Source of the DNA: Coriobacteriaceae bacterium
GTDB taxonomy: Bacteria > Actinomycetota > Coriobacteriia > Coriobacteriales > Coriobacteriaceae
Assembly (NCBI GenBank): GCA_030525945.1
Contig: JAUNDT010000001.1
Span: forward strand, 248,001 to 312,000
Reading direction: 5' to 3'
Length of the DNA: 64,000 nt
Shown here: piece by piece, positions 1 through 64,000 of the stretch
How positions within the stretch are numbered: position 1 is the first letter of the stretch
Layout: every line of letters begins with the position of its first letter
Translations under genes and position numbers: made by a program
The notes under the pieces: generated by a model
Told to the model about the DNA's origin: nothing
What the model saw: the letters and a program-made list of their open reading frames with translations, nothing else
Database searches by the model: none

Positions 1-2119
1 CATCCTTGGAAACCACGTCCTCGTTCCACGCGGGCAGCATGTGCAGCGTGTTCACGTCGTCGTTCCACTGGGACTGATACAGGTAGTAGGAGTCCTTGGG
101 CAGACCGGCGGTGTCGATGATGCCAAAGTACGAGCTCTTGGGAGAGGGCCAGTTGCCCTGAGCGCCCTGGCCCGTGCCGTTTGCAGGCGTGGGCTCGCCC
201 AGGTAGTCAAAGCCGGTCCACACGAATTCGCCCGCCATGAAGTCGTTCGTAATGATGTCGAACCAGGCCTCGGACGCAAAGGCGCCCCAGCCCACCTTGG
301 ACTTGTCGTAGGAGGTCAGCAGCTTGTTGCCGTCGAGCGAGTTACTCGCCTTGGTGGTGTACACGCCGCGGCTGTTGGTGGCAGAGGCGGTCTCGGAACC
401 GATGAGGCACCAGTTGGGCTTGGCCTTGTGCACCGACTGGTAGTTGGCGCTCGTTGCGTAGTTCAGACCCACAACGCCGCCAACGCCCTTGGCCTCGCCG
501 ATCACGTCGGAGTTCAGCTCCGCGTTGCTCGCGTTGCCCTTCATCTTGTTGTCGCCCGTGGTAACCGGACGGGTCGGGTCGGCGGCCTGGGTCCACTCCA
601 CCAGGTTCTGCAGAACCGTGCGGGCCTCGCCCTGGTTGTAGCCGGCGGCGCTCTCGCTCATCTCGTTGCCGAGGGACCACATGATCACCGCGGGCGAGTT
701 GATGTCGCGCGCGATGGACTGCTCGAGGTCGAACTGCGCCCAGGTCTTGTTAGCGCTGGCGCCCACAAGCTCGGACTCGCCCATCTGCTGCCTAAAGAAG
801 CGGGCGTAATCGTTGTTGTTGCCGTTCTTGGGCCAGGCAAGGCCGTCAAAGAACTCGACGTCCAGCAGCATGCCCTGCTCGTTGCAAACCTCGATAAGCT
901 CCTTGGCGGGAACGTTGTGCGAGGTGCGGATGGCGTTGCAGCCCATATCCTTCAGGATCTTGACCTGGCGCTCAATGGCGTCGCGCGAGGACACGGAACC
1001 GAGCGCGCCCTGGTCGTGGTGCATGCAGACGCCCTTGATCTTCATCTTCTCGCCGTTCAGCGTAAAGCCGTTGTTAGCGTCGAAGTCAAAGAAGCGATAG
1101 CCAAAGTCCACGTCGTAGGTGTCAACGACCTGGTCGCCCTTCTTAATCTGCGTGCGAACGGTGTAGAGATTCGGGTCCTTGATGCCCCACAGCTCAGGGG
1201 CCGCGGTGGTGTTGGCGGTCGCCTCAACCACAACGGACTTGCCCGCCTGGACGGTCTTCTCCGTGCTTACCTCGGCGATCTTCTGCGCAGGCTCGCCGCC
1301 GCGCGGGAACACCGTGTTCACCACCGTGAACGTGGCGTCCTGCTCGCCGGCGTTGTTGACCGTGGTCTTGAAGTTGGTCTTGACGCTCGTCTTGTTCTGG
1401 GCGGAAAGCTCGGGGGTCGTTACGACCACGCCGTCCTTGGCCACGTGCAGCGGGTCGGTCACAACCAGGTTCACGTCGCGGCCAATGCCGGAGCCGGAGT
1501 ACCAGCGGCTCGAGGGCGTCTGGTGGTTCACCTTGACGACGATGGTGTTCTCCTCGCCCACCTTAATATGCTTGGTGAGGTCGTAGGAGAACGGGGTGTA
1601 GCCGTTGGGGTGGGTGCCGAGCTTGTGCCCGTTGATCCACACCGTGGAGTCCATGTACACGCCGTCGAAGTCGATGCGGATGTTCTTGCCGGCGAGCTCC
1701 TTGCCCACGTTGAAGCTCTTGCGGTACCAACCGGTGCCGCCGAGCTTGTAGCCGCTCTCCGCCTCGCCTTGCTGCGTGTACTCCTGGTCGATGCTGTAGT
1801 CGTGCGGCACGTCAACGTGCTCCCACGCCGAGTCGTCGAACCCGGGCGCGTCGGCGCCCTTCACATCACCCAGGTTGAACTTCCAGTTCTCGTTGAAGTT
1901 CTGGATGCGAGCGGCGGGGTCGTTGAGCGTGTTGACGTACACGACCTCCTCCGCCGAGTTCATCTGCGTCGAAGAGCTCGTGCGAATCTCGGGCACGCCC
2001 TCGGCGAAGCAGTACGTTGCAGGGGTGGCAAGCAGCATCGCGCTCAGGGCGCCAACCACGGCGCCGCGCGCGACTCGCCCGCATGACCCTGGCAACGATA
2101 TGGGGGTCTTCAGCCTCAT
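1..2119 (-). CDS. Secreted glycoside hydrolase family 2 beta-galactosidase (3' part outside window)
   Basis: The leftward reading frame gives 706 codons and runs off the window edge, so the C-terminus is missing. The start is the ATG at 2119, preceded by GGAG six bases away; an in-frame ATG at 2131 lacks a spaced ribosome site. The N-terminus has a basic stretch and an Ala/Leu-rich hydrophobic segment ending near TYCFAEG, consistent with a signal peptide. A jelly-roll sugar-binding region (W-Y-R-K-S-F), an immunoglobulin-like region and a TIM barrel follow. WSLGNEM carries the expected acid/base Glu and IGSETAS the nucleophile Glu of GH2. By family it removes terminal beta-galactosides, probably from host glycans or dietary sugars outside the cell. 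It is divergent from the MarR operon. Confidence 0.9.
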   Translation of the reverse strand, partial: MRLKTPISLPGSCGRVARGAVVGALSAMLLATPATYCFAEGVPEIRTSSSTQMNSAEEVVYVNTLNDPAARIQNFNENWKFNLGDVKGADAPGFDDSAWEHVDVPHDYSIDQEYTQQGEAESGYKLGGTGWYRKSFNVGKELAGKNIRIDFDGVYMDSTVWINGHKLGTHPNGYTPFSYDLTKHIKVGEENTIVVKVNHQTPSSRWYSGSGIGRDVNLVVTDPLHVAKDGVVVTTPELSAQNKTSVKTNFKTTVNNAGEQDATFTVVNTVFPRGGEPAQKIAEVSTEKTVQAGKSVVVEATANTTAAPELWGIKDPNLYTVRTQIKKGDQVVDTYDVDFGYRFFDFDANNGFTLNGEKMKIKGVCMHHDQGALGSVSSRDAIERQVKILKDMGCNAIRTSHNVPAKELIEVCNEQGMLLDVEFFDGLAWPKNGNNNDYARFFRQQMGESELVGASANKTWAQFDLEQSIARDINSPAVIMWSLGNEMSESAAGYNQGEARTVLQNLVEWTQAADPTRPVTTGDNKMKGNASNAELNSDVIGEAKGVGGVVGLNYATSANYQSVHKAKPNWCLIGSETASATNSRGVYTTKASNSLDGNKLLTSYDKSKVGWGAFASEAWFDIITNDFMAGEFVWTGFDYLGEPTPANGTGQGAQGNWPSPKSSYFGIIDTAGLPKDSYYLYQSQWNDDVNTLHMLPAWNEDVVSKD

Positions 2120-2466
2120 ATAGTTCTCCATCCTTGATTGCTTTTGACACAATCTGGCCATACTAATGAACAACATGCTAGGTTTTGGACCCTTCCCGCG
2201 CAGCCCGCGCATCGGCGAGCGGCGGACATGGATCCGTGAACGGTCGGTGAGGAGCCGCGCACCCGCCGGGCCCTCCCGCCAAGTGCCCGGTCTGGCTCGA
2301 TCACAGGGGCACCGGCCCTCCTCCAAAGTGCTCCCCCACCCTCCCAATGTGATGCACACGTGTCATTTTTCGTTCGTACGGCACGCGAACAGTTAGGCAC
2401 CCTTACATTTGCTCAGGTACCGAATTACACTGGTTCCCGAACAATCGAGAAGAAAGGAGCTGAATC
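2120..2466. other. Divergent intergenic region between beta-galactosidase and marR
   Basis: This stretch must hold both divergent promoters. I see no gene in it. Bases 2247-2304 can fold as a nested hairpin: GTGA and AGCC at 2247-2256 pair with GGCT and TCAC at 2294-2304, enclosing CCGGGC/GCCCGG. No operator or promoter could be assigned with confidence. Confidence 0.45.
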
Positions 2467-2934
2467 ATGTCCACTGTGTGCGGCGTGCCCGATCTTTCGG
2501 CCGCCGAAGACACCCCCGCCGAGGCACGTGCCCGCGCGATCCTGTCGAACCTGGGATTTTGCGGCCACTTCATGCACTTCCACGCGGGCGGTCGCTCGGG
2601 CCAAGCGCCCATCATCTGCCTGATTGCCAAGCACGGCGGAACGATCTCGCAGCAAAAGCTCGGGTCGTATTTCGACCTCAAGCCGGGGTCCCTCTCTGAG
2701 GTGCTCACCAAGCTCGAGACCGCCGGAATCATCGAGCGCACGCGCAACCCGCACGATCGCAGGCAGCTCACCATCCGCCTTACCGAGGCGGGGGTCGAGC
2801 AGGCGGAAATCGAGCAGCAGCATCGCGTGAAGTTCCGCCAAACCGCATTCGCCTGCCTCACCGATGAAGAGCAGGAAGAGCTGCTCTACATGCTCGATAA
2901 AATCCACGTTCACTGGGAGGAGATATATGGCTAG
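2467..2934 (+). CDS. MarR-family winged-helix transcriptional regulator
   Basis: A 155-aa protein with a good ribosome site (AAGGAGC) before the ATG. Residues about 50-115 form the MarR winged helix: a recognition helix region LKPGSLSEVLTKLE, then the wing NPHDRRQLTIRLTEAG with the family's D-x-R-x3-hydrophobic pattern. Flanking helices would make the dimer interface. It is the first gene of a three-gene operon and overlaps the next gene by 8 bp. It therefore probably represses the operon and responds to a small molecule exported by the transporter; this regulatory role is inferred from context. Confidence 0.9.
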   Translation: MSTVCGVPDLSAAEDTPAEARARAILSNLGFCGHFMHFHAGGRSGQAPIICLIAKHGGTISQQKLGSYFDLKPGSLSEVLTKLETAGIIERTRNPHDRRQLTIRLTEAGVEQAEIEQQHRVKFRQTAFACLTDEEQEELLYMLDKIHVHWEEIYG

Positions 2935-4768
2935 TACCGTTAAGACGCTCGCCGGCAACATCGGCGAATACAAAGCCGCGACCATTGCCACGCCAATCCT
3001 CGTTATCGGCGAGGTGCTGTTCGAGGTCATGATCCCGTTCGGCACCGCGGCCCTTATCGACCAGGTCAAGGCCGGCGCCGACCTGCAGACCACCCTCACC
3101 TACGGCGCCGCGCTCGCCGGCATGGCCCTCATCTCGCTGCTCTTTGGCGCCGCGGCGGGCCTCACCTGCTCCAAGGCGTCCAACGGCTTTGCGCGCAACC
3201 TGCGCCGCAACATGTTCCGCAACATCCAGACGTTCTCGTTCACCACGATCGACCAGTTCTCGACGAGCTCCCTGGTCACGCGCCTCACCACCGACGTGCA
3301 AAACGTTCAGATGGCGTTTATGCAGATCATCCGCACCGCCATCCGCTGCCCGTTCATGCTCATCATGGCGTTCACGGTGAGCTATATCATGGGTGGCTGG
3401 CTGTCCTTCATCTTCCTGGCGGTCGTCCCGCCGCTCGCGGTGCTGCTCATCACCATCATCCGCAAGGTGCACCCCATCTTTAAGAGCATCTTCCACAAGT
3501 ACGACGCCCTGAATGAGAGCGCCGAGGAGAACCTCTCCGGCATCCGCGTGGTTAAGAGCTTCGTGCGCGAGGACTTCGAAAAGCAGAAGTTCGAGCGCGC
3601 CGCCGAAGAGGTCCGTGTGGACTTCACCCGCGCCGAGCGCATCCTGGCGCTCAACCAGCCCCTCATGAACTTCTCCGTGTACTGCGTGTTCGTGTTCGTG
3701 ATCGGCATCGGCTCCTACGCCATCATCTCCACGAAGGGCCAGCTCATCGACGTGGGCCAGTTCTCCAGCCTCATCAGCTACGGCTTCATGATCCTTATGA
3801 GTCTCATGATGATCTCGATGGTGTTCGCGCAGATCGTGATCGCCGAGGAGGGTGCCGCGCGTATTTGTGAGGTGCTGAACGCCACCACGACCATCCATGA
3901 GCCCGCCGAGCCCGCGCACGAGATCGCCAACGGGTCCATCGACTTCGACCACGTGACGTTCTCGTACTCAGGCAACCCCGAGCGCGCCTCCCTCACCGAC
4001 ATCGACCTGCACATCAAGAGCGGCGAGACCATCGGCATCATCGGCTCCACGGGCAGCTCCAAGTCGAGCCTCGTGCAGCTCATCCCGCGTCTTTACGACG
4101 TGACGCAGGGCTGCGTGCGCGTGGGCGGCCGCGATGTGCGCGAGTACGACCTCGACGCCCTGCGCAACGACGTGGCTATGGTCCTGCAGAAGAACGTCCT
4201 GTTCTCCGGCACGATCGCCGAGAACCTGCGCTGGGGCAACCCTGATGCCACCGACGAGGAGATCGTCGAGGCGGCCAAGCTCGCCCAGGCCGACGAGTTC
4301 GTGAGCGGCTTCCCCGACGGCTACAACAGCCGTATCGAGCAGGGCGGCTCCAACGTGTCCGGCGGCCAGAAGCAGCGCCTGTGCATCGCGCGCGCCCTGC
4401 TCAAGCATCCCAAGATCCTCATCATGGACGACTCCACGAGCGCCGTCGACACCAAGACCGACAAGCTCATCCGCGAGGGCATGAAGGCCTATATCCCGGG
4501 CACCACCAAGATCATCATCGCCCAGCGCACGAGCTCCGTTGAGGACGCCGACCGCATCGTCGTCATGGACTCCGGCCGTATCTCGGCCGTGGGCACGCAC
4601 GACGAGCTGCTGCGCACGAGCGAGATCTACCGCGAGGTTTACACCTCGCAGAACAAGGCGAGCCATGACGAGAACCCGGCGATTGCCGGCGGCTCCCCAG
4701 CGACCGATACGGAGCCCGCAGCCCCGCAAGCCCCTGCTACCGAGAGTGAGGTGATCGACCATGAGTAA
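2927..4768 (+). CDS. ABC exporter half-transporter with degenerate ATPase site
   Basis: The chosen start is ATG 2927 (GGGAGGAG ribosome site), giving 613 aa; it overlaps marR by 8 bp. An N-terminal type IV exporter transmembrane domain (about residues 1-320) is followed by a nucleotide-binding domain. Walker A is GSTGSSKS near residue 373 and the signature VSGGQ near 477. Walker B reads IMDDS, with Asp in place of the catalytic Glu, and the switch-loop His is Gln (IIAQRTSS). These are the changes seen in one half of heterodimeric exporters such as TM287/288. The partner is the next gene, overlapping by 8 bp. The substrate is unknown. Confidence 0.92.
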   Translation: MASTVKTLAGNIGEYKAATIATPILVIGEVLFEVMIPFGTAALIDQVKAGADLQTTLTYGAALAGMALISLLFGAAAGLTCSKASNGFARNLRRNMFRNIQTFSFTTIDQFSTSSLVTRLTTDVQNVQMAFMQIIRTAIRCPFMLIMAFTVSYIMGGWLSFIFLAVVPPLAVLLITIIRKVHPIFKSIFHKYDALNESAEENLSGIRVVKSFVREDFEKQKFERAAEEVRVDFTRAERILALNQPLMNFSVYCVFVFVIGIGSYAIISTKGQLIDVGQFSSLISYGFMILMSLMMISMVFAQIVIAEEGAARICEVLNATTTIHEPAEPAHEIANGSIDFDHVTFSYSGNPERASLTDIDLHIKSGETIGIIGSTGSSKSSLVQLIPRLYDVTQGCVRVGGRDVREYDLDALRNDVAMVLQKNVLFSGTIAENLRWGNPDATDEEIVEAAKLAQADEFVSGFPDGYNSRIEQGGSNVSGGQKQRLCIARALLKHPKILIMDDSTSAVDTKTDKLIREGMKAYIPGTTKIIIAQRTSSVEDADRIVVMDSGRISAVGTHDELLRTSEIYREVYTSQNKASHDENPAIAGGSPATDTEPAAPQAPATESEVIDHE

Positions 4769-6713
4769 GGCTAAGCGCGCCGCAACCGGCGCCGGCCAGC
4801 AGCGCCCTGCAGGCGGCCGCGGCGGATACAAGGGCGGCAAGGGTACCTTCGGACGCGTGCTCAAGATGCTCTTCGGCTTTTACCCCAAGCTCCTGCCCGC
4901 CGTGCTCGTGTGCATGGTGCTCCAGGCCCTCGTGCAGTCCGCGCCCAACATCTTTATGGAGCGCGTCCTCACCGTGGTGGGCCAGACCTGGCAGATCGGC
5001 GACTGGGCGGCCGCGAGCGGCCCGGTTATCACCAACGCCGCCATCCTCGCCACGCTCTACGTGCTCGCCATTTGCTGCAACGCGTTCTCCACGCAGGCCA
5101 TGGCCATCATCACGCAGGGCTCGCTCAAGAAGTTCCGCGTCGAGATGTTCGACCGCATGCAGGACCTGCCCATCCGCTACTTCGACGCGCATCAGCACGG
5201 CGACGTGATGAGTTACTACACCAACGACATCGACGCCATGCGCATGATGATCGGCCAGAGCCTGCCCAACCTGCTGTTCACGGGCCTCATGATGCTGTCC
5301 GTCACCTGCATCATGCTCTACTACAGCGTGCCCATGACCTGCGTGGTAATCGGCGGCGCCGTGTGCATGGCGCTCGCCACGCGCTTTTTGGGCGGCCGCT
5401 CCGCCAAGAACTTCCTGCGCCAGCAGCGCGCCGTGGCAAAGCTCGAGGGCCACGTTGAGGAGATCATGGCGGGCGAGAAGGTCATCAAGGTCTTCTGCCA
5501 TGAGGACGAGGCCATCGAGGACTTCGACCGCATCAACGACGAGCTCGAGGCCGCCGCGCGCGCTGCCAACAGCTACGCCAACACGCTCATGCCGATCCTC
5601 ATGAACATGGGCAACCTGCTCTACGTGCTCGTCGCCGTTGCCGCAGGCCTGTTCATCAGCGCCGGCATCCCCAACCCGAGCATCTCGGGCCTGCCGCTCA
5701 CCATCGCCGTGGCGGTCCCGTTCCTGAACATGACCAAGCAGTTCGCCAACCAGATCGGCCAGATCTCCAACCAGATCAACTTCGTGGTCATGGGCATGGC
5801 GGGCGCCAAGCGCATCTTCGAGCTGCTCGACGAGGAGCCCGAGACCGACGAGGGCTACGTCACGCTGGTGAACGCCAAGCACGACCGCGAGACCGGCGAG
5901 CTCGTCGAGGCCGACCACCGCACCGGCACCTGGGCATGGAAGCACCCCCACTCCGACGGCACGGTCGAGTACGTTCCGCTCACGGGCGACGTGCGCATGA
6001 ACGAGGTCGACTTTGGCTACACGCCCGACCACGAGGTGCTGCACGGCGTGTCGGTCTATGCCGAGCCCGGCCAAAAGGTCGCGTTCGTGGGTGCCACCGG
6101 CGCCGGCAAGACCACCATCACCAACCTCATCAACCGCTTCTACGACATCGCCGACGGCAAAATCCGCTACGACGGCATCAACATCAACAAGATCAAGAAG
6201 AGCGCCCTGCGCCGTTCGCTTGGCATCGTTTTGCAGGACGTGAACCTGTTCACCGGCACCGTGATGGACAACATCCGTTACGGCAATCTCGAGGCCAGCG
6301 ACGCCGAGTGCATCGCCGCCGCCAAGCTCGCCGGCGCGGACAGCTTCATCAATACGCTGCCGAACGGTTACGACACCATGCTCACCGACAACGGCTCGCA
6401 GCTCTCCCAGGGTCAGCGCCAGCTGCTCTCCATCGCGCGCGCCGCGGTGGCCGACCCACCGGTGATGATCCTCGATGAGGCCACGAGCTCCATCGACACG
6501 CGCACCGAGGCAATTGTGCAGCGCGGCATGGACGCCCTCATGAACGGGCGCACCACGTTCGTGATTGCGCACCGCCTGTCCACCGTGCGCAACTCCGACG
6601 TGATCATCTGCCTGGACCACGGGCGCGTAATCGAGCGCGGCACGCACGACGAGCTCATCGCCCAGCACGGGTACTACTACCAGCTCTACACCGGAGCGTT
6701 CGAACTGGAGTAA
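4761..6713 (+). CDS. ABC exporter half-transporter, catalytic partner
   Basis: A 650-aa exporter subunit with transmembrane and nucleotide-binding domains. Walker A GATGAGKTT lies near residue 443, Walker B ILDEATS is canonical, and the switch His is present (IAHRLST). The signature reads LSQGQ instead of LSGGQ, which matches the partner's loss of the catalytic Glu: together they make one active and one degenerate ATP site. A Gly/Lys-rich cytoplasmic N-terminus and an insertion of about 50 residues before the ATPase domain are present. With its partner it probably pumps a drug or lipid-like compound across the membrane. Confidence 0.92.
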   Translation: MSKAKRAATGAGQQRPAGGRGGYKGGKGTFGRVLKMLFGFYPKLLPAVLVCMVLQALVQSAPNIFMERVLTVVGQTWQIGDWAAASGPVITNAAILATLYVLAICCNAFSTQAMAIITQGSLKKFRVEMFDRMQDLPIRYFDAHQHGDVMSYYTNDIDAMRMMIGQSLPNLLFTGLMMLSVTCIMLYYSVPMTCVVIGGAVCMALATRFLGGRSAKNFLRQQRAVAKLEGHVEEIMAGEKVIKVFCHEDEAIEDFDRINDELEAAARAANSYANTLMPILMNMGNLLYVLVAVAAGLFISAGIPNPSISGLPLTIAVAVPFLNMTKQFANQIGQISNQINFVVMGMAGAKRIFELLDEEPETDEGYVTLVNAKHDRETGELVEADHRTGTWAWKHPHSDGTVEYVPLTGDVRMNEVDFGYTPDHEVLHGVSVYAEPGQKVAFVGATGAGKTTITNLINRFYDIADGKIRYDGININKIKKSALRRSLGIVLQDVNLFTGTVMDNIRYGNLEASDAECIAAAKLAGADSFINTLPNGYDTMLTDNGSQLSQGQRQLLSIARAAVADPPVMILDEATSSIDTRTEAIVQRGMDALMNGRTTFVIAHRLSTVRNSDVIICLDHGRVIERGTHDELIAQHGYYYQLYTGAFELE

Positions 6714-7121
6714 CGGCAGCGCGGGTGCCGCGGGCGGGTGGTTCCCCGCTGGCAGACCAGGCGGGGCAGGCGAGTAGCGGCCCGCTGGCGGCGCGCGGCG
6801 GACCACTTCGCCGACAGCCCAGGCGGCGCCGACGGCACGCACCCCGCCGGCAGTCCAGGCGCCGCATCCCGCCGAAAGCCCGCCCAGAGCTCCCCATAAA
6901 TATGTTTGGCCCCGCGAGTGTGTACATTCGCGGGGCCAAATCGGTAAAAACGGGCGTTTCGCGCCGCGAGTGTACACACTCGCGAGCAATCTCCCAAAAC
7001 TTTCTCGAGCTTTTTCGTCCCAAAAGGCGTATATTCGCTTCATATGGTTCTTTTTGCCTAGCGATTTGACCCATCAATTGAATTACAAGCTCCTCGCCAA
7101 CAACGAGAGGAAACCGGGTTC
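6714..7121. other. Intergenic region with GC-rich degenerate repeats
   Basis: No gene seen. Bases about 6746-6890 contain three or four degenerate copies of a unit resembling GCCGRCAGYCCAGGCGG. The 85-bp hairpin repeat follows at 6903-6987. The last part should hold the promoter of the downstream adhesin. Confidence 0.5.
6903..6987 (+). repeat. 85-bp hairpin repeat, copy 1
   Basis: The unit has an outer hairpin, TTTGGCCCCGCGA paired with TCGCGGGGCCAAA, and a second palindrome built from GCGAGTGT and ACACTCGC. It matches copy 2 at 10685-10769 in the same orientation at 81 of 85 positions. The two copies bracket the adhesin gene. Confidence 0.9.
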
Positions 7122-10100
7122 ATGAAACGTAAACGCACCCCGCTCGGCTCCATTTTGCACGGCGCGCGCCGCCGCGCCCCGCTGCTTGCCGCAGCGGCAG
7201 GTATTGCCGCCACGGCCGCCGCAACGCTGGCACTCATCGGCGCCCCCGCAGACGCGCAGGCAACTCGCAAGCCCATCAGCTCATTCGATGACCTCATCGT
7301 GAACACCGACGACCTTGCGCTCGAGAACACCACCGTCGACCTGTTCGACTACTGGCAGGTTGAGCGCACCACGCCCGACACCACCGAGCAGGCCAACCAA
7401 ACGCAGCTCGGCATCAACAAGGACCACTACCTCAAGTTCACGCTGAACGAGTACAGCAACGGCCCCAAGCCGGGCGACAAGCTCTGGAACAACATCAACC
7501 TCTGGACCGGCAAGGGCGTGGGCCCGCACCAGGGCATCGTGCAGCCCAAGCTCAACGGCGAGGGCTTCCCGCACATCGCGGGCGGCAATTTGTATGACGA
7601 AGAGGACGAGGCCGTCATTCCCCAGGACGGCGAATCGCTCGCGTATCTCTTCGCACCCGCCGACGGCGCGTTCAAGAAGGCGTACCACGACGTCACAGGG
7701 CTCTTCCAGCTCGACGCCGACGGCTACTACTACTTCGACAGCCGGAAGAACTACGCCACCTTTAGCGAGGAGGCCAACGCCTTCACCCTCTACGACGCCC
7801 AGGGCGGCGTGACGGGCGGCGGCCTTGTCGCCGACGGCCAGAGCGGCCAGTTCTTCCCCTTCACGCCCATCGATAAGGTGTTCGACATTAGGGACGGCCA
7901 GGCGGTCAACAAGGTCAACTGCCTGAACGGCAGCCTCAACCATTACTTTGGCATGACCACCACCACGCGCTTCATGCAGCCTGCGGGTGGCATGAACAAC
8001 GGCAAGCCCATGAGCTTTGAGTTCTCGGGCGACGACGACGTCTGGATCTTCATCGACGGCGTCCTCGTGGGCGACCTCGGCGGCAACCACGACCGCCTCG
8101 GCCTCAAGATCGACTTCTCCACCGGCGCGGTGAGCATCACCAACGACGCCTCCTACGGAAATGGCGCGTCCATGGAGCAGTTCAATACCACCATCACGGA
8201 TATGTTCAAGCAGGCCGGCGCCTACAAGGGCCACGAGAACCTCTTCAGCGGCGACACCTTTGCCGACCACACCTATCACACGCTGCAGTTCTTCTACCTT
8301 GAGCGCGGCAACTCCAACTCCAACTGCAAACTCAAGTTCAACCTTGTCGATGTGCCCGCCAGCACCATGACCAAGGTCGACCAGTCCGGCGCGCCCGTCG
8401 CCGGCGCCGAGTTCAAGCTGTTCGCCTCCAACGAGCGCTATGAGGAGCAGAGCCTCAAGGAGATCGGCTCCGGCGTGACCGACCCGAACGGCCACTTCGC
8501 CTTCCTGAACGAGAACAACGAGCCGCTCAACTTCCACGACCTCGCCAACAACCAGAACTTCACGCACTACGTGCTGCGTGAGACGAAGGCCCCGCAGGCT
8601 TACCGCACCAGCCCCGATGCGCACCTGCGCTACGTCGGCTCCAAGCTCGAGTCCACCACCAACCCCACCGGCATGCTCATCGCCGAAAACTCCTGGGACT
8701 CCGGCGTGTTCGCCGTGCCCGAGCAGGTCGTCACGGCCACGTCCGGCACGGTAACCGACCTCAAGGGCAACAAGATCACCCTCGGCACCGACGGCTGGCG
8801 CGCCGTGGGCGTCCTGCTCAAGCGCGACACCAGCGCCGACGCCGAGTCCAAGTCCTGGTACGCCGTCAAGGGTGCCACCGTCACCGGCTGGACCCTCACC
8901 CAGCAGGCCATTGACGAGGTGGGCGACCTCGCAGGTCTCGACGCCGCCTTCTTCCACTCCTTCAACAAGGGGCCGAACGGCAAGCACTCCGTCACCTTTG
9001 ACGAGCTGCCCGGCGATCCTACGCAGTACTACCAGATGACGGGCGAGACCAACTCCAACTACACCGTTGCCTACTACGCGACGCAGGCGCCCACCAACGA
9101 CGCCATCACCGCCGAGAACACCCGCATGCTCACCTACGACGGGCTTGAGATTCAGACCGCCGCGAACCTGCATGTGACCGACATCGCCAACTACATCACG
9201 GTGCAGAAGGTCGATGACGCCGGTGCGCCCGTGAATGGCGCGGAGTTCTCCCTGTTCTCCGCCGATCAGATGTCGTTTGACGAGAAGGGCGCCGCCACCG
9301 CGCCTAAGCCGGGCGCCGAGCCGCTCGACGTCCAGGTGACCAGCACCTCCACTACGACCGGCAAGCCCCAGACGAGCGGCGTGTGCGTGTTCCGCAACCT
9401 CCTGCTGGGCGATGGTGGCGCGAGCGCCGAATACTACATCGTTGAGACCGGCGCTCCGGCTGGCTACGTGCTGAACGAGACCCCGGTCCGTGTCATTGTT
9501 GACCAGCAGGGCGTGCACGCATACGCCGGCGCCAAGGGCGTTGACGACGGCATCGACGTGGCCGTGGGCGTGGGTTCCCTTGTGGACTCCATGGCCGAGT
9601 TCGGCACCAACGACGATATCGACGCCACGCTCCACGACATCAAGATGACCTTCCAGCGCGGCCGTCTTGGCTCTGACGGCGGCTTTACCTGGAAGGACGC
9701 GGGTGCTGACTCCGAGGGCCGCGGTCCCAACTCCTATCTCACCAACGGTGCCCCGGGCGCCCATGTTGAGTACGGCCCCATGGGCGAGGGCGACTCCATC
9801 ACGTTCATCAGCGATTACGGCTGGCCGCGCGCCCGCGTTCAGCAGGCCGATGCCCGCACCGACGACCATGGCAGGGCCACGACTCAGAATCTCGGCGATC
9901 GCGACCTGAGCAACATCTTTACCGGCAGCACCGTGGTGCGCGTGCGCAACGACTACCGCGTGGCTCCCATTACGAGCGAGCTTCAGGGACTCAAGGTTCT
10001 CGTTGGCCGCGATCTTGTTGAGGGCGAGTTCTCCTTTGAGCTGGTCGATGATCAGGACAAGGTTGTCCAGACTGCCACCAACGCCGCCGATGGCTCGTTC

Positions 10101-10592
10101 GCCTTCACCGGCATCGAGTTCTCCCAGGCCGGTACCTATCGCTACAGGGTACGTGAGGTCCTGGGTGACGATTCCACCATCACGTATGACCGAGCGCTGT
10201 TCGACGCGGTTGCCACGGTGACCGATAACGGCGACGGCACGCTGAGCGTTGCGTGGGAACTCTCCAAGAACGGCACCGCAGTTGACCAGATCAAGTACAT
10301 CAACGCGTACACGCCGGCAAAACCGGATCCTGAACCTGAGCCGGAACCGGAACCGGATCCTGCGCCGGACCCGGACCCGGAGCCCGAACCGAAGCCCGAC
10401 CCGGAGCCGACGCCGGATCCCGATCCGCAGCCCAAGCCCAACCCTGGTGACGATGGCTCCGCCTCCCCCGACTCTGAGAACCTGCCCGCAACCGGCGATG
10501 TCTCCGCCGTTCTCGGCGCCTCCCTGGCGCTTAGCGGCAGCGCAACCGTGGTAATCGGAGCAGGCACCAAGCGCCGTACGCGCAAGAACTAA
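7122..10592 (+). CDS. LPXTG-anchored surface adhesin/pilin with fibro-slime and SpaA-like domains
   Basis: A 1156-aa protein. A basic N-terminus and hydrophobic segment to about residue 46 form the signal peptide. Residues about 290-430 match a fibro-slime/PA14-type domain (SGDDDVWIFIDG and DLGGNHDRLG). SpaA-like folds begin near residues 416 (TKVDQSGAPVAGAEF) and 693 (VQKVDDAGAPVNGAEF). A Spy0128-type isopeptide pilin domain covers about 955-1062, followed by a Pro-Glu/Pro-Asp repeat spacer (1066-1106). The sorting signal is LPATG near 1121, then a hydrophobic helix and KRRTRKN. Sortase would attach it to peptidoglycan; the ligand is unknown and no sortase gene is in the window. The gene stands alone between two hairpin repeats. 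Confidence 0.9.
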   Translation: MKRKRTPLGSILHGARRRAPLLAAAAGIAATAAATLALIGAPADAQATRKPISSFDDLIVNTDDLALENTTVDLFDYWQVERTTPDTTEQANQTQLGINKDHYLKFTLNEYSNGPKPGDKLWNNINLWTGKGVGPHQGIVQPKLNGEGFPHIAGGNLYDEEDEAVIPQDGESLAYLFAPADGAFKKAYHDVTGLFQLDADGYYYFDSRKNYATFSEEANAFTLYDAQGGVTGGGLVADGQSGQFFPFTPIDKVFDIRDGQAVNKVNCLNGSLNHYFGMTTTTRFMQPAGGMNNGKPMSFEFSGDDDVWIFIDGVLVGDLGGNHDRLGLKIDFSTGAVSITNDASYGNGASMEQFNTTITDMFKQAGAYKGHENLFSGDTFADHTYHTLQFFYLERGNSNSNCKLKFNLVDVPASTMTKVDQSGAPVAGAEFKLFASNERYEEQSLKEIGSGVTDPNGHFAFLNENNEPLNFHDLANNQNFTHYVLRETKAPQAYRTSPDAHLRYVGSKLESTTNPTGMLIAENSWDSGVFAVPEQVVTATSGTVTDLKGNKITLGTDGWRAVGVLLKRDTSADAESKSWYAVKGATVTGWTLTQQAIDEVGDLAGLDAAFFHSFNKGPNGKHSVTFDELPGDPTQYYQMTGETNSNYTVAYYATQAPTNDAITAENTRMLTYDGLEIQTAANLHVTDIANYITVQKVDDAGAPVNGAEFSLFSADQMSFDEKGAATAPKPGAEPLDVQVTSTSTTTGKPQTSGVCVFRNLLLGDGGASAEYYIVETGAPAGYVLNETPVRVIVDQQGVHAYAGAKGVDDGIDVAVGVGSLVDSMAEFGTNDDIDATLHDIKMTFQRGRLGSDGGFTWKDAGADSEGRGPNSYLTNGAPGAHVEYGPMGEGDSITFISDYGWPRARVQQADARTDDHGRATTQNLGDRDLSNIFTGSTVVRVRNDYRVAPITSELQGLKVLVGRDLVEGEFSFELVDDQDKVVQTATNAADGSFAFTGIEFSQAGTYRYRVREVLGDDSTITYDRALFDAVATVTDNGDGTLSVAWELSKNGTAVDQIKYINAYTPAKPDPEPEPEPEPDPAPDPDPEPEPKPDPEPTPDPDPQPKPNPGDDGSASPDSENLPATGDVSAVLGASLALSGSATVVIGAGTKRRTRKN

Positions 10593-10619
10593 CCACGCGG
10601 TAAAACCCGCTCAATAGCA

Positions 10620-10649
10620 AAAATGGCCCGTCCAACGACGGGCCATTTT
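10620..10649 (+). terminator. Rho-independent terminator of the LPATG adhesin
   Basis: AAAATGGCCCGTC pairs with GACGGGCCATTTT around a CAAC loop, 27 bp after the adhesin stop. The arm ends in TTTTC, and the symmetry could also serve leftward transcripts. Confidence 0.85.
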
Positions 10650-10684
10650 CTTGCCTTGGGCTTCTCTTTGATGCTCTCAAAACG

Positions 10685-10769
10685 TGTTTGGCCCCGCGAG
10701 TGTACACATTCGCGGGGCCAAATCGGTAAAAAAGGGCGTTTCGCGCTGCGAGTGTACACACTCGCGAGC
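10685..10769 (+). repeat. 85-bp hairpin repeat, copy 2
   Basis: Same unit as 6903-6987, with four substitutions. It lies between the adhesin terminator and the stop codon of ccmD, sharing one base with the latter. Confidence 0.9.
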
Positions 10770-10960
10770 TACTCCTCCTGCTGCTCCCGAGATTCGAGTG
10801 CGCGCTCCAGCGCGTCGATATCCGCCTCAGTGCGCTTCGACTTGCGCCACAACAGCGCAACAAAGGCGGCGATAACCAGAAGGATGCCGATGTACGCCGC
10901 AAGAACATACGGCGCCGCCGGAAGAACCGTGGAATAGACCTCAGCCAAAATCGCGTCCAT
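10769..10960 (-). CDS. ccmD: CcmD-like small membrane protein
   Basis: A 63-aa protein starting at ATG 10960, with AGGTGA five bases upstream; an ATG at 10969 overlaps that ribosome site. One transmembrane helix (about residues 15-39) is followed by a charged tail starting RKSKR and an acidic end. Length, topology and position directly after ccmC match CcmD, which helps release haem-loaded CcmE in cytochrome c maturation. The sequence itself is weakly diagnostic; the call rests on context. Confidence 0.65.
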   Translation of the reverse strand: MDAILAEVYSTVLPAAPYVLAAYIGILLVIAAFVALLWRKSKRTEADIDALERALESREQQEE

Positions 10961-10969
10961 GCATATCAC

Positions 10970-11848
10970 CTATACCGTTTCATTCGAATCGCTAGCACTC
11001 TCGTCTGTGCCCTGTGCCGTGAGAACATCCGCCCCGCCGGCAAGTTGCTGCCCACAACGCTGCAGGCGCTCCAGAGCCTCATCCGCCGCCTTGCGGCCCT
11101 TGCGAGTATCGAGTTGCTCAAGGCGCTCTTTGAGAGCCTCCACCCGCTCGGCCTGCATATAGACGCGCAGCGCGTAGCGGTACAACGCAAACGCGAAAAG
11201 CAGGGCACCTGCCAAGCCGAGTAAGAACGGAATCAGCATCTCGGGCGGCAGGCCCGAATCAGTGCGAAACACCACCGGGTGCACCGAGCTCGGAACAAGG
11301 CGCGTAATCATGAACGAGATAGGCGCATCGATGAACGCAATGATGCAGAACACCGAGGCGAACCGCGCGCGACGCTCGGGGTCGTCAAAAGAGTTGCGCA
11401 GCACAAAGTACCCGATTGCCAGCAGCATCAGGATGAAATACGTGGTCAAGCGCGGCTCCCAAGTCCACCACACGCCCCAGTCAAAGCGCGTCCACACATC
11501 ACCCGAGATCATCGTGGCGACGATGAAGGCCAAAGACACCTGCATGGCAACGTGCGAACGCGTGTCGCACGCACTGTTTTTGGTCATCAAAAACCGCACG
11601 GCATGAAACGCCGCAAGAGCCATAGCGGCAAACGAAACAATCGCCACCGGCACGTGGAGATAGAAAATCTTCTGCGTGAGCAGCAGCTTGTTGCTCACCA
11701 CCGTACCCGCAATGACCACGGGCTCTGCGAGCTGAGCTCCCTTCACCAAAGGAGCCACGGTGAACGCCCATACAACATCGGCCGCCATAAGCAGCGCACC
11801 GAGTATCAACAGGATGGGAACAAGCCGATCCGCAGTCTTCTCGCGCAC
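10970..11848 (-). CDS. ccmC: CcmC/CcsA-family haem exporter membrane protein
   Basis: The GTG start at 11848 (AAAGGGG upstream) gives 292 aa. A longer frame to 11908 would translate through a hairpin and is less likely. There are six hydrophobic segments, and the Trp-rich haem-handling motif reads WGVWWTWEPRLT. The conserved periplasmic His residues are in YLHVPVA and SSVHP. A charged, coiled-coil-like C-terminal extension of about 60 residues is unusual. CcmC presents haem to the chaperone CcmE. The rest of the ccm set is not in this window. The stop is 9 bp from ccmD. Confidence 0.85.
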   Translation of the reverse strand: MREKTADRLVPILLILGALLMAADVVWAFTVAPLVKGAQLAEPVVIAGTVVSNKLLLTQKIFYLHVPVAIVSFAAMALAAFHAVRFLMTKNSACDTRSHVAMQVSLAFIVATMISGDVWTRFDWGVWWTWEPRLTTYFILMLLAIGYFVLRNSFDDPERRARFASVFCIIAFIDAPISFMITRLVPSSVHPVVFRTDSGLPPEMLIPFLLGLAGALLFAFALYRYALRVYMQAERVEALKERLEQLDTRKGRKAADEALERLQRCGQQLAGGADVLTAQGTDESASDSNETV

Positions 11849-11877
11849 CCGCGCCCCTTTCTCAATCCACAACGACG

Positions 11878-11902
11878 CCTGTCCCAAACAACTCGGGACA
11901 GG
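11878..11902 (-). terminator. Hairpin upstream of ccmC
   Basis: CCTGTCCC pairs with GGGACAGG around a 9-nt loop, just after the stop of the leftward gene at 11911. No T-run follows, so it may be a weak terminator or an mRNA-stabilising hairpin. Confidence 0.4.
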
Positions 11903-11910
11903 CGCCACAT

Positions 11911-12744
11911 CTACTCTGCAGTTTGCAGGCGCTGCCCATCCAGCAAGCGGCGCTCCTCATCCAGCTCCCCTTGCGTCACGCCCGGGTCCTCCGCCAGCGA
12001 ACTCACGGAATTCACCTGCGTCTGGATCGCCTCGGCAAGCTCGTCGTCCATGCCAACGATCTTGAGCTCCCAATCGATATTCGACGGGCTGTTGGACTGC
12101 GCCTTGGTCCACACGAACGTCAGCATAGCGCGGCGCGTACCCTCAGCGGGGAGGAAGCCGAACAGGCGGTCGTGCCGGAAGGCACCGTCCGAATCCACCA
12201 GGGTATACACGTTGTAGACCACGCGGTTGATCTTATCGTTGAGCAGGGCATTCGTTGCCAGCGCGCTCGCCTGAATCTGTGAGTTCGACAGCAGCTCGAG
12301 CTCGTTCTTGGAGTCGGTGTCGGTTACCGAGACCTCGATGACACCCGTCTTCTCGCTCGCCTCATCCACCTCGAAGAGCTGCGGGAACTGCGTAAAGCCG
12401 TTACCCCACTCAACACCGGACTCCATAGCCTGCGAAACAGTCTCGACGTTCGCCCGGTCAGACAGATTCGCGGTGTTCAAACGACGGCTCACGCCGTAGA
12501 CGATCTGCATACCGAGCACGAGAGCGAATACGCCCAAGATCACGAGGATCGCCGTGCGAGAGATGGTCTTACTCACCTGGGAGCCCGAAGGGTCCTGTTC
12601 AGAGAGCGGGTCGATCTTCGTCCGCGTCCGGCGCTTCTTTTTTTCCTTGCCCGCGCCCCGGTTGGGATCCAGCACACCCGACTCATCGAGCTCGGAGAAC
12701 AGCTCCTCGGCTTCCTCGGGTGTCATGTCGTGCTTCTTGCTCAT
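11911..12744 (-). CDS. Single-pass membrane protein of unknown function
   Basis: A 277-aa protein I do not recognise. A charged cytoplasmic N-terminus (about 65 residues, with a Lys/Arg patch KEKKKRRTRTK) precedes one transmembrane helix (about 66-87). An extracytoplasmic domain of about 190 residues follows, without signature motifs, ending in a Glu-rich helix. It starts only 3 bp after the stop of the ABC exporter gene, so the two are almost certainly co-transcribed, and it may be an accessory or sensor for that transporter. Function cannot be assigned from sequence alone. Confidence 0.7.
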   Translation of the reverse strand: MSKKHDMTPEEAEELFSELDESGVLDPNRGAGKEKKKRRTRTKIDPLSEQDPSGSQVSKTISRTAILVILGVFALVLGMQIVYGVSRRLNTANLSDRANVETVSQAMESGVEWGNGFTQFPQLFEVDEASEKTGVIEVSVTDTDSKNELELLSNSQIQASALATNALLNDKINRVVYNVYTLVDSDGAFRHDRLFGFLPAEGTRRAMLTFVWTKAQSNSPSNIDWELKIVGMDDELAEAIQTQVNSVSSLAEDPGVTQGELDEERRLLDGQRLQTAE

Positions 12745-12747
12745 CGG

Positions 12748-14523
12748 CTACCTTACGTCGCGCGCGCGTGCGCCCTCAAACTGCATTCGATAGTAACGGG
12801 CATAGGTACCGCCGCGGGCGAGAAGCTCCTCATGCGTGCCCCGCTCCACAACCCTGCCACGCTCAACTGTCGCGATCTCGTCGGCATTCTTAATGGTCGA
12901 CAAACGATGCGCGATGATGATGGTCGTGCGATCCGCCGCCAGGCGCTCGAGCGACTCCTGGACCGCCTCTTCGCTCTCATTGTCCAGAGCAGAGGTCGCC
13001 TCGTCCAAAATGAGTATCGCCGGGTCCTTCAAAAACACGCGGGCAATGGCAACGCGCTGCTTCTGACCGCCCGAGAGACGGCTGCCGCGCTCGCCCACCA
13101 CCGTGTCGTAACCCTCCGGCAGGCTCGCGATGAACTCATGGATGTTCGCCTTGCGCGCCGCGTCCTCGATTTCGGCATCACTTGCGCCAGGGCGACCGTA
13201 GGCGATGTTGTCGCGCAGCGTTCCGTCAAACAGATACACATCCTGCTGAACTAGGCCGATGGCGCGGCGCAGGCTCTCCTGCGTCACGTCGCGCACATCT
13301 TGGCCGTCAATCGTAATGGCGCCGCTCGCCACGTCGTAGAAGCGCGGCAACAGCGAGCAGGTCGTCGACTTGCCGCCACCGGAGGGACCAACCAGGGCAA
13401 TGGTCTCGCCCGGACGAATCGTCAGGTTCATATGGTCGATCACCGGGCGCTCGGGCACCGCACCGCCCTCGCCCATCTCCGTATCAGGGTAGGAGAAGCA
13501 CACATCGCGGTATTCGATGGCGCCCTCGCGCACCTCGAGCGGGCGCGCGCCCGGCTTATCCTGAATATCGGGCGCGGTGCGCAGGACCTCGTCCATACGA
13601 CGGAATCCCGCAGCCGCCTTCTGGAAATTCTCCGTCGAGTTCACCAGCGTCTCGATGGGCGTAGCGAACAGCGTGATGTACAGTGCGAACGTTGCCATGT
13701 CGACCGCGGTCATCTCGCCCGCCGCCACCAGATAGCCGCCGAGCACCACGATGGTCACGTAGAGCACGCCCGTCATGAGGGCGCTTGTGGACTGATAGCG
13801 GCCCATCACGTGGTACTGGGCGATTTTGGAATCCAGATAGCGGTCGTTGGACGCGCGGAACTTGGCGCGCTCCGCACCTTCGTTTGCGAAGGACTTAACC
13901 ACGCGCATGCCCGCAAGCGAGTCCTGAAGCTGGGCGTTCACATCAGAGATGCGACGACGGTTATCGGCGAACACCTCGCGCATGCGGAAGTTCTGGCGCA
14001 CCATAATCACCACGAACACGGCCGTGATGGCCGCCATCGCGCTCGCGAGCACCGGCGAAATGGTGAAGAGAATCGCGAAAGCTCCGATGATCTCGATACC
14101 GCAGATGATGATCCACTCCGGCACATGGTGCGCCGCCTCGCAGATGTCGAACAGATCATTGACCACGCGGCTCATCATGTCGCCCGAGTTATGCGCGTCA
14201 AAGTAGGCGAAGCTCATGCGCTCGTACTGGTCGAACAGGTCCTCGCGCATCTGGGATTCCATGCGGGCGCCCATGATGTGACCCTGGGCGGACACGAAAT
14301 ACCGGCACGCGCAGCGAAGCGCGTACAGAGCGATAAGGCCTACGGAGATATACCCCAGAGCGCCCAGGATCGCCGCCGAGTCCTGTGTGAACAGACCGTT
14401 CGTCAGCGACCGCAAAATGCTCGGGAACGCCAGGTCAATCCCAGCCAGCACCAACGCGCAAACCGTGTCCGCCACAAAGAGCCCCTTAACCGGCCCATAA
14501 TAAGAAAGAAATCTCTTGAACAT
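12748..14523 (-). CDS. ABC multidrug-type exporter (transmembrane plus ATPase)
   Basis: A 591-aa protein starting at ATG 14523; a TTG six bases upstream is an alternative. An exporter transmembrane domain covers about residues 1-320. The nucleotide-binding domain has Walker A GPSGGGKST, signature LSGGQKQR, Walker B ILILDEATSALD and the switch His in IIAHRLST. All catalytic residues are canonical, unlike the pair at 2927-6713, so it can work as a homodimer. The unknown membrane protein at 11911 is encoded immediately downstream. Confidence 0.93.
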   Translation of the reverse strand: MFKRFLSYYGPVKGLFVADTVCALVLAGIDLAFPSILRSLTNGLFTQDSAAILGALGYISVGLIALYALRCACRYFVSAQGHIMGARMESQMREDLFDQYERMSFAYFDAHNSGDMMSRVVNDLFDICEAAHHVPEWIIICGIEIIGAFAILFTISPVLASAMAAITAVFVVIMVRQNFRMREVFADNRRRISDVNAQLQDSLAGMRVVKSFANEGAERAKFRASNDRYLDSKIAQYHVMGRYQSTSALMTGVLYVTIVVLGGYLVAAGEMTAVDMATFALYITLFATPIETLVNSTENFQKAAAGFRRMDEVLRTAPDIQDKPGARPLEVREGAIEYRDVCFSYPDTEMGEGGAVPERPVIDHMNLTIRPGETIALVGPSGGGKSTTCSLLPRFYDVASGAITIDGQDVRDVTQESLRRAIGLVQQDVYLFDGTLRDNIAYGRPGASDAEIEDAARKANIHEFIASLPEGYDTVVGERGSRLSGGQKQRVAIARVFLKDPAILILDEATSALDNESEEAVQESLERLAADRTTIIIAHRLSTIKNADEIATVERGRVVERGTHEELLARGGTYARYYRMQFEGARARDVR

Positions 14524-14524
14524 A

Positions 14525-14713
14525 CGCAAAAACTCTCAACCACTATTTCCGCCGCAGCCCAACGCGACCGTACCGTCGGCGCTCTCGCACACGACGCGGT
14601 CTCGCCGAGTGCCACCGAACAGACGCAAAACTCTCAGCCAGAACTTTCTCTGTAGCCCAACGCGACCGCCCGTCGGCGCCTTGCGACGCGATCTCGCCAA
14701 GGATGTCACCGCA
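14525..14713. repeat. Diverged tandem duplication upstream of the ABC exporter
   Basis: Two successive units of about 90-99 bp (14525-14623 and 14624-14713) share the ordered blocks GCAAAA-CTCTCA, CCCAACGCGACC, CGTCGGCGC and ACGCG-TCTCGCC with substitutions and small gaps. The stretch is non-coding and should include the exporter's promoter. Confidence 0.6.
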
Positions 14714-14791
14714 GGGCGGAGCCGGGCCTTCTGGTCTGGGCGATTCCGCAGGAACGAGGACCAGCCCAGACCGGAAGGCCCGGCTCCGCCC
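14714..14791 (-). terminator. Long GC-rich hairpin at the 3' end of the Nudix gene
   Basis: 28-base arms (14714-14741 and 14764-14791) pair with one wobble around a 22-nt loop that itself contains TTCC/GGAA. Outer arms GCGACGCGATCTCGC (14683-14697) and its near complement (14810-14824) extend the symmetry into the end of the Nudix gene. No T-run is present. It may block transcription, but it is unusual for a simple terminator. Confidence 0.55.
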
Positions 14792-14798
14792 GGATCGC

Positions 14799-15470
14799 CT
14801 ACAACCTATGCGAGATCGCATCGCAAGCGAGCGCGCCGATGACGGTCTTGGCGTCCTCGATTTTGCCGTCGAGCACCGCGTCGATTAGCTCGGACAACGG
14901 CACCAGGTCCACGTTCACGAACTCATCGTCATCTGGATTTGCCCCGGCAAACGTCAGCCCCGTGGCCATATAGATGTGGATGAGCTCATCGCAGAAGCCC
15001 GGCGTGGTGGCGATGGTGGTGAGATAGTTGATGCGACCCGCTTTAAAGCCGGTCTCCTCCAGCAGCTCGCGTTTGGCGCACTCGAGCGGATCCTCACCCG
15101 GGTCGAGCTTGCCCGCGGGAATCTCCACCGTCACACGGTCGATAGCAGTGCGGTACTGTCGTACCAGCACGATCTTGCCCGACTCCGTAAGCGCCACAAC
15201 GGCAGCGGCCCCCGGATGACGAACCAGATCACGACCGGTCACGCGGCCATTCGGCAGACGAACCTCCGCCGTCCGCACGTCGAGCATGCGACCACGCCAT
15301 GCCTGCTCCTCGGAGAGAATCTGCTCATGCAAGCCGGCATCGCGCGGGTCGTCATCACCCAAAACGAGCGCAGGCTCCATCTGCCCCTCACCCTGGCAAT
15401 CGGTATCGATAACCTCAGCTGCGGGCTCCTCATCCTCAAGCAACTCAGCCTCGAACTGCTCGTTGTCCAT
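14799..15470 (-). CDS. Nudix hydrolase, ADP-ribose pyrophosphatase type
   Basis: The ATG at 15470 has a GAGGAAG ribosome site and gives 223 aa. The Nudix box is complete, GKLDPGEDPLECAKRELLEETG, with the REXXEE metal-binding core. The C-terminal half resembles NudF-type ADP-ribose pyrophosphatases (VRQYR before the box). The first 60 residues are an acidic extension not needed for the fold. It probably hydrolyses ADP-ribose or a related nucleoside diphosphate sugar. It lies 178 bp downstream of purD. Confidence 0.88.
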   Translation of the reverse strand: MDNEQFEAELLEDEEPAAEVIDTDCQGEGQMEPALVLGDDDPRDAGLHEQILSEEQAWRGRMLDVRTAEVRLPNGRVTGRDLVRHPGAAAVVALTESGKIVLVRQYRTAIDRVTVEIPAGKLDPGEDPLECAKRELLEETGFKAGRINYLTTIATTPGFCDELIHIYMATGLTFAGANPDDDEFVNVDLVPLSELIDAVLDGKIEDAKTVIGALACDAISHRL

Positions 15471-15493
15471 ATCGCTTCCTCGCTCTCGATATT

Positions 15494-15556
15494 CCAAGAG
15501 GGCAGGCCGTCGAATCGACGCTGCTGCGCGCCATTCCAACAAGACCGCCCTCTTGG
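15494..15556 (-). terminator. Possible purD terminator (inverted repeat)
   Basis: CCAAGAGGGC (15494-15503) and GCCCTCTTGG (15547-15556) are perfect 10-bp arms; the loop contains a second palindrome, CGTCGATTCGACG as read on the minus strand. There is no clear T-run. Confidence 0.35.
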
Positions 15557-15648
15557 TGAGGCAGGCAGCGTGCACCGCCTGCCAATTCGCTCTTCATGTG
15601 CGGTTGCGCCCAGGAGCACACCCGCAAAAACCGCTCTGACTCGATATC

Positions 15649-16956
15649 CTACTCGTCCCACGCCTCACGGCCGCGGAGCGCGCGCAGGCCGATGTCGCGG
15701 CGCAGCGTCTTGCCCTCAAAGTCAATCTTCTCGCAGGCAGCGTATGCCAAGTCGCGAGCAGCCTCGAACGTGGCGCCCAGAGCGGTGACGTCCAGCACGC
15801 GACCGCCGGAGGTAACGAGCTCGCCTGCCTCGTTCACGGCCGTGCCCGCGTGGTACACGGTCACGTTCTCCATGGCCTCGGCATCCTCGATGCCGGTGAT
15901 CACCTTGCCCTTCTCGTAGGAACCGGGGTAACCGGCGGAGGTGAGCACCACAGAGACCGCCCACTCGTCACGCCAGGCGAGCTCGACCTCGTCCAGGCGC
16001 TGCTCCGCGCAGGCAAGCATGACCTCGACCAGGTCGCTTGCCAAGCGGGGCATCAGCACCTCGGTCTCGGGGTCGCCAAAGCGCGCGTTGTATTCGATGA
16101 CCTTGGGGCCTTCCGGCGTGAGCATAAAACCGCCGTACAGGCAGCCGCGGAAGTCGATGCCCTCGCGCTGGCAGGCGGCAATAGTCTCCTCGAGAATGCG
16201 GCACATCGCGGCGTGCTCGTCCTCGGTCACGATCGGCACCGGGCTGTACACGCCCATGCCGCCCGTGTTGGGGCCCTTGTCACCCTCGAGGGCGCGCTTG
16301 TGATCCTGAGAGGTGGCCATCGGACGCACCGTCTTGCCGTCCGTGAAGGCGAGCAGCGTGCACTCGGGGCCGGTGAGCATCTCCTCAATAACAACCGTGC
16401 TGCCAGCGGCGCCGAACGCACCGTCAAAGCACTCATGCACGGCATTGAGGGCCTCGTCGAGCGTCAGGGCAACCACAACGCCCTTGCCCGCCGCCAAGCC
16501 GTCGGCCTTCACGACTACCGGAGCGCCCTGCTCGCGTACGTACGCAAGCGCGGACTCCTCGTCGGTGAAAGAGCCATAGGCGGCCGTGGGGATACCCGCG
16601 CGAGCCATGAGCTCCTTGGAGAAGCGCTTGGAGCCCTCGAGCTGAGCGCCCTGCGCGCCGGGGCCAAAGCACGGGATGCCGGCGTCGCGCACGGCGTCGG
16701 CAACGCCCGCAACCAGCGGAGCCTCCGGTCCGATCACCACAAGGCCGCATCCGGTCTCGCGAGCAAAATCCGCCACTGCAGCGAGGTCCTCGGCGTTCAG
16801 ATCAACGTTTTCACCCACGGCAAGCGTACCGCCGTTGCCCGGGGCGATGTACAGAGTGCCGCACAGCGGCGATTCCGCAAGTTTGGCGGCCAACGCATGC
16901 TCGCGTCCGCCGCTGCCGAGCAGCAGGATGTCGATGGTGTTCTCAAGTGCGCTCAT
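15649..16956 (-). CDS. purD: Phosphoribosylamine-glycine ligase
   Basis: 435 aa from ATG 16956, which follows a TTAGGAGG ribosome site. The N-terminus LLLGSGGREHALA, the central VVKADGLAAGKGVVV and the region PNTGGMG-YSP are GARS signatures, and the length is normal. It makes glycinamide ribonucleotide in purine synthesis using ATP. The next gene upstream is purA, another purine enzyme, but a structured 185-bp gap separates them, so the two need not be one transcript. Confidence 0.97.
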   Translation of the reverse strand: MSALENTIDILLLGSGGREHALAAKLAESPLCGTLYIAPGNGGTLAVGENVDLNAEDLAAVADFARETGCGLVVIGPEAPLVAGVADAVRDAGIPCFGPGAQGAQLEGSKRFSKELMARAGIPTAAYGSFTDEESALAYVREQGAPVVVKADGLAAGKGVVVALTLDEALNAVHECFDGAFGAAGSTVVIEEMLTGPECTLLAFTDGKTVRPMATSQDHKRALEGDKGPNTGGMGVYSPVPIVTEDEHAAMCRILEETIAACQREGIDFRGCLYGGFMLTPEGPKVIEYNARFGDPETEVLMPRLASDLVEVMLACAEQRLDEVELAWRDEWAVSVVLTSAGYPGSYEKGKVITGIEDAEAMENVTVYHAGTAVNEAGELVTSGGRVLDVTALGATFEAARDLAYAACEKIDFEGKTLRRDIGLRALRGREAWDE

Positions 16957-16974
16957 GCGTCCTCCTAAAAACGC

Positions 16975-17002
16975 AAGCGGACCCAACGTGGGGCCCGCGC
17001 TT
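16975..17002 (-). promoter_or_regulatory. Terminator-like hairpin in the purD leader
   Basis: On the minus strand AAGCGCGGGCCC can pair with GGGTCCGCTT, followed by GCGTTTTT and directly by the AGGAGG ribosome site of purD. A weak promoter match (TTGAGA, 16 bp, TATATT at 17051-17024) lies upstream, which would place this hairpin in the leader as a possible attenuator. Otherwise it ends purA transcripts. Confidence 0.4.
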
Positions 17003-17040
17003 AATATCATGCATCCGCCCCGGAATATAAAATGTGAAGC

Positions 17041-17140
17041 GAGCTTCTCAAGTGCCGCAGATTGGGCTGAAAGAGGAGGGCGCACGCCTAACGTGCGGCG
17101 CCCGACGATTGAAGCCCAAGGTGCGGTGCTTGGGAAGTTC
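17041..17140 (+). ncRNA. Structured element, copy 1 (candidate RNA or structured-DNA family)
   Basis: 100 nt fill nearly the whole gap after purA. Read on the plus strand: a 12-bp outer stem, a 9x9 internal loop, a 7-bp stem TTGGGCT/AGCCCAA, a 9x9 loop GAAAGAGGA by GACGATTGA, and a 26-nt hairpin. Copy 2 at 56375-56473 has the same layout and an identical second loop but different stem sequences. On this strand all outer-stem mismatches become G-U pairs, and the second loop can form tandem G-A pairs at both ends. Whether it is transcribed is unknown. Confidence 0.6.
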
Positions 17141-17141
17141 G

Positions 17142-18428
<1,287 letters not shown>

Positions 18429-18542
18429 GGCTTCTCCTCAATTCCTGCGCGCAACGCACGACCTCGTCCGCGCATATCGTCGGTTGCGTCAGGCTCATGC
18501 GGCCTAACGCACACATTATAGGGCCACAGAACGGCCTAAACC

Positions 18543-19937
18543 CTACTCAACCGCGTGTTCGTCAATCTCATAGAACTTGGTGGAGGCGGGCAGGAACATC
18601 AGGTCCACGTCACCAACGGGGCCGGAGCGGTTCTTGGCCAGAATCACCCTCGTAATGCCAAAGTCCGGGCGGTCGTCGCGCTCAGCCTCCTGCTCTGAGC
18701 TCGATCGGTCGAGCAGCAAGATGATGTCGGCGTCCTGCTCGATGGAGCCCGATTCGCGCAGGTCGCTCATCTGCGGGCGCTTGCCCGTGCGGCCCTCGAG
18801 CGAACGGTTCAGCTGGGAGAGCATGACCACGGGGACATTGAGCTCCTTGGCCATGATCTTGAGGCCACGGCTCATCTCGGAGACCTCGACGGCACGGTTG
18901 CCGTTGTAGTTCTTGCCTGCGGGCGGGTTCACCAGCTGCAAGTAGTCGAGGATGATGACGGCCTTCTCCTTGTTATGGAGCATGCGGCGCGCCTTCGCGC
19001 GAATTTCCGTCACCGTTGTGCCCGGGGTGTCGTCGATCAGAATATCCAGACGGCTGAGCTCCGCGATAGCCTCGTTGATATTCGCCCACTCCTCCGGCGA
19101 GATGCGCCCGGTACGGAAGTTGGACATGTTCACCATGGCCTGCGCGCAGATGAAGCGCTGAGCGATTTCCTTGCCAGACATCTCGAGGGAGAAGAATCCC
19201 ACGGTATAGCCGTCAGCCGCGGCGTTGAGCGCCAGGTTCAAAGCGAACGAGGTCTTGCCCACGGCGGGACGGGCGCCCAGAACCACGAGCTGGCCCTCGC
19301 GCAGGCCCATAAGCATGCGGTCGAGGCTGGGATAGCCGGTAGGAGCGCCGTGGACCTCGCCGCCGGCGCGGGCGACTTCCTCAGCCTCCTCGTAAGCCTC
19401 GGTCATAAAGTCGGTGAGGCCGCGATACGAGCTCTTGACCTCGCGCTCCGTCACCGAGAGCAGCATGGACTCGGCACGCTCGATAACCTCTTTGGTATCC
19501 AGAGGCGAGTCGTATGCCAGCGCGCTGATCTGATTGGTTGCGCCGATAATCTCGCGCAGCATCGAGTCGCGGCGGACGATCCCCGCATGATGCTGCCAGT
19601 TTGCGAGCGCAAGCGTATTGCCCATCAGCTCGAGGATGTACGCCTCGCCACCAATGGCCTCAAGCTTGTCGATCGATCGCAGGTAATCGATAAGCGAGAT
19701 CGAGTCGATCGGCACATTGCTTTCGTACATGCCGTACATCGCGGTGAAAATCGTCTTGTGCGAAGGGCGATAGAAGTCGTCGGGCAAAAGCTCAACGAGC
19801 GCCTCCTCGACCACCTCGCCCGAAAGCATCATGGCGGCCAGGACATTCGCCTCGGCCTCGGTGTTGTTCGGCAATCCTTTTACCGCGCCCAAATCGGGAG
19901 CGCCCGTCTGAGACCAGCCGTTGCTCACTATCTCCAT
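18543..19937 (-). CDS. dnaB: Replicative DNA helicase DnaB
   Basis: 464 aa from ATG 19937 with GGAGG upstream. The N-terminal primase-interacting domain (about residues 20-125) starts at LPNNTEAEANVLAAM. The RecA-like ATPase has Walker A GARPAVGKTS and the DnaB motifs FFSLEMS and IILDYLQL. It unwinds DNA at the replication fork. The order rpsF-ssb-rpsR-rplI-dnaB, all leftward, is widespread in bacteria; here a strong terminator separates rplI from dnaB. Confidence 0.97.
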   Translation of the reverse strand: MEIVSNGWSQTGAPDLGAVKGLPNNTEAEANVLAAMMLSGEVVEEALVELLPDDFYRPSHKTIFTAMYGMYESNVPIDSISLIDYLRSIDKLEAIGGEAYILELMGNTLALANWQHHAGIVRRDSMLREIIGATNQISALAYDSPLDTKEVIERAESMLLSVTEREVKSSYRGLTDFMTEAYEEAEEVARAGGEVHGAPTGYPSLDRMLMGLREGQLVVLGARPAVGKTSFALNLALNAAADGYTVGFFSLEMSGKEIAQRFICAQAMVNMSNFRTGRISPEEWANINEAIAELSRLDILIDDTPGTTVTEIRAKARRMLHNKEKAVIILDYLQLVNPPAGKNYNGNRAVEVSEMSRGLKIMAKELNVPVVMLSQLNRSLEGRTGKRPQMSDLRESGSIEQDADIILLLDRSSSEQEAERDDRPDFGITRVILAKNRSGPVGDVDLMFLPASTKFYEIDEHAVE

Positions 19938-20084
19938 GCGCGCCTCCTCGTATCAACTCGTCCCGCCACATTGAGCAGGGTTTCTAATGGTAGGGCATCT
20001 GCCTCATTCTGCATAACTTTATTGCACCCTTGCCCACGATGGGCCCACGACGGCATTGCAATCACGTCCGCTTGGAAAAGAAAA

Positions 20085-20108
20085 GGTCCCATGCCGGAGC
20101 ATGGGACC
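20085..20108 (-). terminator. Terminator of the rpsF-ssb-rpsR-rplI operon
   Basis: On the minus strand GGTCCCATGC pairs with GCATGGGACC around a TCCG loop, followed by TTTTCTTTTC. Confidence 0.9.
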
Positions 20109-20145
20109 CATACGTCGCAAAAGCGAAGTGCGCGGGTAGCAAACG

Positions 20146-20661
20146 CTACTCGGCAGCGGCCTCGGTCTCGACCTCGGCGGTCTCCTCAGCGGCGACCTCC
20201 TCGGACTCCTCAGCCTCGTTGACGCCAACCAGGACGACAACGGTGGCGCGGATCTCGCGGTAGATGGAGACGACGACCTCGTGAGCACCGGCGACCTTAA
20301 TCGGCTTACCGAGCTCAACGCGCTTGCGGTCAACATCAAGGTCGAGCTGAGCCTTGATGGCGTCGGCGATCATCGCGGCGGTGATGGAACCGAAGAGGAT
20401 GCCCTCCTCGCCAACCTTGGCGTCGACAGCGATCTTGGCGCCCTCGAGCTTGGCCTTGAGGGCCTCAGCATCGGCCAGGCGGACAGCCTCGCGCTTAGCG
20501 ATGTTGTTGCGGCGCTCCTCGAGCTGCTTCAGGTTGCCCTTGGTGGCAGCAACGGCGAGCTTCTGCGGAATGAGGTAGTTCTCGGCGTAACCCTGAGCGA
20601 CGTCGATGACGTCACCCTCGCCGCCCTTGCCCTTGATCTCGTCAAGCAGAACAACTTTCAT
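20146..20661 (-). CDS. rplI: Ribosomal protein bL9
   Basis: 171 aa. The N-terminal MKVVLLDEIKGKGGEGDVIDV and GYAENYLIP are the bL9 signature; a long connecting helix (KLKQLEERRNN-like) leads to the C-terminal domain. The last 25 residues are an Ala/Glu-rich acidic tail beyond the usual length of about 148. It binds 23S rRNA at the base of the L1 stalk. Last gene of the operon, 11 bp after rpsR. Confidence 0.97.
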   Translation of the reverse strand: MKVVLLDEIKGKGGEGDVIDVAQGYAENYLIPQKLAVAATKGNLKQLEERRNNIAKREAVRLADAEALKAKLEGAKIAVDAKVGEEGILFGSITAAMIADAIKAQLDLDVDRKRVELGKPIKVAGAHEVVVSIYREIRATVVVLVGVNEAEESEEVAAEETAEVETEAAAE

Positions 20662-20672
20662 GGGTACCCTCC

Positions 20673-20939
20673 CTACTTCTTCTCGCGAGGACCGCGGGTG
20701 GAAACCACGGGCACGGCATACGGCAGAAGGGCCATCTCACGGGCGCGCTTGATGGCGTTGGCGATGTCGCGCTGGTGCTGCGTGCAGGCGCCAGTGACGC
20801 GGCGCGGCTTGATCTTGCCGCGGTCGGTCATGTACTTGCGAAGGAGCTGCGTATCCTTGTAGTCGATGTACTCGACGTTCTCCTTGCAGAACTGGCAGTA
20901 CTTGCGACGCGGCTGACGGGCAGAATAATCATTAGCCAT
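20673..20939 (-). CDS. rpsR: Ribosomal protein bS18
   Basis: 88 aa with KYCQFCKEN near the N-terminus, [18 protein letters not shown] and the conserved block R-R-V-T-G-A-C-x3-Q-R. The CxxC pair plus the later Cys suggest the zinc-binding form of S18. It pairs with bS6 on the small subunit platform; rpsF is in the same operon. Confidence 0.97.
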
Positions 20940-20999
20940 GTCTCAATACCTTTCGTGACGACGGGTTGAGCGAACTCAATCCGTCACATACAAATCCCG

Positions 21000-21479
21000 T
21001 TAGAACGGGATGTCCTCATCATAGACGTCGACCGCAGGGGGGACCGGAGCCGCCATGGGCGCCGGAGCCTGCTGCGGAGCGGGCGCGGGGGCGTAGCCAC
21101 CCTGGTTGCCATAGGACGGCGCAGGGGCGTAACCGCCCTGATCCGCCTGCTGGCCACGCGACATAAACTCGATCTCATCGACGATGACCTCGAGTTTGGA
21201 GCGGCGCTGACCGTCACGCTCCCAGGAGCTGTAACGGAGCTTGCCCTCGATCGCGACCTTCGACCCCTTCGAGAGATAGCGGTTCACAGCCTCCGCACGG
21301 GTGCCGAACATCGTGCAGTCCACGAAGTTCGGGTAGTCCTCCCAGTCGCCCGTCTGAGGGTTGCGACGGCGGTCGTTGACAGCCACGCCAAAGCTCAGAA
21401 CCTGGGTGCCACCTGCCGTGGCGCGCAGCTCGGGGTCGCGGGTGAGGTTACCGGAAATGTTGACTCGATTGATGCTCAT
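21000..21479 (-). CDS. ssb: Single-stranded DNA-binding protein
   Basis: 159 aa. An N-terminal OB fold (about residues 1-108) begins with MSINRVNISGNLTRDPELR. A Gly/Gln/Pro/Ala-rich linker follows, then the acidic tip DEDIPF, the partner-binding tail for replication and repair proteins. Located between rpsF and rpsR as in many bacteria. Confidence 0.97.
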   Translation of the reverse strand: MSINRVNISGNLTRDPELRATAGGTQVLSFGVAVNDRRRNPQTGDWEDYPNFVDCTMFGTRAEAVNRYLSKGSKVAIEGKLRYSSWERDGQRRSKLEVIVDEIEFMSRGQQADQGGYAPAPSYGNQGGYAPAPAPQQAPAPMAAPVPPAVDVYDEDIPF

Positions 21480-21538
21480 ACGTGTTCACTACCTCTCTGT
21501 ACGCGGCCCGTTATTGGGGGCCGCAGCCATACAATGAC

Positions 21539-21832
21539 CTACTCCTGGTCGTCGCGACGGACGATCATGTGGCGAATCACGGCGTCGGTAATACGAAGCA
21601 CGCGATCGAGCTCCGCGATGGAAGCCGGGTCTGCATGGAAGTTGATGAGGGTGTAGTCACCTTCGGTGAGCTTGTCGATAGCGTAAGCGAGCTTGCGCTT
21701 GCCCCACTCGTCGACGTTGTCGACCTTACCATTGCCCTCGGCGATCGTGGTGTCGATGCGCTTCATCACGGCGAGACGAGTCTCGGGATCGAGGCTGGGG
21801 TCAACGAAGAACAGCAGTTCATAAGCCTTCAT
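21539..21832 (-). CDS. rpsF: Ribosomal protein bS6
   Basis: The ATG at 21832 follows GAGGAGGTG and gives 97 aa, the normal length; longer frames upstream contain the promoter. MKAYELLFFVDPSLD and KLAYAIDKLTEGDYTL are typical. First gene of the operon with ssb, rpsR and rplI. Confidence 0.97.
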   Translation of the reverse strand: MKAYELLFFVDPSLDPETRLAVMKRIDTTIAEGNGKVDNVDEWGKRKLAYAIDKLTEGDYTLINFHADPASIAELDRVLRITDAVIRHMIVRRDDQE

Positions 21833-21901
21833 GTGGTCACCTCCTCTGGACAAACGGCTCCGGGTCGTGAAGGTGCGCCCGAAGCAGGAAAAGACGTGCT
21901 T

Positions 21902-21929
21902 ACTATAGCCGAGTCCGCACATCTTTCAA
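21902..21929 (-). promoter_or_regulatory. Sigma-70-type promoter of the rpsF operon
   Basis: On the minus strand TTGAAA, a 16-bp spacer and TATAGT, about 70 bp upstream of the rpsF start. Confidence 0.7.
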
Positions 21930-22131
21930 GGCATTCGACCACGTACCCCATGAGCTCCACACAACATCACTACGCTTTTGTTTCATGCTGCGCGATTCGC
22001 CACGGCTCAAAGCATTACATACCGTGCTGACATCAATCTGGGGCCATGTCCGGGTTTTCCTTCCGCTTTGCTGCTACGGCTTCTTGCCGCATCTGACCAC
22101 GCGCAGCTCGCAGGGCCATCTCGCTCCATGC

Positions 22132-22184
22132 AAAAAGCCCCGCGCTCGGCTGTCCTCAACAAACAACCACACACGGGGCTTTTC
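22132..22184 (-). terminator. Terminator after the DUF4013 gene
   Basis: AAAAAGCCCCG and CGGGGCTTTT pair across a loop of about 30 nt; on the minus strand the hairpin is followed by TTTTTG. Confidence 0.65.
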
Positions 22185-22210
22185 AACATTCACGTCGTCG
22201 TCACATTTGG

Positions 22211-23596
22211 CTACGCGTCGACGGGACCGTTCTCAAAAGACTCGTCATCGTCCGAGCTAATTGGCCCTAGCGGAATGGGCTTTTTGTCCGCTTGCTCCTC
22301 CACTGCAGGTTCTGCAGGCACCTCTTGGGAGTCAACGCACCGTGCGGCCACCTCCGCAGCCTCTCGCGCGACATCCTCATCCACCAGATCGAGCTCAGCG
22401 GGCGATTCCTCAACCATCACGCTGTCATGGTCTTGCTCGGGCGCACTGCCCGCCACCCCCTCGGTCGCCCCATGCCGAACCGGGGCGTCAAGCGGAAGAA
22501 CGGGCTCCACAACAGGCGCAGAAGCAGCGACCACGTCGGCCACCTGCTCTCCCCCTGCAGGTTCGCCCGTAGACACCGGGGGCTGCACGGGCACCTCGGG
22601 CGCATGCTGCTTCGCCGCAGGCTCGCCAACCTGCCTCGCGTCAACACCGCCGGATGCAGCCTGCGCCTGCGGGTCCGTCGGCATATTCGCTGCAGCGCCA
22701 GCCCATCCCGTCTCGCGATGCGGAACATCGGCAGGCAGCGGATCGGCGGACACGCCCCAGCGGTTCACGTCAAAGCGGCAGAACCACTGGCCCATGGCGT
22801 TCATCGCCACCAGACTCATAGCCGTGCCGATCACATTGCCAATGAACAGCACAGCGATGGCCGCCACAACGAACAGCAGCACCGGGCCGGCGCCCCAGCT
22901 GAGCAGCTGGCTCAAAGCCATCTCGTCATAGCCCATGTGACCGCCGGACATTCCCACAAACGCCGTGGCGCCGAACAGGCCGCCGAGAACCACGATCATG
23001 CCAACGAACGTGACCACGAATGCGTAGATGCCGCTGATCAGCGAGCCGACGAACGAGACCAGCCATGTCTTGCAAAAGCCGCCAAAGTCGCGGCCTACCA
23101 TCTGGGCAAGGCGGTCGAGTCGCCAGCCGGCACCAAAATCGTCGTACAGCGTCGCGCGCATCATCGCGGCGTGGAGGAACGTCCCCACGAACACCGACGC
23201 AACGAGCATCGCGATCGTCATGCCCATGCCAGACAGAATGCCGGCAGTCGCCGTCACATACCCCATGCCGGACAGGCTGGAGACCAGCCACCCAAGCGAG
23301 CCGGGGAACACGATCTGAAGGATCAGCGCGATAACAACGCCCAACGAAAGGTTGACCAAAAACGCGCGGCCGCCCGTGGAGAGCACCTTGCCGTAGTCGA
23401 CGCCGCGCTGTTTAAGAGCCGAGTCAACTCCCCACGCCGTCAAGCGCGCCCACTCGAGGCCGTAGCCGAGCAGGGCGATCTGGCCGAGAATGGGAATCCA
23501 GCCAACGAGCGTCAGCACTAATACGGGCTTGATCCACCCCTTATCGCGCGTGAGCATATGCCACGAGGACATAAAGCCGAGATTGCGAGCGTTCAT
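22211..23596 (-). CDS. DUF4013-type multi-pass membrane protein with acidic tail
   Basis: The ATG at 23596 follows GAGAGG and gives 461 aa; an ATG 12 bases upstream is also in frame. Residues about 20-290 hold several transmembrane helices in the DUF4013 pattern (W-I-K-P-V near the start, then GYGLEWARL). The last 170 residues are Pro/Ala/Glu-rich and disordered, with no motif. Function of the family is unknown. It is a single-gene unit with its own terminator. Confidence 0.75.
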   Translation of the reverse strand: MNARNLGFMSSWHMLTRDKGWIKPVLVLTLVGWIPILGQIALLGYGLEWARLTAWGVDSALKQRGVDYGKVLSTGGRAFLVNLSLGVVIALILQIVFPGSLGWLVSSLSGMGYVTATAGILSGMGMTIAMLVASVFVGTFLHAAMMRATLYDDFGAGWRLDRLAQMVGRDFGGFCKTWLVSFVGSLISGIYAFVVTFVGMIVVLGGLFGATAFVGMSGGHMGYDEMALSQLLSWGAGPVLLFVVAAIAVLFIGNVIGTAMSLVAMNAMGQWFCRFDVNRWGVSADPLPADVPHRETGWAGAAANMPTDPQAQAASGGVDARQVGEPAAKQHAPEVPVQPPVSTGEPAGGEQVADVVAASAPVVEPVLPLDAPVRHGATEGVAGSAPEQDHDSVMVEESPAELDLVDEDVAREAAEVAARCVDSQEVPAEPAVEEQADKKPIPLGPISSDDDESFENGPVDA

Positions 23597-23711
23597 AGAG
23601 CCTCTCATCTTCTCAAATAGGAATCATCACCATGCAGTGTATCCCCAAATGACGCCCCGCAAACGCATGGCCCGCAAGCATTAAGTGCAGTTTAAGCATG
23701 TGCCCTTCGCG

Positions 23712-24524
23712 CTACGGACGACGAGAGCGGGCGCGCCTCCGCTCACGAGCATGGTCGATCGCACGCTTGGTCTGAGCACTCACATGGCGACCGGCCTTGC
23801 GCACTGGCCGCACCACAGGGCGGGCGACCTTCTTAACCGGTTCGGGCAGCTTGTGCAAATCAACTTCGGTGGGGCTCATGATGTTAAATTGCACCGACCA
23901 CCAGCGAATCAGAATGGTGAGCGCCACGGAAAGGGCCGCCGCCGCGATGTTCCACATCCCGAGGCTCTCGACGAAAATCATGTACGCGATTGAACCGCCG
24001 ATAGCCGCCATGGCGTAGAAGTTGCTGCGCTGGAAAATGTAGGGAACGCGGGCGAGGCACACATCGCGGAGCATGCCACCACCGACCGCTGTGAAAAATC
24101 CCATCATGACGCACGTCACCGGCGGATACCCGTACACCATCGTCTTGTCGGCGCCCATCACGGCGAACAGGCCAACGGAGAATATGTCGAGCGCGGCCAC
24201 CAGGCGATCGGGTTTTTCCACCACGACGGGAAACATGAACACCGCCGCCGCGGTGGCTATCGAGACGGGCAGGGCCAAGGGCTGCTGCAGGATATACACA
24301 TCGTGCTCCTGCAAAATGATGTCACGGATCAATCCGCCGCCCAGCGCGCACAGCACTGCAAGGCCGATCGCTCCGATAAGGTCAAGCTTGTTCTCGCGCG
24401 CGGCGAGAACGCCGGACGCCGAGGCAACGATAACCGCGAGCATCTCAAACGCAATGGGGATCGCAACAGTCTCGGTCGGGACAGTTGGGGTACCCGAAGC
24501 TATTGCCAGAACCATCTGCTCCAT
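23712..24524 (-). CDS. TRIC/UPF0126-family membrane channel protein
   Basis: The ATG at 24524 has a GAGGAGGT ribosome site and gives 270 aa. Seven hydrophobic helices form two repeated halves, each with the signature GGGxxRD (GGGLIRDI and GGGMLRDV). Bacterial TRIC proteins are trimeric cation channels, and some members transport glycine. The C-terminal 65 residues are Arg/Lys/Pro-rich, ending RRRARSRRP. Confidence 0.88.
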   Translation of the reverse strand: MEQMVLAIASGTPTVPTETVAIPIAFEMLAVIVASASGVLAARENKLDLIGAIGLAVLCALGGGLIRDIILQEHDVYILQQPLALPVSIATAAAVFMFPVVVEKPDRLVAALDIFSVGLFAVMGADKTMVYGYPPVTCVMMGFFTAVGGGMLRDVCLARVPYIFQRSNFYAMAAIGGSIAYMIFVESLGMWNIAAAALSVALTILIRWWSVQFNIMSPTEVDLHKLPEPVKKVARPVVRPVRKAGRHVSAQTKRAIDHARERRRARSRRP

Positions 24525-24656
24525 GTGACCTCCTCGCATAAGCCGGTAGCTCGCGTGCCGTACCATCTTAGCCCACCGGCCTGAGGTCACCAGCTCCACA
24601 GATGCGCATTTTCTTCCGCGCAGGCACGAGTTTTGAGACTTTCTTTTATTTTGCGC

Positions 24657-24684
24657 TTGCACGGGCTTCTATTTACGGTACAAT
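24657..24684 (+). promoter_or_regulatory. Promoter of the tRNA-Ser pair
   Basis: TTGCAC, a 16-bp spacer and TACAAT, ending 15 bp before the first tRNA-Ser. Confidence 0.65.
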
Positions 24685-24699
24685 AGCCCCTGCATTCAC

Positions 24700-24790
24700 G
24701 GAGAGTTGTCCGAGTGGCCGAAGGAGCACGATTGGAAATCGTGTAGGCGTCAAAAGCGTCTCCAGGGTTCAAATCCCTGACTCTCCGCCA
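24700..24790 (+). tRNA. tRNA-Ser (anticodon GGA)
   Basis: Acceptor stem GGAGAGT/ACTCTCC, anticodon loop around TTGGAAA, a long variable arm typical of serine tRNA, T-loop GGTTCAAATCC and an encoded CCA end. Confidence 0.97.
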
Positions 24791-24800
24791 GAACTTTCAG

Positions 24801-24834
24801 CGGCGCGTCTCCTATAGGGAACGCGCCGTTTCAC
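24801..24834 (+). terminator. Hairpin between the two tRNA-Ser genes
   Basis: CGGCGCGT pairs with ACGCGCCG, followed by TTTC. It may end some transcripts or act in processing. Confidence 0.5.
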
Positions 24835-24841
24835 TTCTTAC

Positions 24842-24932
24842 GGAGGAGTGGCAGAGTGGTTGAATGCGGCGGTCTCGAAAACCGTTTACGGGTTATGCCC
24901 GTACGAGGGTTCGAATCCCTCCTCCTCCGCCA
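24842..24932 (+). tRNA. tRNA-Ser (anticodon CGA)
   Basis: Acceptor stem GGAGGAG/CTCCTCC, anticodon loop CTCGAAA, long variable arm, T-loop GGTTCGAATCC and encoded CCA. Confidence 0.97.
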
Positions 24933-24946
24933 TTATGCTTTGAATC

Positions 24947-24970
24947 GCGAGCCCCACGGCTCGCTTTTTT
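24947..24970 (+). terminator. Terminator of the tRNA-Ser transcript
   Basis: GCGAGCC pairs with GGCTCGC around CCAC, followed by six T. Confidence 0.9.
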
Positions 24971-25216
24971 GTTGACCGCACTTGGATTCGACCTCGAAAG
25001 GATGCGGAGCTGAGGAAACGCGTAAGCGGTTTCCAGCGCAGCACGCAAGGGCCGCAGCGGAAATGGAGTGACGCGATCGCGTGGTCGGAGCTCCTTCATT
25101 CGGAGCCGTACCGCATGGATTGTGACTTGCGGAGTATCAGTTACACACTTTTTGTCCTACAACCCGCAAGGACCGTAAGGTTCGCAGCGGAAAGAGGGAC
25201 GGCGCAAGCCGCCCGG

Positions 25217-25231
25217 CGAATCCCTCCTCCT
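25217..25231 (+). repeat. Partial copy of the tRNA-Ser 3' end
   Basis: CGAATCCCTCCTCCT matches bases 24912-24926 of the tRNA-Ser (CGA) T-arm and acceptor exactly, 305 bp downstream. This resembles an attachment-site remnant, but no integrase or element remains here. Confidence 0.45.
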
Positions 25232-25322
25232 GTGAGCCCCTCTTCTCCATCGCTGCATTTTTGGACCGCGGACCCTGCGCCGCGCCTTTTGCCCCCCCAC
25301 CCCAAGAGTTCGCACTTACATG

Positions 25323-25361
25323 AAAAGGCGCGCCGACCGCAGAAGCAGCCAGCGCGCCTTT
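25323..25361 (-). terminator. Terminator of purB
   Basis: On the minus strand AAAGGCGCGC pairs with GCGCGCCTTT across an 18-nt loop, followed by T. Confidence 0.8.
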
Positions 25362-25380
25362 CGCGAATCTCACCTCGGCA

Positions 25381-26730
<1,350 letters not shown>

Positions 26731-26887
26731 GGCGGCTCCTTATTCACAAATTGGCACGCAAGGTACATTGAACATTGTACGTGCATGCGTACCACGAAAG
26801 CGCCTGAACACCGCGGCTGCAAAATATCTTGAGCTGGTTGAAGTTCGAAACTTTGAGGCGAGGGTCTTTTCACTGAACCGTGATGGC

Positions 26888-26916
26888 AAAAAGCCCTGCT
26901 CCAAAGGGGGCAGGGC
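26888..26916 (-). terminator. Terminator after tRNA-Gly
   Basis: On the minus strand GCCCTGC pairs with GCAGGGC, followed by TTTTT. Confidence 0.85.
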
Positions 26917-26927
26917 CTCAGATGCGA

Positions 26928-27002
26928 TGGAGCGGGTAACGGGACTCGAACCCGCGAATGTCAGCTTGGGAAGCTGATGCCTTACCACTTGGCGATACCC
27001 GC
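26928..27002 (-). tRNA. tRNA-Gly (anticodon CCC)
   Basis: On the minus strand: acceptor GCGGGTA/TACCCGC, anticodon loop TTCCCAA between TCAGC and GCTGA, T-loop GGTTCGAGTCC, discriminator T and encoded CCA. Confidence 0.96.
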
Positions 27003-27208
27003 ATGGAAATACGCTGCTATCAAGCAGCGCTAACCAGTATATCCCGCGTTCCGCCGAGCGGCAAGATGCCATTTCGCCATCGCGCGGCCACGCCTTGAGC
27101 ACCGAGCCCCAAGCAGCGGCGTGCCCCGCTCCCTCTGCGGCACCGCGCCCCGTGTGACAACTGCGCCGGTCCCCGTCCCCCAACGGCATCGCACCCGTCT
27201 ACCAATCC

Positions 27209-27320
27209 GTGCTGCCCCTCTCGCAGACCAGCACGAATTGCCACTTTTGACCCCTATTCGCAGCAATAAAGTGGCAGTTCTTGCTGGGCTGCGGCAGGAC
27301 AGCACAATGAGCCACCATGC
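27209..27320 (+). repeat. 112-bp hairpin repeat, copy A
   Basis: Arms at 27223-27247 and 27268-27292 (starting GCAGACCAGCACGAATTG) pair at 22 of 25 positions around a 20-nt loop. A tail GACAGCACAATGAGCCACCATG follows. Confidence 0.8.
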
Positions 27321-27393
27321 CCGCCCATTGTCCGCGCCTCCTCCCGCCCGCGGCACGGCGGCGCCTCCACTGTTCACGCCGCCGTGCCGCCTC

Positions 27394-27502
27394 GTGCTGC
27401 CCTCTCGCAGACCAGCACGGATTGCCACTTTTCACCTCCATTCAGAGCCATAAAGTGGCCCGTTGTGCTGGCCAGCGACAGAGCAGCACAGTGAGCCACT
27501 TT
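27394..27502 (+). repeat. Hairpin repeat, copy B
   Basis: It shares GTGCTGCC, GCAGACCAGCACG, TTGCCACTTTT, ATAAAGTGGC and the tail AGCAGCACAGTGAGCCA with copy A. Its right arm has diverged (about 18 of 25 pairs). Confidence 0.8.
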
Positions 27503-27623
27503 CTGATCGGCAGCGAGGGCCTCGGGACGAGGGGGCACCGAGCGGCTACAGGCCGCTTCCCCCTCGCGGATAGCCGCAGGCATCCACCGCCTGCGCAAGC
27601 CTTCCGAACCCGTCGAGCCACCT

Positions 27624-27735
27624 CTTGCCGCCCTTTAGCAGACCAGCACGATTTGCCACTTTTGACCCCAATTCGAAGCAATATAGTGGCGGTTTTTGCT
27701 GATATGCGGGAGAGCAGCGCAATGGGCCATCATGC
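27624..27735 (+). repeat. Hairpin repeat, copy C
   Basis: It shares GCAGACCAGCACGATTTG, CCACTTTTGACCCC, AGCAATA-AGTGGC and the tail AGCAGCGCAATGGGCCATCATG with copy A. Confidence 0.8.
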
Positions 27736-28156
27736 TCACGAACGGCCCGCCCCTTCCTGGCCGCCTACGCATCACACCTCCTTCAAACCAAAACCGCGCG
27801 GGCACGGGCCTTGGCAACTCGGTGAACCGCGCCATCTGCAGTTTTATTCGGCCCGCCAGAGTGTTTGCACACAATTAAACGCACGGGCACTCCCAAGTTT
27901 CCCTTTCGGCCGCCATGGGCATCCTCACGCACGTTTCACCCGTCAGAATCGTTTGTTTTCCATGGTCGTTTTCACCCGCCGACCCTCATCGACGTCTTTG
28001 ACCGCGTTTCCCAGGCGCCCGCGACCTGCAAATTCACCAGCCAAGAAAGGTCATGCGGGTTTTGGCACCAGCTCGCGCCGTGACGTCCCTGGACAAACTC
28101 GGGAAGTCCCTTCGTATGATTCGCTCCCCAGCACACCACCGAAGGAAAGGACGATC

Positions 28157-31100
28157 ATGCGCATACGCTTCACGAACAAGAGCCCCTCGCTCACCCACTT
28201 CAAAACATTGCTCACGCGCGCCCTCATTGTTGCCGTCGCCCTCGTTGGGCTCGCGCTTCCACGAACAGCCGACGCCCTGCCTCAAACCATTACCGGCAAG
28301 GCGGACATCGTCATCACCAACAAACAGGAAGCCTATTACGAAGGTGCCGTCGCACAATGCAAGGCAACCATCCATCTACCGGACGGTTCGACGCAGATCG
28401 CCACGGGCCAGTGCATCTCCGGCGATCACTACGCCGTCCCTCTCGATGGCACCTACACTTACAAGGGGACCCTTCAACCCGACGGCACATACGACATCGT
28501 GATCGACTCCAGCACGAGCCCCGGAGCCAACGAGGGTGAGTTTTTTCCAGGCAGCCTTTGGGGAACGCAGAAGATGGGCGGCATCCGCCTGCGATATGAA
28601 CCGCAGGTCACCATCACGTTTACAAAGACCTCGGCAAGCGGGTCAATCACATCGAGCAACAAGGAGTACTCCCTCGCAGGGGCCTCCTACGACGTGTTCC
28701 GCGCTGACACCAACAAGAAGGTCGCCAGCTTTACGACGGATTCCAAGGGTAAGGCCACGCTCAAACTCGATCCCAACACCAAGTATTACGCCGTTGAAAC
28801 CAAGGCCCCTGCCGGCTTCAAGCTGAACACAGACCGCATCTACTTCACCACCGAAAGCAAGCCGAGCACCGTGGAGTTAAGCGACGAAGCGGGAACGTTC
28901 GTCCTGTCCATTAAAAAGAAGGACTCCGCAACCGGTGGTGCAGCTCAGCCTGGCGCCTCGTTCAAGGGCGCTGAATACCGCGTCGTCTCCAAATCAACAG
29001 CCGGTTGGGAGCGGACCGGGGCAACAGACGCCTCGGGAAGGCTTGTCATCGGTTCCGTCCCATTGGGCACCATTGTGGTTACGGAAACCAAGTCCCCCGA
29101 AGGCTATCTGCTCGATGACACTCCTCATGAGTTTCACGTGGGAGCGGGCGAGCTCAACAACCAGGGAACCTTTGAGCTCGAACCCAAAGATGACTTCGCA
29201 GAACACGTTATTGCTTTCGACATCGAGATAACCAAGTTCACCGACTCCAATGGCGGAACCTCCGGCATTCAAAAACCCGCGAAAGGGGTGGTGTTCGAAA
29301 TCATCTCCAACACCACCGATAAGGTTGTTGGAAGTATCGCTACCGACGAACACGGACGCGCATCGACTGCCGGGAAGTGGTTCGGAGAAGGCGAACGCAA
29401 CGACCACATTAAGGGAGCCCTGCCTTACGACAAAAAAGGATATACGGTTCGTGAAGACCCCTCAACAACGCCCGAGGGCTTCATCCCCTGCCCTGACTGG
29501 TCGATCTCGGCAGACCAGCTCCTCAATGGAGCCACGCTCCACTACGTAGTTGAAAATACCTCCGTCTCCTCGCATATCCAAATCGTGAAAACCGATGCAA
29601 ACAGCGGACAAACCATCCCTTTGGCGGGGTTCACCTTCCAGCTTCTCGACAGCAATAAAAAGCCTATAACGCAGGAAGTTTGGACACCGAGTCATGAGCA
29701 GAAGTCCGAATTCACGACTGATGCATCTGGCACGGTCACATTCCCGCAGGCACTCAAGCCTGGTACGTACTTTATCCGGGAGGTAAAAGCGGTTCCTCCG
29801 TACGTTGTTGCGGAAAAGGACATCGAGGTTGTCATCGAGGCCACGCAAGACCTAAGCCCCGTGACCGTCGTTCAGGTGGCAGACGAGCAAGCCATGGGCT
29901 CGGCGTCCATCGTCAAGCAATGCGGCCTCGACAAGCAGGGGCTTGCCGGCGCGGAGTTCGATGTGGTCGCAACGCAGGACGTCGTCAGCCCCGATGGCGC
30001 GGTTCAAGCCACCGCTGGACAGATCGTCGACCATGTTGTTACGGACAAGGAAGGGAAAGCCGAGACCAAACCGCTGCCGCTCGGCAACGGCAGCGCCTCA
30101 TACCGGCTCATCGAGACGAAAGCGCCGAACGGACACGTCCTCGACAGCACGCCCTATCCCTTTACCCTCAGCTACGAGAACGACCACACGGAACTCGTGC
30201 ACACACAGGTCGACATCACCGACAAACCGACCCACCTGAACATCGATAAGACCGTTTTGGGATCCGACACGCCGCTCGAGGGCGTGGAGTTCTCGCTCTG
30301 GCGAAAAGACGAGCAGATTTCCGGGGCTTCAAATTCGAATGGGACCATTGCCCTTCGAGCTGAAAGCGGACACACCGTTACCGCCCAGCCGATTGCACCC
30401 TATGCAACCGTATGTTCAAACGCGCCGAAAAACGTCTCTATCACTCTTAGCAAGAAGGGAAGCGAGCCTGTCGCCATATCCGAGCACCCCCGAAAAGTGG
30501 AGCCCGGCACATACACGCTGCAGGCCCAGCGCGAAGGCAAGCCGCTCGACATCGGCAATGCATCAATCAAGGTACGCGCAGACATGGCTTATTCCATCTC
30601 GATTCGAAAGGGTCTCTTTGAGTTCAACGCGCATGCGAACGAAAGCGAGCATCCAACCGAGAAGATTGAGCTCCCCTGGAGCAAGGAGGACGGCGTTTAC
30701 TCCGCCGCTGACGTCCCAAGCGGGTCATATCGCATCGCGATAGACGGCAAGCGCGTTGGCACCGCCGATCTTTCTCAAGGCAGCTGGTTCGGAACATGGA
30801 GCGGCGAGGAGCTCGAGCGGGTCCCCGTGCTGCTCAAACCCGGGAAAAACCTCACCACATCCAAGACGGACAACCATGGTCGTATTGATTTCTACCATCT
30901 CAAACCAGGCACCTACTGCCTGAGAGAATCCTCAGCTCCACAAGGAATAGTTCTCGATCCCAAGATTTACTCGTTTACCGTCTCAGCCGATGGAACGATT
31001 GACGGTTCACCGTCGAAAAACCTGGCAATCACAAACGACTACACCAAGATCGATATTTCCAAGCGAGACATCACAACCGAAGAGGAGGTTCCTGGCGCAA

Positions 31101-32212
31101 AGCTCACTGTCACCGACAGCAAGGGCAAGGAGATTGACAGTTGGATCAGCACCAACAAGCCTCACAGGATCAATGCCCTCGACCCGGGGTCCTACATACT
31201 CACCGAGGAGATGACCCCGCACACCTACGATAAGGCGCAAAGTATCTCGTTCGAAGTTCTTCCCACTGGAAAGGTCCAGACGGTGGTTATGCACGACAAG
31301 CCGCTAAAGATTCATGGCCAGATAGACAAGCGGCAGCAAATCGCATATCCCACTGCGAAAGACACAGAGCCGAACGGCGATGGGTTGAACCGCGTTGACG
31401 CCGCCTCTCAAGATGGCTCATTCTCATACACCCTCGACTTTAGAAACACAAGTTCAAGCTGGGTCGATGAGTTCACCGTCGAAGATCAACTCGAAAGTGC
31501 AAAGGTAGGGGTGGCTTGTCTCGAGTCAATTGTTACGCCGCAGGCGTTCGACGATTTCGATGGCAAGCTCAACGTGTGGTACAAGACCAACCTCGAGTCG
31601 GAATCGGAGGGAATGCAAGACCAGGCAAACGCAACGCTCGACGACGAACATGACAATCCTTGGCTATCCGATGCGTCTAATGCGGAGACCCTCGGGGACG
31701 ATGGTAGAAAGCTCGATTACACCGGCTGGAGGCTCTGGGCGCAAGACATCTCCACCACTGAAGCGACAACACTGCACGTCAGCGACCTCGACCTGAAAGA
31801 TTCCGAATACGTTACCGCCATACGTCTTGAATACGGCAGGGTAGAGAAAGGATTCACCACACGTAAGGACGCCTGGGATCGGGAGCTGCTCAAGGACCCC
31901 CACGATGACTTACAAGACACGGCATCCGACCATAAGGAGGACTATGCCCCGGCAATTGTGAACATGAGCGTTACCAATAGCTACACCGAAGGGACGACGC
32001 TTGGGAACAACGCGCGCGTCGACCTTTTCAGAAATGGAGGCGGGCCAGATCTCGAAGACCACGACCAGGACTACGTTGTTCAGACCCCCAAAAAGATCAC
32101 GCGGACAACTTTGGCTCAAACAAGTGACCCATCACGGTTGCTTGCGCTCACCGTGATGGGCCTATCACTCATATGCTATGGGCTTTCCTGTCGGCGCTCG
32201 AGCCGGAGGTAA
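28157..32212 (+). CDS. Large SpaA-domain surface protein with LAQTS-type sorting signal
   Basis: 1351 aa from ATG 28157 (GGAAAGGA ribosome site). A signal peptide covers about residues 1-41. At least six prealbumin/Cna-B-like SpaA folds follow, each with patterns such as ETKAPAGFKL, ETKSPEGYLLDD, ETKAPNGHVLDS and EEMTPHTYDKAQ. A distinct C-terminal domain of about 260 residues (from IDKRQQIAYPT, with WVDEFTVEDQL) precedes LAQTS near 1319, a hydrophobic helix and CRRSSRR. It is probably a sortase substrate and pilin-like adhesin, but the signal is non-canonical. Its codons look less GC-rich than those of neighbours, so it may have been acquired. Confidence 0.85.
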   Translation: MRIRFTNKSPSLTHFKTLLTRALIVAVALVGLALPRTADALPQTITGKADIVITNKQEAYYEGAVAQCKATIHLPDGSTQIATGQCISGDHYAVPLDGTYTYKGTLQPDGTYDIVIDSSTSPGANEGEFFPGSLWGTQKMGGIRLRYEPQVTITFTKTSASGSITSSNKEYSLAGASYDVFRADTNKKVASFTTDSKGKATLKLDPNTKYYAVETKAPAGFKLNTDRIYFTTESKPSTVELSDEAGTFVLSIKKKDSATGGAAQPGASFKGAEYRVVSKSTAGWERTGATDASGRLVIGSVPLGTIVVTETKSPEGYLLDDTPHEFHVGAGELNNQGTFELEPKDDFAEHVIAFDIEITKFTDSNGGTSGIQKPAKGVVFEIISNTTDKVVGSIATDEHGRASTAGKWFGEGERNDHIKGALPYDKKGYTVREDPSTTPEGFIPCPDWSISADQLLNGATLHYVVENTSVSSHIQIVKTDANSGQTIPLAGFTFQLLDSNKKPITQEVWTPSHEQKSEFTTDASGTVTFPQALKPGTYFIREVKAVPPYVVAEKDIEVVIEATQDLSPVTVVQVADEQAMGSASIVKQCGLDKQGLAGAEFDVVATQDVVSPDGAVQATAGQIVDHVVTDKEGKAETKPLPLGNGSASYRLIETKAPNGHVLDSTPYPFTLSYENDHTELVHTQVDITDKPTHLNIDKTVLGSDTPLEGVEFSLWRKDEQISGASNSNGTIALRAESGHTVTAQPIAPYATVCSNAPKNVSITLSKKGSEPVAISEHPRKVEPGTYTLQAQREGKPLDIGNASIKVRADMAYSISIRKGLFEFNAHANESEHPTEKIELPWSKEDGVYSAADVPSGSYRIAIDGKRVGTADLSQGSWFGTWSGEELERVPVLLKPGKNLTTSKTDNHGRIDFYHLKPGTYCLRESSAPQGIVLDPKIYSFTVSADGTIDGSPSKNLAITNDYTKIDISKRDITTEEEVPGAKLTVTDSKGKEIDSWISTNKPHRINALDPGSYILTEEMTPHTYDKAQSISFEVLPTGKVQTVVMHDKPLKIHGQIDKRQQIAYPTAKDTEPNGDGLNRVDAASQDGSFSYTLDFRNTSSSWVDEFTVEDQLESAKVGVACLESIVTPQAFDDFDGKLNVWYKTNLESESEGMQDQANATLDDEHDNPWLSDASNAETLGDDGRKLDYTGWRLWAQDISTTEATTLHVSDLDLKDSEYVTAIRLEYGRVEKGFTTRKDAWDRELLKDPHDDLQDTASDHKEDYAPAIVNMSVTNSYTEGTTLGNNARVDLFRNGGGPDLEDHDQDYVVQTPKKITRTTLAQTSDPSRLLALTVMGLSLICYGLSCRRSSRR

Positions 32213-32239
32213 GGCGAACCTGACGCCTGGTTAACTAAC

Positions 32240-32467
32240 TTACTGGGCCTCGTCGGTATCTGATTCCTGGGAGATGTCATCGTCAAAGTCGACATCTCCC
32301 AGGTCCTCGGATCCCGTCACCTGTTCCTCCGCGATACGCTGCTCTCGCACGCTCTCCGGAGTTGACCACTTTTGACCCAAGTAGTACGACAAGCCAAGAC
32401 CCAGCAATACGGCAACCGTTGCGCCAATTAAGTACTGAATCCAATGATCTTTGATGTACTCGAGCAC
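32240..32467 (-). CDS. Small single-pass membrane protein, acidic tail
   Basis: 75 aa: one transmembrane helix (about residues 11-32, IQYLIGATVAVLLGLGLSYYL) and a strongly acidic C-terminus with EDLGDVDFDDD. Not recognised. It lies 40 bp downstream of the M28-like gene in the same direction, so it may be co-transcribed with it. Confidence 0.6.
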   Translation of the reverse strand: MLEYIKDHWIQYLIGATVAVLLGLGLSYYLGQKWSTPESVREQRIAEEQVTGSEDLGDVDFDDDISQESDTDEAQ

Positions 32468-32507
32468 CGATGCCTCCCAGTAAATCTACTCCCAGTTAAT
32501 CCAAACG

Positions 32508-35315
32508 CTACGAGCGACGAATGACTTCGGTCACCACGTCGGAGGCCAGGGCGACATTGTCGACATCGACGTTGTACGGCTGGTCGGCATCCGTGTGGGA
32601 AAGGGAAAAGTTGGCGCCTTCAACACCGGCAATCGTCAGAGAGCGCAGGCTCATGTCCATCGCAACGTGGGCATCGGTGGTTTCGTGAGTCATGTCAACT
32701 TCCGAGAACTCATGATGGAAATCGGTGCTCACTCGCTTCACGAGATTCATGATGCGGCGGTCGCCCTTAAGAACACGGTCACCGCCCTCGCGCGTAAGAA
32801 CGGAAAGCTCACCCGCACCGACGCTCTCAAGATTGATGAGGAACACGCCGCGCAGCTTGTCACGATGCGTGTTCAGGAAAGCCTGGATGCCGGCATTTCC
32901 GTGTTCGGAGGCGCCGGTCGCAACGAACCAGATGTCATGCCCGAGCAGCTCGTCGTCTCCCATGGAGGCAACAGCCTCGCGCAGCTCCTCCTCGGTCGCC
33001 TCGGGATCGCCCGCAGCACCACCCTTCCAGCCGTCGTCGTCAAAGTCGTCCCAGGACCCAATGTCGGAGCCAGCCTTCTTCGCGTCAAAGCCATCGTCGA
33101 CGCCAAGCCAGCTGCTCATGCTGTCGTCCTTCTTTTTCTTACGACCGAAGAAGCGGGCAAGACCACGACGGGGCTTCTCGGGCACGGGCGCAGGCGCAGC
33201 CATGGTTTCAACGGGCTCAGGAGCCGCAGCAGCTTCCACGCCATCGGCACGTGTCGCATCCTGGGACACGGCCGCAGGCGCGCCGAAGGGATCGGCCGAC
33301 GAAGTTGGGTCGGGAAGATCAAACAGGGAGGCGCGGTTAGCAGCATGGGGAGCACTCGGAGAAGGTGCGCCCACGGTACTCGGCACGTTGATCGAACGCT
33401 GCGAAGGAGTAGGAGCCACCGTGGCGCCAATCTCGGACATAAGTGCGTCGACCGGATCGATCACGGGGGCCTTCATGGCAACCGTGCTGCCGGCATCCTC
33501 GGTCGCATAGCTGCTTCCGCCGGGGGTCGACATGCTGAAGATCTGCGTCGACTCAAGGTTCTCAACCTCGGCCTCGGACTCTGCCTCAATCTGCTCGACA
33601 GCCTCAGGTTCCTCATCGGCAACCTCTGCGGCGGCGAACTGCTCAGCGCTATCATGCTGCTCGACGACAACCTCAGGCTGAACAGTTTCACCCTCGTCCT
33701 GAACCGCCGCAGGCTCAAACACCGCAGTGGCTCCAAGGTCACCTTCGATTACCTCGAACGCAGGTGCATCGGCAACAACCTGCTCGCACTCGACGTCCTG
33801 CTCGACAGGCGCCAGAACCTCAACATCCTCAGCAGCCTCAAAACACTGCTCGTCCACAGGGGCAACGGCCTCATCAAACGAAGCCTCGACGGTGTCGCTC
33901 GCGCCATCGTCGACCATGTGCTCCTCAACAGCCGCCTCAGCCGCAGGATAATCAACGCGCGCCGGCACGACTTCGGAAGAAGGCTGCGTCGCAGCCGCTC
34001 GGTCGACCTCGTACACAATGGAGCACGATGCGGGCAGCATGCCCAATCCACGAATCGTCTCTTCGCCAAAGCGAACGTTGCCCTCGCTGTTCAGAGCAAA
34101 GGGCAGAGAGGAATCGGAAGCGTGCTCGGCCTCGAAGCTGATCTCCGCCTGCTCGGGCTCTCGATCCTCATCGACAAGGGCCGGCATTGCAACCTGCGTT
34201 GCCTGTGGGTCGTCTACCACGGCAAAGCCAGAAGCATCAGCGGATTCGGCCGCGCTGACATCTTCACCGAGCATGCCACCGTTCAGAACCACACCATCCC
34301 ACGGAGCGGAAATCGGCTCATCCGATTCAGCAACCGCTTCGGGATCGAACGACTCGGCAGCAGCGCCTTCGTCCTCGTCAGCATCAACGGCAGCCATGTC
34401 CTCGACCTGATCGTCGGAAAGAAGCAGCTCCTCCTGCTCGGCATCGGCATCCAACTCATGCGGATACGCTGCGGCCGCAGCGGCCTCGGCAGCAGCGGCA
34501 GCCTCTGCGGCGGCGATTGCCTCCTCGAGAATCCTTTGCTGCTCGTCGAAATACTCATCGGCGGGCATATCCTCGGGGAACTCATCGCCCATCTGATACG
34601 GAGCGACCGTGTCCATTACACCCAGCATCGCAGCAACGGAAGACTTGTTGCAAACGGAGCCCGACGTATAGGGAAGGACAAAACGGTTGGCGATCACCGC
34701 GATACCATTCGCAAGCGGAATGAGCGCCACGGCAATAGCGAGAAGCCACAGGACCATCTTGGCTGCATCGGGCAGGGGCAGCAGCCTAACGATGCAAACC
34801 ACCGCGGGCAGCGCCATGGCGAACGGAAGCAGCCTCGCGATCATCGGACGATACGGCGCGACCTGCTCACGAGCGAGAAGATCCTCGCGAGGGGAGTCGT
34901 AGTGCGCGACCACCACAACGGGTCGGTTCCGAGGCGAGGCAAGCGGGCCGGACGCCTTGTGATAGGCGATCACGTTTTGGCTCAAGCCGCCCGGCACCAA
35001 ACCAGACAGCACCGGGCGGCCGCTGCGCTCCATCGCATACACGGCAAATGCGGCAATGGCTAGCAGCTGCCCAACAATCCCGATACCGCCACCGATACCG
35101 GACAGCACCGCGCCCACAAAGACGGCAATCCCCAGGCCCGCCTGGACGATCTTCACGCCACCGCTCGCGGTGAACTCCTGCACCTCAGGCTCAAAACCGT
35201 GATCGGTGAACACCTTCGCGATAACATCTGCGGCAGCGCGCTCTTCCTCGCTGCACGCAGGGGTGATACCCGTATTCTGAAGCAGGTGGCTCAGGTATTG
35301 TTTCGTATTCGCCAT
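32508..35315 (-). CDS. M28-like membrane peptidase homologue with acidic insertion and altered active site
   Basis: 935 aa from ATG 35315 (TGGAG upstream). The N-terminal part has two membrane segments (about 55-95) and VVVVAHYDSPRED with the first M28 metal ligands (H138, D140). Two more helices (155-215) precede GSVCNKSSVAAM, where family members have GANDN; the metal Asp appears to be Cys222. A Glu/Ala-rich, probably disordered insertion covers about 240-780. The fold resumes with FVATGASEHGNAG (Ser803 at the general-base position, Glu804), NLESVG and LSHTDAD with His907. Several catalytic residues are thus altered, and it may bind rather than cleave peptides. Ligand alignment is by eye. 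Confidence 0.7.
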   Translation of the reverse strand: MANTKQYLSHLLQNTGITPACSEEERAAADVIAKVFTDHGFEPEVQEFTASGGVKIVQAGLGIAVFVGAVLSGIGGGIGIVGQLLAIAAFAVYAMERSGRPVLSGLVPGGLSQNVIAYHKASGPLASPRNRPVVVVAHYDSPREDLLAREQVAPYRPMIARLLPFAMALPAVVCIVRLLPLPDAAKMVLWLLAIAVALIPLANGIAVIANRFVLPYTSGSVCNKSSVAAMLGVMDTVAPYQMGDEFPEDMPADEYFDEQQRILEEAIAAAEAAAAAEAAAAAAYPHELDADAEQEELLLSDDQVEDMAAVDADEDEGAAAESFDPEAVAESDEPISAPWDGVVLNGGMLGEDVSAAESADASGFAVVDDPQATQVAMPALVDEDREPEQAEISFEAEHASDSSLPFALNSEGNVRFGEETIRGLGMLPASCSIVYEVDRAAATQPSSEVVPARVDYPAAEAAVEEHMVDDGASDTVEASFDEAVAPVDEQCFEAAEDVEVLAPVEQDVECEQVVADAPAFEVIEGDLGATAVFEPAAVQDEGETVQPEVVVEQHDSAEQFAAAEVADEEPEAVEQIEAESEAEVENLESTQIFSMSTPGGSSYATEDAGSTVAMKAPVIDPVDALMSEIGATVAPTPSQRSINVPSTVGAPSPSAPHAANRASLFDLPDPTSSADPFGAPAAVSQDATRADGVEAAAAPEPVETMAAPAPVPEKPRRGLARFFGRKKKKDDSMSSWLGVDDGFDAKKAGSDIGSWDDFDDDGWKGGAAGDPEATEEELREAVASMGDDELLGHDIWFVATGASEHGNAGIQAFLNTHRDKLRGVFLINLESVGAGELSVLTREGGDRVLKGDRRIMNLVKRVSTDFHHEFSEVDMTHETTDAHVAMDMSLRSLTIAGVEGANFSLSHTDADQPYNVDVDNVALASDVVTEVIRRS

Positions 35316-35543
35316 GTGGGCTCCACATCGAACTCGTTTACGTGCAAACACACCGCTCGCACGATGTGCATGTATAGTCGCAAGTATACCCCGAGTTACA
35401 CGCTACCTGCATTATTTCGCATGAACTGCAGGTCAGCGGGTTCTCACCCATCCCGCCCGCACCTTTCGCGCGACACGCTGACCATGTCGTACAATGAGAT
35501 TCGTTTCCATCACCCTTGTGACCTGCAAAAAGGGAGGCCTATC

Positions 35544-36602
35544 GTGCCTGAGACCATGTCGTCTGCCACAGCGACAGCGACATCCGACGAAAAAGAATCT
35601 CGAGACGAGCGGACTATTCGCCGCCTACTCAATCTTCTTTTCGCCTTCAACGTCGCCACCGCACCCCTCTCGACCGAGGAGATCATCGCCAACCCCGAGA
35701 TCGGTTACACAGGCGCCACGTACGAGAGCAATGTCCGCGCATTCAATCGAGACCGCAAGACGTTGGCGGAACACGGCGTTTTCATCCAGGAAAACAAGCG
35801 CTGCGGAGACGCCAAAAACGAGCATCGCTCCTGGTCCCTCGACCGCATGCTCACCCACGCCGCGCCCCATCTTGTTTCGCGCTACGACGCCGAGTCGGTC
35901 CTTGCCGCCATCGACCAGGTCCTCTCTATCCAAAACGCTGACCCCTCGCACTTGGCACTTCAATCGGCCCGCCTCAAGCTTTCTGAGATGGCCGGAGCAC
36001 CGCAATCTGCAGGGCCCACCGCGAGCACCCTAAGCAACCCTGACGTTCCACGGGAAACATTGGAGGCGGTTTGGTCCTCCTTCAACTCCAGGCGGCCCGT
36101 GCGATTCACCTATTCCAACCGTATGGGCGACGAGCGCACTCACACGGTCGATATCTACGGTCTGTTCATGCGGGGATGTACGTCATACATCGTTGGCTTT
36201 GACCACGATGCTCAAAGCCTTCGCACGTTCCGCACTGACCGCATTCTCAGCGCCAAAGCGGGAGCGGCCTCCGGCAAGACTTACCGAATCCCGACGGACT
36301 TCGATGTGTCCTCGCTCCAGTTCCTACCTTTTGACTTCTCTCCTGCAGAACCGGTTGAAGGCACGCTCAGCTTCCCGCCCAACATTGGTGAGGGCGAGAT
36401 AGCCCTTGTAGCTAAAGGCCGGGGCAGCCTCGAACGTCTGCCCGACCGATCGTGGCTTTGGCACGTCGATATCCACGACCTTGAGGCGGCCGCCTCGTTC
36501 GTCCTCTCGAACGCCTCGTGCGGCATGCGCGCAGTTCAGCCGCAATCCCTGTGCGACCGTGTCCGCAGCTGCATTTCCAAGGCGGTGCGTGCCCATGAAT
36601 AA
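35544..36602 (+). CDS. WYL-domain regulator, PafB-like
   Basis: The GTG at 35544 is preceded by AGGGAGG, giving 352 aa; ATG 35556 is the alternative. An N-terminal winged helix (about 20-105, DERTIRRLLNLLFAFN onward) is followed by a WYL domain (about 180-265, with RPVRFTYSNR and the ligand-binding SYIVGFDHD plus FRTDRI) and a C-terminal WCX extension. It overlaps a second WYL gene by 8 bp, the arrangement of PafB-PafC, which activate DNA-damage genes in actinobacteria after sensing single-stranded DNA. The pair assignment is inferred. Confidence 0.8.
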   Translation: MPETMSSATATATSDEKESRDERTIRRLLNLLFAFNVATAPLSTEEIIANPEIGYTGATYESNVRAFNRDRKTLAEHGVFIQENKRCGDAKNEHRSWSLDRMLTHAAPHLVSRYDAESVLAAIDQVLSIQNADPSHLALQSARLKLSEMAGAPQSAGPTASTLSNPDVPRETLEAVWSSFNSRRPVRFTYSNRMGDERTHTVDIYGLFMRGCTSYIVGFDHDAQSLRTFRTDRILSAKAGAASGKTYRIPTDFDVSSLQFLPFDFSPAEPVEGTLSFPPNIGEGEIALVAKGRGSLERLPDRSWLWHVDIHDLEAAASFVLSNASCGMRAVQPQSLCDRVRSCISKAVRAHE

Positions 36603-37527
36603 CGAGAAGCAAATTCCGTCTGTTGCCGACGCCATCGACGGGGCATTGGCAATCCTCGCCGAACTCAGCACCTGCCCGGAAAACTCCCTGAGCGTGCAGG
36701 AGCTCGCGCAAAAGACCACGATGCCGAAAGAGCACATCGTCTTCCTCGTCGAAATGCTTCAGTCCCTCTCGGACCATCAAACCGGGGCCAGGATCGCGCT
36801 CGACCTCAACGGCAGCACCATCTCGCTGCTTGGAGATGCCGGCCAGCTTGCCCCGCTGCGGCTCACCACGGCAGAAGCGATCGCGTTGCGCCAGGTTCTC
36901 AGCAGGTGTCAGATCGACCCGGGAACGCGTGACCGCATCGAACGTGCCGTCGCTCCTGTCGCGGGCCCCCTGCACAACGACCGCCTCATCTGCAGCGACC
37001 TGCTTTTCGGCGGGTTCTTCCCCCTGATAACCGAGGCCGTTTCCATTGGCGCTCGCCTGCGCGTCTCGTATCGAAGCCCCAGCGCCGCGCACCCACGGGA
37101 ACTGGTCGTCGATCCCGGGTATATCTGCGCCTCCAACGATGCCGCCTATCTCGTGGCGTGGGACCTTGAGAGGGACGGGCAGATCAGCCTCCGCATGGAC
37201 CGCATAATCCAGGCAGAGCTCACCGATGACTCCGTAGTAACGCATCCGTTCACCCCGTACGACCCCGCCGAAAGTATCAAACAGAACGGAAGCCGTGCGG
37301 AGCTCCGCTGGGACGACCGAGGGTCATTCGAGGCAACGCCATGGGCGGGCATCGCGCGGAACGAAGCCCAGGTTCAACCCGACGGCTCGATCTGCGCACC
37401 CGTCTACTTCACATCGAAACCCTGGCTCTTCGACCAGGTTCTCTCGGGCGGGGGATCCATCCAAATCGTCGAGCCGCGGTCTCTGCGCAACGAGTTCGTC
37501 GCTTACGCTCAAGCGCTTCTCGCATAA
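36595..37527 (+). CDS. WYL-domain regulator, PafC-like
   Basis: 310 aa from ATG 36595, overlapping the stop of the previous gene by 8 bp, so translation is coupled. A winged helix (about residues 20-75, LSVQELAQKTTMPKEHIVFLVEML) is followed by the WYL region with RLRVSYRSPS, AAYLVAWDLER and RMDRI, then a WCX-like end. With its partner it probably forms one heteromeric regulator. A strong bidirectional terminator follows. Confidence 0.8.
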   Translation: MNNEKQIPSVADAIDGALAILAELSTCPENSLSVQELAQKTTMPKEHIVFLVEMLQSLSDHQTGARIALDLNGSTISLLGDAGQLAPLRLTTAEAIALRQVLSRCQIDPGTRDRIERAVAPVAGPLHNDRLICSDLLFGGFFPLITEAVSIGARLRVSYRSPSAAHPRELVVDPGYICASNDAAYLVAWDLERDGQISLRMDRIIQAELTDDSVVTHPFTPYDPAESIKQNGSRAELRWDDRGSFEATPWAGIARNEAQVQPDGSICAPVYFTSKPWLFDQVLSGGGSIQIVEPRSLRNEFVAYAQALLA

Positions 37528-37549
37528 CCGTCACCCCACGGCAACATTA

Positions 37550-37585
37550 AAGGCCGGGTATCGAACACATCCGATACCCGGCCTT
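37550..37585. terminator. Bidirectional terminator between pafC-like and dinG-like genes
   Basis: Perfect 14-bp arms AAGGCCGGGTATCG and CGATACCCGGCCTT around an 8-nt loop, between convergent genes. Confidence 0.85.
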
Positions 37586-37588
37586 ACG

Positions 37589-40513
37589 CTATCGCTGAGC
37601 GCACCACATTTCCAGGAAGCGCCCCACGTGAGCACAGTCCAACTGCTGATACGACGTGGGAAGCGAGCTCAGGAACTTCTTGCCATACCCCTTGGTGACC
37701 AAGCGCGAGTCGGCGAGCACCAGAACACCCTCGTCTGTTGAGGTTCGTATGAGCCTTCCAGCCGCCTGTTTGACCTCGAGGACCGCCTCGGGCAGGGAAT
37801 ACCGCGCCCATGCCCGATCCTCACGGACATCGCGCTCACAGGAAAGCGGATCGGTGGGACTCGAAAACGGCAACTTTGGAATCACCACGCAGCGCAGGGT
37901 GCTTCCCGCCGCATCAAAGCCCTCCCAAAATGCCTTCAGAGCAAACAGCGAGCTCTTTTCGTCAGAAAGGAACCGGTCTCGCAGTTGCTTAGTACCCGCG
38001 GCGCGGCGTTGACAATCCAAATACAACCCCTTTGCGGCCAATCGGGGTGCAACACGGTCGAACAGCTCCTCCATGTCCCTCCTGTTGGTGAACAGGGTGA
38101 GCGTGGACCCGCTCATAGCCACATGAACGTCGACCAGGAGCTCTTCCAACGTGCTCAGATACGCTTCCCGATTACGCGGATCGGGGATGTCCCGCGCCAC
38201 CACAACCGCCATGTTCCGGTCGTAGTCATAGCTCGAATCGAGGTGCAACGTCTTGAACGAACCCGCAGGCATCCGATCGAGGCCAACCGCGTGATTGAAG
38301 TGGTCAAAGCTGTTGGAAACGGTCATGGTCGCCGAGGCGAACACCGCGGAGTGAACCTCAGGTAGCCAATCGGCGGCAAGCGCCTCACCCACATCAAAGC
38401 GCTCGGCCGTCAGACACTCTCCACCCGCCCTCAGACGACGGTTGACCCGGATCGAGAACACATAGCGCTCATCCGCGCCTTCGACTATCAGCACAAGGGC
38501 ATCGCGGAGTTCCTTGAGACGGCGATGCCCATCGGCAACATCCGTAACAAGCTCGGGCTTCTCAGCCCCAATGGTCTCAACAAGAGAACCCAGGTTCTTA
38601 ACTGCCTCGTCCAGCGCATCGAGAGCTGTCCGAGCCGACTGCTCGAACGGCGCCCAGGCACTCGATTCACGCATCTCCCGACTAATCCAGATATTCGCCG
38701 AATCATAGCCGCCGCCGGCCTTGGCACTTTTCGAAAGCTCTCTAACGGCATCGAACAGGCCCGCCATGGCGAGTGAAGCGCGCTGCGTGGTCACCGTAGC
38801 CTTTGCCGTCAGCCCCATAAACAGGGTCGCAGCGTCCGAAGCCGCAACATCCCGCACCAGCCTACCGAGCGATCCCGTGCGCTCTCCGCCCAGGCGCTCG
38901 AAAATAGCACGGCTTTCGTCCGCAGACACCGCAAGTGCCCACTGCCTGCGCGCCTCCGACTCAACAGAATGAGCCTCATCGACAACCCAATGGCGAATAG
39001 GCGGCAGAATCTTTCCTCCCGCTGCTACGTTTCTAAACAGCAGGGAATGGTTGGTAACCACCACATCGGCCCGCGCAGCGCGGCGACGCGACCCGTGAAC
39101 CATGCATTTGTCGGGGTAAAACGGGCACAGATTGCGAGCACACTCTCGCGACGAAGTCGTGAGATCCGCCTTTTTGACGCTTCGCCACCGAATACCCAGG
39201 CCATCCAGGTCACCCGCGGGAGACTGGCAGGCAAATGCGTAGAGCACCGCGATGGCCGTAAGCGTATCGGCCGGGTCTTTCTTCGTGTCGATTTCCCGCG
39301 CGCGAGACAGGCGCTCCAGCTTTCGCAGGCAGGGGTAATGGTCGTATCCCTTGAGCGCGCAAAAGCTCAACCCGCCCTCGATATGCTCCGCCAAACGCGG
39401 CAGCTCATGGTAGATAAGCTGATCGGCGAGGTTATTCGACTTCGTTGCGACGCCAACGGTGATGTTGTTCTTCTTGGCCGCGAGCGCCAAGGGGACCAGA
39501 TAGGCAATCGACTTGCCGACGCCCGTCCCCGCCTCGATAACGCGATGCGTGGAGCTTGCAAGCGCATCTCGAACCGCCGCCGCCATCTCAATCTGCTCCG
39601 CACGAGGCTCGTAGCCCGGGTACATCTTGTTGACGAGGCCGCCGGGAGCAAACGCGAGCTCCACGTCGGCCCGAGAAGGCAAGGATAGCCGGTCGAGCTC
39701 CTCCGCATCCACGCGCGAAGTCACACCCGTGGCGGATGCCTGTTCAGACGAAAGCAGGTCATACCGAGCCCCCACAAGGGAAAACACGGCACCCAGATCC
39801 TCCTGGGCGAGAAAGCTGAAAACCGGTCGGTAGCTCCAGGGCACGTCGGGATGCATATCCGCAAGGCGCCGCGCTAGACCCGCCGGCAAATCAGCCAGAC
39901 CGCACAGGAGAATGCGCCACACACCGCACAGCGCATCCACGTCATCACACGCTCGATGCGAAACCGCGGCACAACCGAACAGCTCGGCCATCGCAGACAA
40001 TTTATGCGAGGCCAAGCGAGGCAGTGCGATGCGGGAAAGTGCCAGCGAGTCGATCCAGATGTCGGAAACCTCGCCGCCCCCCGAAACCGACTCAATAAAA
40101 CCGCGGTCAAACGCCACGTTATGAGCGATAACGGGGCACCCACCCACAAAGTCCGCGAGCGCCGCCACCGCCTCCGACGCGCTCGGCGCATGGGCGACAT
40201 CGGCGTTCGTAATGCTCGTGAGCTTCGTGATCTCATCGGGAATAAGCCCTGCGGGCTTGACGAATGTATCGAACCTGTCGACGATCTCGCGCCCGCGCAA
40301 GCGAGCCGCCGCAATCTCAATGAGCTCGCTGTCCTTGTGCGAAAGCCCCGTCGTCTCGGTATCGAGCACGATGACGTCGTCCTCAATGAGGCCGAACGAC
40401 CGTGTCTGAGCGCGTTCGGCAAGGGTCGCATAGGCCTCGATAACAACCTGCGGTGTTCCTGGCAGAACCGCCGCCTCCATCGCGCGAAGCGCGGCAGGGG
40501 AGACGGAGCTCAT
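37589..40513 (-). CDS. dinG: DnaQ-DinG fusion: 3'-5' exonuclease plus XPD-like helicase
   Basis: 974 aa from ATG 40513, which overlaps the ddl stop as ATGA, so no separate ribosome site is needed. A DEDDh exonuclease (about 45-205) has VLDTETTGL with Asp51/Glu53 and a later HRACDD. The helicase follows: Walker A EAGTGVGKS, then YPCLRK and CARNLCPFYPDKC, a four-Cys set fitting the Fe-S cluster of DinG/XPD, then WVVDEAHS. It probably unwinds forked or R-loop DNA in repair. The fusion is common in Gram-positive bacteria. Confidence 0.88.
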   Translation of the reverse strand: MSSVSPAALRAMEAAVLPGTPQVVIEAYATLAERAQTRSFGLIEDDVIVLDTETTGLSHKDSELIEIAAARLRGREIVDRFDTFVKPAGLIPDEITKLTSITNADVAHAPSASEAVAALADFVGGCPVIAHNVAFDRGFIESVSGGGEVSDIWIDSLALSRIALPRLASHKLSAMAELFGCAAVSHRACDDVDALCGVWRILLCGLADLPAGLARRLADMHPDVPWSYRPVFSFLAQEDLGAVFSLVGARYDLLSSEQASATGVTSRVDAEELDRLSLPSRADVELAFAPGGLVNKMYPGYEPRAEQIEMAAAVRDALASSTHRVIEAGTGVGKSIAYLVPLALAAKKNNITVGVATKSNNLADQLIYHELPRLAEHIEGGLSFCALKGYDHYPCLRKLERLSRAREIDTKKDPADTLTAIAVLYAFACQSPAGDLDGLGIRWRSVKKADLTTSSRECARNLCPFYPDKCMVHGSRRRAARADVVVTNHSLLFRNVAAGGKILPPIRHWVVDEAHSVESEARRQWALAVSADESRAIFERLGGERTGSLGRLVRDVAASDAATLFMGLTAKATVTTQRASLAMAGLFDAVRELSKSAKAGGGYDSANIWISREMRESSAWAPFEQSARTALDALDEAVKNLGSLVETIGAEKPELVTDVADGHRRLKELRDALVLIVEGADERYVFSIRVNRRLRAGGECLTAERFDVGEALAADWLPEVHSAVFASATMTVSNSFDHFNHAVGLDRMPAGSFKTLHLDSSYDYDRNMAVVVARDIPDPRNREAYLSTLEELLVDVHVAMSGSTLTLFTNRRDMEELFDRVAPRLAAKGLYLDCQRRAAGTKQLRDRFLSDEKSSLFALKAFWEGFDAAGSTLRCVVIPKLPFSSPTDPLSCERDVREDRAWARYSLPEAVLEVKQAAGRLIRTSTDEGVLVLADSRLVTKGYGKKFLSSLPTSYQQLDCAHVGRFLEMWCAQR

Positions 40514-41469
40514 CGCGCCGCCCGAACAAGCGCGAGGTCGACGAGCTCGGCGCACAGATCGCTGAAAGCTATTCCGGCATGACGGGCCTCATCGGGGACG
40601 AGCGACTCCTCGGTCATTCCCGGGATGTTGTTGGTCTCGAGAATGACGGGGCCATCCTCCGTGACGATGATATCCGTGCGCGACAAGCCGTAGAGCCCGA
40701 GCGCCTGGTGAGCTCGGCAAGCAAGCTCCTGGACCTGGGCATATGCATCCTCGGGCAGATTTGCCGGAATCCGATGGATGTCCTTGGGGTCGGCGTACTT
40801 CACGTCCAGGTCGTAAAACTCCGACTGCTCCGGCATCAGAATCTCAACCACAGGTAGCGCGCGCAGAGTCGCGCCGTCACCCAGCGCGGCAACGGAGCAC
40901 TCTACACCGAAGACGCGGCGCTCCACCATGACCTTCTCGCCGTGCTCGAAGGCACGCTCAATGGCCGCCTCAAGCTCGCTCGGCTCCTTCACGAGCGAAA
41001 TGCCGTAGCTCGAGCCGTTCACAACAGGCTTCACAAAACTCTGAGGACCCACGACCTCGACGATTTGCTCCACGGTGGGCATATCATCGCGCCCAAACGT
41101 CACGCTTGGCGCAACGGGCAGGCCCGCACGCTTATACAGAAGCTTGGAAAGGTCCTTGTCCATCGCAATTCCGCAGCTCAACGGGTCAGAACCCGTATAG
41201 GGAATGCCAAGGAACTCCAGAACATGCTGCGTCATGCCATCCTCGCCGCCTCGCCCGTGCAAGGCGATAAACGCCACATCATAGGAGGCGTTGGACATGG
41301 TCTCGACAAAGCCGTCGCCAGCAGGGTCAATCATATCAACCTGGCCGTATCCAGCCTCTTTCAGCCCCTCTGCGACATGCTTGCCCGACGCAAGGGAAAC
41401 CTCGCGTTCATCCGAGACGCCTCCGGCCAACACGGCGACTTTCATCTCTTCGCGCTTGGGAGATGCCAT
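40510..41469 (-). CDS. ddl: D-alanine-D-alanine ligase
   Basis: 319 aa from ATG 41469 (GGAGGA ribosome site). The N-terminal GGVSDEREVSLASG, the HGRGGEDG loop, the ATP-grasp block FVKPVVNGSSYGISLV and the C-terminal ETNNIPGMTEES are characteristic. It makes the D-Ala-D-Ala dipeptide for peptidoglycan, the vancomycin target. The active-site Tyr is present in SSYG, the pattern of D-Ala-specific ligases. Translationally coupled to dinG. Confidence 0.96.
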   Translation of the reverse strand: MASPKREEMKVAVLAGGVSDEREVSLASGKHVAEGLKEAGYGQVDMIDPAGDGFVETMSNASYDVAFIALHGRGGEDGMTQHVLEFLGIPYTGSDPLSCGIAMDKDLSKLLYKRAGLPVAPSVTFGRDDMPTVEQIVEVVGPQSFVKPVVNGSSYGISLVKEPSELEAAIERAFEHGEKVMVERRVFGVECSVAALGDGATLRALPVVEILMPEQSEFYDLDVKYADPKDIHRIPANLPEDAYAQVQELACRAHQALGLYGLSRTDIIVTEDGPVILETNNIPGMTEESLVPDEARHAGIAFSDLCAELVDLALVRAAR

Positions 41470-41635
41470 GGCCCATCCTCCAGTTTCTATCGATCACTGA
41501 GGGCAATGAGCGCCCTGCGGTGTCCATTTAACGCAATAACAGCATGTTTGCATGGCAAACTGCCGCCAATCACCTATTGTATAGGTATATATGCACCTAG
41601 GGCGCCTGATCGCCCCGTCACCCGAAAGGCGACAG

Positions 41636-42694
41636 ATGGAACGTACCAACCGGTCGCGTGATATTCGCACGTATTCCCTCGATGAGCTTACCGAGCTCGT
41701 CAAGGAGCTTGGTCAGCCTGGATTCCGCGCCAAGCAGCTTCATGAGTGGCTTCATGTTAAGAACGTATGTTCGTTTTCAGACATGACCAACCTTCCCAAG
41801 GCGCTGCGAGAGAGCCTTGAGGATCACTTCTCCTTCAAAGTCCCCACCGAAATCGTGAAACAGGTCTCCAAGGACGGGTCTCGCAAGTACCTTCTCCAGT
41901 TCTCCGACGGCGTGTCAGTCGAGACCGTCGGCATGCCCAACCGGAACAAGCTTGCCGTTTGCATCTCTACGCAGGCAGGCTGCGCCATGGGCTGTGCCTT
42001 CTGCGCGACCGGCCTCGCCGGCCTCACGCGCTCTCTCACTGCCCAGGAGATGGTCGATCAGGTCCTGCACGTCGCACGCGACTTCGGCGAGCGCGTGACC
42101 AGCGTTGTCTTCATGGGACAGGGCGAGCCCCTCGCCAACTTCGATGCCACCGTTGAGGCCCTGCGCATCCTTAATGACCCGAATGGTCTCGCAATCGGTG
42201 CGCGTCACCTTACTGTTTCCACGTGCGGCATCATTCCGAATATCCGCCGCTTCGCCGAGCTCCCTGAGCAATTCACACTCGCTATCTCCCTGCATTCTGC
42301 CATCCAGCCCACGCGCAACAAGCTCATGCCTGGCGTGAAGAAGTACACGCTCCTTCGCCTCCATGAGGCCATTCAGGAATATGTCGAGAAGACAGGGCGC
42401 CGACCCACCTATGAATTCGCCATGATCGAGGGCATCAACGATACGAATCCTGAGATGCAGGCGCTCATTGATTTCTGCGCGGGTACGCTTTGTCATGTCA
42501 ACCTCATCCAGCTGAACGACATCGCCGATAGCCCGCTCAAGCCCTCTCCCATCGAGAAAGTCGAGACGCTCCAGCGCCGTCTTACTATGCATGGTGTTGA
42601 AACAACAATCCGTAACTCTCGCGGCTCCGACATCGACGCCGCCTGCGGCCAACTCAAGCAAAGACGCATCCTCAAAAAGCACCTTAGCGAATAA
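41636..42694 (+). CDS. rlmN: 23S rRNA (adenine2503-C2)-methyltransferase
   Basis: ATG 41636 follows AAAGGC, giving 352 aa; an in-frame ATG at 41591 is less well placed. The radical-SAM Cys motif CAMGCAFC (CX3CX2C) sits near residues 115-122, with VVFMGQGEPL and the C-terminal RNSRGSDIDAACGQL containing the catalytic Cys. It methylates A2503 of 23S rRNA, and by homology a tRNA site. Single gene, divergent from ddl, ending at a strong terminator. Confidence 0.97.
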   Translation: MERTNRSRDIRTYSLDELTELVKELGQPGFRAKQLHEWLHVKNVCSFSDMTNLPKALRESLEDHFSFKVPTEIVKQVSKDGSRKYLLQFSDGVSVETVGMPNRNKLAVCISTQAGCAMGCAFCATGLAGLTRSLTAQEMVDQVLHVARDFGERVTSVVFMGQGEPLANFDATVEALRILNDPNGLAIGARHLTVSTCGIIPNIRRFAELPEQFTLAISLHSAIQPTRNKLMPGVKKYTLLRLHEAIQEYVEKTGRRPTYEFAMIEGINDTNPEMQALIDFCAGTLCHVNLIQLNDIADSPLKPSPIEKVETLQRRLTMHGVETTIRNSRGSDIDAACGQLKQRRILKKHLSE

Positions 42695-42715
42695 AGCGCT
42701 TCCTTACTGGAATGC

Positions 42716-42748
42716 AAAAAGGCGACGGTTCAAACCGTCGCCTTTTTA
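42716..42748. terminator. Bidirectional terminator after rlmN
   Basis: AAAAAGGCGACGGTT pairs with AACCGTCGCCTTTTT; it lies between convergent genes. Confidence 0.92.
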
Positions 42749-42789
42749 TTTGAGTCAACCATCATGGAGCCAGAATGGCTGCCGCATTG

Positions 42790-43041
42790 CTAGAAACCGA
42801 TGGATTGCCACTGAGCCCGCGTGAACTCTTGTGTCGCCTTAGGGTTGCGCGTGATTTTTGCAGTCTTGAGCGCAACCTCCTCAGTCATCGCCTGCAGTTG
42901 TTCTTGAGAGCCTCGCGCCGAACGCCTCACGGCATCCTGGAAAGCCCTACCAGCTTCCGTCTTAGTCACAATAAGATACGCAGCTCCGGCACTTGCCACT
43001 GCTAAACAAACGCCAATAACGAAGCCCGTCTTCCGACTCAT
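42790..43041 (-). CDS. Small membrane-anchored protein (YtxH-like layout)
   Basis: 83 aa: a short basic N-terminus, one transmembrane helix (about residues 6-25, GFVIGVCLAVASAGAAYLIV) and a helical cytoplasmic tail. It resembles the general layout of YtxH-type proteins but shows no specific motif. It starts 12 bp after the parB stop and is likely co-transcribed with parA-parB; a role at the origin region is only a guess. Confidence 0.6.
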   Translation of the reverse strand: MSRKTGFVIGVCLAVASAGAAYLIVTKTEAGRAFQDAVRRSARGSQEQLQAMTEEVALKTAKITRNPKATQEFTRAQWQSIGF

Positions 43042-43053
43042 CGCAACCTCGCC

Positions 43054-43917
43054 TTAGTCCAGCTCAATCATCGAGCCGAGAATACGCTGAAGATCGTCCT
43101 CATCCTTGAACTCGATTTCAATCTTATTCTTACCGCGTGTCGATCGGACCTTAACGTTGGTGTTAAAGACCTGCCTCAGAGCACGGGCTGCCTTCTTGTA
43201 TGACTGCGGGGTAACGGGACGAGGCACCTTTGGTGTATCACCGACTGAAAACAATGGAGCAAGGTTTTCAGTCGCACGAACCGACAAACCTTCAGCAACA
43301 ACTTTCTCAGCGAGCTTGATACGGGCGTCTTCAAACGGAACAGCAAGAATCGCGCGAGCATGCCCCGCAGTCAGCTTACCGTCATACATCATCTGCTGAA
43401 CAACCTCAGGAAGATCAAGCAAGCGCAGTGAGTTCGTGATGGCAGACCTGGACTTTGAGACCGCCTTCGACAGCGCCTCCTGAGTCATACCGCTCGCCTT
43501 AATCAGCTGCTTGTAACCCTTGGCCTCTTCAATCGGATTGAGATCCGAGCGCTGTAGGTTTTCAATCAATGCCAATTCGAGCATCTTTTGATCGTCAACT
43601 TCTTTGATGATTACCGGAACCTTTTCCAGTCCAGCGATCTTCGAGGCCTGATACCTTCGCTCACCAGCAATAATCTCATAACCCTTGCCGCTCTTACGAA
43701 CAAGCAACGGTTGGAGTACGCCGTTTTCCCTAATCGACTCACTCAGCTCTTCAAGCTGCGATTCATTGAAATGCGTGCGCGGCTGATTCGGATTCGGCTT
43801 AATCTGCTCAATCGACATCTCGGTGTCTGCAGCGGTGTAGCCCGTCTCAGACTGAGCCTCACCCATCAATGAGCCCAAACCGCGTCCCAATGCGGGCTTC
43901 TTCTTCGGGCTAGGCAC
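43054..43917 (-). CDS. parB: Chromosome partitioning protein ParB
   Basis: 287 aa. The N-terminal basic patch KKKPALGRGLGSLMG interacts with ParA in this family. The CTP-binding region has IKPNPNQPR and GERRYQA; a helix-turn-helix (about 150-175, MTQEALSKAVSKSRSAITN) reads parS, and a C-terminal dimerisation domain follows. It loads onto parS as a CTP-dependent clamp and organises the origin. Its start overlaps the parA stop by 8 bp; three parS sites lie just upstream of parA. Confidence 0.96.
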   Translation of the reverse strand: MPSPKKKPALGRGLGSLMGEAQSETGYTAADTEMSIEQIKPNPNQPRTHFNESQLEELSESIRENGVLQPLLVRKSGKGYEIIAGERRYQASKIAGLEKVPVIIKEVDDQKMLELALIENLQRSDLNPIEEAKGYKQLIKASGMTQEALSKAVSKSRSAITNSLRLLDLPEVVQQMMYDGKLTAGHARAILAVPFEDARIKLAEKVVAEGLSVRATENLAPLFSVGDTPKVPRPVTPQSYKKAARALRQVFNTNVKVRSTRGKNKIEIEFKDEDDLQRILGSMIELD

Positions 43918-44710
43918 GACGAATCACCTCTTTCGCAAGATCCATGTACGCAATCGCACCCTTATTTGTGGGCGCGTACTCAATTACCGGCATACCGTAA
44001 GAGGGAGCCTCGGAAATCTTGACCGTCCTAGGAATGGTCGTCTTGAAGGCGATATCACCGAAGTAGTTTTGCACCTCTTCAACAACCTGATTAGAAAGCG
44101 AAGTGCGGGAATCGTACATTGTCATCAGGACGCCGTACGTTTCAAGTTCCTTATTGATACGGCCCTTAACCATGCGCATCGATTCAAGCAGTTTCGTCAC
44201 GCCTTCCAGTGCGTAGTACTCACACTGGATCGGAATAAGAACACTACCCGCAGCAGCAAGGGCATTGATGGTCAAAAGACCAAGCGACGGAGGGCAATCA
44301 ATAAAGATGAAGTCGAACTCATCCTTAACGGGTTCAAGGAGATCCTTAAGACGAGTCTCGCGCGCCATTGCGGATACAAGCTCAATTTCTGCACCAGCAA
44401 GTTGAATGGTTGCCGGCACAATGAAGACACGGTCGCTCACCGTTTCGAGAATCAAATCCTCAGCGGGAACATCGTGCAGAAGAGCATCGTATACGCACTG
44501 CGTAAGCTCTTCTTTATCGACACCGATACCACTCGTACTATTACCCTGAGGGTCGAAATCGACAATCAGAACTTTGCGCCCCAGCTTCCCGAGAGCCGCC
44601 GCAAGGTTCACTGTGGTCGTGGACTTACCAACGCCACCCTTTTGGTTAATGATTGCAATTACGTGATTCGGTTTAGCGCTTTTAGAGCGCTTAACGTCAC
44701 GAAAGCCCAT
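43910..44710 (-). CDS. parA: Chromosome partitioning ATPase ParA (Soj)
   Basis: 266 aa from ATG 44710 with AAGGAGGG upstream. Deviant Walker A QKGGVGKSTTT, then VDFDPQGNSTSG and FIIDCPPSLGLL-like Walker B (FIFIDCPPS), all typical of ParA/Soj. It segregates origins together with ParB. The upstream region carries parS sites, so ParB may also affect its expression. Confidence 0.97.
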   Translation of the reverse strand: MGFRDVKRSKSAKPNHVIAIINQKGGVGKSTTTVNLAAALGKLGRKVLIVDFDPQGNSTSGIGVDKEELTQCVYDALLHDVPAEDLILETVSDRVFIVPATIQLAGAEIELVSAMARETRLKDLLEPVKDEFDFIFIDCPPSLGLLTINALAAAGSVLIPIQCEYYALEGVTKLLESMRMVKGRINKELETYGVLMTMYDSRTSLSNQVVEEVQNYFGDIAFKTTIPRTVKISEAPSYGMPVIEYAPTNKGAIAYMDLAKEVIRRA

Positions 44711-44756
44711 GTTCCCTCCTTGTTTATGCTGCGTATACCTTGAACATGTAAGCCTC

Positions 44757-44772
44757 TGTTTCACGTGAAACG
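44757..44772. promoter_or_regulatory. parS site 1
   Basis: TGTTTCACGTGAAACG, 15 of 16 to the parS consensus, 47 bp upstream of parA. Confidence 0.92.
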
Positions 44773-44791
44773 AAGTGCATGACAAACATTA

Positions 44792-44807
44792 TGTTTCACG
44801 TGAAACG
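44792..44807. promoter_or_regulatory. parS site 2
   Basis: TGTTTCACGTGAAACG, identical to site 1 and 19 bp away from it. Confidence 0.92.
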
Positions 44808-44840
44808 AGCTTTCAAGACCAGAGTCATATATTACTAATT

Positions 44841-44870
44841 GTCCCTCTGTTTCACGTGAAACAGAGGGAC
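44841..44870. promoter_or_regulatory. parS site 3 within a 30-bp perfect palindrome
   Basis: The core TGTTTCACGTGAAACA (44848-44863) is the exact parS consensus, extended on both sides by GTCCCTC/GAGGGAC to a perfect 30-bp palindrome, 13 bp after the rsmG stop. Confidence 0.95.
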
Positions 44871-44883
44871 ATCCAACTGACGT

Positions 44884-45660
44884 CTATCCAAGCGGCTGGC
44901 GCTTTGCCAGGCCCACCGCTCGCGGCAATCTCACCCTGGGTGAAGAAACCTTTTGGAAGAGAAACACGGTGCGGTGGCCCAACTCAAACGGAAGATCAAA
45001 CTCGTCTTTACCGACGAGTTCAAGGCCGCAAATATCAGCAGTCATTTCAGATGACTTAACCTCATCAGAAGAAGGATTCGCCTTAGCGACTACAAGGTAA
45101 CCGTCATCCTCAAGAAAAGGCGTTCCATATTCGATAATCATCGGCATCTGCCCAACAGCTCGGGCAAAGACAATATCGAACGCGCCCTTTTGCTTGGTTG
45201 CGAAGGACTCGCATCGGTCGTGTATACCCTCAATGCCTTCAAGCCCAAGGGCTCCGATAAACGTGTTAACCGCGTCGATCTTCTTTCCAACAGAATCAAG
45301 AAGCACGCCTTCGCTGCCAGTCATGATCGCAAAGGGAATGCCAGGGAACCCAGCACCAGTGCCCATATCGAGAAAGCGCTCCGGCTCAATGGGAAGATCC
45401 TTTGCAAGCGCAAGTGAGTCAACAATATGAAGAACAAGAGCCTCATGGATATCCTTGATTCGAGTGAGGTTCATATACTTATTGACCTGATTGACGTAAA
45501 GGAGATGCTTGAGACAGAGGGACGCCTGTTCCTCGGTTATCTCGATATCAAGCATCTTACAGTCATCAAGAAGCTCTTGCTGAAGCTCCCTGAACTCACC
45601 CTCTGAAATTTCAAGCGTCTTCAGCTCAATGGCTCGGCGCGAATTCACTGTCGTACCCAT
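44884..45660 (-). CDS. rsmG: 16S rRNA (guanine527-N7)-methyltransferase
   Basis: 258 aa from ATG 45660 (GAAAGG ribosome site). The SAM-binding loop is FLDMGTGAGFPGIPFAI, with NLTRIKD before it and FARAVGQMP after it, as in GidB/RsmG. It methylates G527 of 16S rRNA; loss gives low-level streptomycin resistance in other species. The position between khpB and parA is conserved near bacterial origins. Confidence 0.96.
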   Translation of the reverse strand: MGTTVNSRRAIELKTLEISEGEFRELQQELLDDCKMLDIEITEEQASLCLKHLLYVNQVNKYMNLTRIKDIHEALVLHIVDSLALAKDLPIEPERFLDMGTGAGFPGIPFAIMTGSEGVLLDSVGKKIDAVNTFIGALGLEGIEGIHDRCESFATKQKGAFDIVFARAVGQMPMIIEYGTPFLEDDGYLVVAKANPSSDEVKSSEMTADICGLELVGKDEFDLPFELGHRTVFLFQKVSSPRVRLPRAVGLAKRQPLG

Positions 45661-45761
45661 ACAAGACCTTTCGTCCAAAATGACTGAAATCAGTGTATCA
45701 ATAAGTTCAGACAAAAATAGGGGGCGCCGGAGCACCCCCTACAAACAAATTGAAAATCAAG

Positions 45762-46319
45762 CTACTTGAGAACAATAACCACACGACGCTCGGGATCAGA
45801 GCCCTCCGAATGCGTATCGACGCGGTCATCATCACGCAGCGCAATGTGAACAAGTCGACGTTCGTACGCAGACATCGGAGGAAGGTTCACGGAGTGACCC
45901 TGCGAAACAGCACGATTCGCAGCATTCTGAGCCATGCTCACAACCTTGTCGTGACGGCGAGACTTGTAACCCTCAACGTCAACGGCAACCGGATAGCGGA
46001 AGCCAAGCTTACGGCTCACCAGAAGGGAAACCAAGGTTTGCAAAGACTCGAGAGTGCGGCCATGGCGACCAATCAGCACGGCGAGATCAGGCGCCGTGAT
46101 ATCAAGGATCAACTCGCCTTCATCGCCCTCATACTCATCAATCGGAGAGGACTCGGCACCGAAGTGGCTCAGAATGGAGCGAACCACAGAGATGGCGACG
46201 TCAGCGATGGTGTCGAGCTCCTCATCGGTAAGCTCCTCGCCAGCTTTATAGCGCGCGGCGATCTCGGGGTATTCACCGGCGAAAACTTCCTCAGTTTCCG
46301 AAACAAGCTCTTCACTCAT
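45762..46319 (-). CDS. khpB: RNA-binding protein KhpB (Jag/EloR)
   Basis: 185 aa from ATG 46319, which has GGAG six bases upstream; ATG 46331 is an alternative. A KH domain with the GRHGRT loop (about residues 70-125) is followed by an R3H domain containing NLPPMSAYERRLVHI. The usual N-terminal Jag domain is replaced by a short acidic stretch. By homology it binds RNA and links to cell elongation. Downstream of yidC, in the usual order. Confidence 0.93.
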   Translation of the reverse strand: MSEELVSETEEVFAGEYPEIAARYKAGEELTDEELDTIADVAISVVRSILSHFGAESSPIDEYEGDEGELILDITAPDLAVLIGRHGRTLESLQTLVSLLVSRKLGFRYPVAVDVEGYKSRRHDKVVSMAQNAANRAVSQGHSVNLPPMSAYERRLVHIALRDDDRVDTHSEGSDPERRVVIVLK

Positions 46320-46370
46320 AATGGTCTCCATAGTTAGGTACCTAAATAAGACTAATTCCCGGGTATTGTA

Positions 46371-47150
46371 CTAGCGGCTCTTGTGCGGGCGCTTCTTGCG
46401 CTCACGACGAACAACATCAACCTCGATAGGAGCATTCTGCATGCGCTCCTCTTCCTCAGCCTTCGCCTTATCGATGACGCGCTGGGTAACGAAGATCTGC
46501 TGGACAACCTGCCATGCGGAGGAAACGTCGTAGTACAGCAAAACGCCGGCCGGAAGGCCCCAGCCCATGAACAGCATCATGACAGTCATAACGGCCATCA
46601 TCATCTTGGTGCTCGAAGCAGCGGCACCGGTCTGATTGCGCGTCATGTAAAGCTGGGGAATAAAGGTGAGGATGCCGAACAGGATGAGCGCGCCCAGGTA
46701 CGGGAACGCGACCGCAAGACCCTCAGACATAGCCTGACCAGGAGAAAGAACGAGGTTGGGCAGGATGTTGAAGAAGGCGAATCCCTGCTCAGCGGCATCC
46801 GGGAAGTAGTGACCCAGGTCGCGGAGCAGCGTAAACAGCGCAATCAGGATGGGCATCTGGATGAAGAGCGGCAAGCAACCGCCAAACGGGTTGAACTTGT
46901 TCTCGGAGTAGAACTTCATCATCTCCTGATTGAGACGCTCGGGGTCGTCGGCGTAACGCTCCTGCATCTCCATGAGCTTAGGCTGCAGCACCTGCATACG
47001 GGCAGACGACTTCGTCGACTTGAGCATAAGCGGCGTGAGCAGCAGGCGCACGATCACCACCAGAATGATGATCGACAAGCCCCAGTCAGATGCAAAGCCC
47101 TGAATGAGCTTGAGCACCTGGAAGAGAATCTCAACAATCCAGTCCCACAT
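46371..47150 (-). CDS. yidC: Membrane protein insertase YidC/Oxa1
   Basis: 259 aa from ATG 47150 (AAGGA upstream). Five membrane segments and the sequence RLLLTPLMLKSTKSSARMQ, with the positively charged groove Arg, mark a Gram-positive-type YidC without the large periplasmic domain. PFGGCLPLFIQMPIL is also typical. The basic C-terminal tail REKKRPHKSR-like may contact ribosomes. It inserts membrane proteins alone or with Sec. A lipoprotein signal Cys is not seen. Confidence 0.95.
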   Translation of the reverse strand: MWDWIVEILFQVLKLIQGFASDWGLSIIILVVIVRLLLTPLMLKSTKSSARMQVLQPKLMEMQERYADDPERLNQEMMKFYSENKFNPFGGCLPLFIQMPILIALFTLLRDLGHYFPDAAEQGFAFFNILPNLVLSPGQAMSEGLAVAFPYLGALILFGILTFIPQLYMTRNQTGAAASSTKMMMAVMTVMMLFMGWGLPAGVLLYYDVSSAWQVVQQIFVTQRVIDKAKAEEEERMQNAPIEVDVVRRERKKRPHKSR

Positions 47151-47184
47151 ACGAATAATCCTTACAGGTAGAACCAATACTTAC

Positions 47185-47397
47185 TTATGGAACAGGGTCA
47201 TATCCACCCGCATGACGAGGAACGCAGCGCAGAATGCGGCGCGCGCCGAGCCAGCAGCCTTTTATCACCCCGTATTTCTCAATAGCCTCAACAGCATACT
47301 GGGAACATGTGGGGATGTATATACATGCATCCGGTAAACAAGGCGATACCACCCGCTGATACCAGCGGATGGCACCGATAAAGCTTCGTTTAAGCAT
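47185..47397 (-). CDS. yidD: Membrane protein insertion efficiency factor YidD
   Basis: 70 aa from ATG 47397, overlapping the rnpA end by 8 bp. It contains IRWYQRVVSP, CIYIPTCSQYAVEAIEKYG and the Cys/Arg-rich core, all typical of YidD. A small membrane-associated protein that helps YidC-dependent insertion. A longer upstream frame is the antiparallel of rnpA coding. Confidence 0.95.
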   Translation of the reverse strand: MLKRSFIGAIRWYQRVVSPCLPDACIYIPTCSQYAVEAIEKYGVIKGCWLGARRILRCVPRHAGGYDPVP

Positions 47398-47722
47398 GAT
47401 TGACGCCGGCACGGCGGAGCAGCGACTCCAGCGCGCCGCGCATGTCCTCTGGTGACGACGTCCTCGTGCGGGCGGTCGCGAACAGGATGATCTCCTTACC
47501 CTGGACGGGCAGCTCGCACGCGCGCGCGGTTTCCCTGAGCACGCGCTTGGACCGATTGCGGACGACGGCGTTTCCCAGCCGTTTAGCAGCAGCGAAGGCG
47601 ACCCGAGCTGGATCGCCTTCGCTGGCACAATCACATATAACCATGCGAATCAGGGGGTGGTTGAAGCGCTTCCCCTGAGTAAACACCCGCTCAAAGTCCT
47701 GATGGGACTTGATGGTATGCAT
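47390..47722 (-). CDS. rnpA: Ribonuclease P protein component
   Basis: 110 aa. The RNR motif is in VVRNRSKRVLRE, with the N-terminal F-x-R-V-F-x-x-G-K-R pattern (FERVFTQGKRF). It is the protein subunit of RNase P, which trims tRNA 5' ends. It starts 6 bp after the rpmH stop and overlaps yidD by 8 bp. Confidence 0.96.
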   Translation of the reverse strand: MHTIKSHQDFERVFTQGKRFNHPLIRMVICDCASEGDPARVAFAAAKRLGNAVVRNRSKRVLRETARACELPVQGKEIILFATARTRTSSPEDMRGALESLLRRAGVNHA

Positions 47723-47728
47723 GAGAGC

Positions 47729-47872
47729 CTATTTATCGCTCACAGTGAGACGCTTGCGGCCCTTAGCGCGACGACGGGCGAGAACGGCGCGACCGGCCTT
47801 GGTGGCCATACGGGCGCGGAAGCCGTGGGTCTTAGCGCGCTTGCGCTTGTTCGGCTGGTAAGTACGCTTCAT
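47729..47872 (-). CDS. rpmH: Ribosomal protein bL34
   Basis: 47 aa, very basic: [18 protein letters not shown] and the later block [15 protein letters not shown]. It has the usual bL34 length and sequence. First gene of the leftward rpmH-rnpA-yidD-yidC-khpB-rsmG series next to the origin. Confidence 0.97.
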
Positions 47873-47932
47873 GGTAAACATCCTCCTGGTGCGTTTCGAC
47901 TACTCGAAAAAAGTACGCGTATGAGCTAAGAG

Positions 47933-47962
47933 ATTGTAGGGAATATAGTGCGGGAATGTCAA
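47933..47962 (-). promoter_or_regulatory. Promoter of the rpmH operon
   Basis: On the minus strand TTGACA, an 18-bp spacer and TACAAT, 61 bp upstream of rpmH. Confidence 0.75.
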
Positions 47963-48060
47963 TCTTGGATGCACGAAATGCGCATACTTCACTGATGTTT
48001 TAAATGGCGGGCGCAAGCAAGCACTCTGTTTCCCAGTTTCTTTCAGAACTTTTCACCGAC

Positions 48061-48144
48061 TTTTCCACAGGTTGTTAGCAAGTTGTTGATAACTTTTCAG
48101 ACCTTTCCAACACTTTTCAACATCTTCGGAAAACTTGTTGAAAA
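48061..48144. other. DnaA-box-like cluster upstream of the dnaA operon
   Basis: TTTTCCACA (48061), TGTTGATAA (48084), TTTTCAACA (48114) and TGTTGAAAA (48136) each differ from TTATCCACA or its complement by one or two bases. They fit DnaA autoregulation or one half of a bipartite origin. Confidence 0.6.
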
Positions 48145-48146
48145 GT

Positions 48147-48176
48147 TTGAAAACTTCCAGCGTGAGCTGCTATCCT
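48147..48176 (+). promoter_or_regulatory. Promoter of the dnaA operon
   Basis: TTGAAA, an 18-bp spacer and TATCCT, adjoining the DnaA-box cluster. Confidence 0.55.
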
Positions 48177-48208
48177 AATCGCACGGCAAACGCAGAAAGA
48201 AACGAACC

Positions 48209-49525
48209 ATGTCTGAAGATTTCTACCCTTTTGTGGATTCCGGCGACCCCGCTCCGGACAATTCGCATCTCACGGGGAAAAGTAATCCACAATCCCCCGA
48301 TCAAAGCAGGGAAGACGTCGCAAGGACGTACGCGACGCGCATATCCGTCTACGATGACCTGCTGTCCACACCGCGTGTCATCGTTGTCGAGCAAGAAGAC
48401 GTCCGCACGTACCTTGAGGATGTCACAAACACCGTCTACCGCACCATGAAAGAGCAGGGCGGCAGGCTCTCCCTCATGATTATTCGCGAGCTTGTGGAAA
48501 ACTTCATACATGCCCAGTTCAGCGAGCCGGTCATCTCGATCATGGACGACGGCGACACGATCCGCTTCGCAGACCAGGGCCCCGGTATCAACGACAAGGA
48601 GCGCGCCTTCGAGTTCGGCGTGACGAGTGCCGACCGCAATAAAAAGCGCTACATACGAGGCACGGGCGCCGGCCTTCCCATGGTTCAGCAGTATGTTGAA
48701 AACGCCGGGGGAGCAATCTCGGTGGAGGACAACCTTGGGGCGGGCACCGTGGTTACCGTCAGCGTGAATCCCGCGCGCGTTGCGGAGATCGAGCGCGCCG
48801 TTTCACGTGGAGCGGCCGTGAGGAGCGGACAGCACGCCGAGATGCCCACGCCGCAACAGGCGCCCGCGCCCATCGCGGGCCAGGCGCCCATCACGGGTCC
48901 GAATGCCATGGGTACTGCGGCATACGGGGCGCTGCCGCAGGAGGCATATGCGCAGGCCTACGCAGGATACCAAGCCCAATTCCCCGAGGATCAGCCCATG
49001 AACGCGGCTGCTCCGTATCCAGCGACACCCCAAGGCATATGGCCCGGATACCCCGGTCAGGCTCCCGCATACCCATACGGCATGAACCCCTACGGGCAGA
49101 ACATGCCGCAACCATATCCCGGCAACCCCTACCCCGCCGGTTACGCCGCGCAGCCGGCGCCCGCAGGATGGCCGGGACAGCCCATGGGCGCGTACCCGCA
49201 GGCTGAGCAATTCCCCGGACAGGCGCCCGCCGATGCCGCCTGGCAGCCGTTCGCCCAGCAGCCGGCACAGCCCGTTACGGGCGGCGCGCCCGCGCAACCA
49301 GCAGTGGCAGATCCATACATAAGCGAGCGCGGAACGCTCGCCATGCGGCTCATAGCCCAAAACGGCAAGGGCGGCCCGACGGACCTCACCAGGGCATTCG
49401 GCAACTCGGACGCCACGTGGTCGCGAGAGCTGGATGCGCTGGCGAGCACCGGCCTCATCTACAAACGCGGCCAGAAATACGTACTCACCGACCTGGGCCA
49501 GTCGTGGGCCCAGAAGCATCAGTAA
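48209..49525 (+). CDS. GHKL ATPase with Pro/Tyr/Gln-rich linker and C-terminal winged helix
   Basis: 438 aa. A histidine-kinase-like ATPase fold covers about residues 60-190: N box IIRELVENFIHA, G1 box DQGPGI, F-box-like FEFGVTS and G2 box GTGAGLPMV. No His-containing dimerisation domain is present, so it is not a conventional sensor kinase. Residues about 205-368 are a low-complexity linker rich in Pro, Ala, Gln, Gly and Tyr. Residues 369-438 look like a winged helix (DATWSRELDALASTGLIYKRGQKYVLTDLG). It ends 15 bp before dnaA and is almost certainly co-transcribed with it. Function unknown; a role in initiation control is inferred only from position. Confidence 0.8.
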   Translation: MSEDFYPFVDSGDPAPDNSHLTGKSNPQSPDQSREDVARTYATRISVYDDLLSTPRVIVVEQEDVRTYLEDVTNTVYRTMKEQGGRLSLMIIRELVENFIHAQFSEPVISIMDDGDTIRFADQGPGINDKERAFEFGVTSADRNKKRYIRGTGAGLPMVQQYVENAGGAISVEDNLGAGTVVTVSVNPARVAEIERAVSRGAAVRSGQHAEMPTPQQAPAPIAGQAPITGPNAMGTAAYGALPQEAYAQAYAGYQAQFPEDQPMNAAAPYPATPQGIWPGYPGQAPAYPYGMNPYGQNMPQPYPGNPYPAGYAAQPAPAGWPGQPMGAYPQAEQFPGQAPADAAWQPFAQQPAQPVTGGAPAQPAVADPYISERGTLAMRLIAQNGKGGPTDLTRAFGNSDATWSRELDALASTGLIYKRGQKYVLTDLGQSWAQKHQ

Positions 49526-49540
49526 CGGAGGGCATCATCA

Positions 49541-51280
49541 ATGGATAACGAAGCACGCATCCTGCTCGATGATGTCATCGAGTTCTGCAGGCGAGACGAG
49601 CGCGAAGTTCGCCTCATCAACATGCTCGCACAGTGCGAGGCAACCTCATTTATAGATGACGCCATCACCATTCAGGTCCCGAGCCGGTTCGCCTATACGT
49701 ATCTGGAGCGGAACCGCGGGCTCGTCGAGGCGTATCTCGAGCAGATCGCCTTTACCCCCATTCAGCTCAACGTGGAAATCGCCGGCGAGGTAACAGGTTC
49801 CGGAGGCGTGTTACCCGCCGCCCCGACAGGTGCCGGAGAGGTGTTACCGGGAGGAACATCTCCGCAGCCAGCTGCCCCCCAGGCAGGGCGCACCCAGGAA
49901 GATCCAACAACGCACACGCGCGGTGCGGGCCTGCCGCAAGCATATGCGCCCGCGCCCGAGCCCCTCGAGCCCAAGCAGCCGGTGCAAAAGCCCGCGGAAG
50001 CGGGGCGGGGCGGCATCAGCGTCGTGAACACGGTCTCACCCGACCAGTTCCGCAAGATGATGGCGGAGATGCGCGGGGCAGAAAAGCCGCAGACTGCAGC
50101 GGGCCCCAGCGGCTCGTCCGCCACGCGCGCCGCAGCACCCGCAGCACCGAACCACGCCGAACCCGAACCCGCCGACATCAACTCGAAGTTCACCTTCGAG
50201 AGCTTCGTCGCAGGTGACGAGAACCGCCACGCGTTCAACAGCGCCATGCGCTTCGCGGCGTACGCGGAGGAACCCGGCCAGTGCCCGTCGCTGTTCCTGT
50301 ATGGAAACTCGGGCCTCGGCAAAACCCACTTGCTCTTCGCCGTGCGCAACTACCTGGCCAAGGAAAAACCCTACATCCGCGTCAAATACGTCAACTCACA
50401 GGCGTACGTGGACGACTACATGCAGGAGCTCAGCCAGCAACACGGCAAGGCGGGCGTGATCATGAAGGACTACCGCGACGCGGACATCCTCATCATCGAC
50501 GACGTGCAAAACATCGTGGGCAAGCAGGCGTCGGTGGAATTCTTCTTCCAACTGGTGGACAGCTTTATCCGCAGCGGAAAGAAGATCGCCATCGCATCCG
50601 ACCGCGCGCCCAAAAAACTCGGCATGGACGAGCGCCTCACCAGCCGCTTCAACGCGGGCATGCTCTGCCTCGTGTCCGAGCCGGGCTTTGAGATGAAGTA
50701 CCTCATCCTCAAGCGCTACTACGAGAACATCATCCGCGGCGGCAACGACGTATCGGCCATGAACGTCGACACGTCCCTGCTCTCGGCGCTCCAGTCGTCC
50801 GAAGGATACCTGTCGGACGAGAACCTGCGACACATGGCGGAGATCTCGGGCAACAACATCCGCGAGCTCGAGAGCTTCTGCGAGCGGTGCGCAGGGCTAT
50901 CCTCGGAGCGCGAAGCGAGCGGCAGCACGCTGTCGACCGACGACATCGACCGCATCGCAAATGAGTACTTCGACACGGCGCAAAAGGTCATTCACGTCAC
51001 AACCGTCCAAAGTGTGGTGGAGGAGCACTTCGGCGTGAGCCACGAGGAGCTCATCGGCCCCCGTCGCACGGCGAACATCGCGTTCGCCCGGCACGTCGCG
51101 GTCTACCTGGCGAACAACATGTGCGAGATGACCACCCCCGCCATCGGCGCCGAGTTCGGAGGGCGCGACCACTCGACGGTGCTCAACTCGATCAAGGTCG
51201 TGGAGAACAAGATGAAAGAGGACCGCCGCATCTGCGAGGACCTGCAGGCGATCAAGAACAAGATCGTCCTCAAGTCCTAA
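49541..51280 (+). CDS. dnaA: Chromosomal replication initiator DnaA
   Basis: 579 aa from ATG 49541 (GGAGG, nine bases). An N-terminal helicase-loading domain (about 1-80) precedes a long Pro/Ala/Gly-rich domain II (about 85-205, longer than usual). AAA+ domain III has Walker A GNSGLGKTH and Walker B ILIIDDVQ. Domain IV carries the box-binding signature GGRDHSTVLNS. It opens oriC and recruits the helicase. DnaA-box-like sites lie on both sides of its operon. Confidence 0.97.
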   Translation: MDNEARILLDDVIEFCRRDEREVRLINMLAQCEATSFIDDAITIQVPSRFAYTYLERNRGLVEAYLEQIAFTPIQLNVEIAGEVTGSGGVLPAAPTGAGEVLPGGTSPQPAAPQAGRTQEDPTTHTRGAGLPQAYAPAPEPLEPKQPVQKPAEAGRGGISVVNTVSPDQFRKMMAEMRGAEKPQTAAGPSGSSATRAAAPAAPNHAEPEPADINSKFTFESFVAGDENRHAFNSAMRFAAYAEEPGQCPSLFLYGNSGLGKTHLLFAVRNYLAKEKPYIRVKYVNSQAYVDDYMQELSQQHGKAGVIMKDYRDADILIIDDVQNIVGKQASVEFFFQLVDSFIRSGKKIAIASDRAPKKLGMDERLTSRFNAGMLCLVSEPGFEMKYLILKRYYENIIRGGNDVSAMNVDTSLLSALQSSEGYLSDENLRHMAEISGNNIRELESFCERCAGLSSEREASGSTLSTDDIDRIANEYFDTAQKVIHVTTVQSVVEEHFGVSHEELIGPRRTANIAFARHVAVYLANNMCEMTTPAIGAEFGGRDHSTVLNSIKVVENKMKEDRRICEDLQAIKNKIVLKS

Positions 51281-51518
51281 CGGGCGCGCAAAGGCTGTTG
51301 AAAAGCCGTGGAAAACCAGAGGGACAACGTGGGGAAAACCAGCGAGCGGTCGTGGAGAGAAAAAGCGAGCAAGTCTCACGGGGGAGAACTCGAGGGTTGT
51401 CTACAATGGATTGTTGAAAGAAACCCCAGCCATCATCTGGGAAAACAGGAGTAGTCCACATCATCCACCGGGTTATTACTGTTATTACATATATATATTT
51501 AAGAGAGGATAAAAAGAG
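51281..51518. other. oriC: Likely oriC: dnaA-dnaN intergenic region
   Basis: DnaA-box-like 9-mers: TGTTGAAAA (51296), CGTGGAAAA (51307), TGTTGAAAG (51412), TAGTCCACA (51452) and a weaker TCATCCACC directly after. They are followed by an AT-rich tract (51471-51505, with TTATTACTGTTATTAC and ATATATAT) just before dnaN. Boxes next to an AT-rich unwinding element, at the point where coding strands diverge, fit a replication origin. Confidence 0.75.
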
Positions 51519-52622
51519 ATGCAGTTCACCGTCAGCCAGTCGGCTCTCTCAGATGCCATCGCAGTCGTCATGAAGGGCATCGCGCCTTCATCGACGCTGC
51601 CCATCCTCTCAGGCGTGCTCGTACGCGCAACCGATGGCGTACTTGAATTCCAGACGTCCAATTACACGATCTCGATCCGTCACCGCATCGCCGCGCGCGT
51701 GGACGAGGAGGGTCAGGTCGTCATTCCCTGCAAGATGCTCTCCAACATCGTCAAGACGCTGCCCGATGCCCCGGTGGCGTTCGAGCTCTCCGAGCGCCAG
51801 GTGACCATCACCTGCGACCGCTCCACGTTCCGCCTGAACACGCTCGACGCCGGTGACTTCCCCGAGTTCCCGTCGTTTGCGCTCGAGCGCTCCGTGGAGC
51901 TCCCGGCCAATATCCTCACCGAAATGGTGGGCCGCGTGTGGCGCGTGACCTCGACCGATAAGAACAGGCCCGTGCTCAACGGCGTGTACATGACGGTGGA
52001 GAACAACACGATTCGCCTGGTCGCGACCGACTCCTACCGCCTGGCCGTGTGCGACACGCAGGTGGAGACGTCGTCTCTCGAGGGCAGCTTTGAGCTGAAC
52101 GTGCCCGCGGATGCCTTCAACGACGCCCTCGCCATCACCGGCGGCCAGGGCTCCATCCTCGTGGGCTCCACCGACACGCAGGTCGTGTTCGTGGCCGGCA
52201 ACACCACCTACGTTGCGCGCCGCATTGAGGGCATGTATCCCAACTACAAGGCCCTTCTGCCCTCCGCGTGCGCCACGACCGTCAAGATCGACGTCGCGGC
52301 CCTCACGGCGGCTCTCAAGCGCGTATCGACGGTCGCGCAGGCGAACTCCGCGGTCAAGTTCGACATCTCCGCCGAGACCGGCTCCATGGTGCTCTCCGCG
52401 GTCTCGAACGACCAGGACGCCGCTACGGCCACCGTCGAAGTCGAGGCCGAGGGTGCGTCGGGCGTCATCGCCTTCAACTACCACTACATCTTCGGTTGCC
52501 TGAACGTGCTTTCCCGTGAGAAGGAGATCACGCTCGAGCTGCAGAGCTACAACCAGGCGGGCGTGTTCAAGTCCTACGACAAGATCAACTACCTGTACCT
52601 GGTCATGCCCGTCCGTATTTAG
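51519..52622 (+). CDS. dnaN: DNA polymerase III beta subunit (sliding clamp)
   Basis: 367 aa. It begins MQFTVSQSALSDAI and shows three clamp domains of about 120 residues; NRPVLNGVYM and the C-terminal YLVMPVRI are family hallmarks. It forms the ring that tethers polymerase to DNA. The ATG follows AGAGAGGA, after the AT-rich tract. recF starts 5 bp downstream. Confidence 0.98.
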   Translation: MQFTVSQSALSDAIAVVMKGIAPSSTLPILSGVLVRATDGVLEFQTSNYTISIRHRIAARVDEEGQVVIPCKMLSNIVKTLPDAPVAFELSERQVTITCDRSTFRLNTLDAGDFPEFPSFALERSVELPANILTEMVGRVWRVTSTDKNRPVLNGVYMTVENNTIRLVATDSYRLAVCDTQVETSSLEGSFELNVPADAFNDALAITGGQGSILVGSTDTQVVFVAGNTTYVARRIEGMYPNYKALLPSACATTVKIDVAALTAALKRVSTVAQANSAVKFDISAETGSMVLSAVSNDQDAATATVEVEAEGASGVIAFNYHYIFGCLNVLSREKEITLELQSYNQAGVFKSYDKINYLYLVMPVRI

Positions 52623-52627
52623 CGCGC

Positions 52628-53710
52628 ATGGGGATAGCCGCCACCGAGCTTGCGGTCGACTCGTATCGCAGCTTCGATGAATTCACGCTGGCGCTCAATC
52701 GTGGCACGACGATCCTCGTGGGGCGAAACGCCGTGGGAAAGACGAACCTGATCGAGGCGTTGCAGCTCTTGACTGCCGGCGCCTCCTTTCGTCGACCTTC
52801 GCCTTCCGACCTGGTGAAAGACGGCGAAGGGACCGCGCGCGCCTCGCTGCGCCTTGAGGGCGAGGGCCGCGTGCTGGACATGGGGCTGGAGGTTGTCGCG
52901 GGGAGGCGCTCGTTCACGCGCAACGGCAAGCGCGTGCGCGCCGGCGGCATTCGCGGGGTTTTGCCGAGCGTGCTGTTCTGCCCGGATGACCTCGACATGG
53001 TCAAGCGGTCGGCCCGTGTTCGCCGGGATGCGCTCGACTCGTTCGGCGTGCAGCTGAACGAGAAGTACGCGCAGCTGCTCTCCGCTTACGAGCGCACGGT
53101 GGAGCAGCGCAACAACCTGCTCAAGGAGGCGCCCGCGCCCGCGCTTCTCGAGGCATGGGATGAGTCGCTCGTGCAGTGCGGGGCACGGCTGCTCGCCCAC
53201 CGCATGGCGCTCCTCGAGCGCGTTCGCGCGCACTTTATCGAGATCTACCGGGTGATCGCGCCGCATGAGGTTCCGGACGTTCGCTACGTGCCGAGCGTGG
53301 GCGAGCTGCCCGCCGAGCGCGATGCCATCGCCGAAGCGTTTTCGCGGGCCCTGCGCGACGCTCGCGCCGACGAACTGCGCCGGGGCGTCACGCTGGTGGG
53401 TCCGCATCGCGATGAGATCCTGTTCACCATCGACGGGCGGCCCGCGCGCGATTTCGGAAGCCAGGGGCAGCAGCGCTCCTTCGTGCTGGCGTGGAAGATG
53501 GCGGAGGTCAGCGTCACGCGCGACATCTTGGGCCGCTATCCGCTGCTGCTGCTCGACGACGTGATGAGCGAACTCGACGCCGTGCGGCGTGAGTCGATCA
53601 TGGGTTTCGTCGCCGAGGGCATTCAAACCGTTGTCACAACGACGAACCTCGGTTATTTCTCGCAGGACATCCTCGACCGGGCAAAGGTGGTGCACATTGG
53701 CAACGTATAA
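52628..53710 (+). CDS. recF: DNA replication/repair protein RecF
   Basis: 360 aa, SMC-like ATPase: Walker A GRNAVGKTN near residue 37, the signature region GSQGQQRSFVLAWK and Walker B LLLLDDVMSELD. It begins unusually with a Met-Gly-Ile-Ala-Ala leader. It helps load RecA at single-strand gaps. It follows dnaN directly and overlaps the next gene by 14 bp. Confidence 0.96.
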   Translation: MGIAATELAVDSYRSFDEFTLALNRGTTILVGRNAVGKTNLIEALQLLTAGASFRRPSPSDLVKDGEGTARASLRLEGEGRVLDMGLEVVAGRRSFTRNGKRVRAGGIRGVLPSVLFCPDDLDMVKRSARVRRDALDSFGVQLNEKYAQLLSAYERTVEQRNNLLKEAPAPALLEAWDESLVQCGARLLAHRMALLERVRAHFIEIYRVIAPHEVPDVRYVPSVGELPAERDAIAEAFSRALRDARADELRRGVTLVGPHRDEILFTIDGRPARDFGSQGQQRSFVLAWKMAEVSVTRDILGRYPLLLLDDVMSELDAVRRESIMGFVAEGIQTVVTTTNLGYFSQDILDRAKVVHIGNV

Positions 53711-54128
53711 CGGGTTTCGCCCGGGAACAGGCGGTCTTCGGTCAACGGGCGGGGGCCGCGCGGGCAAAAACGAGGGCCGCCTCAACGCGACGGCGGGTCT
53801 TGGGGACTTCATCAATGCCGAACGCAGCCGCCTGTTCGACGGAGCGACGCCTGAGCGACGGGCGCAGTTCAAGCAGGCGGAGCGCCGCCGCGACGTGTAT
53901 CAGGCGTGGAACGCCGTGTGCGCCAACACGCGCGAGGGCAAGCACGTAACGGGCCTGCATTTTGTCGCGGAGCGCAACGAGCTGGTGGTTTACACCGACG
54001 GCGCGTCGTGGACTCAGGAGCTCACGATGATGCGCGAGATCATCCGTGCCCGCATGGAGCGCGCCGGCGCCGCGGTGGACTCGATACTCGTCAAAACAAC
54101 CCGCCCCAACTACCGCCGCGAAGCGTAA
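53697..54128 (+). CDS. DUF721 (DciA-like) protein
   Basis: The likely start is TTG 53697, in the recF end, with AAAGGTGG seven bases upstream; this gives 143 aa. No ATG or GTG fits as well. The C-terminal half matches DUF721/DciA (VYQAWNAVC, then LVVYTDGASWTQELTMMR). DciA proteins load the replicative helicase in bacteria lacking DnaC, which fits its place in the dnaA-dnaN-recF-gyrB series. The helicase-loading role is inferred from family. Confidence 0.85.
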   Translation: MATYNGFRPGTGGLRSTGGGRAGKNEGRLNATAGLGDFINAERSRLFDGATPERRAQFKQAERRRDVYQAWNAVCANTREGKHVTGLHFVAERNELVVYTDGASWTQELTMMREIIRARMERAGAAVDSILVKTTRPNYRREA

Positions 54129-54131
54129 AAG

Positions 54132-54172
54132 AAAATGCGTCATTTAGGGTCAGACCCTAAATGACGCATTTT
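54132..54172. terminator. Terminator between the DUF721 gene and gyrB
   Basis: Perfect 20-base arms (AAAATGCGTCATTTAGGGTC and its complement) around one base, ending in a T-run. It should separate gyrB from the recF transcript. Confidence 0.88.
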
Positions 54173-54307
54173 TGGCGTAAGGGCCGCAGAGGGCATCTGA
54201 GGGGCTTGTAGAGGTATTCGGAACCTCTTGAGCCTCGCTTTTTGCCATCGGTTCGTGCGATAAACTGTAAAGGTTAGCCATACTTCACATTGCAAAGGGG
54301 AGAGCAC

Positions 54308-56332
<2,025 letters not shown>

Positions 56333-56334
56333 TG

Positions 56335-56360
56335 TTCCGCCGTTTTGGCAAACGGCGGAA
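56335..56360 (+). terminator. Hairpin after gyrB
   Basis: TTCCGCCGTTT pairs with AAACGGCGGAA around TGGC, three bases after the gyrB stop. No T-run follows, so termination may be partial and gyrA may be read through. Confidence 0.5.
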
Positions 56361-56374
56361 TGACTCGACGCTGC

Positions 56375-56473
56375 GCGGGCGCCAGGCACCTCGCCTTGCC
56401 GTTCAATCGTCGGTCGCGTACGTGAGTACGCTTCCCTCCTCTTTCACGGCAATCCAATGCACCTGGCACCCGC
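56375..56473 (-). ncRNA. Structured element, copy 2 (candidate RNA or structured-DNA family)
   Basis: 99 nt with the same plan as 17041-17140. Read on the minus strand: outer stem GCGGGTGCCAGG/CCTGGCGCCCGC, a 9x9 loop, stem TTGCCGT/ACGGCAA, a loop GAAAGAGGA by GACGATTGA identical to copy 1, and a terminal hairpin with GCGTAC/GTACGC. Both stems differ completely from copy 1 yet keep their length and pairing. It lies 110 bp upstream of gyrA in the opposite orientation. Expression is unknown. Confidence 0.6.
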
Positions 56474-56582
56474 TCGCTGACTGAGCACTCGACCCGCAAG
56501 CTTGTGGGGCGCGATAAGGGGGGCGAGCTCCTTCTACGCATCCCGCTACGCATTTTGCAACCACGACCGATAAGGAGAACAC

Positions 56583-59354
56583 GTGGCTGACGATATGAAT
56601 AACGACGAGCGCGAGCTCGAGGAGGGTTCCGAGGGGATGCCCGAGGACCTCAAGCGCCTGCTCGCCCGCGCCGAGGAGACCGAAGAGGGCGTGTACAACC
56701 CCGATGCGGACTCCGAGGACGAGGATGAGGATGACGACGAGGAGCTCGAGGAGAGCTTTGGCGCCAACACCCGCGGCGAGGACGCCGGCACGGATGTGAA
56801 CGGCGGCTCGCTGCAGATCAGCGAGTTCGGCAAGGAAATGAAGCAGTCCTTCATCGAGTACTCGATGTCGGTTATCACCGCCCGTGCGCTGCCGGATGTG
56901 CGCGACGGCCTCAAGCCGGTACACCGCCGCATCCTGTACGCCATGAACGAGTCGGGCATCTTCCCCAACCGCCCGCACAAGAAGTCCGCCTGGACGGTCG
57001 GCGAAGTTATCGGCAAGTACCACCCGCACGGTGACTCCGCGGTGTACGACACCATGGTTCGCCTGGCCCAGTGGTTCTCCATGCGCACCCCGCTCATCGA
57101 CGGCCACGGCAACTTCGGCAACATCGACGGCGACGGCGCCGCTGCTATGCGTTACACCGAGAGCCGCCTGGCCAAGCCAGCCATGGAGCTCCTGCGCGAC
57201 CTGCAAAAGGACACCGTGGACTGGCAGCCCAACTACGACGAGTCGCTCGCCGAGCCCACCGCGCTGCCCGCCCGCTTCCCCAACCTGCTGGTGAACGGCA
57301 GCCAGGGCATCGCCGTCGGCATGGCTACCAACATTGCCCCGCACAACCTCACCGAGGCCGTCGAGGCGACCTGCTACCTCATCGACCATCCCGACGCGAC
57401 GGTCGACGAGCTCATGCGGATCATGCCCGGACCGGACTTCCCCACCGGTGCGATCATCATGGGCACCGACGGCATCCGCCAGTCCTACGAGACCGGTCGC
57501 GGCTCCATCCACGTGCGCGCCAAGTCCCACGTGGAGACCACCAAGACCGGTCGCAGCCGCCTCGTGTTCACCGAGATTCCCTACATGGTGAACAAGGGCA
57601 CCCTGCAGGAGAAGATCGCGGCGCTCGTCAACGAGAAGCGCATCGAGGGCATCTCCGACATGCGCGACGAGTCGAACCAGAAGGGCCTGCGCCTCGTCAT
57701 CGAGCTCAAGAAGGGCGTTATCCCGCAGGTCGTGCTTAATAACCTCTACAAGTACACCTCTCTGCAGACCACGTTCGGCGCGAACAATCTCGCGCTGGTC
57801 AACGGCATTCCCAAGCGCCTGTCCCTGCGCGAGATGCTGCAGTACTACATCGACCACCAGGTCGACGTGGTGACCCGCCGCACGCGCTTCGATCTCAAGA
57901 AGGCCCAGGCACGCGCCCATATCCTCGAGGGCTATCTGATCGCGCTCGACCACATCGACGAGGTCATCTCCATCATCCGCGCGTCGCAGACGGACGCCGA
58001 GGCATCCGCCCGCCTGATCGAGCGCTTCGGCTTCACGCCGGAGCAGACCACGGCCATCCTCGAGATGAAGCTCCGCCGCCTGACCGGTTTGGAGCGCGAC
58101 AAGATCGAGGAAGAGCTGGACGGTCTGCGCCGCGCCATCGCCTACTACGAGGACCTGCTCGCGCACGAGGAGAAGATCCTGGGCGTCATCAAAGAGGAGA
58201 TGCGCGAGATCTCCCGCAAGTTCGGCGACAAGCGCCGCACTCAGATCACCCACGTTGAGAGGGACCTGGACGTCGAGGATCTCATCGCCGATGAGGACAT
58301 GGTCGTGACCATCACCCACACGGGATACGTCAAGCGCATCCCCGTTGCCGCCTACCGCGCGCAGAAGCGCGGCGGCAAGGGCGTTTCGGGGGTGAATCTC
58401 AAAGAGGACGATGTCATCGACGAGATGTTCATCGCGAGCACCCACGAGTACGTGCTGTTCTTCTCCACGCGCGGCAAGGTGTACCGCCTGAAGGTGCACG
58501 AGCTGCCGGAGGGCACGCGTCAGGCGCGCGGCACCGCGATTGTGAACCTGCTGCCCTTTGAGGAGGGCGAGAAGATCGCGTCGGTGATCTCGTGCCGCGA
58601 GTTTCCTGCAGACGAGTACCTGATGTTCGCCACCGCTTCCGGCATGGTGAAGAAGACCGCCATGTCGGCATACGGGCGTTCCCGCCGCGATGGCCTCATC
58701 GCCATCAACATCAAGCCCGGCGACCGCCTGCTGGGCGTGCGCCGCGTGAAGCCCGGTGACAAGGTCATCATGGCCACCACCGCCGGCAAGGCCATCATGT
58801 TCTGTGAGGACCAGGTCCGCGCCACGGGCCGCGATACGAGCGGCGTGCGCGGCATCACCATGAAGGGCGATGCCGAGGTGCTGGACATGGAAATCTCCAG
58901 CGGCGAGGGCGAGCTGTTCGTGATCACCGAGCGCGGCTACGGCAAGCGCACCTCGGTCGCCGACTATCCCGAGCAGAGCCGCGGCGGCCAGGGCGTTTAC
59001 ACGATCCAGATGACGGAGCGCAAGGGCGCGCTGGCGGCCATGAAGGTCGTTGAGCCGCAGCATGAGCTGTTCATCATCACCGAGGGAGCCACGGTCATTC
59101 GCGTGGAGACCTCCGAGATCTCCCAGTCCGGTCGCGCCACCCAAGGCGTCAAGATGATGAGCGTGGATGAGGGCGACCGTGTGTGCGCCGTGGCCCGTAT
59201 GACGAGCACCAAGAAGGACGCCGAGGCTTCGACGGACGCTGAGGGCGAGGCGATCGACCCGTCCGCTGACGACGACATGGAAGCCTCGGGCGATGAGGTT
59301 CGCGCCGATGCCGCTAACGGCGGCGAGACGCTGGAGGACGCGCTCGAGGAGTAG
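56583..59354 (+). CDS. gyrA: DNA gyrase subunit A
   Basis: The GTG at 56583 follows AAGGAGAA, giving 923 aa. An acidic N-terminal extension of about 75 residues precedes the usual start [20 protein letters not shown]. The quinolone region reads [17 protein letters not shown] near residue 149, with Ser and Asp at the common resistance positions. The catalytic Tyr is in AMRYTESRL. The C-terminal propeller has the GyrA box QKRGGKG, and the protein ends with an acidic tail. The extra acidic N- and C-termini are unusual. Confidence 0.98.
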
Positions 59355-59390
59355 CGTTTCTCAGCCTGGGCAATGTTTCCAGTTTTGAGC

Positions 59391-59421
59391 AAGGAGGGTG
59401 GTTTCGGCCGCCCTCCTTTTT
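59391..59421 (+). terminator. Terminator of gyrA
   Basis: AAGGAGGG pairs with CCCTCCTT, followed by a T-run (TTTTTG). Confidence 0.85.
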
Positions 59422-59484
59422 GCTGAATAGCCAAGGCGCTGGGTATAACAATAGATGCTGACCGATCGAGCGAGGAGCGCCGCC

Positions 59485-61923
59485 ATGGGCCAAGAGCCAA
59501 TGCACGACAAAACGCGCCTGTTGGCGGGTGTTTCCCATTGGCGCACCGCGCCGATGCCCCAGGCGGGCTCGAGGGGCCTGACCCTTTCGGACGGTCCACA
59601 CGGACTGCGCAAGCAAGAGGGCAAGGAAGACCATCTGGGTATTGCGCAAAGCCGTCCTGCCACCTGCTTCCCCACCGCTTCGGCGCTCGCGTGCTCGTTC
59701 GATGTCGATCTAGTTAAGCGCGTGGGCGCGGCCATTGGCGAGGAGGCGCGCGAGCAGGGCGTGGACGTGGTGCTCGGCCCGGGTGTCAACGTCAAGCGCC
59801 ACTCGCTGTGCGGCAGGAACTTCGAGTACTTCAGCGAAGACCCCCTACTCTCAGGAGAGCTCGGCGCCGCAATGGTTGGCGGCATACAGAGCCAAGGCGT
59901 CGCCGCCTGCGTGAAGCACCTGGCGGCGAACAGCCAGGAGCACGCCCGCATGGTGTCGGATTCGGTGATTGACGAACGTGCCTTGCGGGAAATATATCTC
60001 GCGCCGTTCGAGCATGTTGTGCGCAAGGCTCAGCCCTGGAGCATCATGACGGCGTACAACCGCCTCAATGGGACCTATTGCTCCGAGAGCGAGTGGTTGC
60101 TGCGCGATGTGCTGCGCGGCGAATGGGGCTTTGACGGGGCGGTGATAAGCGACTGGGGCGCGATGAGCTCAAGTGTCGCGTCGGTGCGCTCTGGGCTCGA
60201 CCTGTGCATGCCGGGTCCGCGCGCCGATCACGCGGCGGCAATTGAGGCGGCCTTGGCGGAGGGCGAGCTTGCGCAGGAGGACGTGGACGGCCGCATCGGG
60301 GCGCTCGCCAAGCTCGAACAGCTCGTCGCCCCCGCGCGCCGCGCAACAACGCCGGACTCACCGGGACAGTCGGAGGAACTTTACAAGCGCCATGCCCAGC
60401 TCGCGCGGGAGGCGGCTGCCCAGAGCGCGGTTCTGCTGAAAAACAACGGCGTACTCCCCTTGCAGCCCGATGCGAGCGTGGCGGTTATCGGCGCCTTTGC
60501 CCGAGCCCCTCGCTATCAGGGCTCCGGTTCGTCGCGTATCAATCCCGCGTACGTCGACAACCTTTGGTACCGGCTCAAGCAGCGTGGGGTGAGAGCGGCC
60601 TACGCAGACGGCTACGACCCGAGTATGGGCGAGACGTCGGAGCGGCAGCTGCGCGAGGCAGAGCGTGCGGCGCGGTCGGCAGAGGTTGCGATTGTGGTCG
60701 TGGGGCTGCCGGAGCGCTACGAGTCGGAGGGCTTCGACCGCAAGCTCATGTATATGCCGAAGGGGCATGCGAAGCTGATAGAGCGCGTCTGCGCCGCCAA
60801 CCCGAATACCGTCGTGGTCCTGCAGGGCGGCGCGCCCATGGAGCTGCCGTGGCGCAGCGCACCCGCGGCGATTCTCCTCACGTATCTGGCGGGTTGCCAA
60901 AGCGGCGCGGCCCTAGCTGACGTCCTGTTGGGCGAGGTGAACCCGAGCGGAAAGCTGGCGGAGACATGGCCCGTGCGGCTTGAGGACACGGCTTTGGGGC
61001 AGGCATATCCCGATATGGACCGAGAGATCCTCTACAAGGAGAGCACGCTGGTTGGCTATCGATACTACGATGCGGCTTCCGTTGAGCCGGCATTTCCCTT
61101 TGGATACGGGCTTTCCTACACGTCGTTTGAGTATTTGTCCCTGACCGTGCGGCCCGCCCGCTCGCATTCAGGGGATTCGGCGCCGGCTTACGAGGTGTCG
61201 TTTGAGGTTCGCAATACGGGCAAGTGCGCAGGCGCGGAGGTCGCCCAGTTGTACGTTGCTGCCCGTCCCGGCGTGCTTCCCGCGCCGGCACCGCCGCAAC
61301 AGCTCGCGGCGTTCGCAAAGGTGCGCCTCAGCCCCGGTGAGTCGAAACGCGCTTCCCTCTCCGTGCCGTCTCGCATGTTCAGCGCCTGGGACTGCACGTC
61401 AAAGGAATGGGCTGTGTGCCCGGGTGTATACGAGCTTCGCGTGTCGGCATCGAGCAGGGATATTCGCCTTAAGGCGGAGGTGCAAGTCGAGGACGAGCTG
61501 CGAGTGCGGGAGGGCCGCCCGACTCCTCGGCAGGATATCGAGCCGTATGCCCATCCCTACCCCGGCTGCTTCCAAGCGCCCGAGGCATCCGCGGCGTTTC
61601 GCGCGCTGTGTGCCCGCCCGCTACCCGAACCTCGTTCCATCGTTCCATTCACCATCGATTCGACCGTGGGCGATATGGGGGCGAGTTGGTTCGGCAGGCG
61701 CATGTTTCGCCTGATCGATTGGGTTATGGCGGAGCCTGCGTCCAAGATGGACCACTACCAGCGCCTGATGATGAAGGAGATGGCGGCGGAAATGCCCCTG
61801 CGCTCGCTCACGACGAGCGGCGTTCCCATGGATGCTGTTCAGGGTTTTGTGCTCATGCTGAACGGGCGCTATCTCACGGGATTGAGGAAGATCATCGGCG
61901 CGTTCCTACGGCGCGGCACATGA
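59485..61923 (+). CDS. Glycoside hydrolase family 3 beta-glucosidase
   Basis: ATG 59485, after GAGGAGC, gives 812 aa. The GH3 N-terminal barrel has LSDGPHGLR, GPGVNVKRHSLCGRNFEYFSED, VKHLAANSQE and the nucleophile Asp in VISDWGAM near residue 223. A (alpha/beta) sandwich domain follows, then a fibronectin III-like domain (FPFGYGLSYTSFEY onward). An unusual tail of about 150 residues after it has no known motif. No signal peptide is visible, so it probably cleaves imported oligosaccharides in the cytoplasm. Confidence 0.93.
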   Translation: MGQEPMHDKTRLLAGVSHWRTAPMPQAGSRGLTLSDGPHGLRKQEGKEDHLGIAQSRPATCFPTASALACSFDVDLVKRVGAAIGEEAREQGVDVVLGPGVNVKRHSLCGRNFEYFSEDPLLSGELGAAMVGGIQSQGVAACVKHLAANSQEHARMVSDSVIDERALREIYLAPFEHVVRKAQPWSIMTAYNRLNGTYCSESEWLLRDVLRGEWGFDGAVISDWGAMSSSVASVRSGLDLCMPGPRADHAAAIEAALAEGELAQEDVDGRIGALAKLEQLVAPARRATTPDSPGQSEELYKRHAQLAREAAAQSAVLLKNNGVLPLQPDASVAVIGAFARAPRYQGSGSSRINPAYVDNLWYRLKQRGVRAAYADGYDPSMGETSERQLREAERAARSAEVAIVVVGLPERYESEGFDRKLMYMPKGHAKLIERVCAANPNTVVVLQGGAPMELPWRSAPAAILLTYLAGCQSGAALADVLLGEVNPSGKLAETWPVRLEDTALGQAYPDMDREILYKESTLVGYRYYDAASVEPAFPFGYGLSYTSFEYLSLTVRPARSHSGDSAPAYEVSFEVRNTGKCAGAEVAQLYVAARPGVLPAPAPPQQLAAFAKVRLSPGESKRASLSVPSRMFSAWDCTSKEWAVCPGVYELRVSASSRDIRLKAEVQVEDELRVREGRPTPRQDIEPYAHPYPGCFQAPEASAAFRALCARPLPEPRSIVPFTIDSTVGDMGASWFGRRMFRLIDWVMAEPASKMDHYQRLMMKEMAAEMPLRSLTTSGVPMDAVQGFVLMLNGRYLTGLRKIIGAFLRRGT

Positions 61924-61955
61924 AAAAGCGGGAGGTCCGTTGTGGGCCTTCCGCT
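61923..61955 (-). terminator. Terminator of the DUF151 gene
   Basis: On the minus strand AGCGGAAGGCCC pairs imperfectly with GGACCTCCCGCT, followed by TTTTTC. Confidence 0.7.
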
Positions 61956-61970
61956 CACGTGTACGGGGTT

Positions 61971-62549
61971 TTAGAAATCGTCAGGCGACAGCTGCTCGAT
62001 GAATTCGTCAAAACGCTTGAGTTCTTCCTCGGCTGCCTGCTCGCGGTCCTGCTCCGTGACGGGCGCGATGGAGACGGAGCCCGCGCGGTTCATGACGTCA
62101 TCCTCAACGTAGATCGGGGCATTGGCCCTCAGGGCAACGGCGATGGCGTCGCTCGGCCGCGCGTCGATCTTTATCTCGCCTGCGTGGGCGGTGCCGCCTT
62201 CGCGATCCTCGCCCTCGGCCGGCGTATCGTCGCGCGCCGCTCGGCGGTTTCCCAAAACGATGTCGGCGTAGAAGACGGGTGCGTCCCAACGGTTGATTTC
62301 GACTCGCTCGACCTTGGCGCCCAGCTCCCTGACCGTCTCGAGCAAAACATCGTGCGCGATGGGGCGCTTCGTCTGCTTGGTGAATTCGGCGCCGTTGCCA
62401 ATGGCGGCCGCTTCGTAGGCCCCCGTTTGAATGGAGAGCGCACGGGACGGGGCGCCGGCGGCCGAGCCGGTCGTACGCTCCCTCAGCACAACAACGGAAG
62501 GGACGGGCCCTGATGCCATAACAATGCTCTCGATGTCGACGCGAATCAT
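61971..62549 (-). CDS. DUF151 bifunctional-nuclease-family protein
   Basis: The ATG at 62549 follows GGAGGAG, giving 192 aa. Residues 1-155 match the BFN/DUF151 fold: the R-A-L-S-I region, AHDVLLETVRELGAKVERVEI, and the conserved ARPSDAIAVALRANAPIYV. Plant and some bacterial relatives show nuclease activity; the physiological role is unclear. An acidic helix ends the protein. It is convergent with the GH3 gene. Confidence 0.9.
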   Translation of the reverse strand: MIRVDIESIVMASGPVPSVVVLRERTTGSAAGAPSRALSIQTGAYEAAAIGNGAEFTKQTKRPIAHDVLLETVRELGAKVERVEINRWDAPVFYADIVLGNRRAARDDTPAEGEDREGGTAHAGEIKIDARPSDAIAVALRANAPIYVEDDVMNRAGSVSIAPVTEQDREQAAEEELKRFDEFIEQLSPDDF

Positions 62550-62727
62550 ATGCTCCTCCACGAATCTTGATGCTCAGGTATTGTACCCGTTCGAGCAGGC
62601 GCGAGAAGGAACATGCACTTTGGCGCCATGGTAAGACAGACAACTGTTCTGAGCAGGGCATTTTCCGTCACTGGGGCGATGGGTGGCGGACAGGGAAAAC
62701 TATTTTCAAAATAATTGGAAAAAGTTG

Positions 62728-62757
62728 TTGACGCATCTGCGCGCTGTGGGATATATT
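62728..62757 (+). promoter_or_regulatory. Promoter of tRNA-Ile
   Basis: TTGACG, an 18-bp spacer and TATATT, ending 12 bp before the tRNA. Confidence 0.75.
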
Positions 62758-62769
62758 AATCCCCGCGTT

Positions 62770-62846
62770 GGACCTGTAGCTCAGTTGGTCAGAGCGTCCG
62801 GCTGATAACCGGGAGGTCACAAGTTCGAACCTTGTCAGGTCCACCA
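62770..62846 (+). tRNA. tRNA-Ile (anticodon GAT)
   Basis: Acceptor GGACCTG/CAGGTCC, anticodon loop CTGATAA, T-loop AGTTCGAACCT and encoded CCA. Confidence 0.97.
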
Positions 62847-62856
62847 CTTCTTTCGC

Positions 62857-62901
62857 AATAAACACCCCAGCGAGAGCCGAGTCGCCGCTGGGGTGTTTAT
62901 T
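62857..62901 (+). terminator. Hairpin between tRNA-Ile and tRNA-Ala
   Basis: Perfect 16-bp arms AATAAACACCCCAGCG and CGCTGGGGTGTTTATT around a 13-nt loop. It ends only 7 bp before tRNA-Ala, so it may be a terminator or a processing hairpin. Confidence 0.7.
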
Positions 62902-62908
62902 ACTGCAT

Positions 62909-62984
62909 GGGGGTTTAGCTCAGCTGGGAGAGCGCGGGCTTTGCAAGCCTGAGGTCAGGGGTTCGATCCCCCTAACCTCCACCA
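62909..62984 (+). tRNA. tRNA-Ala (anticodon TGC)
   Basis: Acceptor GGGGGTT/AACCTCC with one G-T pair, anticodon loop TTTGCAA, T-loop GGTTCGATCCC and encoded CCA. tRNA-Ile and tRNA-Ala often lie in rRNA spacers; here they stand alone. Confidence 0.96.
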
Positions 62985-63041
62985 TTGAACCTTTGAGGCA
63001 TCGGCTTTTTGGTCGGTGCCTTTTGTTGTAAGGAGCCCGCC

Positions 63042-63497
63042 ATGGCAGACGAGATGAATAACGCAGCGGTCGACGAGGTTTCGCCTGAGCTCGACGCCAT
63101 GGTGTGCGACCTGCTCGACGATGTGCTGAACGCCCTCGCCGACGGCGAGGACCTCGGCGTGGTGCTTTCCGTTGAGGATGAGAACGCCAACCGCTATCAG
63201 GCCTGCTTCACCGAGGACGGGCCCGAGGCGTGCCTTGAGGGCGCCCGTCATTTTGTCGAGACGAACGTCCAGGGTCTCCAGGCCGACCATGTGGGGCCGA
63301 TCAACCGCTATGCGATCGCGTACGTGGGCGGCGTCGAGCTCGATTGCGAGTTCCAGGACGCGATCATCGTGAGCTTTTATCAGCGCGGCATGGCGAGCGC
63401 GTATTCGGCGTACGTGCTGTACCGCGGTGCCGGCCAAGGGGAAAACTTTATGTGGAGCGACCCCGAACCCGCTGGTGAAGAGCCTTCGCTTATCTAG
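63042..63497 (+). CDS. Small acidic cytoplasmic protein of unknown function
   Basis: 151 aa from ATG 63042 (TAAGGAG ribosome site). Rich in Asp and Glu, with no signal peptide or membrane segment. Alternating strands and helices (RYAIAYVGGVELDCEFQDAI, then VSFYQRGMASAYSAYVLYRG) suggest a compact alpha/beta domain. I do not recognise the family. It stands between tRNA-Ala and typA. Confidence 0.75.
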   Translation: MADEMNNAAVDEVSPELDAMVCDLLDDVLNALADGEDLGVVLSVEDENANRYQACFTEDGPEACLEGARHFVETNVQGLQADHVGPINRYAIAYVGGVELDCEFQDAIIVSFYQRGMASAYSAYVLYRGAGQGENFMWSDPEPAGEEPSLI

Positions 63498-63604
63498 AAA
63501 CATATACAATACCGTCCCGTAACGGATCTACCGATTACCGAGAATCCGTGTCTGTTCACCGGTTCGCCCTTGCGCGCAACCGTACTTAAAGATAGGGGAC
63601 GCCC

Positions 63605-64000
<396 letters not shown>

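Follow-up and report, generated by a model that had tools for sequence, protein, structure and literature searches.

The palindromic element behind purA and its sister copy behind gyrB

The gap between purA and purD contains a palindromic element of 100 nt, and a sister copy occupies the gap between gyrB and gyrA of the same window (the whole stretch of 64,000 nt analysed here). A preliminary description had placed two hairpins at these positions, and both were confirmed. The strand that folds into the long hairpin, named the G•A strand, is the plus strand in copy 1, thus antisense to purA and purD, and the minus strand in copy 2, antisense to gyrB and gyrA, with fold z-scores against shuffles of −9.5 and −7.0, respectively. 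The features are the following:

16967..17002, minus strand: separate terminator-like hairpin with a T-run, between copy 1 and purD (read from the sequence)
17041..17140, plus strand: copy 1 of the palindromic element (model positions 1–101; R1 match of 108 bits exactly here)
17053..17054, plus strand: UG side of the conserved tandem U•G/G•U (partner 17127–17128)
17060..17061, plus strand: GA side of the outer 2x2 purine mismatch (partner GG at 17120–17121)
17062..17068, plus strand: 5' strand of the 7-bp stem (partner 17113–17119)
17069..17077, plus strand: 5' half of the core, GA-AA-GA-G-GA (invariant or compensated across copies)
17078..17103, plus strand: apical hairpin of type A (GGGCGCACGCC...), from the fold
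17104..17112, plus strand: 3' half of the core, GA-C-GA-TT-GA (invariant or compensated across copies)
17142..17144, minus strand: purA stop codon (copy 1 starts 1 nt behind it)
56330..56332, plus strand: gyrB stop codon (copy 2 starts 42 nt behind it; read from the sequence)
56375..56473, minus strand: copy 2, in the gyrB–gyrA gap (R1 match of 100 bits)
56403..56411, minus strand: 3' half of the core of copy 2 (GACGATTGA; pattern match)
56437..56445, minus strand: 5' half of the core of copy 2 (GAAAGAGGA; pattern match)

Within the window, the paired pattern GAAAGAGGA..GACGATTGA has exactly two occurrences, against an expectation of 0 and none in 100 shuffles. In addition, a small hairpin, TTCCGCCGTTTTGGCAAACGGCGGAA, lies at window positions 56333–56358, between the gyrB stop codon and copy 2, and is absent from the other gyrB–gyrA loci aligned.

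Fold and compensatory change

The unit measures approximately 100–130 bp, and its G•A strand forms a long hairpin with stems of 19 and 7 bp plus the core. When G-U pairs are allowed, the outer stem of the purA copy becomes one 22-bp helix closed by the 2x2 purine mismatch GA/GG. The inner 9x9 segment, previously described as an open loop, is instead predicted to be a continuous helix made up of G•A, A•G, A-U, A-U, G•A, A•G, G-C, G•A, and A•G pairs, that is, three tandem G•A/A•G steps spaced by A-U/A-U and by G-C. Judging from the known geometry of tandem G•A pairs, those of the core are probably of the sheared type.

The alignment A3, fitted to the covariance model and composed of 103 distinct rows, presented standard pairs in 94.5% of the cells over 31 pairs, 28 of which had changed on both sides, a result reached in none of 500 shuffles; when the pairing was slid as a control, the paired fraction fell to 30–52%. 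The same picture emerged from the 12-copy set, aligned independently (20 pairs changed on both sides, 0/500 shuffles). The compensatory change proposed earlier from two copies is therefore borne out, with pairing-preserving substitutions found in copies from relatives. Regarding the core itself, which had been described as fixed, it is exact in both window copies, but its 18 positions are not universal, as its Watson–Crick pairs covary: in A3, the second A-U pair is replaced by C-G in 8 rows and by G-C in 4, and the G-C pair by C-G in 5 rows and by U-A in 3. Centre variants found at gyrB–gyrA in other species (GA-AGGAU-GA / GA-A-AUCCU-GA) keep the flanking tandem G•A steps around a fully paired middle. 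Outside the core, the purine mismatch appears as GA/GG in 63 copies and, turned by 180 degrees, as GG/GA in 17, and the tandem U•G/G•U is present in 70 of 98 copies, its place being taken elsewhere nearly always by one or two standard pairs. The G•A steps, the purine mismatch, and the U•G/G•U stand at fixed spacings, and the sequence of the arms is almost free as long as it pairs.

The two strands are not equivalent: whether RNA or DNA parameters are used, 103 of 106 copies fold more stably as the G•A strand, which all of the fixed wobbles and purine mismatches favour. The scattered pairing errors, however, are nearly strand-symmetric (weighted G-U 41 versus A-C 52), a symmetry easier to reconcile with DNA than with RNA. 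Of the selection on a folded RNA or single-stranded DNA suggested in the preliminary description, the folded single strand is supported, and it may be either RNA or DNA.

Copy number, turnover, and spread

Far from being limited to two copies, as first described, the element is present in 12 copies in the whole genome when searched with the exact-loop pattern, and the covariance model built from these 12 raised the number to at least 24. The same kind of search, anticipated in the preliminary description as a way to find more copies, detected the element in 33 of the 36 other genomes of the genus sampled, with up to 33 copies in relatives, some of them in tandem arrays.

Occupation of individual sites differs between species. 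Among the orthologous loci fetched, the purA–purD copy was present only in this genome, and the gyrB–gyrA site carries the element in some species, a variant with a different centre in others, and nothing in still others. At the pheS–pheT site, at least four variants or a short relic were found in species whose pheS genes are approximately 96% identical, and full copies alternate with relics at the def site. This is the behaviour of a repeat that arrives, changes, and decays, although no clean pre-insertion site was obtained, the "empty" def sites and some of the pheS ones resembling deletion relics.

Other genera of the same family also carry the element, and diverged forms appear in two genomes from another family of the order. 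Among the exact-loop matches listed for genomes of named species, nearly all belong to Collinsella, Enorma, or Coriobacteriia bins, and further matches listed come from another phylum, in Novosphingobium subterraneum, N. hassiacum, and Erythrobacter oryzae. In the Novosphingobium and Erythrobacter genomes, the loops sit in wholly different, long paired arms, and the same Novosphingobium genome has a second copy, with the core AA/UU replaced by UC/GA, again compensated. Related cores, GAGCGAGGAGCGA / GAGCGACGAGCGA and GAACGAGGAGCGA / GCGACGAGTGA, were found in two more alphaproteobacterial genomes, with three copies each, and an actinomycetote of another family (G494, L423–L426) contains five long palindromes with related GCGCGAGGAGGGAGC..GTGACCGACGA cores. 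The cores of Collinsella and of the Alphaproteobacteria may be either homologous or convergent. Most of the G494 palindromes have CTAG...CTAG ends, and two of the three related G•A hairpins of an AT-rich alphaproteobacterial genome (G174; L397 and L405) lie directly beside tRNA genes. Five R2 matches (L398, L399, L400, L430, and L431) fold unlike the element and were judged to be due to chance. Finally, a search of IMG/VR with the exact pattern returned 0 matches, and carriage by phages was thus rejected.

Position and strand relative to genes

A co-oriented gene lies upstream of 100 of the 106 distinct copies, the G•A strand being antisense to it. By type of gap, 84 copies are in co-directional gaps with the G•A strand antisense, 4 in co-directional gaps with it sense, 8 in convergent gaps, and 0 in divergent ones, which represent about 24% of the intergenic sequence in the window; for the rest, the call of a neighbouring gene was missing. 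Single copies in co-directional gaps lie at a median of 3 nt from the upstream stop codon and 82 nt from the next gene, and many of the more distant ones are the second or third unit of a tandem array. Gene ends were taken from a simple codon-score method, with which the conserved pheS, gyrB, purA, and def agree. The host genes are functionally unrelated (pheS, pheT, gyrB, purA, purH, ileS, prfA, sufB, infB, lysS, folD, and ppc, among others).

In the copies nearest to a stop codon (the def locus, L218–L231, and L023, L030, L101, and L178), the stem passes through the stop into the last codon, so that the far arm carries the reverse complement of the gene end, e.g., GTCTAAGGGG..CCCCTTAGAC. Insertion directed to the site behind TAG/TAA by the sequence itself was considered and rejected, as stop-codon use in the host genes is like that in other genes. 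A rule based on the replication strand instead of the gene was also discarded against the copies of genome G014, where orientation mostly follows the gene: in this small test, of the six copies oriented against the replichore, four lie behind a head-on gene.

Such a tight relation to genes is what a cis-acting mRNA element would show, and this is the main rival to the reading that we prefer, possible but in our view rather doubtful. According to it, the sense-strand hairpin behind the stop codon would protect the upstream message, direct its processing, or separate the expression of operon genes, copies being kept for this function. The rule of position and orientation, the sites within the operons pheS–pheT, gyrB–gyrA, and sufB–sufD, the G014 copies, and the fold of the sense strand, which still reaches a mean of −51 kcal/mol, all speak for it. 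In contrast, it is the opposite strand that gains stability from the conserved wobbles and purine mismatches, the sites turn over, with orthologous genes doing well without the element, and most sphingomonad copies behind stop codons have the G•A strand as the sense one, an orientation inverted with respect to Collinsella; the mRNA strand is thus not the common factor. No constant tie to one gene class, such as a cis-regulatory RNA (riboswitch or leader) would have, was found among the host genes, and in Collinsella the strand with the conserved fold runs antisense to them. For the G•A strand, a conventional mRNA element is disfavoured, given that this strand is untranscribed at 100 of 106 copies and the wobble errors are symmetric.

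It is improbable that the G•A strand gives a non-coding RNA acting in trans or antisense. Its fold is the most stable and the best conserved, but nearly all copies have this strand antisense to the adjoining genes, a separate promoter would be required for each of 24 copies that differ in their arms, and at scattered positions G-U is not favoured over A-C. Equally slim are the chances that quasi-palindrome correction, in which one arm serves as the template for the other at replication, and not selection maintains the pairing of decaying repeats: the long near-perfect arms, the symmetric errors, and the stems that in some copies run into the stop codon of the host gene are consistent with such a process, yet it would also erase the mismatches (tandem G•A, GA/GG, and U•G/G•U), and these vary least of all parts. 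An ordinary Collinsella transcription terminator, to which the location of the hairpin directly behind stop codons could point, is highly improbable, as a T-run within 12 nt follows only 1 of the 106 copies, which led us to reject an intrinsic terminator, the element lies inside operons (pheS–pheT and gyrB–gyrA), purA has its own terminator-like hairpin downstream, and presence at a given site differs between species.

Search for a mobiliser

A Y1-transposase gene was detected in 27 of the 27 genomes with at least eight copies of the element and in 5 of the 10 with fewer, counts not corrected for kinship. However, when 19 RAYT loci were searched with R1 for the element beside the gene, only a chance-level match appeared (E 0.78), so that no RAYT flanked by this same repeat was found among them; those with recognisable flanks carry other palindromes of their own. 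The sole Y1-transposase gene of this genome, RAYT-like and encoding 259 aa on contig C2 (L058), was rejected as an adjacent mobiliser for this reason, being flanked by its own 44-nt palindrome AATGCGTCATTTAGGGTC-A-GACCCTAAATGACGCATT at positions 5225–5268 and 6076–6119 of L058. Another copy of this palindrome abuts one copy of the element (L012/L029). Several Collinsella RAYT loci (L060, L071, and others) are flanked by GGGGACTGTCCC / GGGGTCAGACCCC palindromes, which resemble the GGGGWSAS terminal repeats (PMC3733652).

Direct repeats of at least 6 nt across the element were as frequent as in shuffled flanks (16.0% versus 15.7%), with no excess that would indicate a target-site duplication. 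Genes trapped between two nearby copies were also considered as candidate transposases and rejected, the three such genes being carA, a ROK kinase, and a dehydratase subunit.

Interpretation

We consider it the best explanation, with a probability of roughly 0.55, that the element belongs with the palindromic repeats of REPIN/MITE type, being dispersed, non-autonomous, and recognised by its shape. This reading is based on the number of copies, the covariation on two alignments, the differences in site occupation between species, and the tandem arrays, as well as on the avoidance of divergent gaps and the location just behind stop codons, as for REPs (PMC3733652). Unrelated host genes, the same core in different arms and several copies in Sphingomonadales and other Alphaproteobacteria, the symmetric G-U/A-C errors, and the distribution of the Y1-transposase gene point in the same direction. 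Against it stand the lack of a RAYT-adjacent copy, of a target duplication, and of a clean pre-insertion site, and the strict gene-relative strand rule is not explained by a simple transposition model.

From these data we infer that the repeat is mobile, that it passes through a single-stranded DNA form, and that a mobiliser exists. A trans-acting enzyme or protein would recognise the hairpin shape on single-stranded DNA and spread the copies, which would survive where they are least harmful, flush behind stop codons; there, the complementary strand would be transcribed as an intercistronic or 3'-UTR hairpin, with any effect on the mRNA arising at this stage. More tentatively, the dispersed repeats of Coriobacteriia, of the Actinomycetota genome of another family, and of several Alphaproteobacteria could share a recognition module, namely the three-step tandem G•A/A•G stack set in variable, compensated arms; a nuclease, transposase, or RNA-binding protein that prefers gene ends would read its shape. 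The occurrence of this core in Sphingomonadales points to a single common partner, and this offers a concrete handle for finding it.

Comparison with known families

The element represents an abundant family of gut Collinsella, undescribed in the open-access literature searched, whose copies have an unusually clear structural signature, are anchored to stop codons, and follow a strand rule. The preliminary description had named Collinsella-1 (Rfam RF01700; PMC2864571), which comes from the same kind of organism, as a possible identity, but its covariance model gave no match in a full Rfam 15 scan of the window at gathering cut-offs and of three copies with E up to 5. More generally, the element matched no Rfam family. 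Thousands of structured-RNA candidates, one from Collinsella among them, have been reported from human microbiomes (PMC8040213); the element may be among these candidates, without a description.

An influence on mRNA stability and genome plasticity has been attributed to small palindromic repeats (PMC3733652). Like the MITEs that fold in mRNA (ERIC, YPAL, NEMIS, and bcr1; PMC3733652), palindromes of 70–300 bp located by genes and transcribed as hairpins, the element is palindromic and lies beside genes; it differs from them in that neither a target duplication was found nor a parent insertion sequence is known. A preference for gene 3' ends is known for REPs (PMC3733652), and the CGTC-tagged REPs and the Rickettsia RPE-4 and RPE-6 share with the element this location, a palindromic nature, and the lack of a known transposase, the CGTC REPs being an example of repeats without a known mobiliser (PMC3733652). 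These groups are mainly alphaproteobacterial, and Actinobacteria or Coriobacteria are unmentioned in that work (PMC3733652). CGTC stands at the foot of many Collinsella copies (CCCGTCTCCGTTG), possibly no more often than by chance, but the CGTC REPs measure 20–40 bp with stems of 8–9 bp, in contrast to about 100 bp with a G•A core in the element.

Finally, the REPINs associated with RAYT transposases (PMC3116915) are, as the element is, dispersed, extragenic, multi-copy hairpins of about 100 bp, and compensatory change in the arms and tandem arrays of units with their flanks have been reported for them (PMC3116915). No GTAG end was noted in the arms or the consensus of the element, and no adjoining RAYT gene was found; a structural difference lies in the constant part, which in REPINs corresponds to the terminal REP arms and in this element to the internal G•A core.

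Follow-up and report, generated by a model that had tools for sequence, protein, structure and literature searches.

Which strand of the palindrome between gyrB and gyrA is the functional one, and does it act as a transcript? The palindrome occurs twice in the window, the whole stretch of 64,000 nucleotides of Coriobacteriaceae bacterium DNA that was analyzed (Table 1). The genome containing the window is 1.88 Mb long, is assembled in 23 contigs, and belongs to the genus that holds Collinsella. The named genomes matched by the core pattern of the element are also mostly Collinsella. According to the original prediction, the strand opposite to the flanking genes folds better than the gene strand, and the functional molecule may be transcribed against the genes. 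Rather than a proven antisense RNA, the element seems to represent a family of mobile hairpin repeats that has not been described before.

Table 1. Positions of the two element copies, their parts, and neighboring features in the window
Feature	Position	Strand	Remarks
Element copy 1	56375–56473	−	between gyrB and gyrA; covariance model match of 88.1 bits
gyrB	54308–56332	+	flanks copy 1
gyrA	56583–59354	+	flanks copy 1
Copy 1 outer stem, 5′ arm GCGGGTGCCAGG	56462–56473	−	
Copy 1 outer stem, 3′ arm CCTGGCGCCCGC	56375–56386	−	arm nearest to the gyrB stop codon
Copy 1 core, 5′ side GAAAGAGGAG	56436–56445	−	three GA steps
Copy 1 core, 3′ side GACGATTGA	56403–56411	−	
Element copy 2	17041–17140	+	between purA and purD; covariance model match of 102.6 bits
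purA	17142–18428	−	stop codon adjoined by copy 2
purD	15649–16956	−	flanks copy 2
Copy 2 outer stem, 5′ arm GAGCTTCTCAAG	17041–17052	+	
Copy 2 outer stem, 3′ arm CTTGGGAAGTTC	17129–17140	+	
Copy 2 core, 5′ side GAAAGAGGAG	17069–17078	+	
Copy 2 core, 3′ side GACGATTGA	17104–17112	+	
Terminator-like hairpin and T-run	16977–16998	−	follows copy 2 in the direction of purA

Copies in the window and architecture of the hairpin

The folded strand of copy 1 is the minus strand, antisense to gyrB and gyrA, and that of copy 2 is the plus strand, antisense to purA and purD; the gene names were assigned by reading the translations. Copy 2 is probably located within the 3′ untranslated region of purA, because the terminator-like hairpin lies downstream of it. 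A separate perfect hairpin, TTCCGCCGTTT-TGGC-AAACGGCGGAA, is positioned between the stop codon of gyrB and copy 1 (window positions 56335–56360). It lacks a T-run and occupies the same place in genomes G028 and G030.

The folded strand is organized into a variable outer stem, stem P1, a purine loop, stem P2, the core, and a variable apical hairpin. P1 is formed of 12 bp and holds a conserved tandem wobble 5′-UG/GU. The two-by-two purine loop between P1 and P2 has the sequence GA/GG, which is mirrored as GG/GA in a second subtype. The 7 bp of P2 are followed by the core, composed of 5′-GAAAGAGGAG and 5′-GACGATTGA. With the two sides of the core set opposite each other, the sequence is GA·AA·GA·G·GA·G over AG·UU·AG·C·AG·C, and the two sides can form three tandem 5′-GA/AG modules, spaced by two and one Watson-Crick pairs. 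Judging from the sequence, the G·A pairs of the core may be sheared. Tandem sheared G-A pairs had been proposed for the two ends of the inner loop; they are plausible and the positions are conserved, but three modules are possible instead of two. The pair adjoining the core is always pyrimidine-purine (TA in 41 copies, CG in 19, CA in 11, and TG in 7). Conservation stops approximately 8–13 nt beyond the 86-nt covariance model; the element is about 100 bp long.

Compensatory changes were found in 19 of the 24 pairs in a first, unfitted alignment of 16 copies, from which the covariance model was built. In an alignment of 115 copies fitted to the covariance model, 22 of the 24 pairs have changes on both sides, and there are 498 double-changed cells, compared with about 150 after shuffling and a maximum of 114 with slid partners. 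This excess indicates that the pairing of the hairpin is beyond chance.

Some copies carry variant cores in the same outer frame: a fully paired helix in L035, and GAAAGCCGAGGG/CCCGAGGGCTTGA in genome G022, with a near relative in G034. The outer arms of copies L004, L035, and L036, and of those in G004, G022, and G034, are alike, and their inner cores differ (a fully paired helix, GGAGGCGCGGTGTAC..GTACATAAGCCTCC, or GAAAGCCGAGGG), which gives the impression of an exchangeable inner module. In L024 and L035 from the genome of the window, and in L298 from Dechloromonas, the arms run through the stop codon into the end of the gene, and the far arm mirrors the sequence of the host gene, for example GGTAAACCGG / CCGGTTTACC. 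The mirroring suggests a templated extension of the arms.

Strand asymmetry of folding

The outer stem of copy 1 has 12 of 12 standard pairs on the minus strand, including one U·G, and that of copy 2 has 12 of 12 on the plus strand, including two wobbles (G·U and U·G). All three wobbles turn into A-C in the gene direction. The description of the window stems as fully paired over 12 bp on one strand and interrupted only by A-C mismatches on the other is thus correct for both copies. It needs a qualification for the family: in 78 non-redundant copies, the modeled stems outside the two conserved tandem wobble pairs contain 30 G-U and 40 A-C on the folded strand. In the outermost 8 bp, G-U outnumber A-C by 51 to 21. 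Except in the outermost stem and the tandem wobble, the bias of G-U over A-C is therefore weak as proof of RNA. Mismatches lacking a strand preference, one part of the evidence named beforehand as contrary to the original prediction, are seen once the wobble pair, the G·A core, and the outermost stem are set aside.

The minimum free energy of the segment 56365–56485 is −67.3 kcal/mol for the strand opposite to the genes and −48.0 kcal/mol for the gene strand. The corresponding values for 17031–17150 are −74.2 and −51.5 kcal/mol, and none of the shuffles of the two copies reaches the native fold energy. The better folding of the strand singled out in the original prediction was confirmed for all 106 distinct copies, with a median difference of 8.9 kcal/mol. 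After the core had been replaced by Watson-Crick pairs, 92 of 104 copies still favored this strand (4.1 kcal/mol), as did 104 of 106 copies folded with DNA energy parameters (2.9 kcal/mol). These two sets of folds identify the purine core and the tandem wobble as the main source of the asymmetry. The strand asymmetry does not by itself indicate RNA.

Position and polarity relative to genes

In the genome of the window, 20 of the 24 copies are turned toward the stop codon of a gene on the opposite strand, according to a simple codon-model gene caller. For a count of orientations across genomes, the 115 aligned copies were combined into 62 locus clusters. Relative to the folded strand, the gene 3′ of the hairpin is antisense in 55 clusters and sense in four (binomial p = 1.7e-12); among clusters between co-directional genes the numbers are 41 and 3. 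The median distance from the edge of the stem to the opposing stop codon is 19 nt. The antisense polarity was also found in Enorma, Slackia, an Atopobiaceae genome, and a Coriobacteriaceae genome, as well as at hisF of Collinsella aerofaciens in the NCBI annotation. The opposition of the folded strand to its flanking genes, proposed for two loci, is a genus-wide rule that holds for 55 of 59 locus clusters.

Several copies are positioned inside operons or between a stop codon and an intrinsic terminator, as at purA, and the strand in the gene direction is therefore probably transcribed. The profile of the flanks of 91 copies, 150 nt on each side, contains no conserved promoter, terminator, or other motif beyond approximately 13 nt; only the bases of the stem (CGG / CCG) are conserved.

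Distribution of the element

The element was found in 15 places in the genome of the window by blastn and in 24 by the covariance model. Matches are present in 34 of the 58 genomes searched, including that of the window. Members of the genus contain from 0 to 35 copies; most Collinsella species carry the element and some have none. Most copies outside the genome of the window were gathered by the exact core pattern or as the best model matches, so degenerate copies are under-sampled. Paired copies, 100–130 nt apart in the same direction, are frequent. A phage collection contained no match, and the sole match in a plasmid collection is a 900-kb Collinsella record.

The spacer between gyrB and gyrA contains the element in about half of 30 species, always with the same polarity. 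Spacers without the element are as short as 9–11 nt (range 9–47 nt) or contain other sequence, and that of G016 has a deletion scar within the hairpin. Other repeats, which are variants of GACAAGATGGTGCCAGGTACAAACTTGTC and palindromes around GGTTGGGGACGGGTTCG, are present in the gyrB–gyrA spacers of six genomes: G008, G016, G022, and G034 (L230, L238, L236, and L237), and G013 and G017 (L218 and L225). The spacer thus collects several repeat families.

At 14 of 14 further sites of the window genome, the element is absent from the close relatives G015 and G005, a comparison that demonstrates presence and absence, not movement. Some of the spacers without the element, such as the pheS–pheT spacer of G015, consist of little more than a stop codon and a Shine-Dalgarno sequence. 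The spacers of G015 and G005 are too diverged for a target-site duplication or a precise empty site to be defined, and some of the absences could be losses. Collinsella is a common gut genus, and copies of the element separate genes of core operons (gyrB–gyrA and pheS–pheT) and differ by species. They may therefore tune core operons differently among species.

Relatives of the element in Proteobacteria

When GTDB genomes were scanned for the exact core, single loci beyond Coriobacteriia appeared in two genomes of Novosphingobium and in one each of Erythrobacter and Dechloromonas. These loci have long flanking inverted repeats and score 30–54 bits with the Collinsella model. In the order of Novosphingobium (246 genomes) and the class of Dechloromonas (321 genomes), the exact-core search returned only the known loci. 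Divergent copies, one to five per genome, were detected in the Novosphingobium, Erythrobacter, and Dechloromonas genomes using covariance model R2, which also found copies in 8 of 40 genomes, Erythrobacter included, from the order of Erythrobacter. The exact pattern also matched viral sequences (L070–L073) and Lihuaxuella (L130); these matches lack the flanking stem and were rejected as chance hits.

In Proteobacteria, the tandem-GA hairpin is one arm of a four-way-junction element of about 275 nt. The other three arms are a closing helix of about 33 bp, a mini-hairpin of 4 bp, and a second long hairpin. In an alignment of 16 sequences, 77 of the 98 predicted pairs covary. Long flanking arms are present in all 21 proteobacterial copies examined; in L318 these arms enclose the first two hairpins directly. 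In the proteobacterial core, the two Watson-Crick pairs covary, which reduces the common core to GAGGAG/CGACGA. The ratio of G-U to A-C differs by helix: 6:14 in the closing helix, 10:1 in P1, and 3:12 in the second hairpin. The arms of the closing helix in L295–L317 differ in sequence between copies and keep their complementarity. The ends of these copies mostly read YTAGAGC...GCTCTAR, in which TAG is often the stop codon of the upstream gene.

About 9 of the 21 proteobacterial copies are located 20–39 nt after a stop codon, most of them 32–33 nt, in the sense of the gene; the gene calls around the remaining copies are mixed and less sure. Since proteobacterial copies are often in the sense of the gene, the polarity relative to genes is lineage-specific.

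Comparison with known palindromic repeats

Intergenic palindromic repeats at the 3′ ends of genes are a known kind of element. REPs of the GTAG and CGTC superfamilies are typically less than 20 bp from the 3′ ends of open reading frames (Di Nocera et al. 2013, PMC3733652), and TnpA-REP recognizes the REP but not its complement (PMC8266576). The element resembles the REP and TnpA-REP/RAYT system in that dispersed palindromes lie mostly close behind the 3′ ends of open reading frames, between unidirectional or convergent genes, and may supply stop codons. A further likeness is that the hairpin of a REP is recognized on one strand only and mismatches in it matter. In contrast to REPs of 20–40 bp, the element is about 100 bp long with covarying arms, a conserved tandem-GA core, fixed antisense polarity, and no RAYT association. 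The 3′-end location of REPs was found, but not their size, the GTAG/CGTC tag (sought in the flanks of 91 copies), or a cognate RAYT flanked by the repeat.

ERIC, BIME, Correia/NEMIS, and the pneumococcal BOX, RUP, and SPRITE (PMC3049150) are, like the element, structured, co-transcribed intergenic repeats of about 100–200 bp, often behind genes, that do not encode proteins. ERIC acts in an orientation-dependent manner via a putative RNase E site, which is another likeness, and some BIMEs have an attenuating effect on the genes downstream of them (PMC3049150). Going by their descriptions, ERIC, BIME, NEMIS, and BOX have no known sequence relation to the element and differ from it: its arm sequence is not conserved, its hosts belong to other phyla, and its core is common to several phyla. 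The element is similar to a MITE in that it is non-coding, dispersed, bounded by inverted repeats, and present or absent between relatives. However, it has no conserved terminal inverted repeat shared with a transposase: the arms covary, and no partner was found among the Y1 transposases.

The element could be among the 250 palindromic intergenic candidates, most of them terminator-like, that Fremin and Bhatt (2021) reported from gut bacteria (PMC8040213). The one Collinsella candidate named in their text differs in lying upstream of L7/L12. Searches of Rfam returned only chance matches, mostly microRNA hairpins. They covered the Collinsella copy, with the gathering threshold and with E values up to 10, and three proteobacterial copies, with E values up to 10 or 5. 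Rfam and the openly accessible literature searched yielded no description of the tandem-GA core, of the near-strict antisense polarity, or of a core shared across phyla with a four-way-junction element. Palindromic repeats behind genes are common in themselves; the unusual feature is the combination of a 55 to 4 polarity to the stop codon with a near-invariant purine core that is paired on one strand only and is also present in Proteobacteria. The combination raises a testable question: which enzyme reads the tandem-GA hairpin and places it behind stop codons?

Nature of the element

We slightly favor the explanation that the element is a dispersed, non-coding, probably mobile palindromic repeat of the REP/ERIC/BOX kind, the folded single strand of which is recognized and inserted with fixed polarity. 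The multiple copies, patchy presence, covariation, fixed orientation, asymmetry with DNA parameters, lack of a conserved promoter, and placement between stop codon and terminator speak for this explanation; speaking against it are the variation of the outer arms between copies, which is unusual for transposon ends, the lack of a definable target-site duplication or empty site in the diverged spacers, and the RAYT (Y1) genes, which do not carry the element and are missing from several genomes that have it. A strand-specific mobilizing enzyme would recognize the folded single strand, most simply single-stranded DNA, and would insert copies with fixed polarity at the 3′ ends of genes. An inserted copy would then be co-transcribed in the gene direction as a 3′-untranslated or intercistronic hairpin, and effects on mRNA stability, termination, or readthrough may be by-products. 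The same core occurs under both transcription polarities in different phyla, and a determinant at the DNA level therefore fits better than one at the RNA level. Nevertheless, tandem G·A and the 5′-UG/GU wobble are equally at home in RNA, so DNA is not proven as the functional form. A broader proposal, which we regard as tentative and somewhat unlikely, is a cross-phylum class of structured selfish elements, with the tandem-GA hairpin alone in Coriobacteriia (about 100 bp) and inside the four-way-junction element of about 275 nt in alpha- and beta-Proteobacteria. A dedicated enzyme, possibly reading folded RNA or single-stranded DNA, would insert these elements behind stop codons with lineage-specific polarity.

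The strongest rival to the mobile repeat, although an unlikely one, is a role of the gene-direction RNA in the behavior of mRNA 3′ ends, in which a hairpin whose internal loop is rich in pyrimidines, right behind the stop codon, tunes 3′-end stability, Rho-type termination, or ribosome release. The location of copies a median of 19 nt from stop codons, inside operons or before intrinsic terminators, is consistent with such a role, and effects of this kind have been reported for some REP, BIME, and ERIC copies (PMC3733652, PMC3049150). However, all 106 distinct copies fold worse in the gene direction, where A-C replaces the conserved wobbles and the conserved core does not pair; the proteobacterial relatives often place the other strand in the mRNA, and closely related species have no copies. 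It is distinctly less probable that each copy is instead expressed as a structured RNA opposing the host genes, a trans-acting or antisense regulator. Strand asymmetry provides the entire support for this transcript: the strong family-wide polarity and better folding of that strand, the conservation of the G·A core and of the tandem wobble U·G/G·U, and the prevalence of G-U over A-C among the outermost stem pairs (51 vs 21). Against it, no conserved promoter motif is present within 150 nt, the folded strand continues directly into a gene 3′ end and lacks its own terminator, the rest of the modeled stems has no mismatch bias between strands (30 vs 40), and many proteobacterial copies have the opposite polarity. 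The proposal that the functional molecule is transcribed against the genes was therefore not borne out, given the absence of a flanking promoter or terminator, the probable transcription of the gene strand, the asymmetry of 104 of 106 copies under DNA parameters, and the proteobacterial relatives, which are often placed in sense. The location of the window copies, one upstream of gyrA and the other upstream of purD, would be accounted for by a leader riboswitch or a cis-regulatory motif of these genes; nevertheless, this explanation can practically be dismissed, because copies follow dozens of unrelated genes, adjoin the upstream stop codon in antisense, are missing before the same genes in relatives, and have no Rfam match. 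The original argument against a simple leader riboswitch is supported by this distribution of copies, which refutes the riboswitch as an explanation of the class.

A true REP mobilized by a RAYT (TnpA-REP) of the same genome is very unlikely, although the strand-specific palindromic hairpin near 3′ ends is similar to REPs (PMC3733652, PMC8266576). The gene content appeared promising: of 35 Collinsella genomes, 30 contain Y1 genes, and the element is scarce in the other five (0, 2, 0, 1, and 5 copies). However, the genome with five copies and no Y1 gene (G033) and three proteobacterial genomes that contain the element without a Y1 gene contradict the association, as do the length of about 100 bp compared with 20–40 bp and the lack of a conserved tag outside the stem. 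Furthermore, no element is near any of 20 Y1 genes, around which at least 2 kb were checked; the only two matches are approximately 8 kb away in the extended stretch. This absence, together with the different palindrome that flanks the RAYT gene of the window genome, rules out the association as far as it is testable. The RAYT-like gene encodes a Y1 transposase of 249 amino acids and is located at 1767–2516 on the minus strand, within L245:1725–2619 (G000:C2, approximately 99.2–100.1 kb). It is flanked by inverted copies of the palindrome AATGCGYCATTTAGGGTCNGACCCTAAATGRCGCATT, which is also present beside two copies of the studied element.
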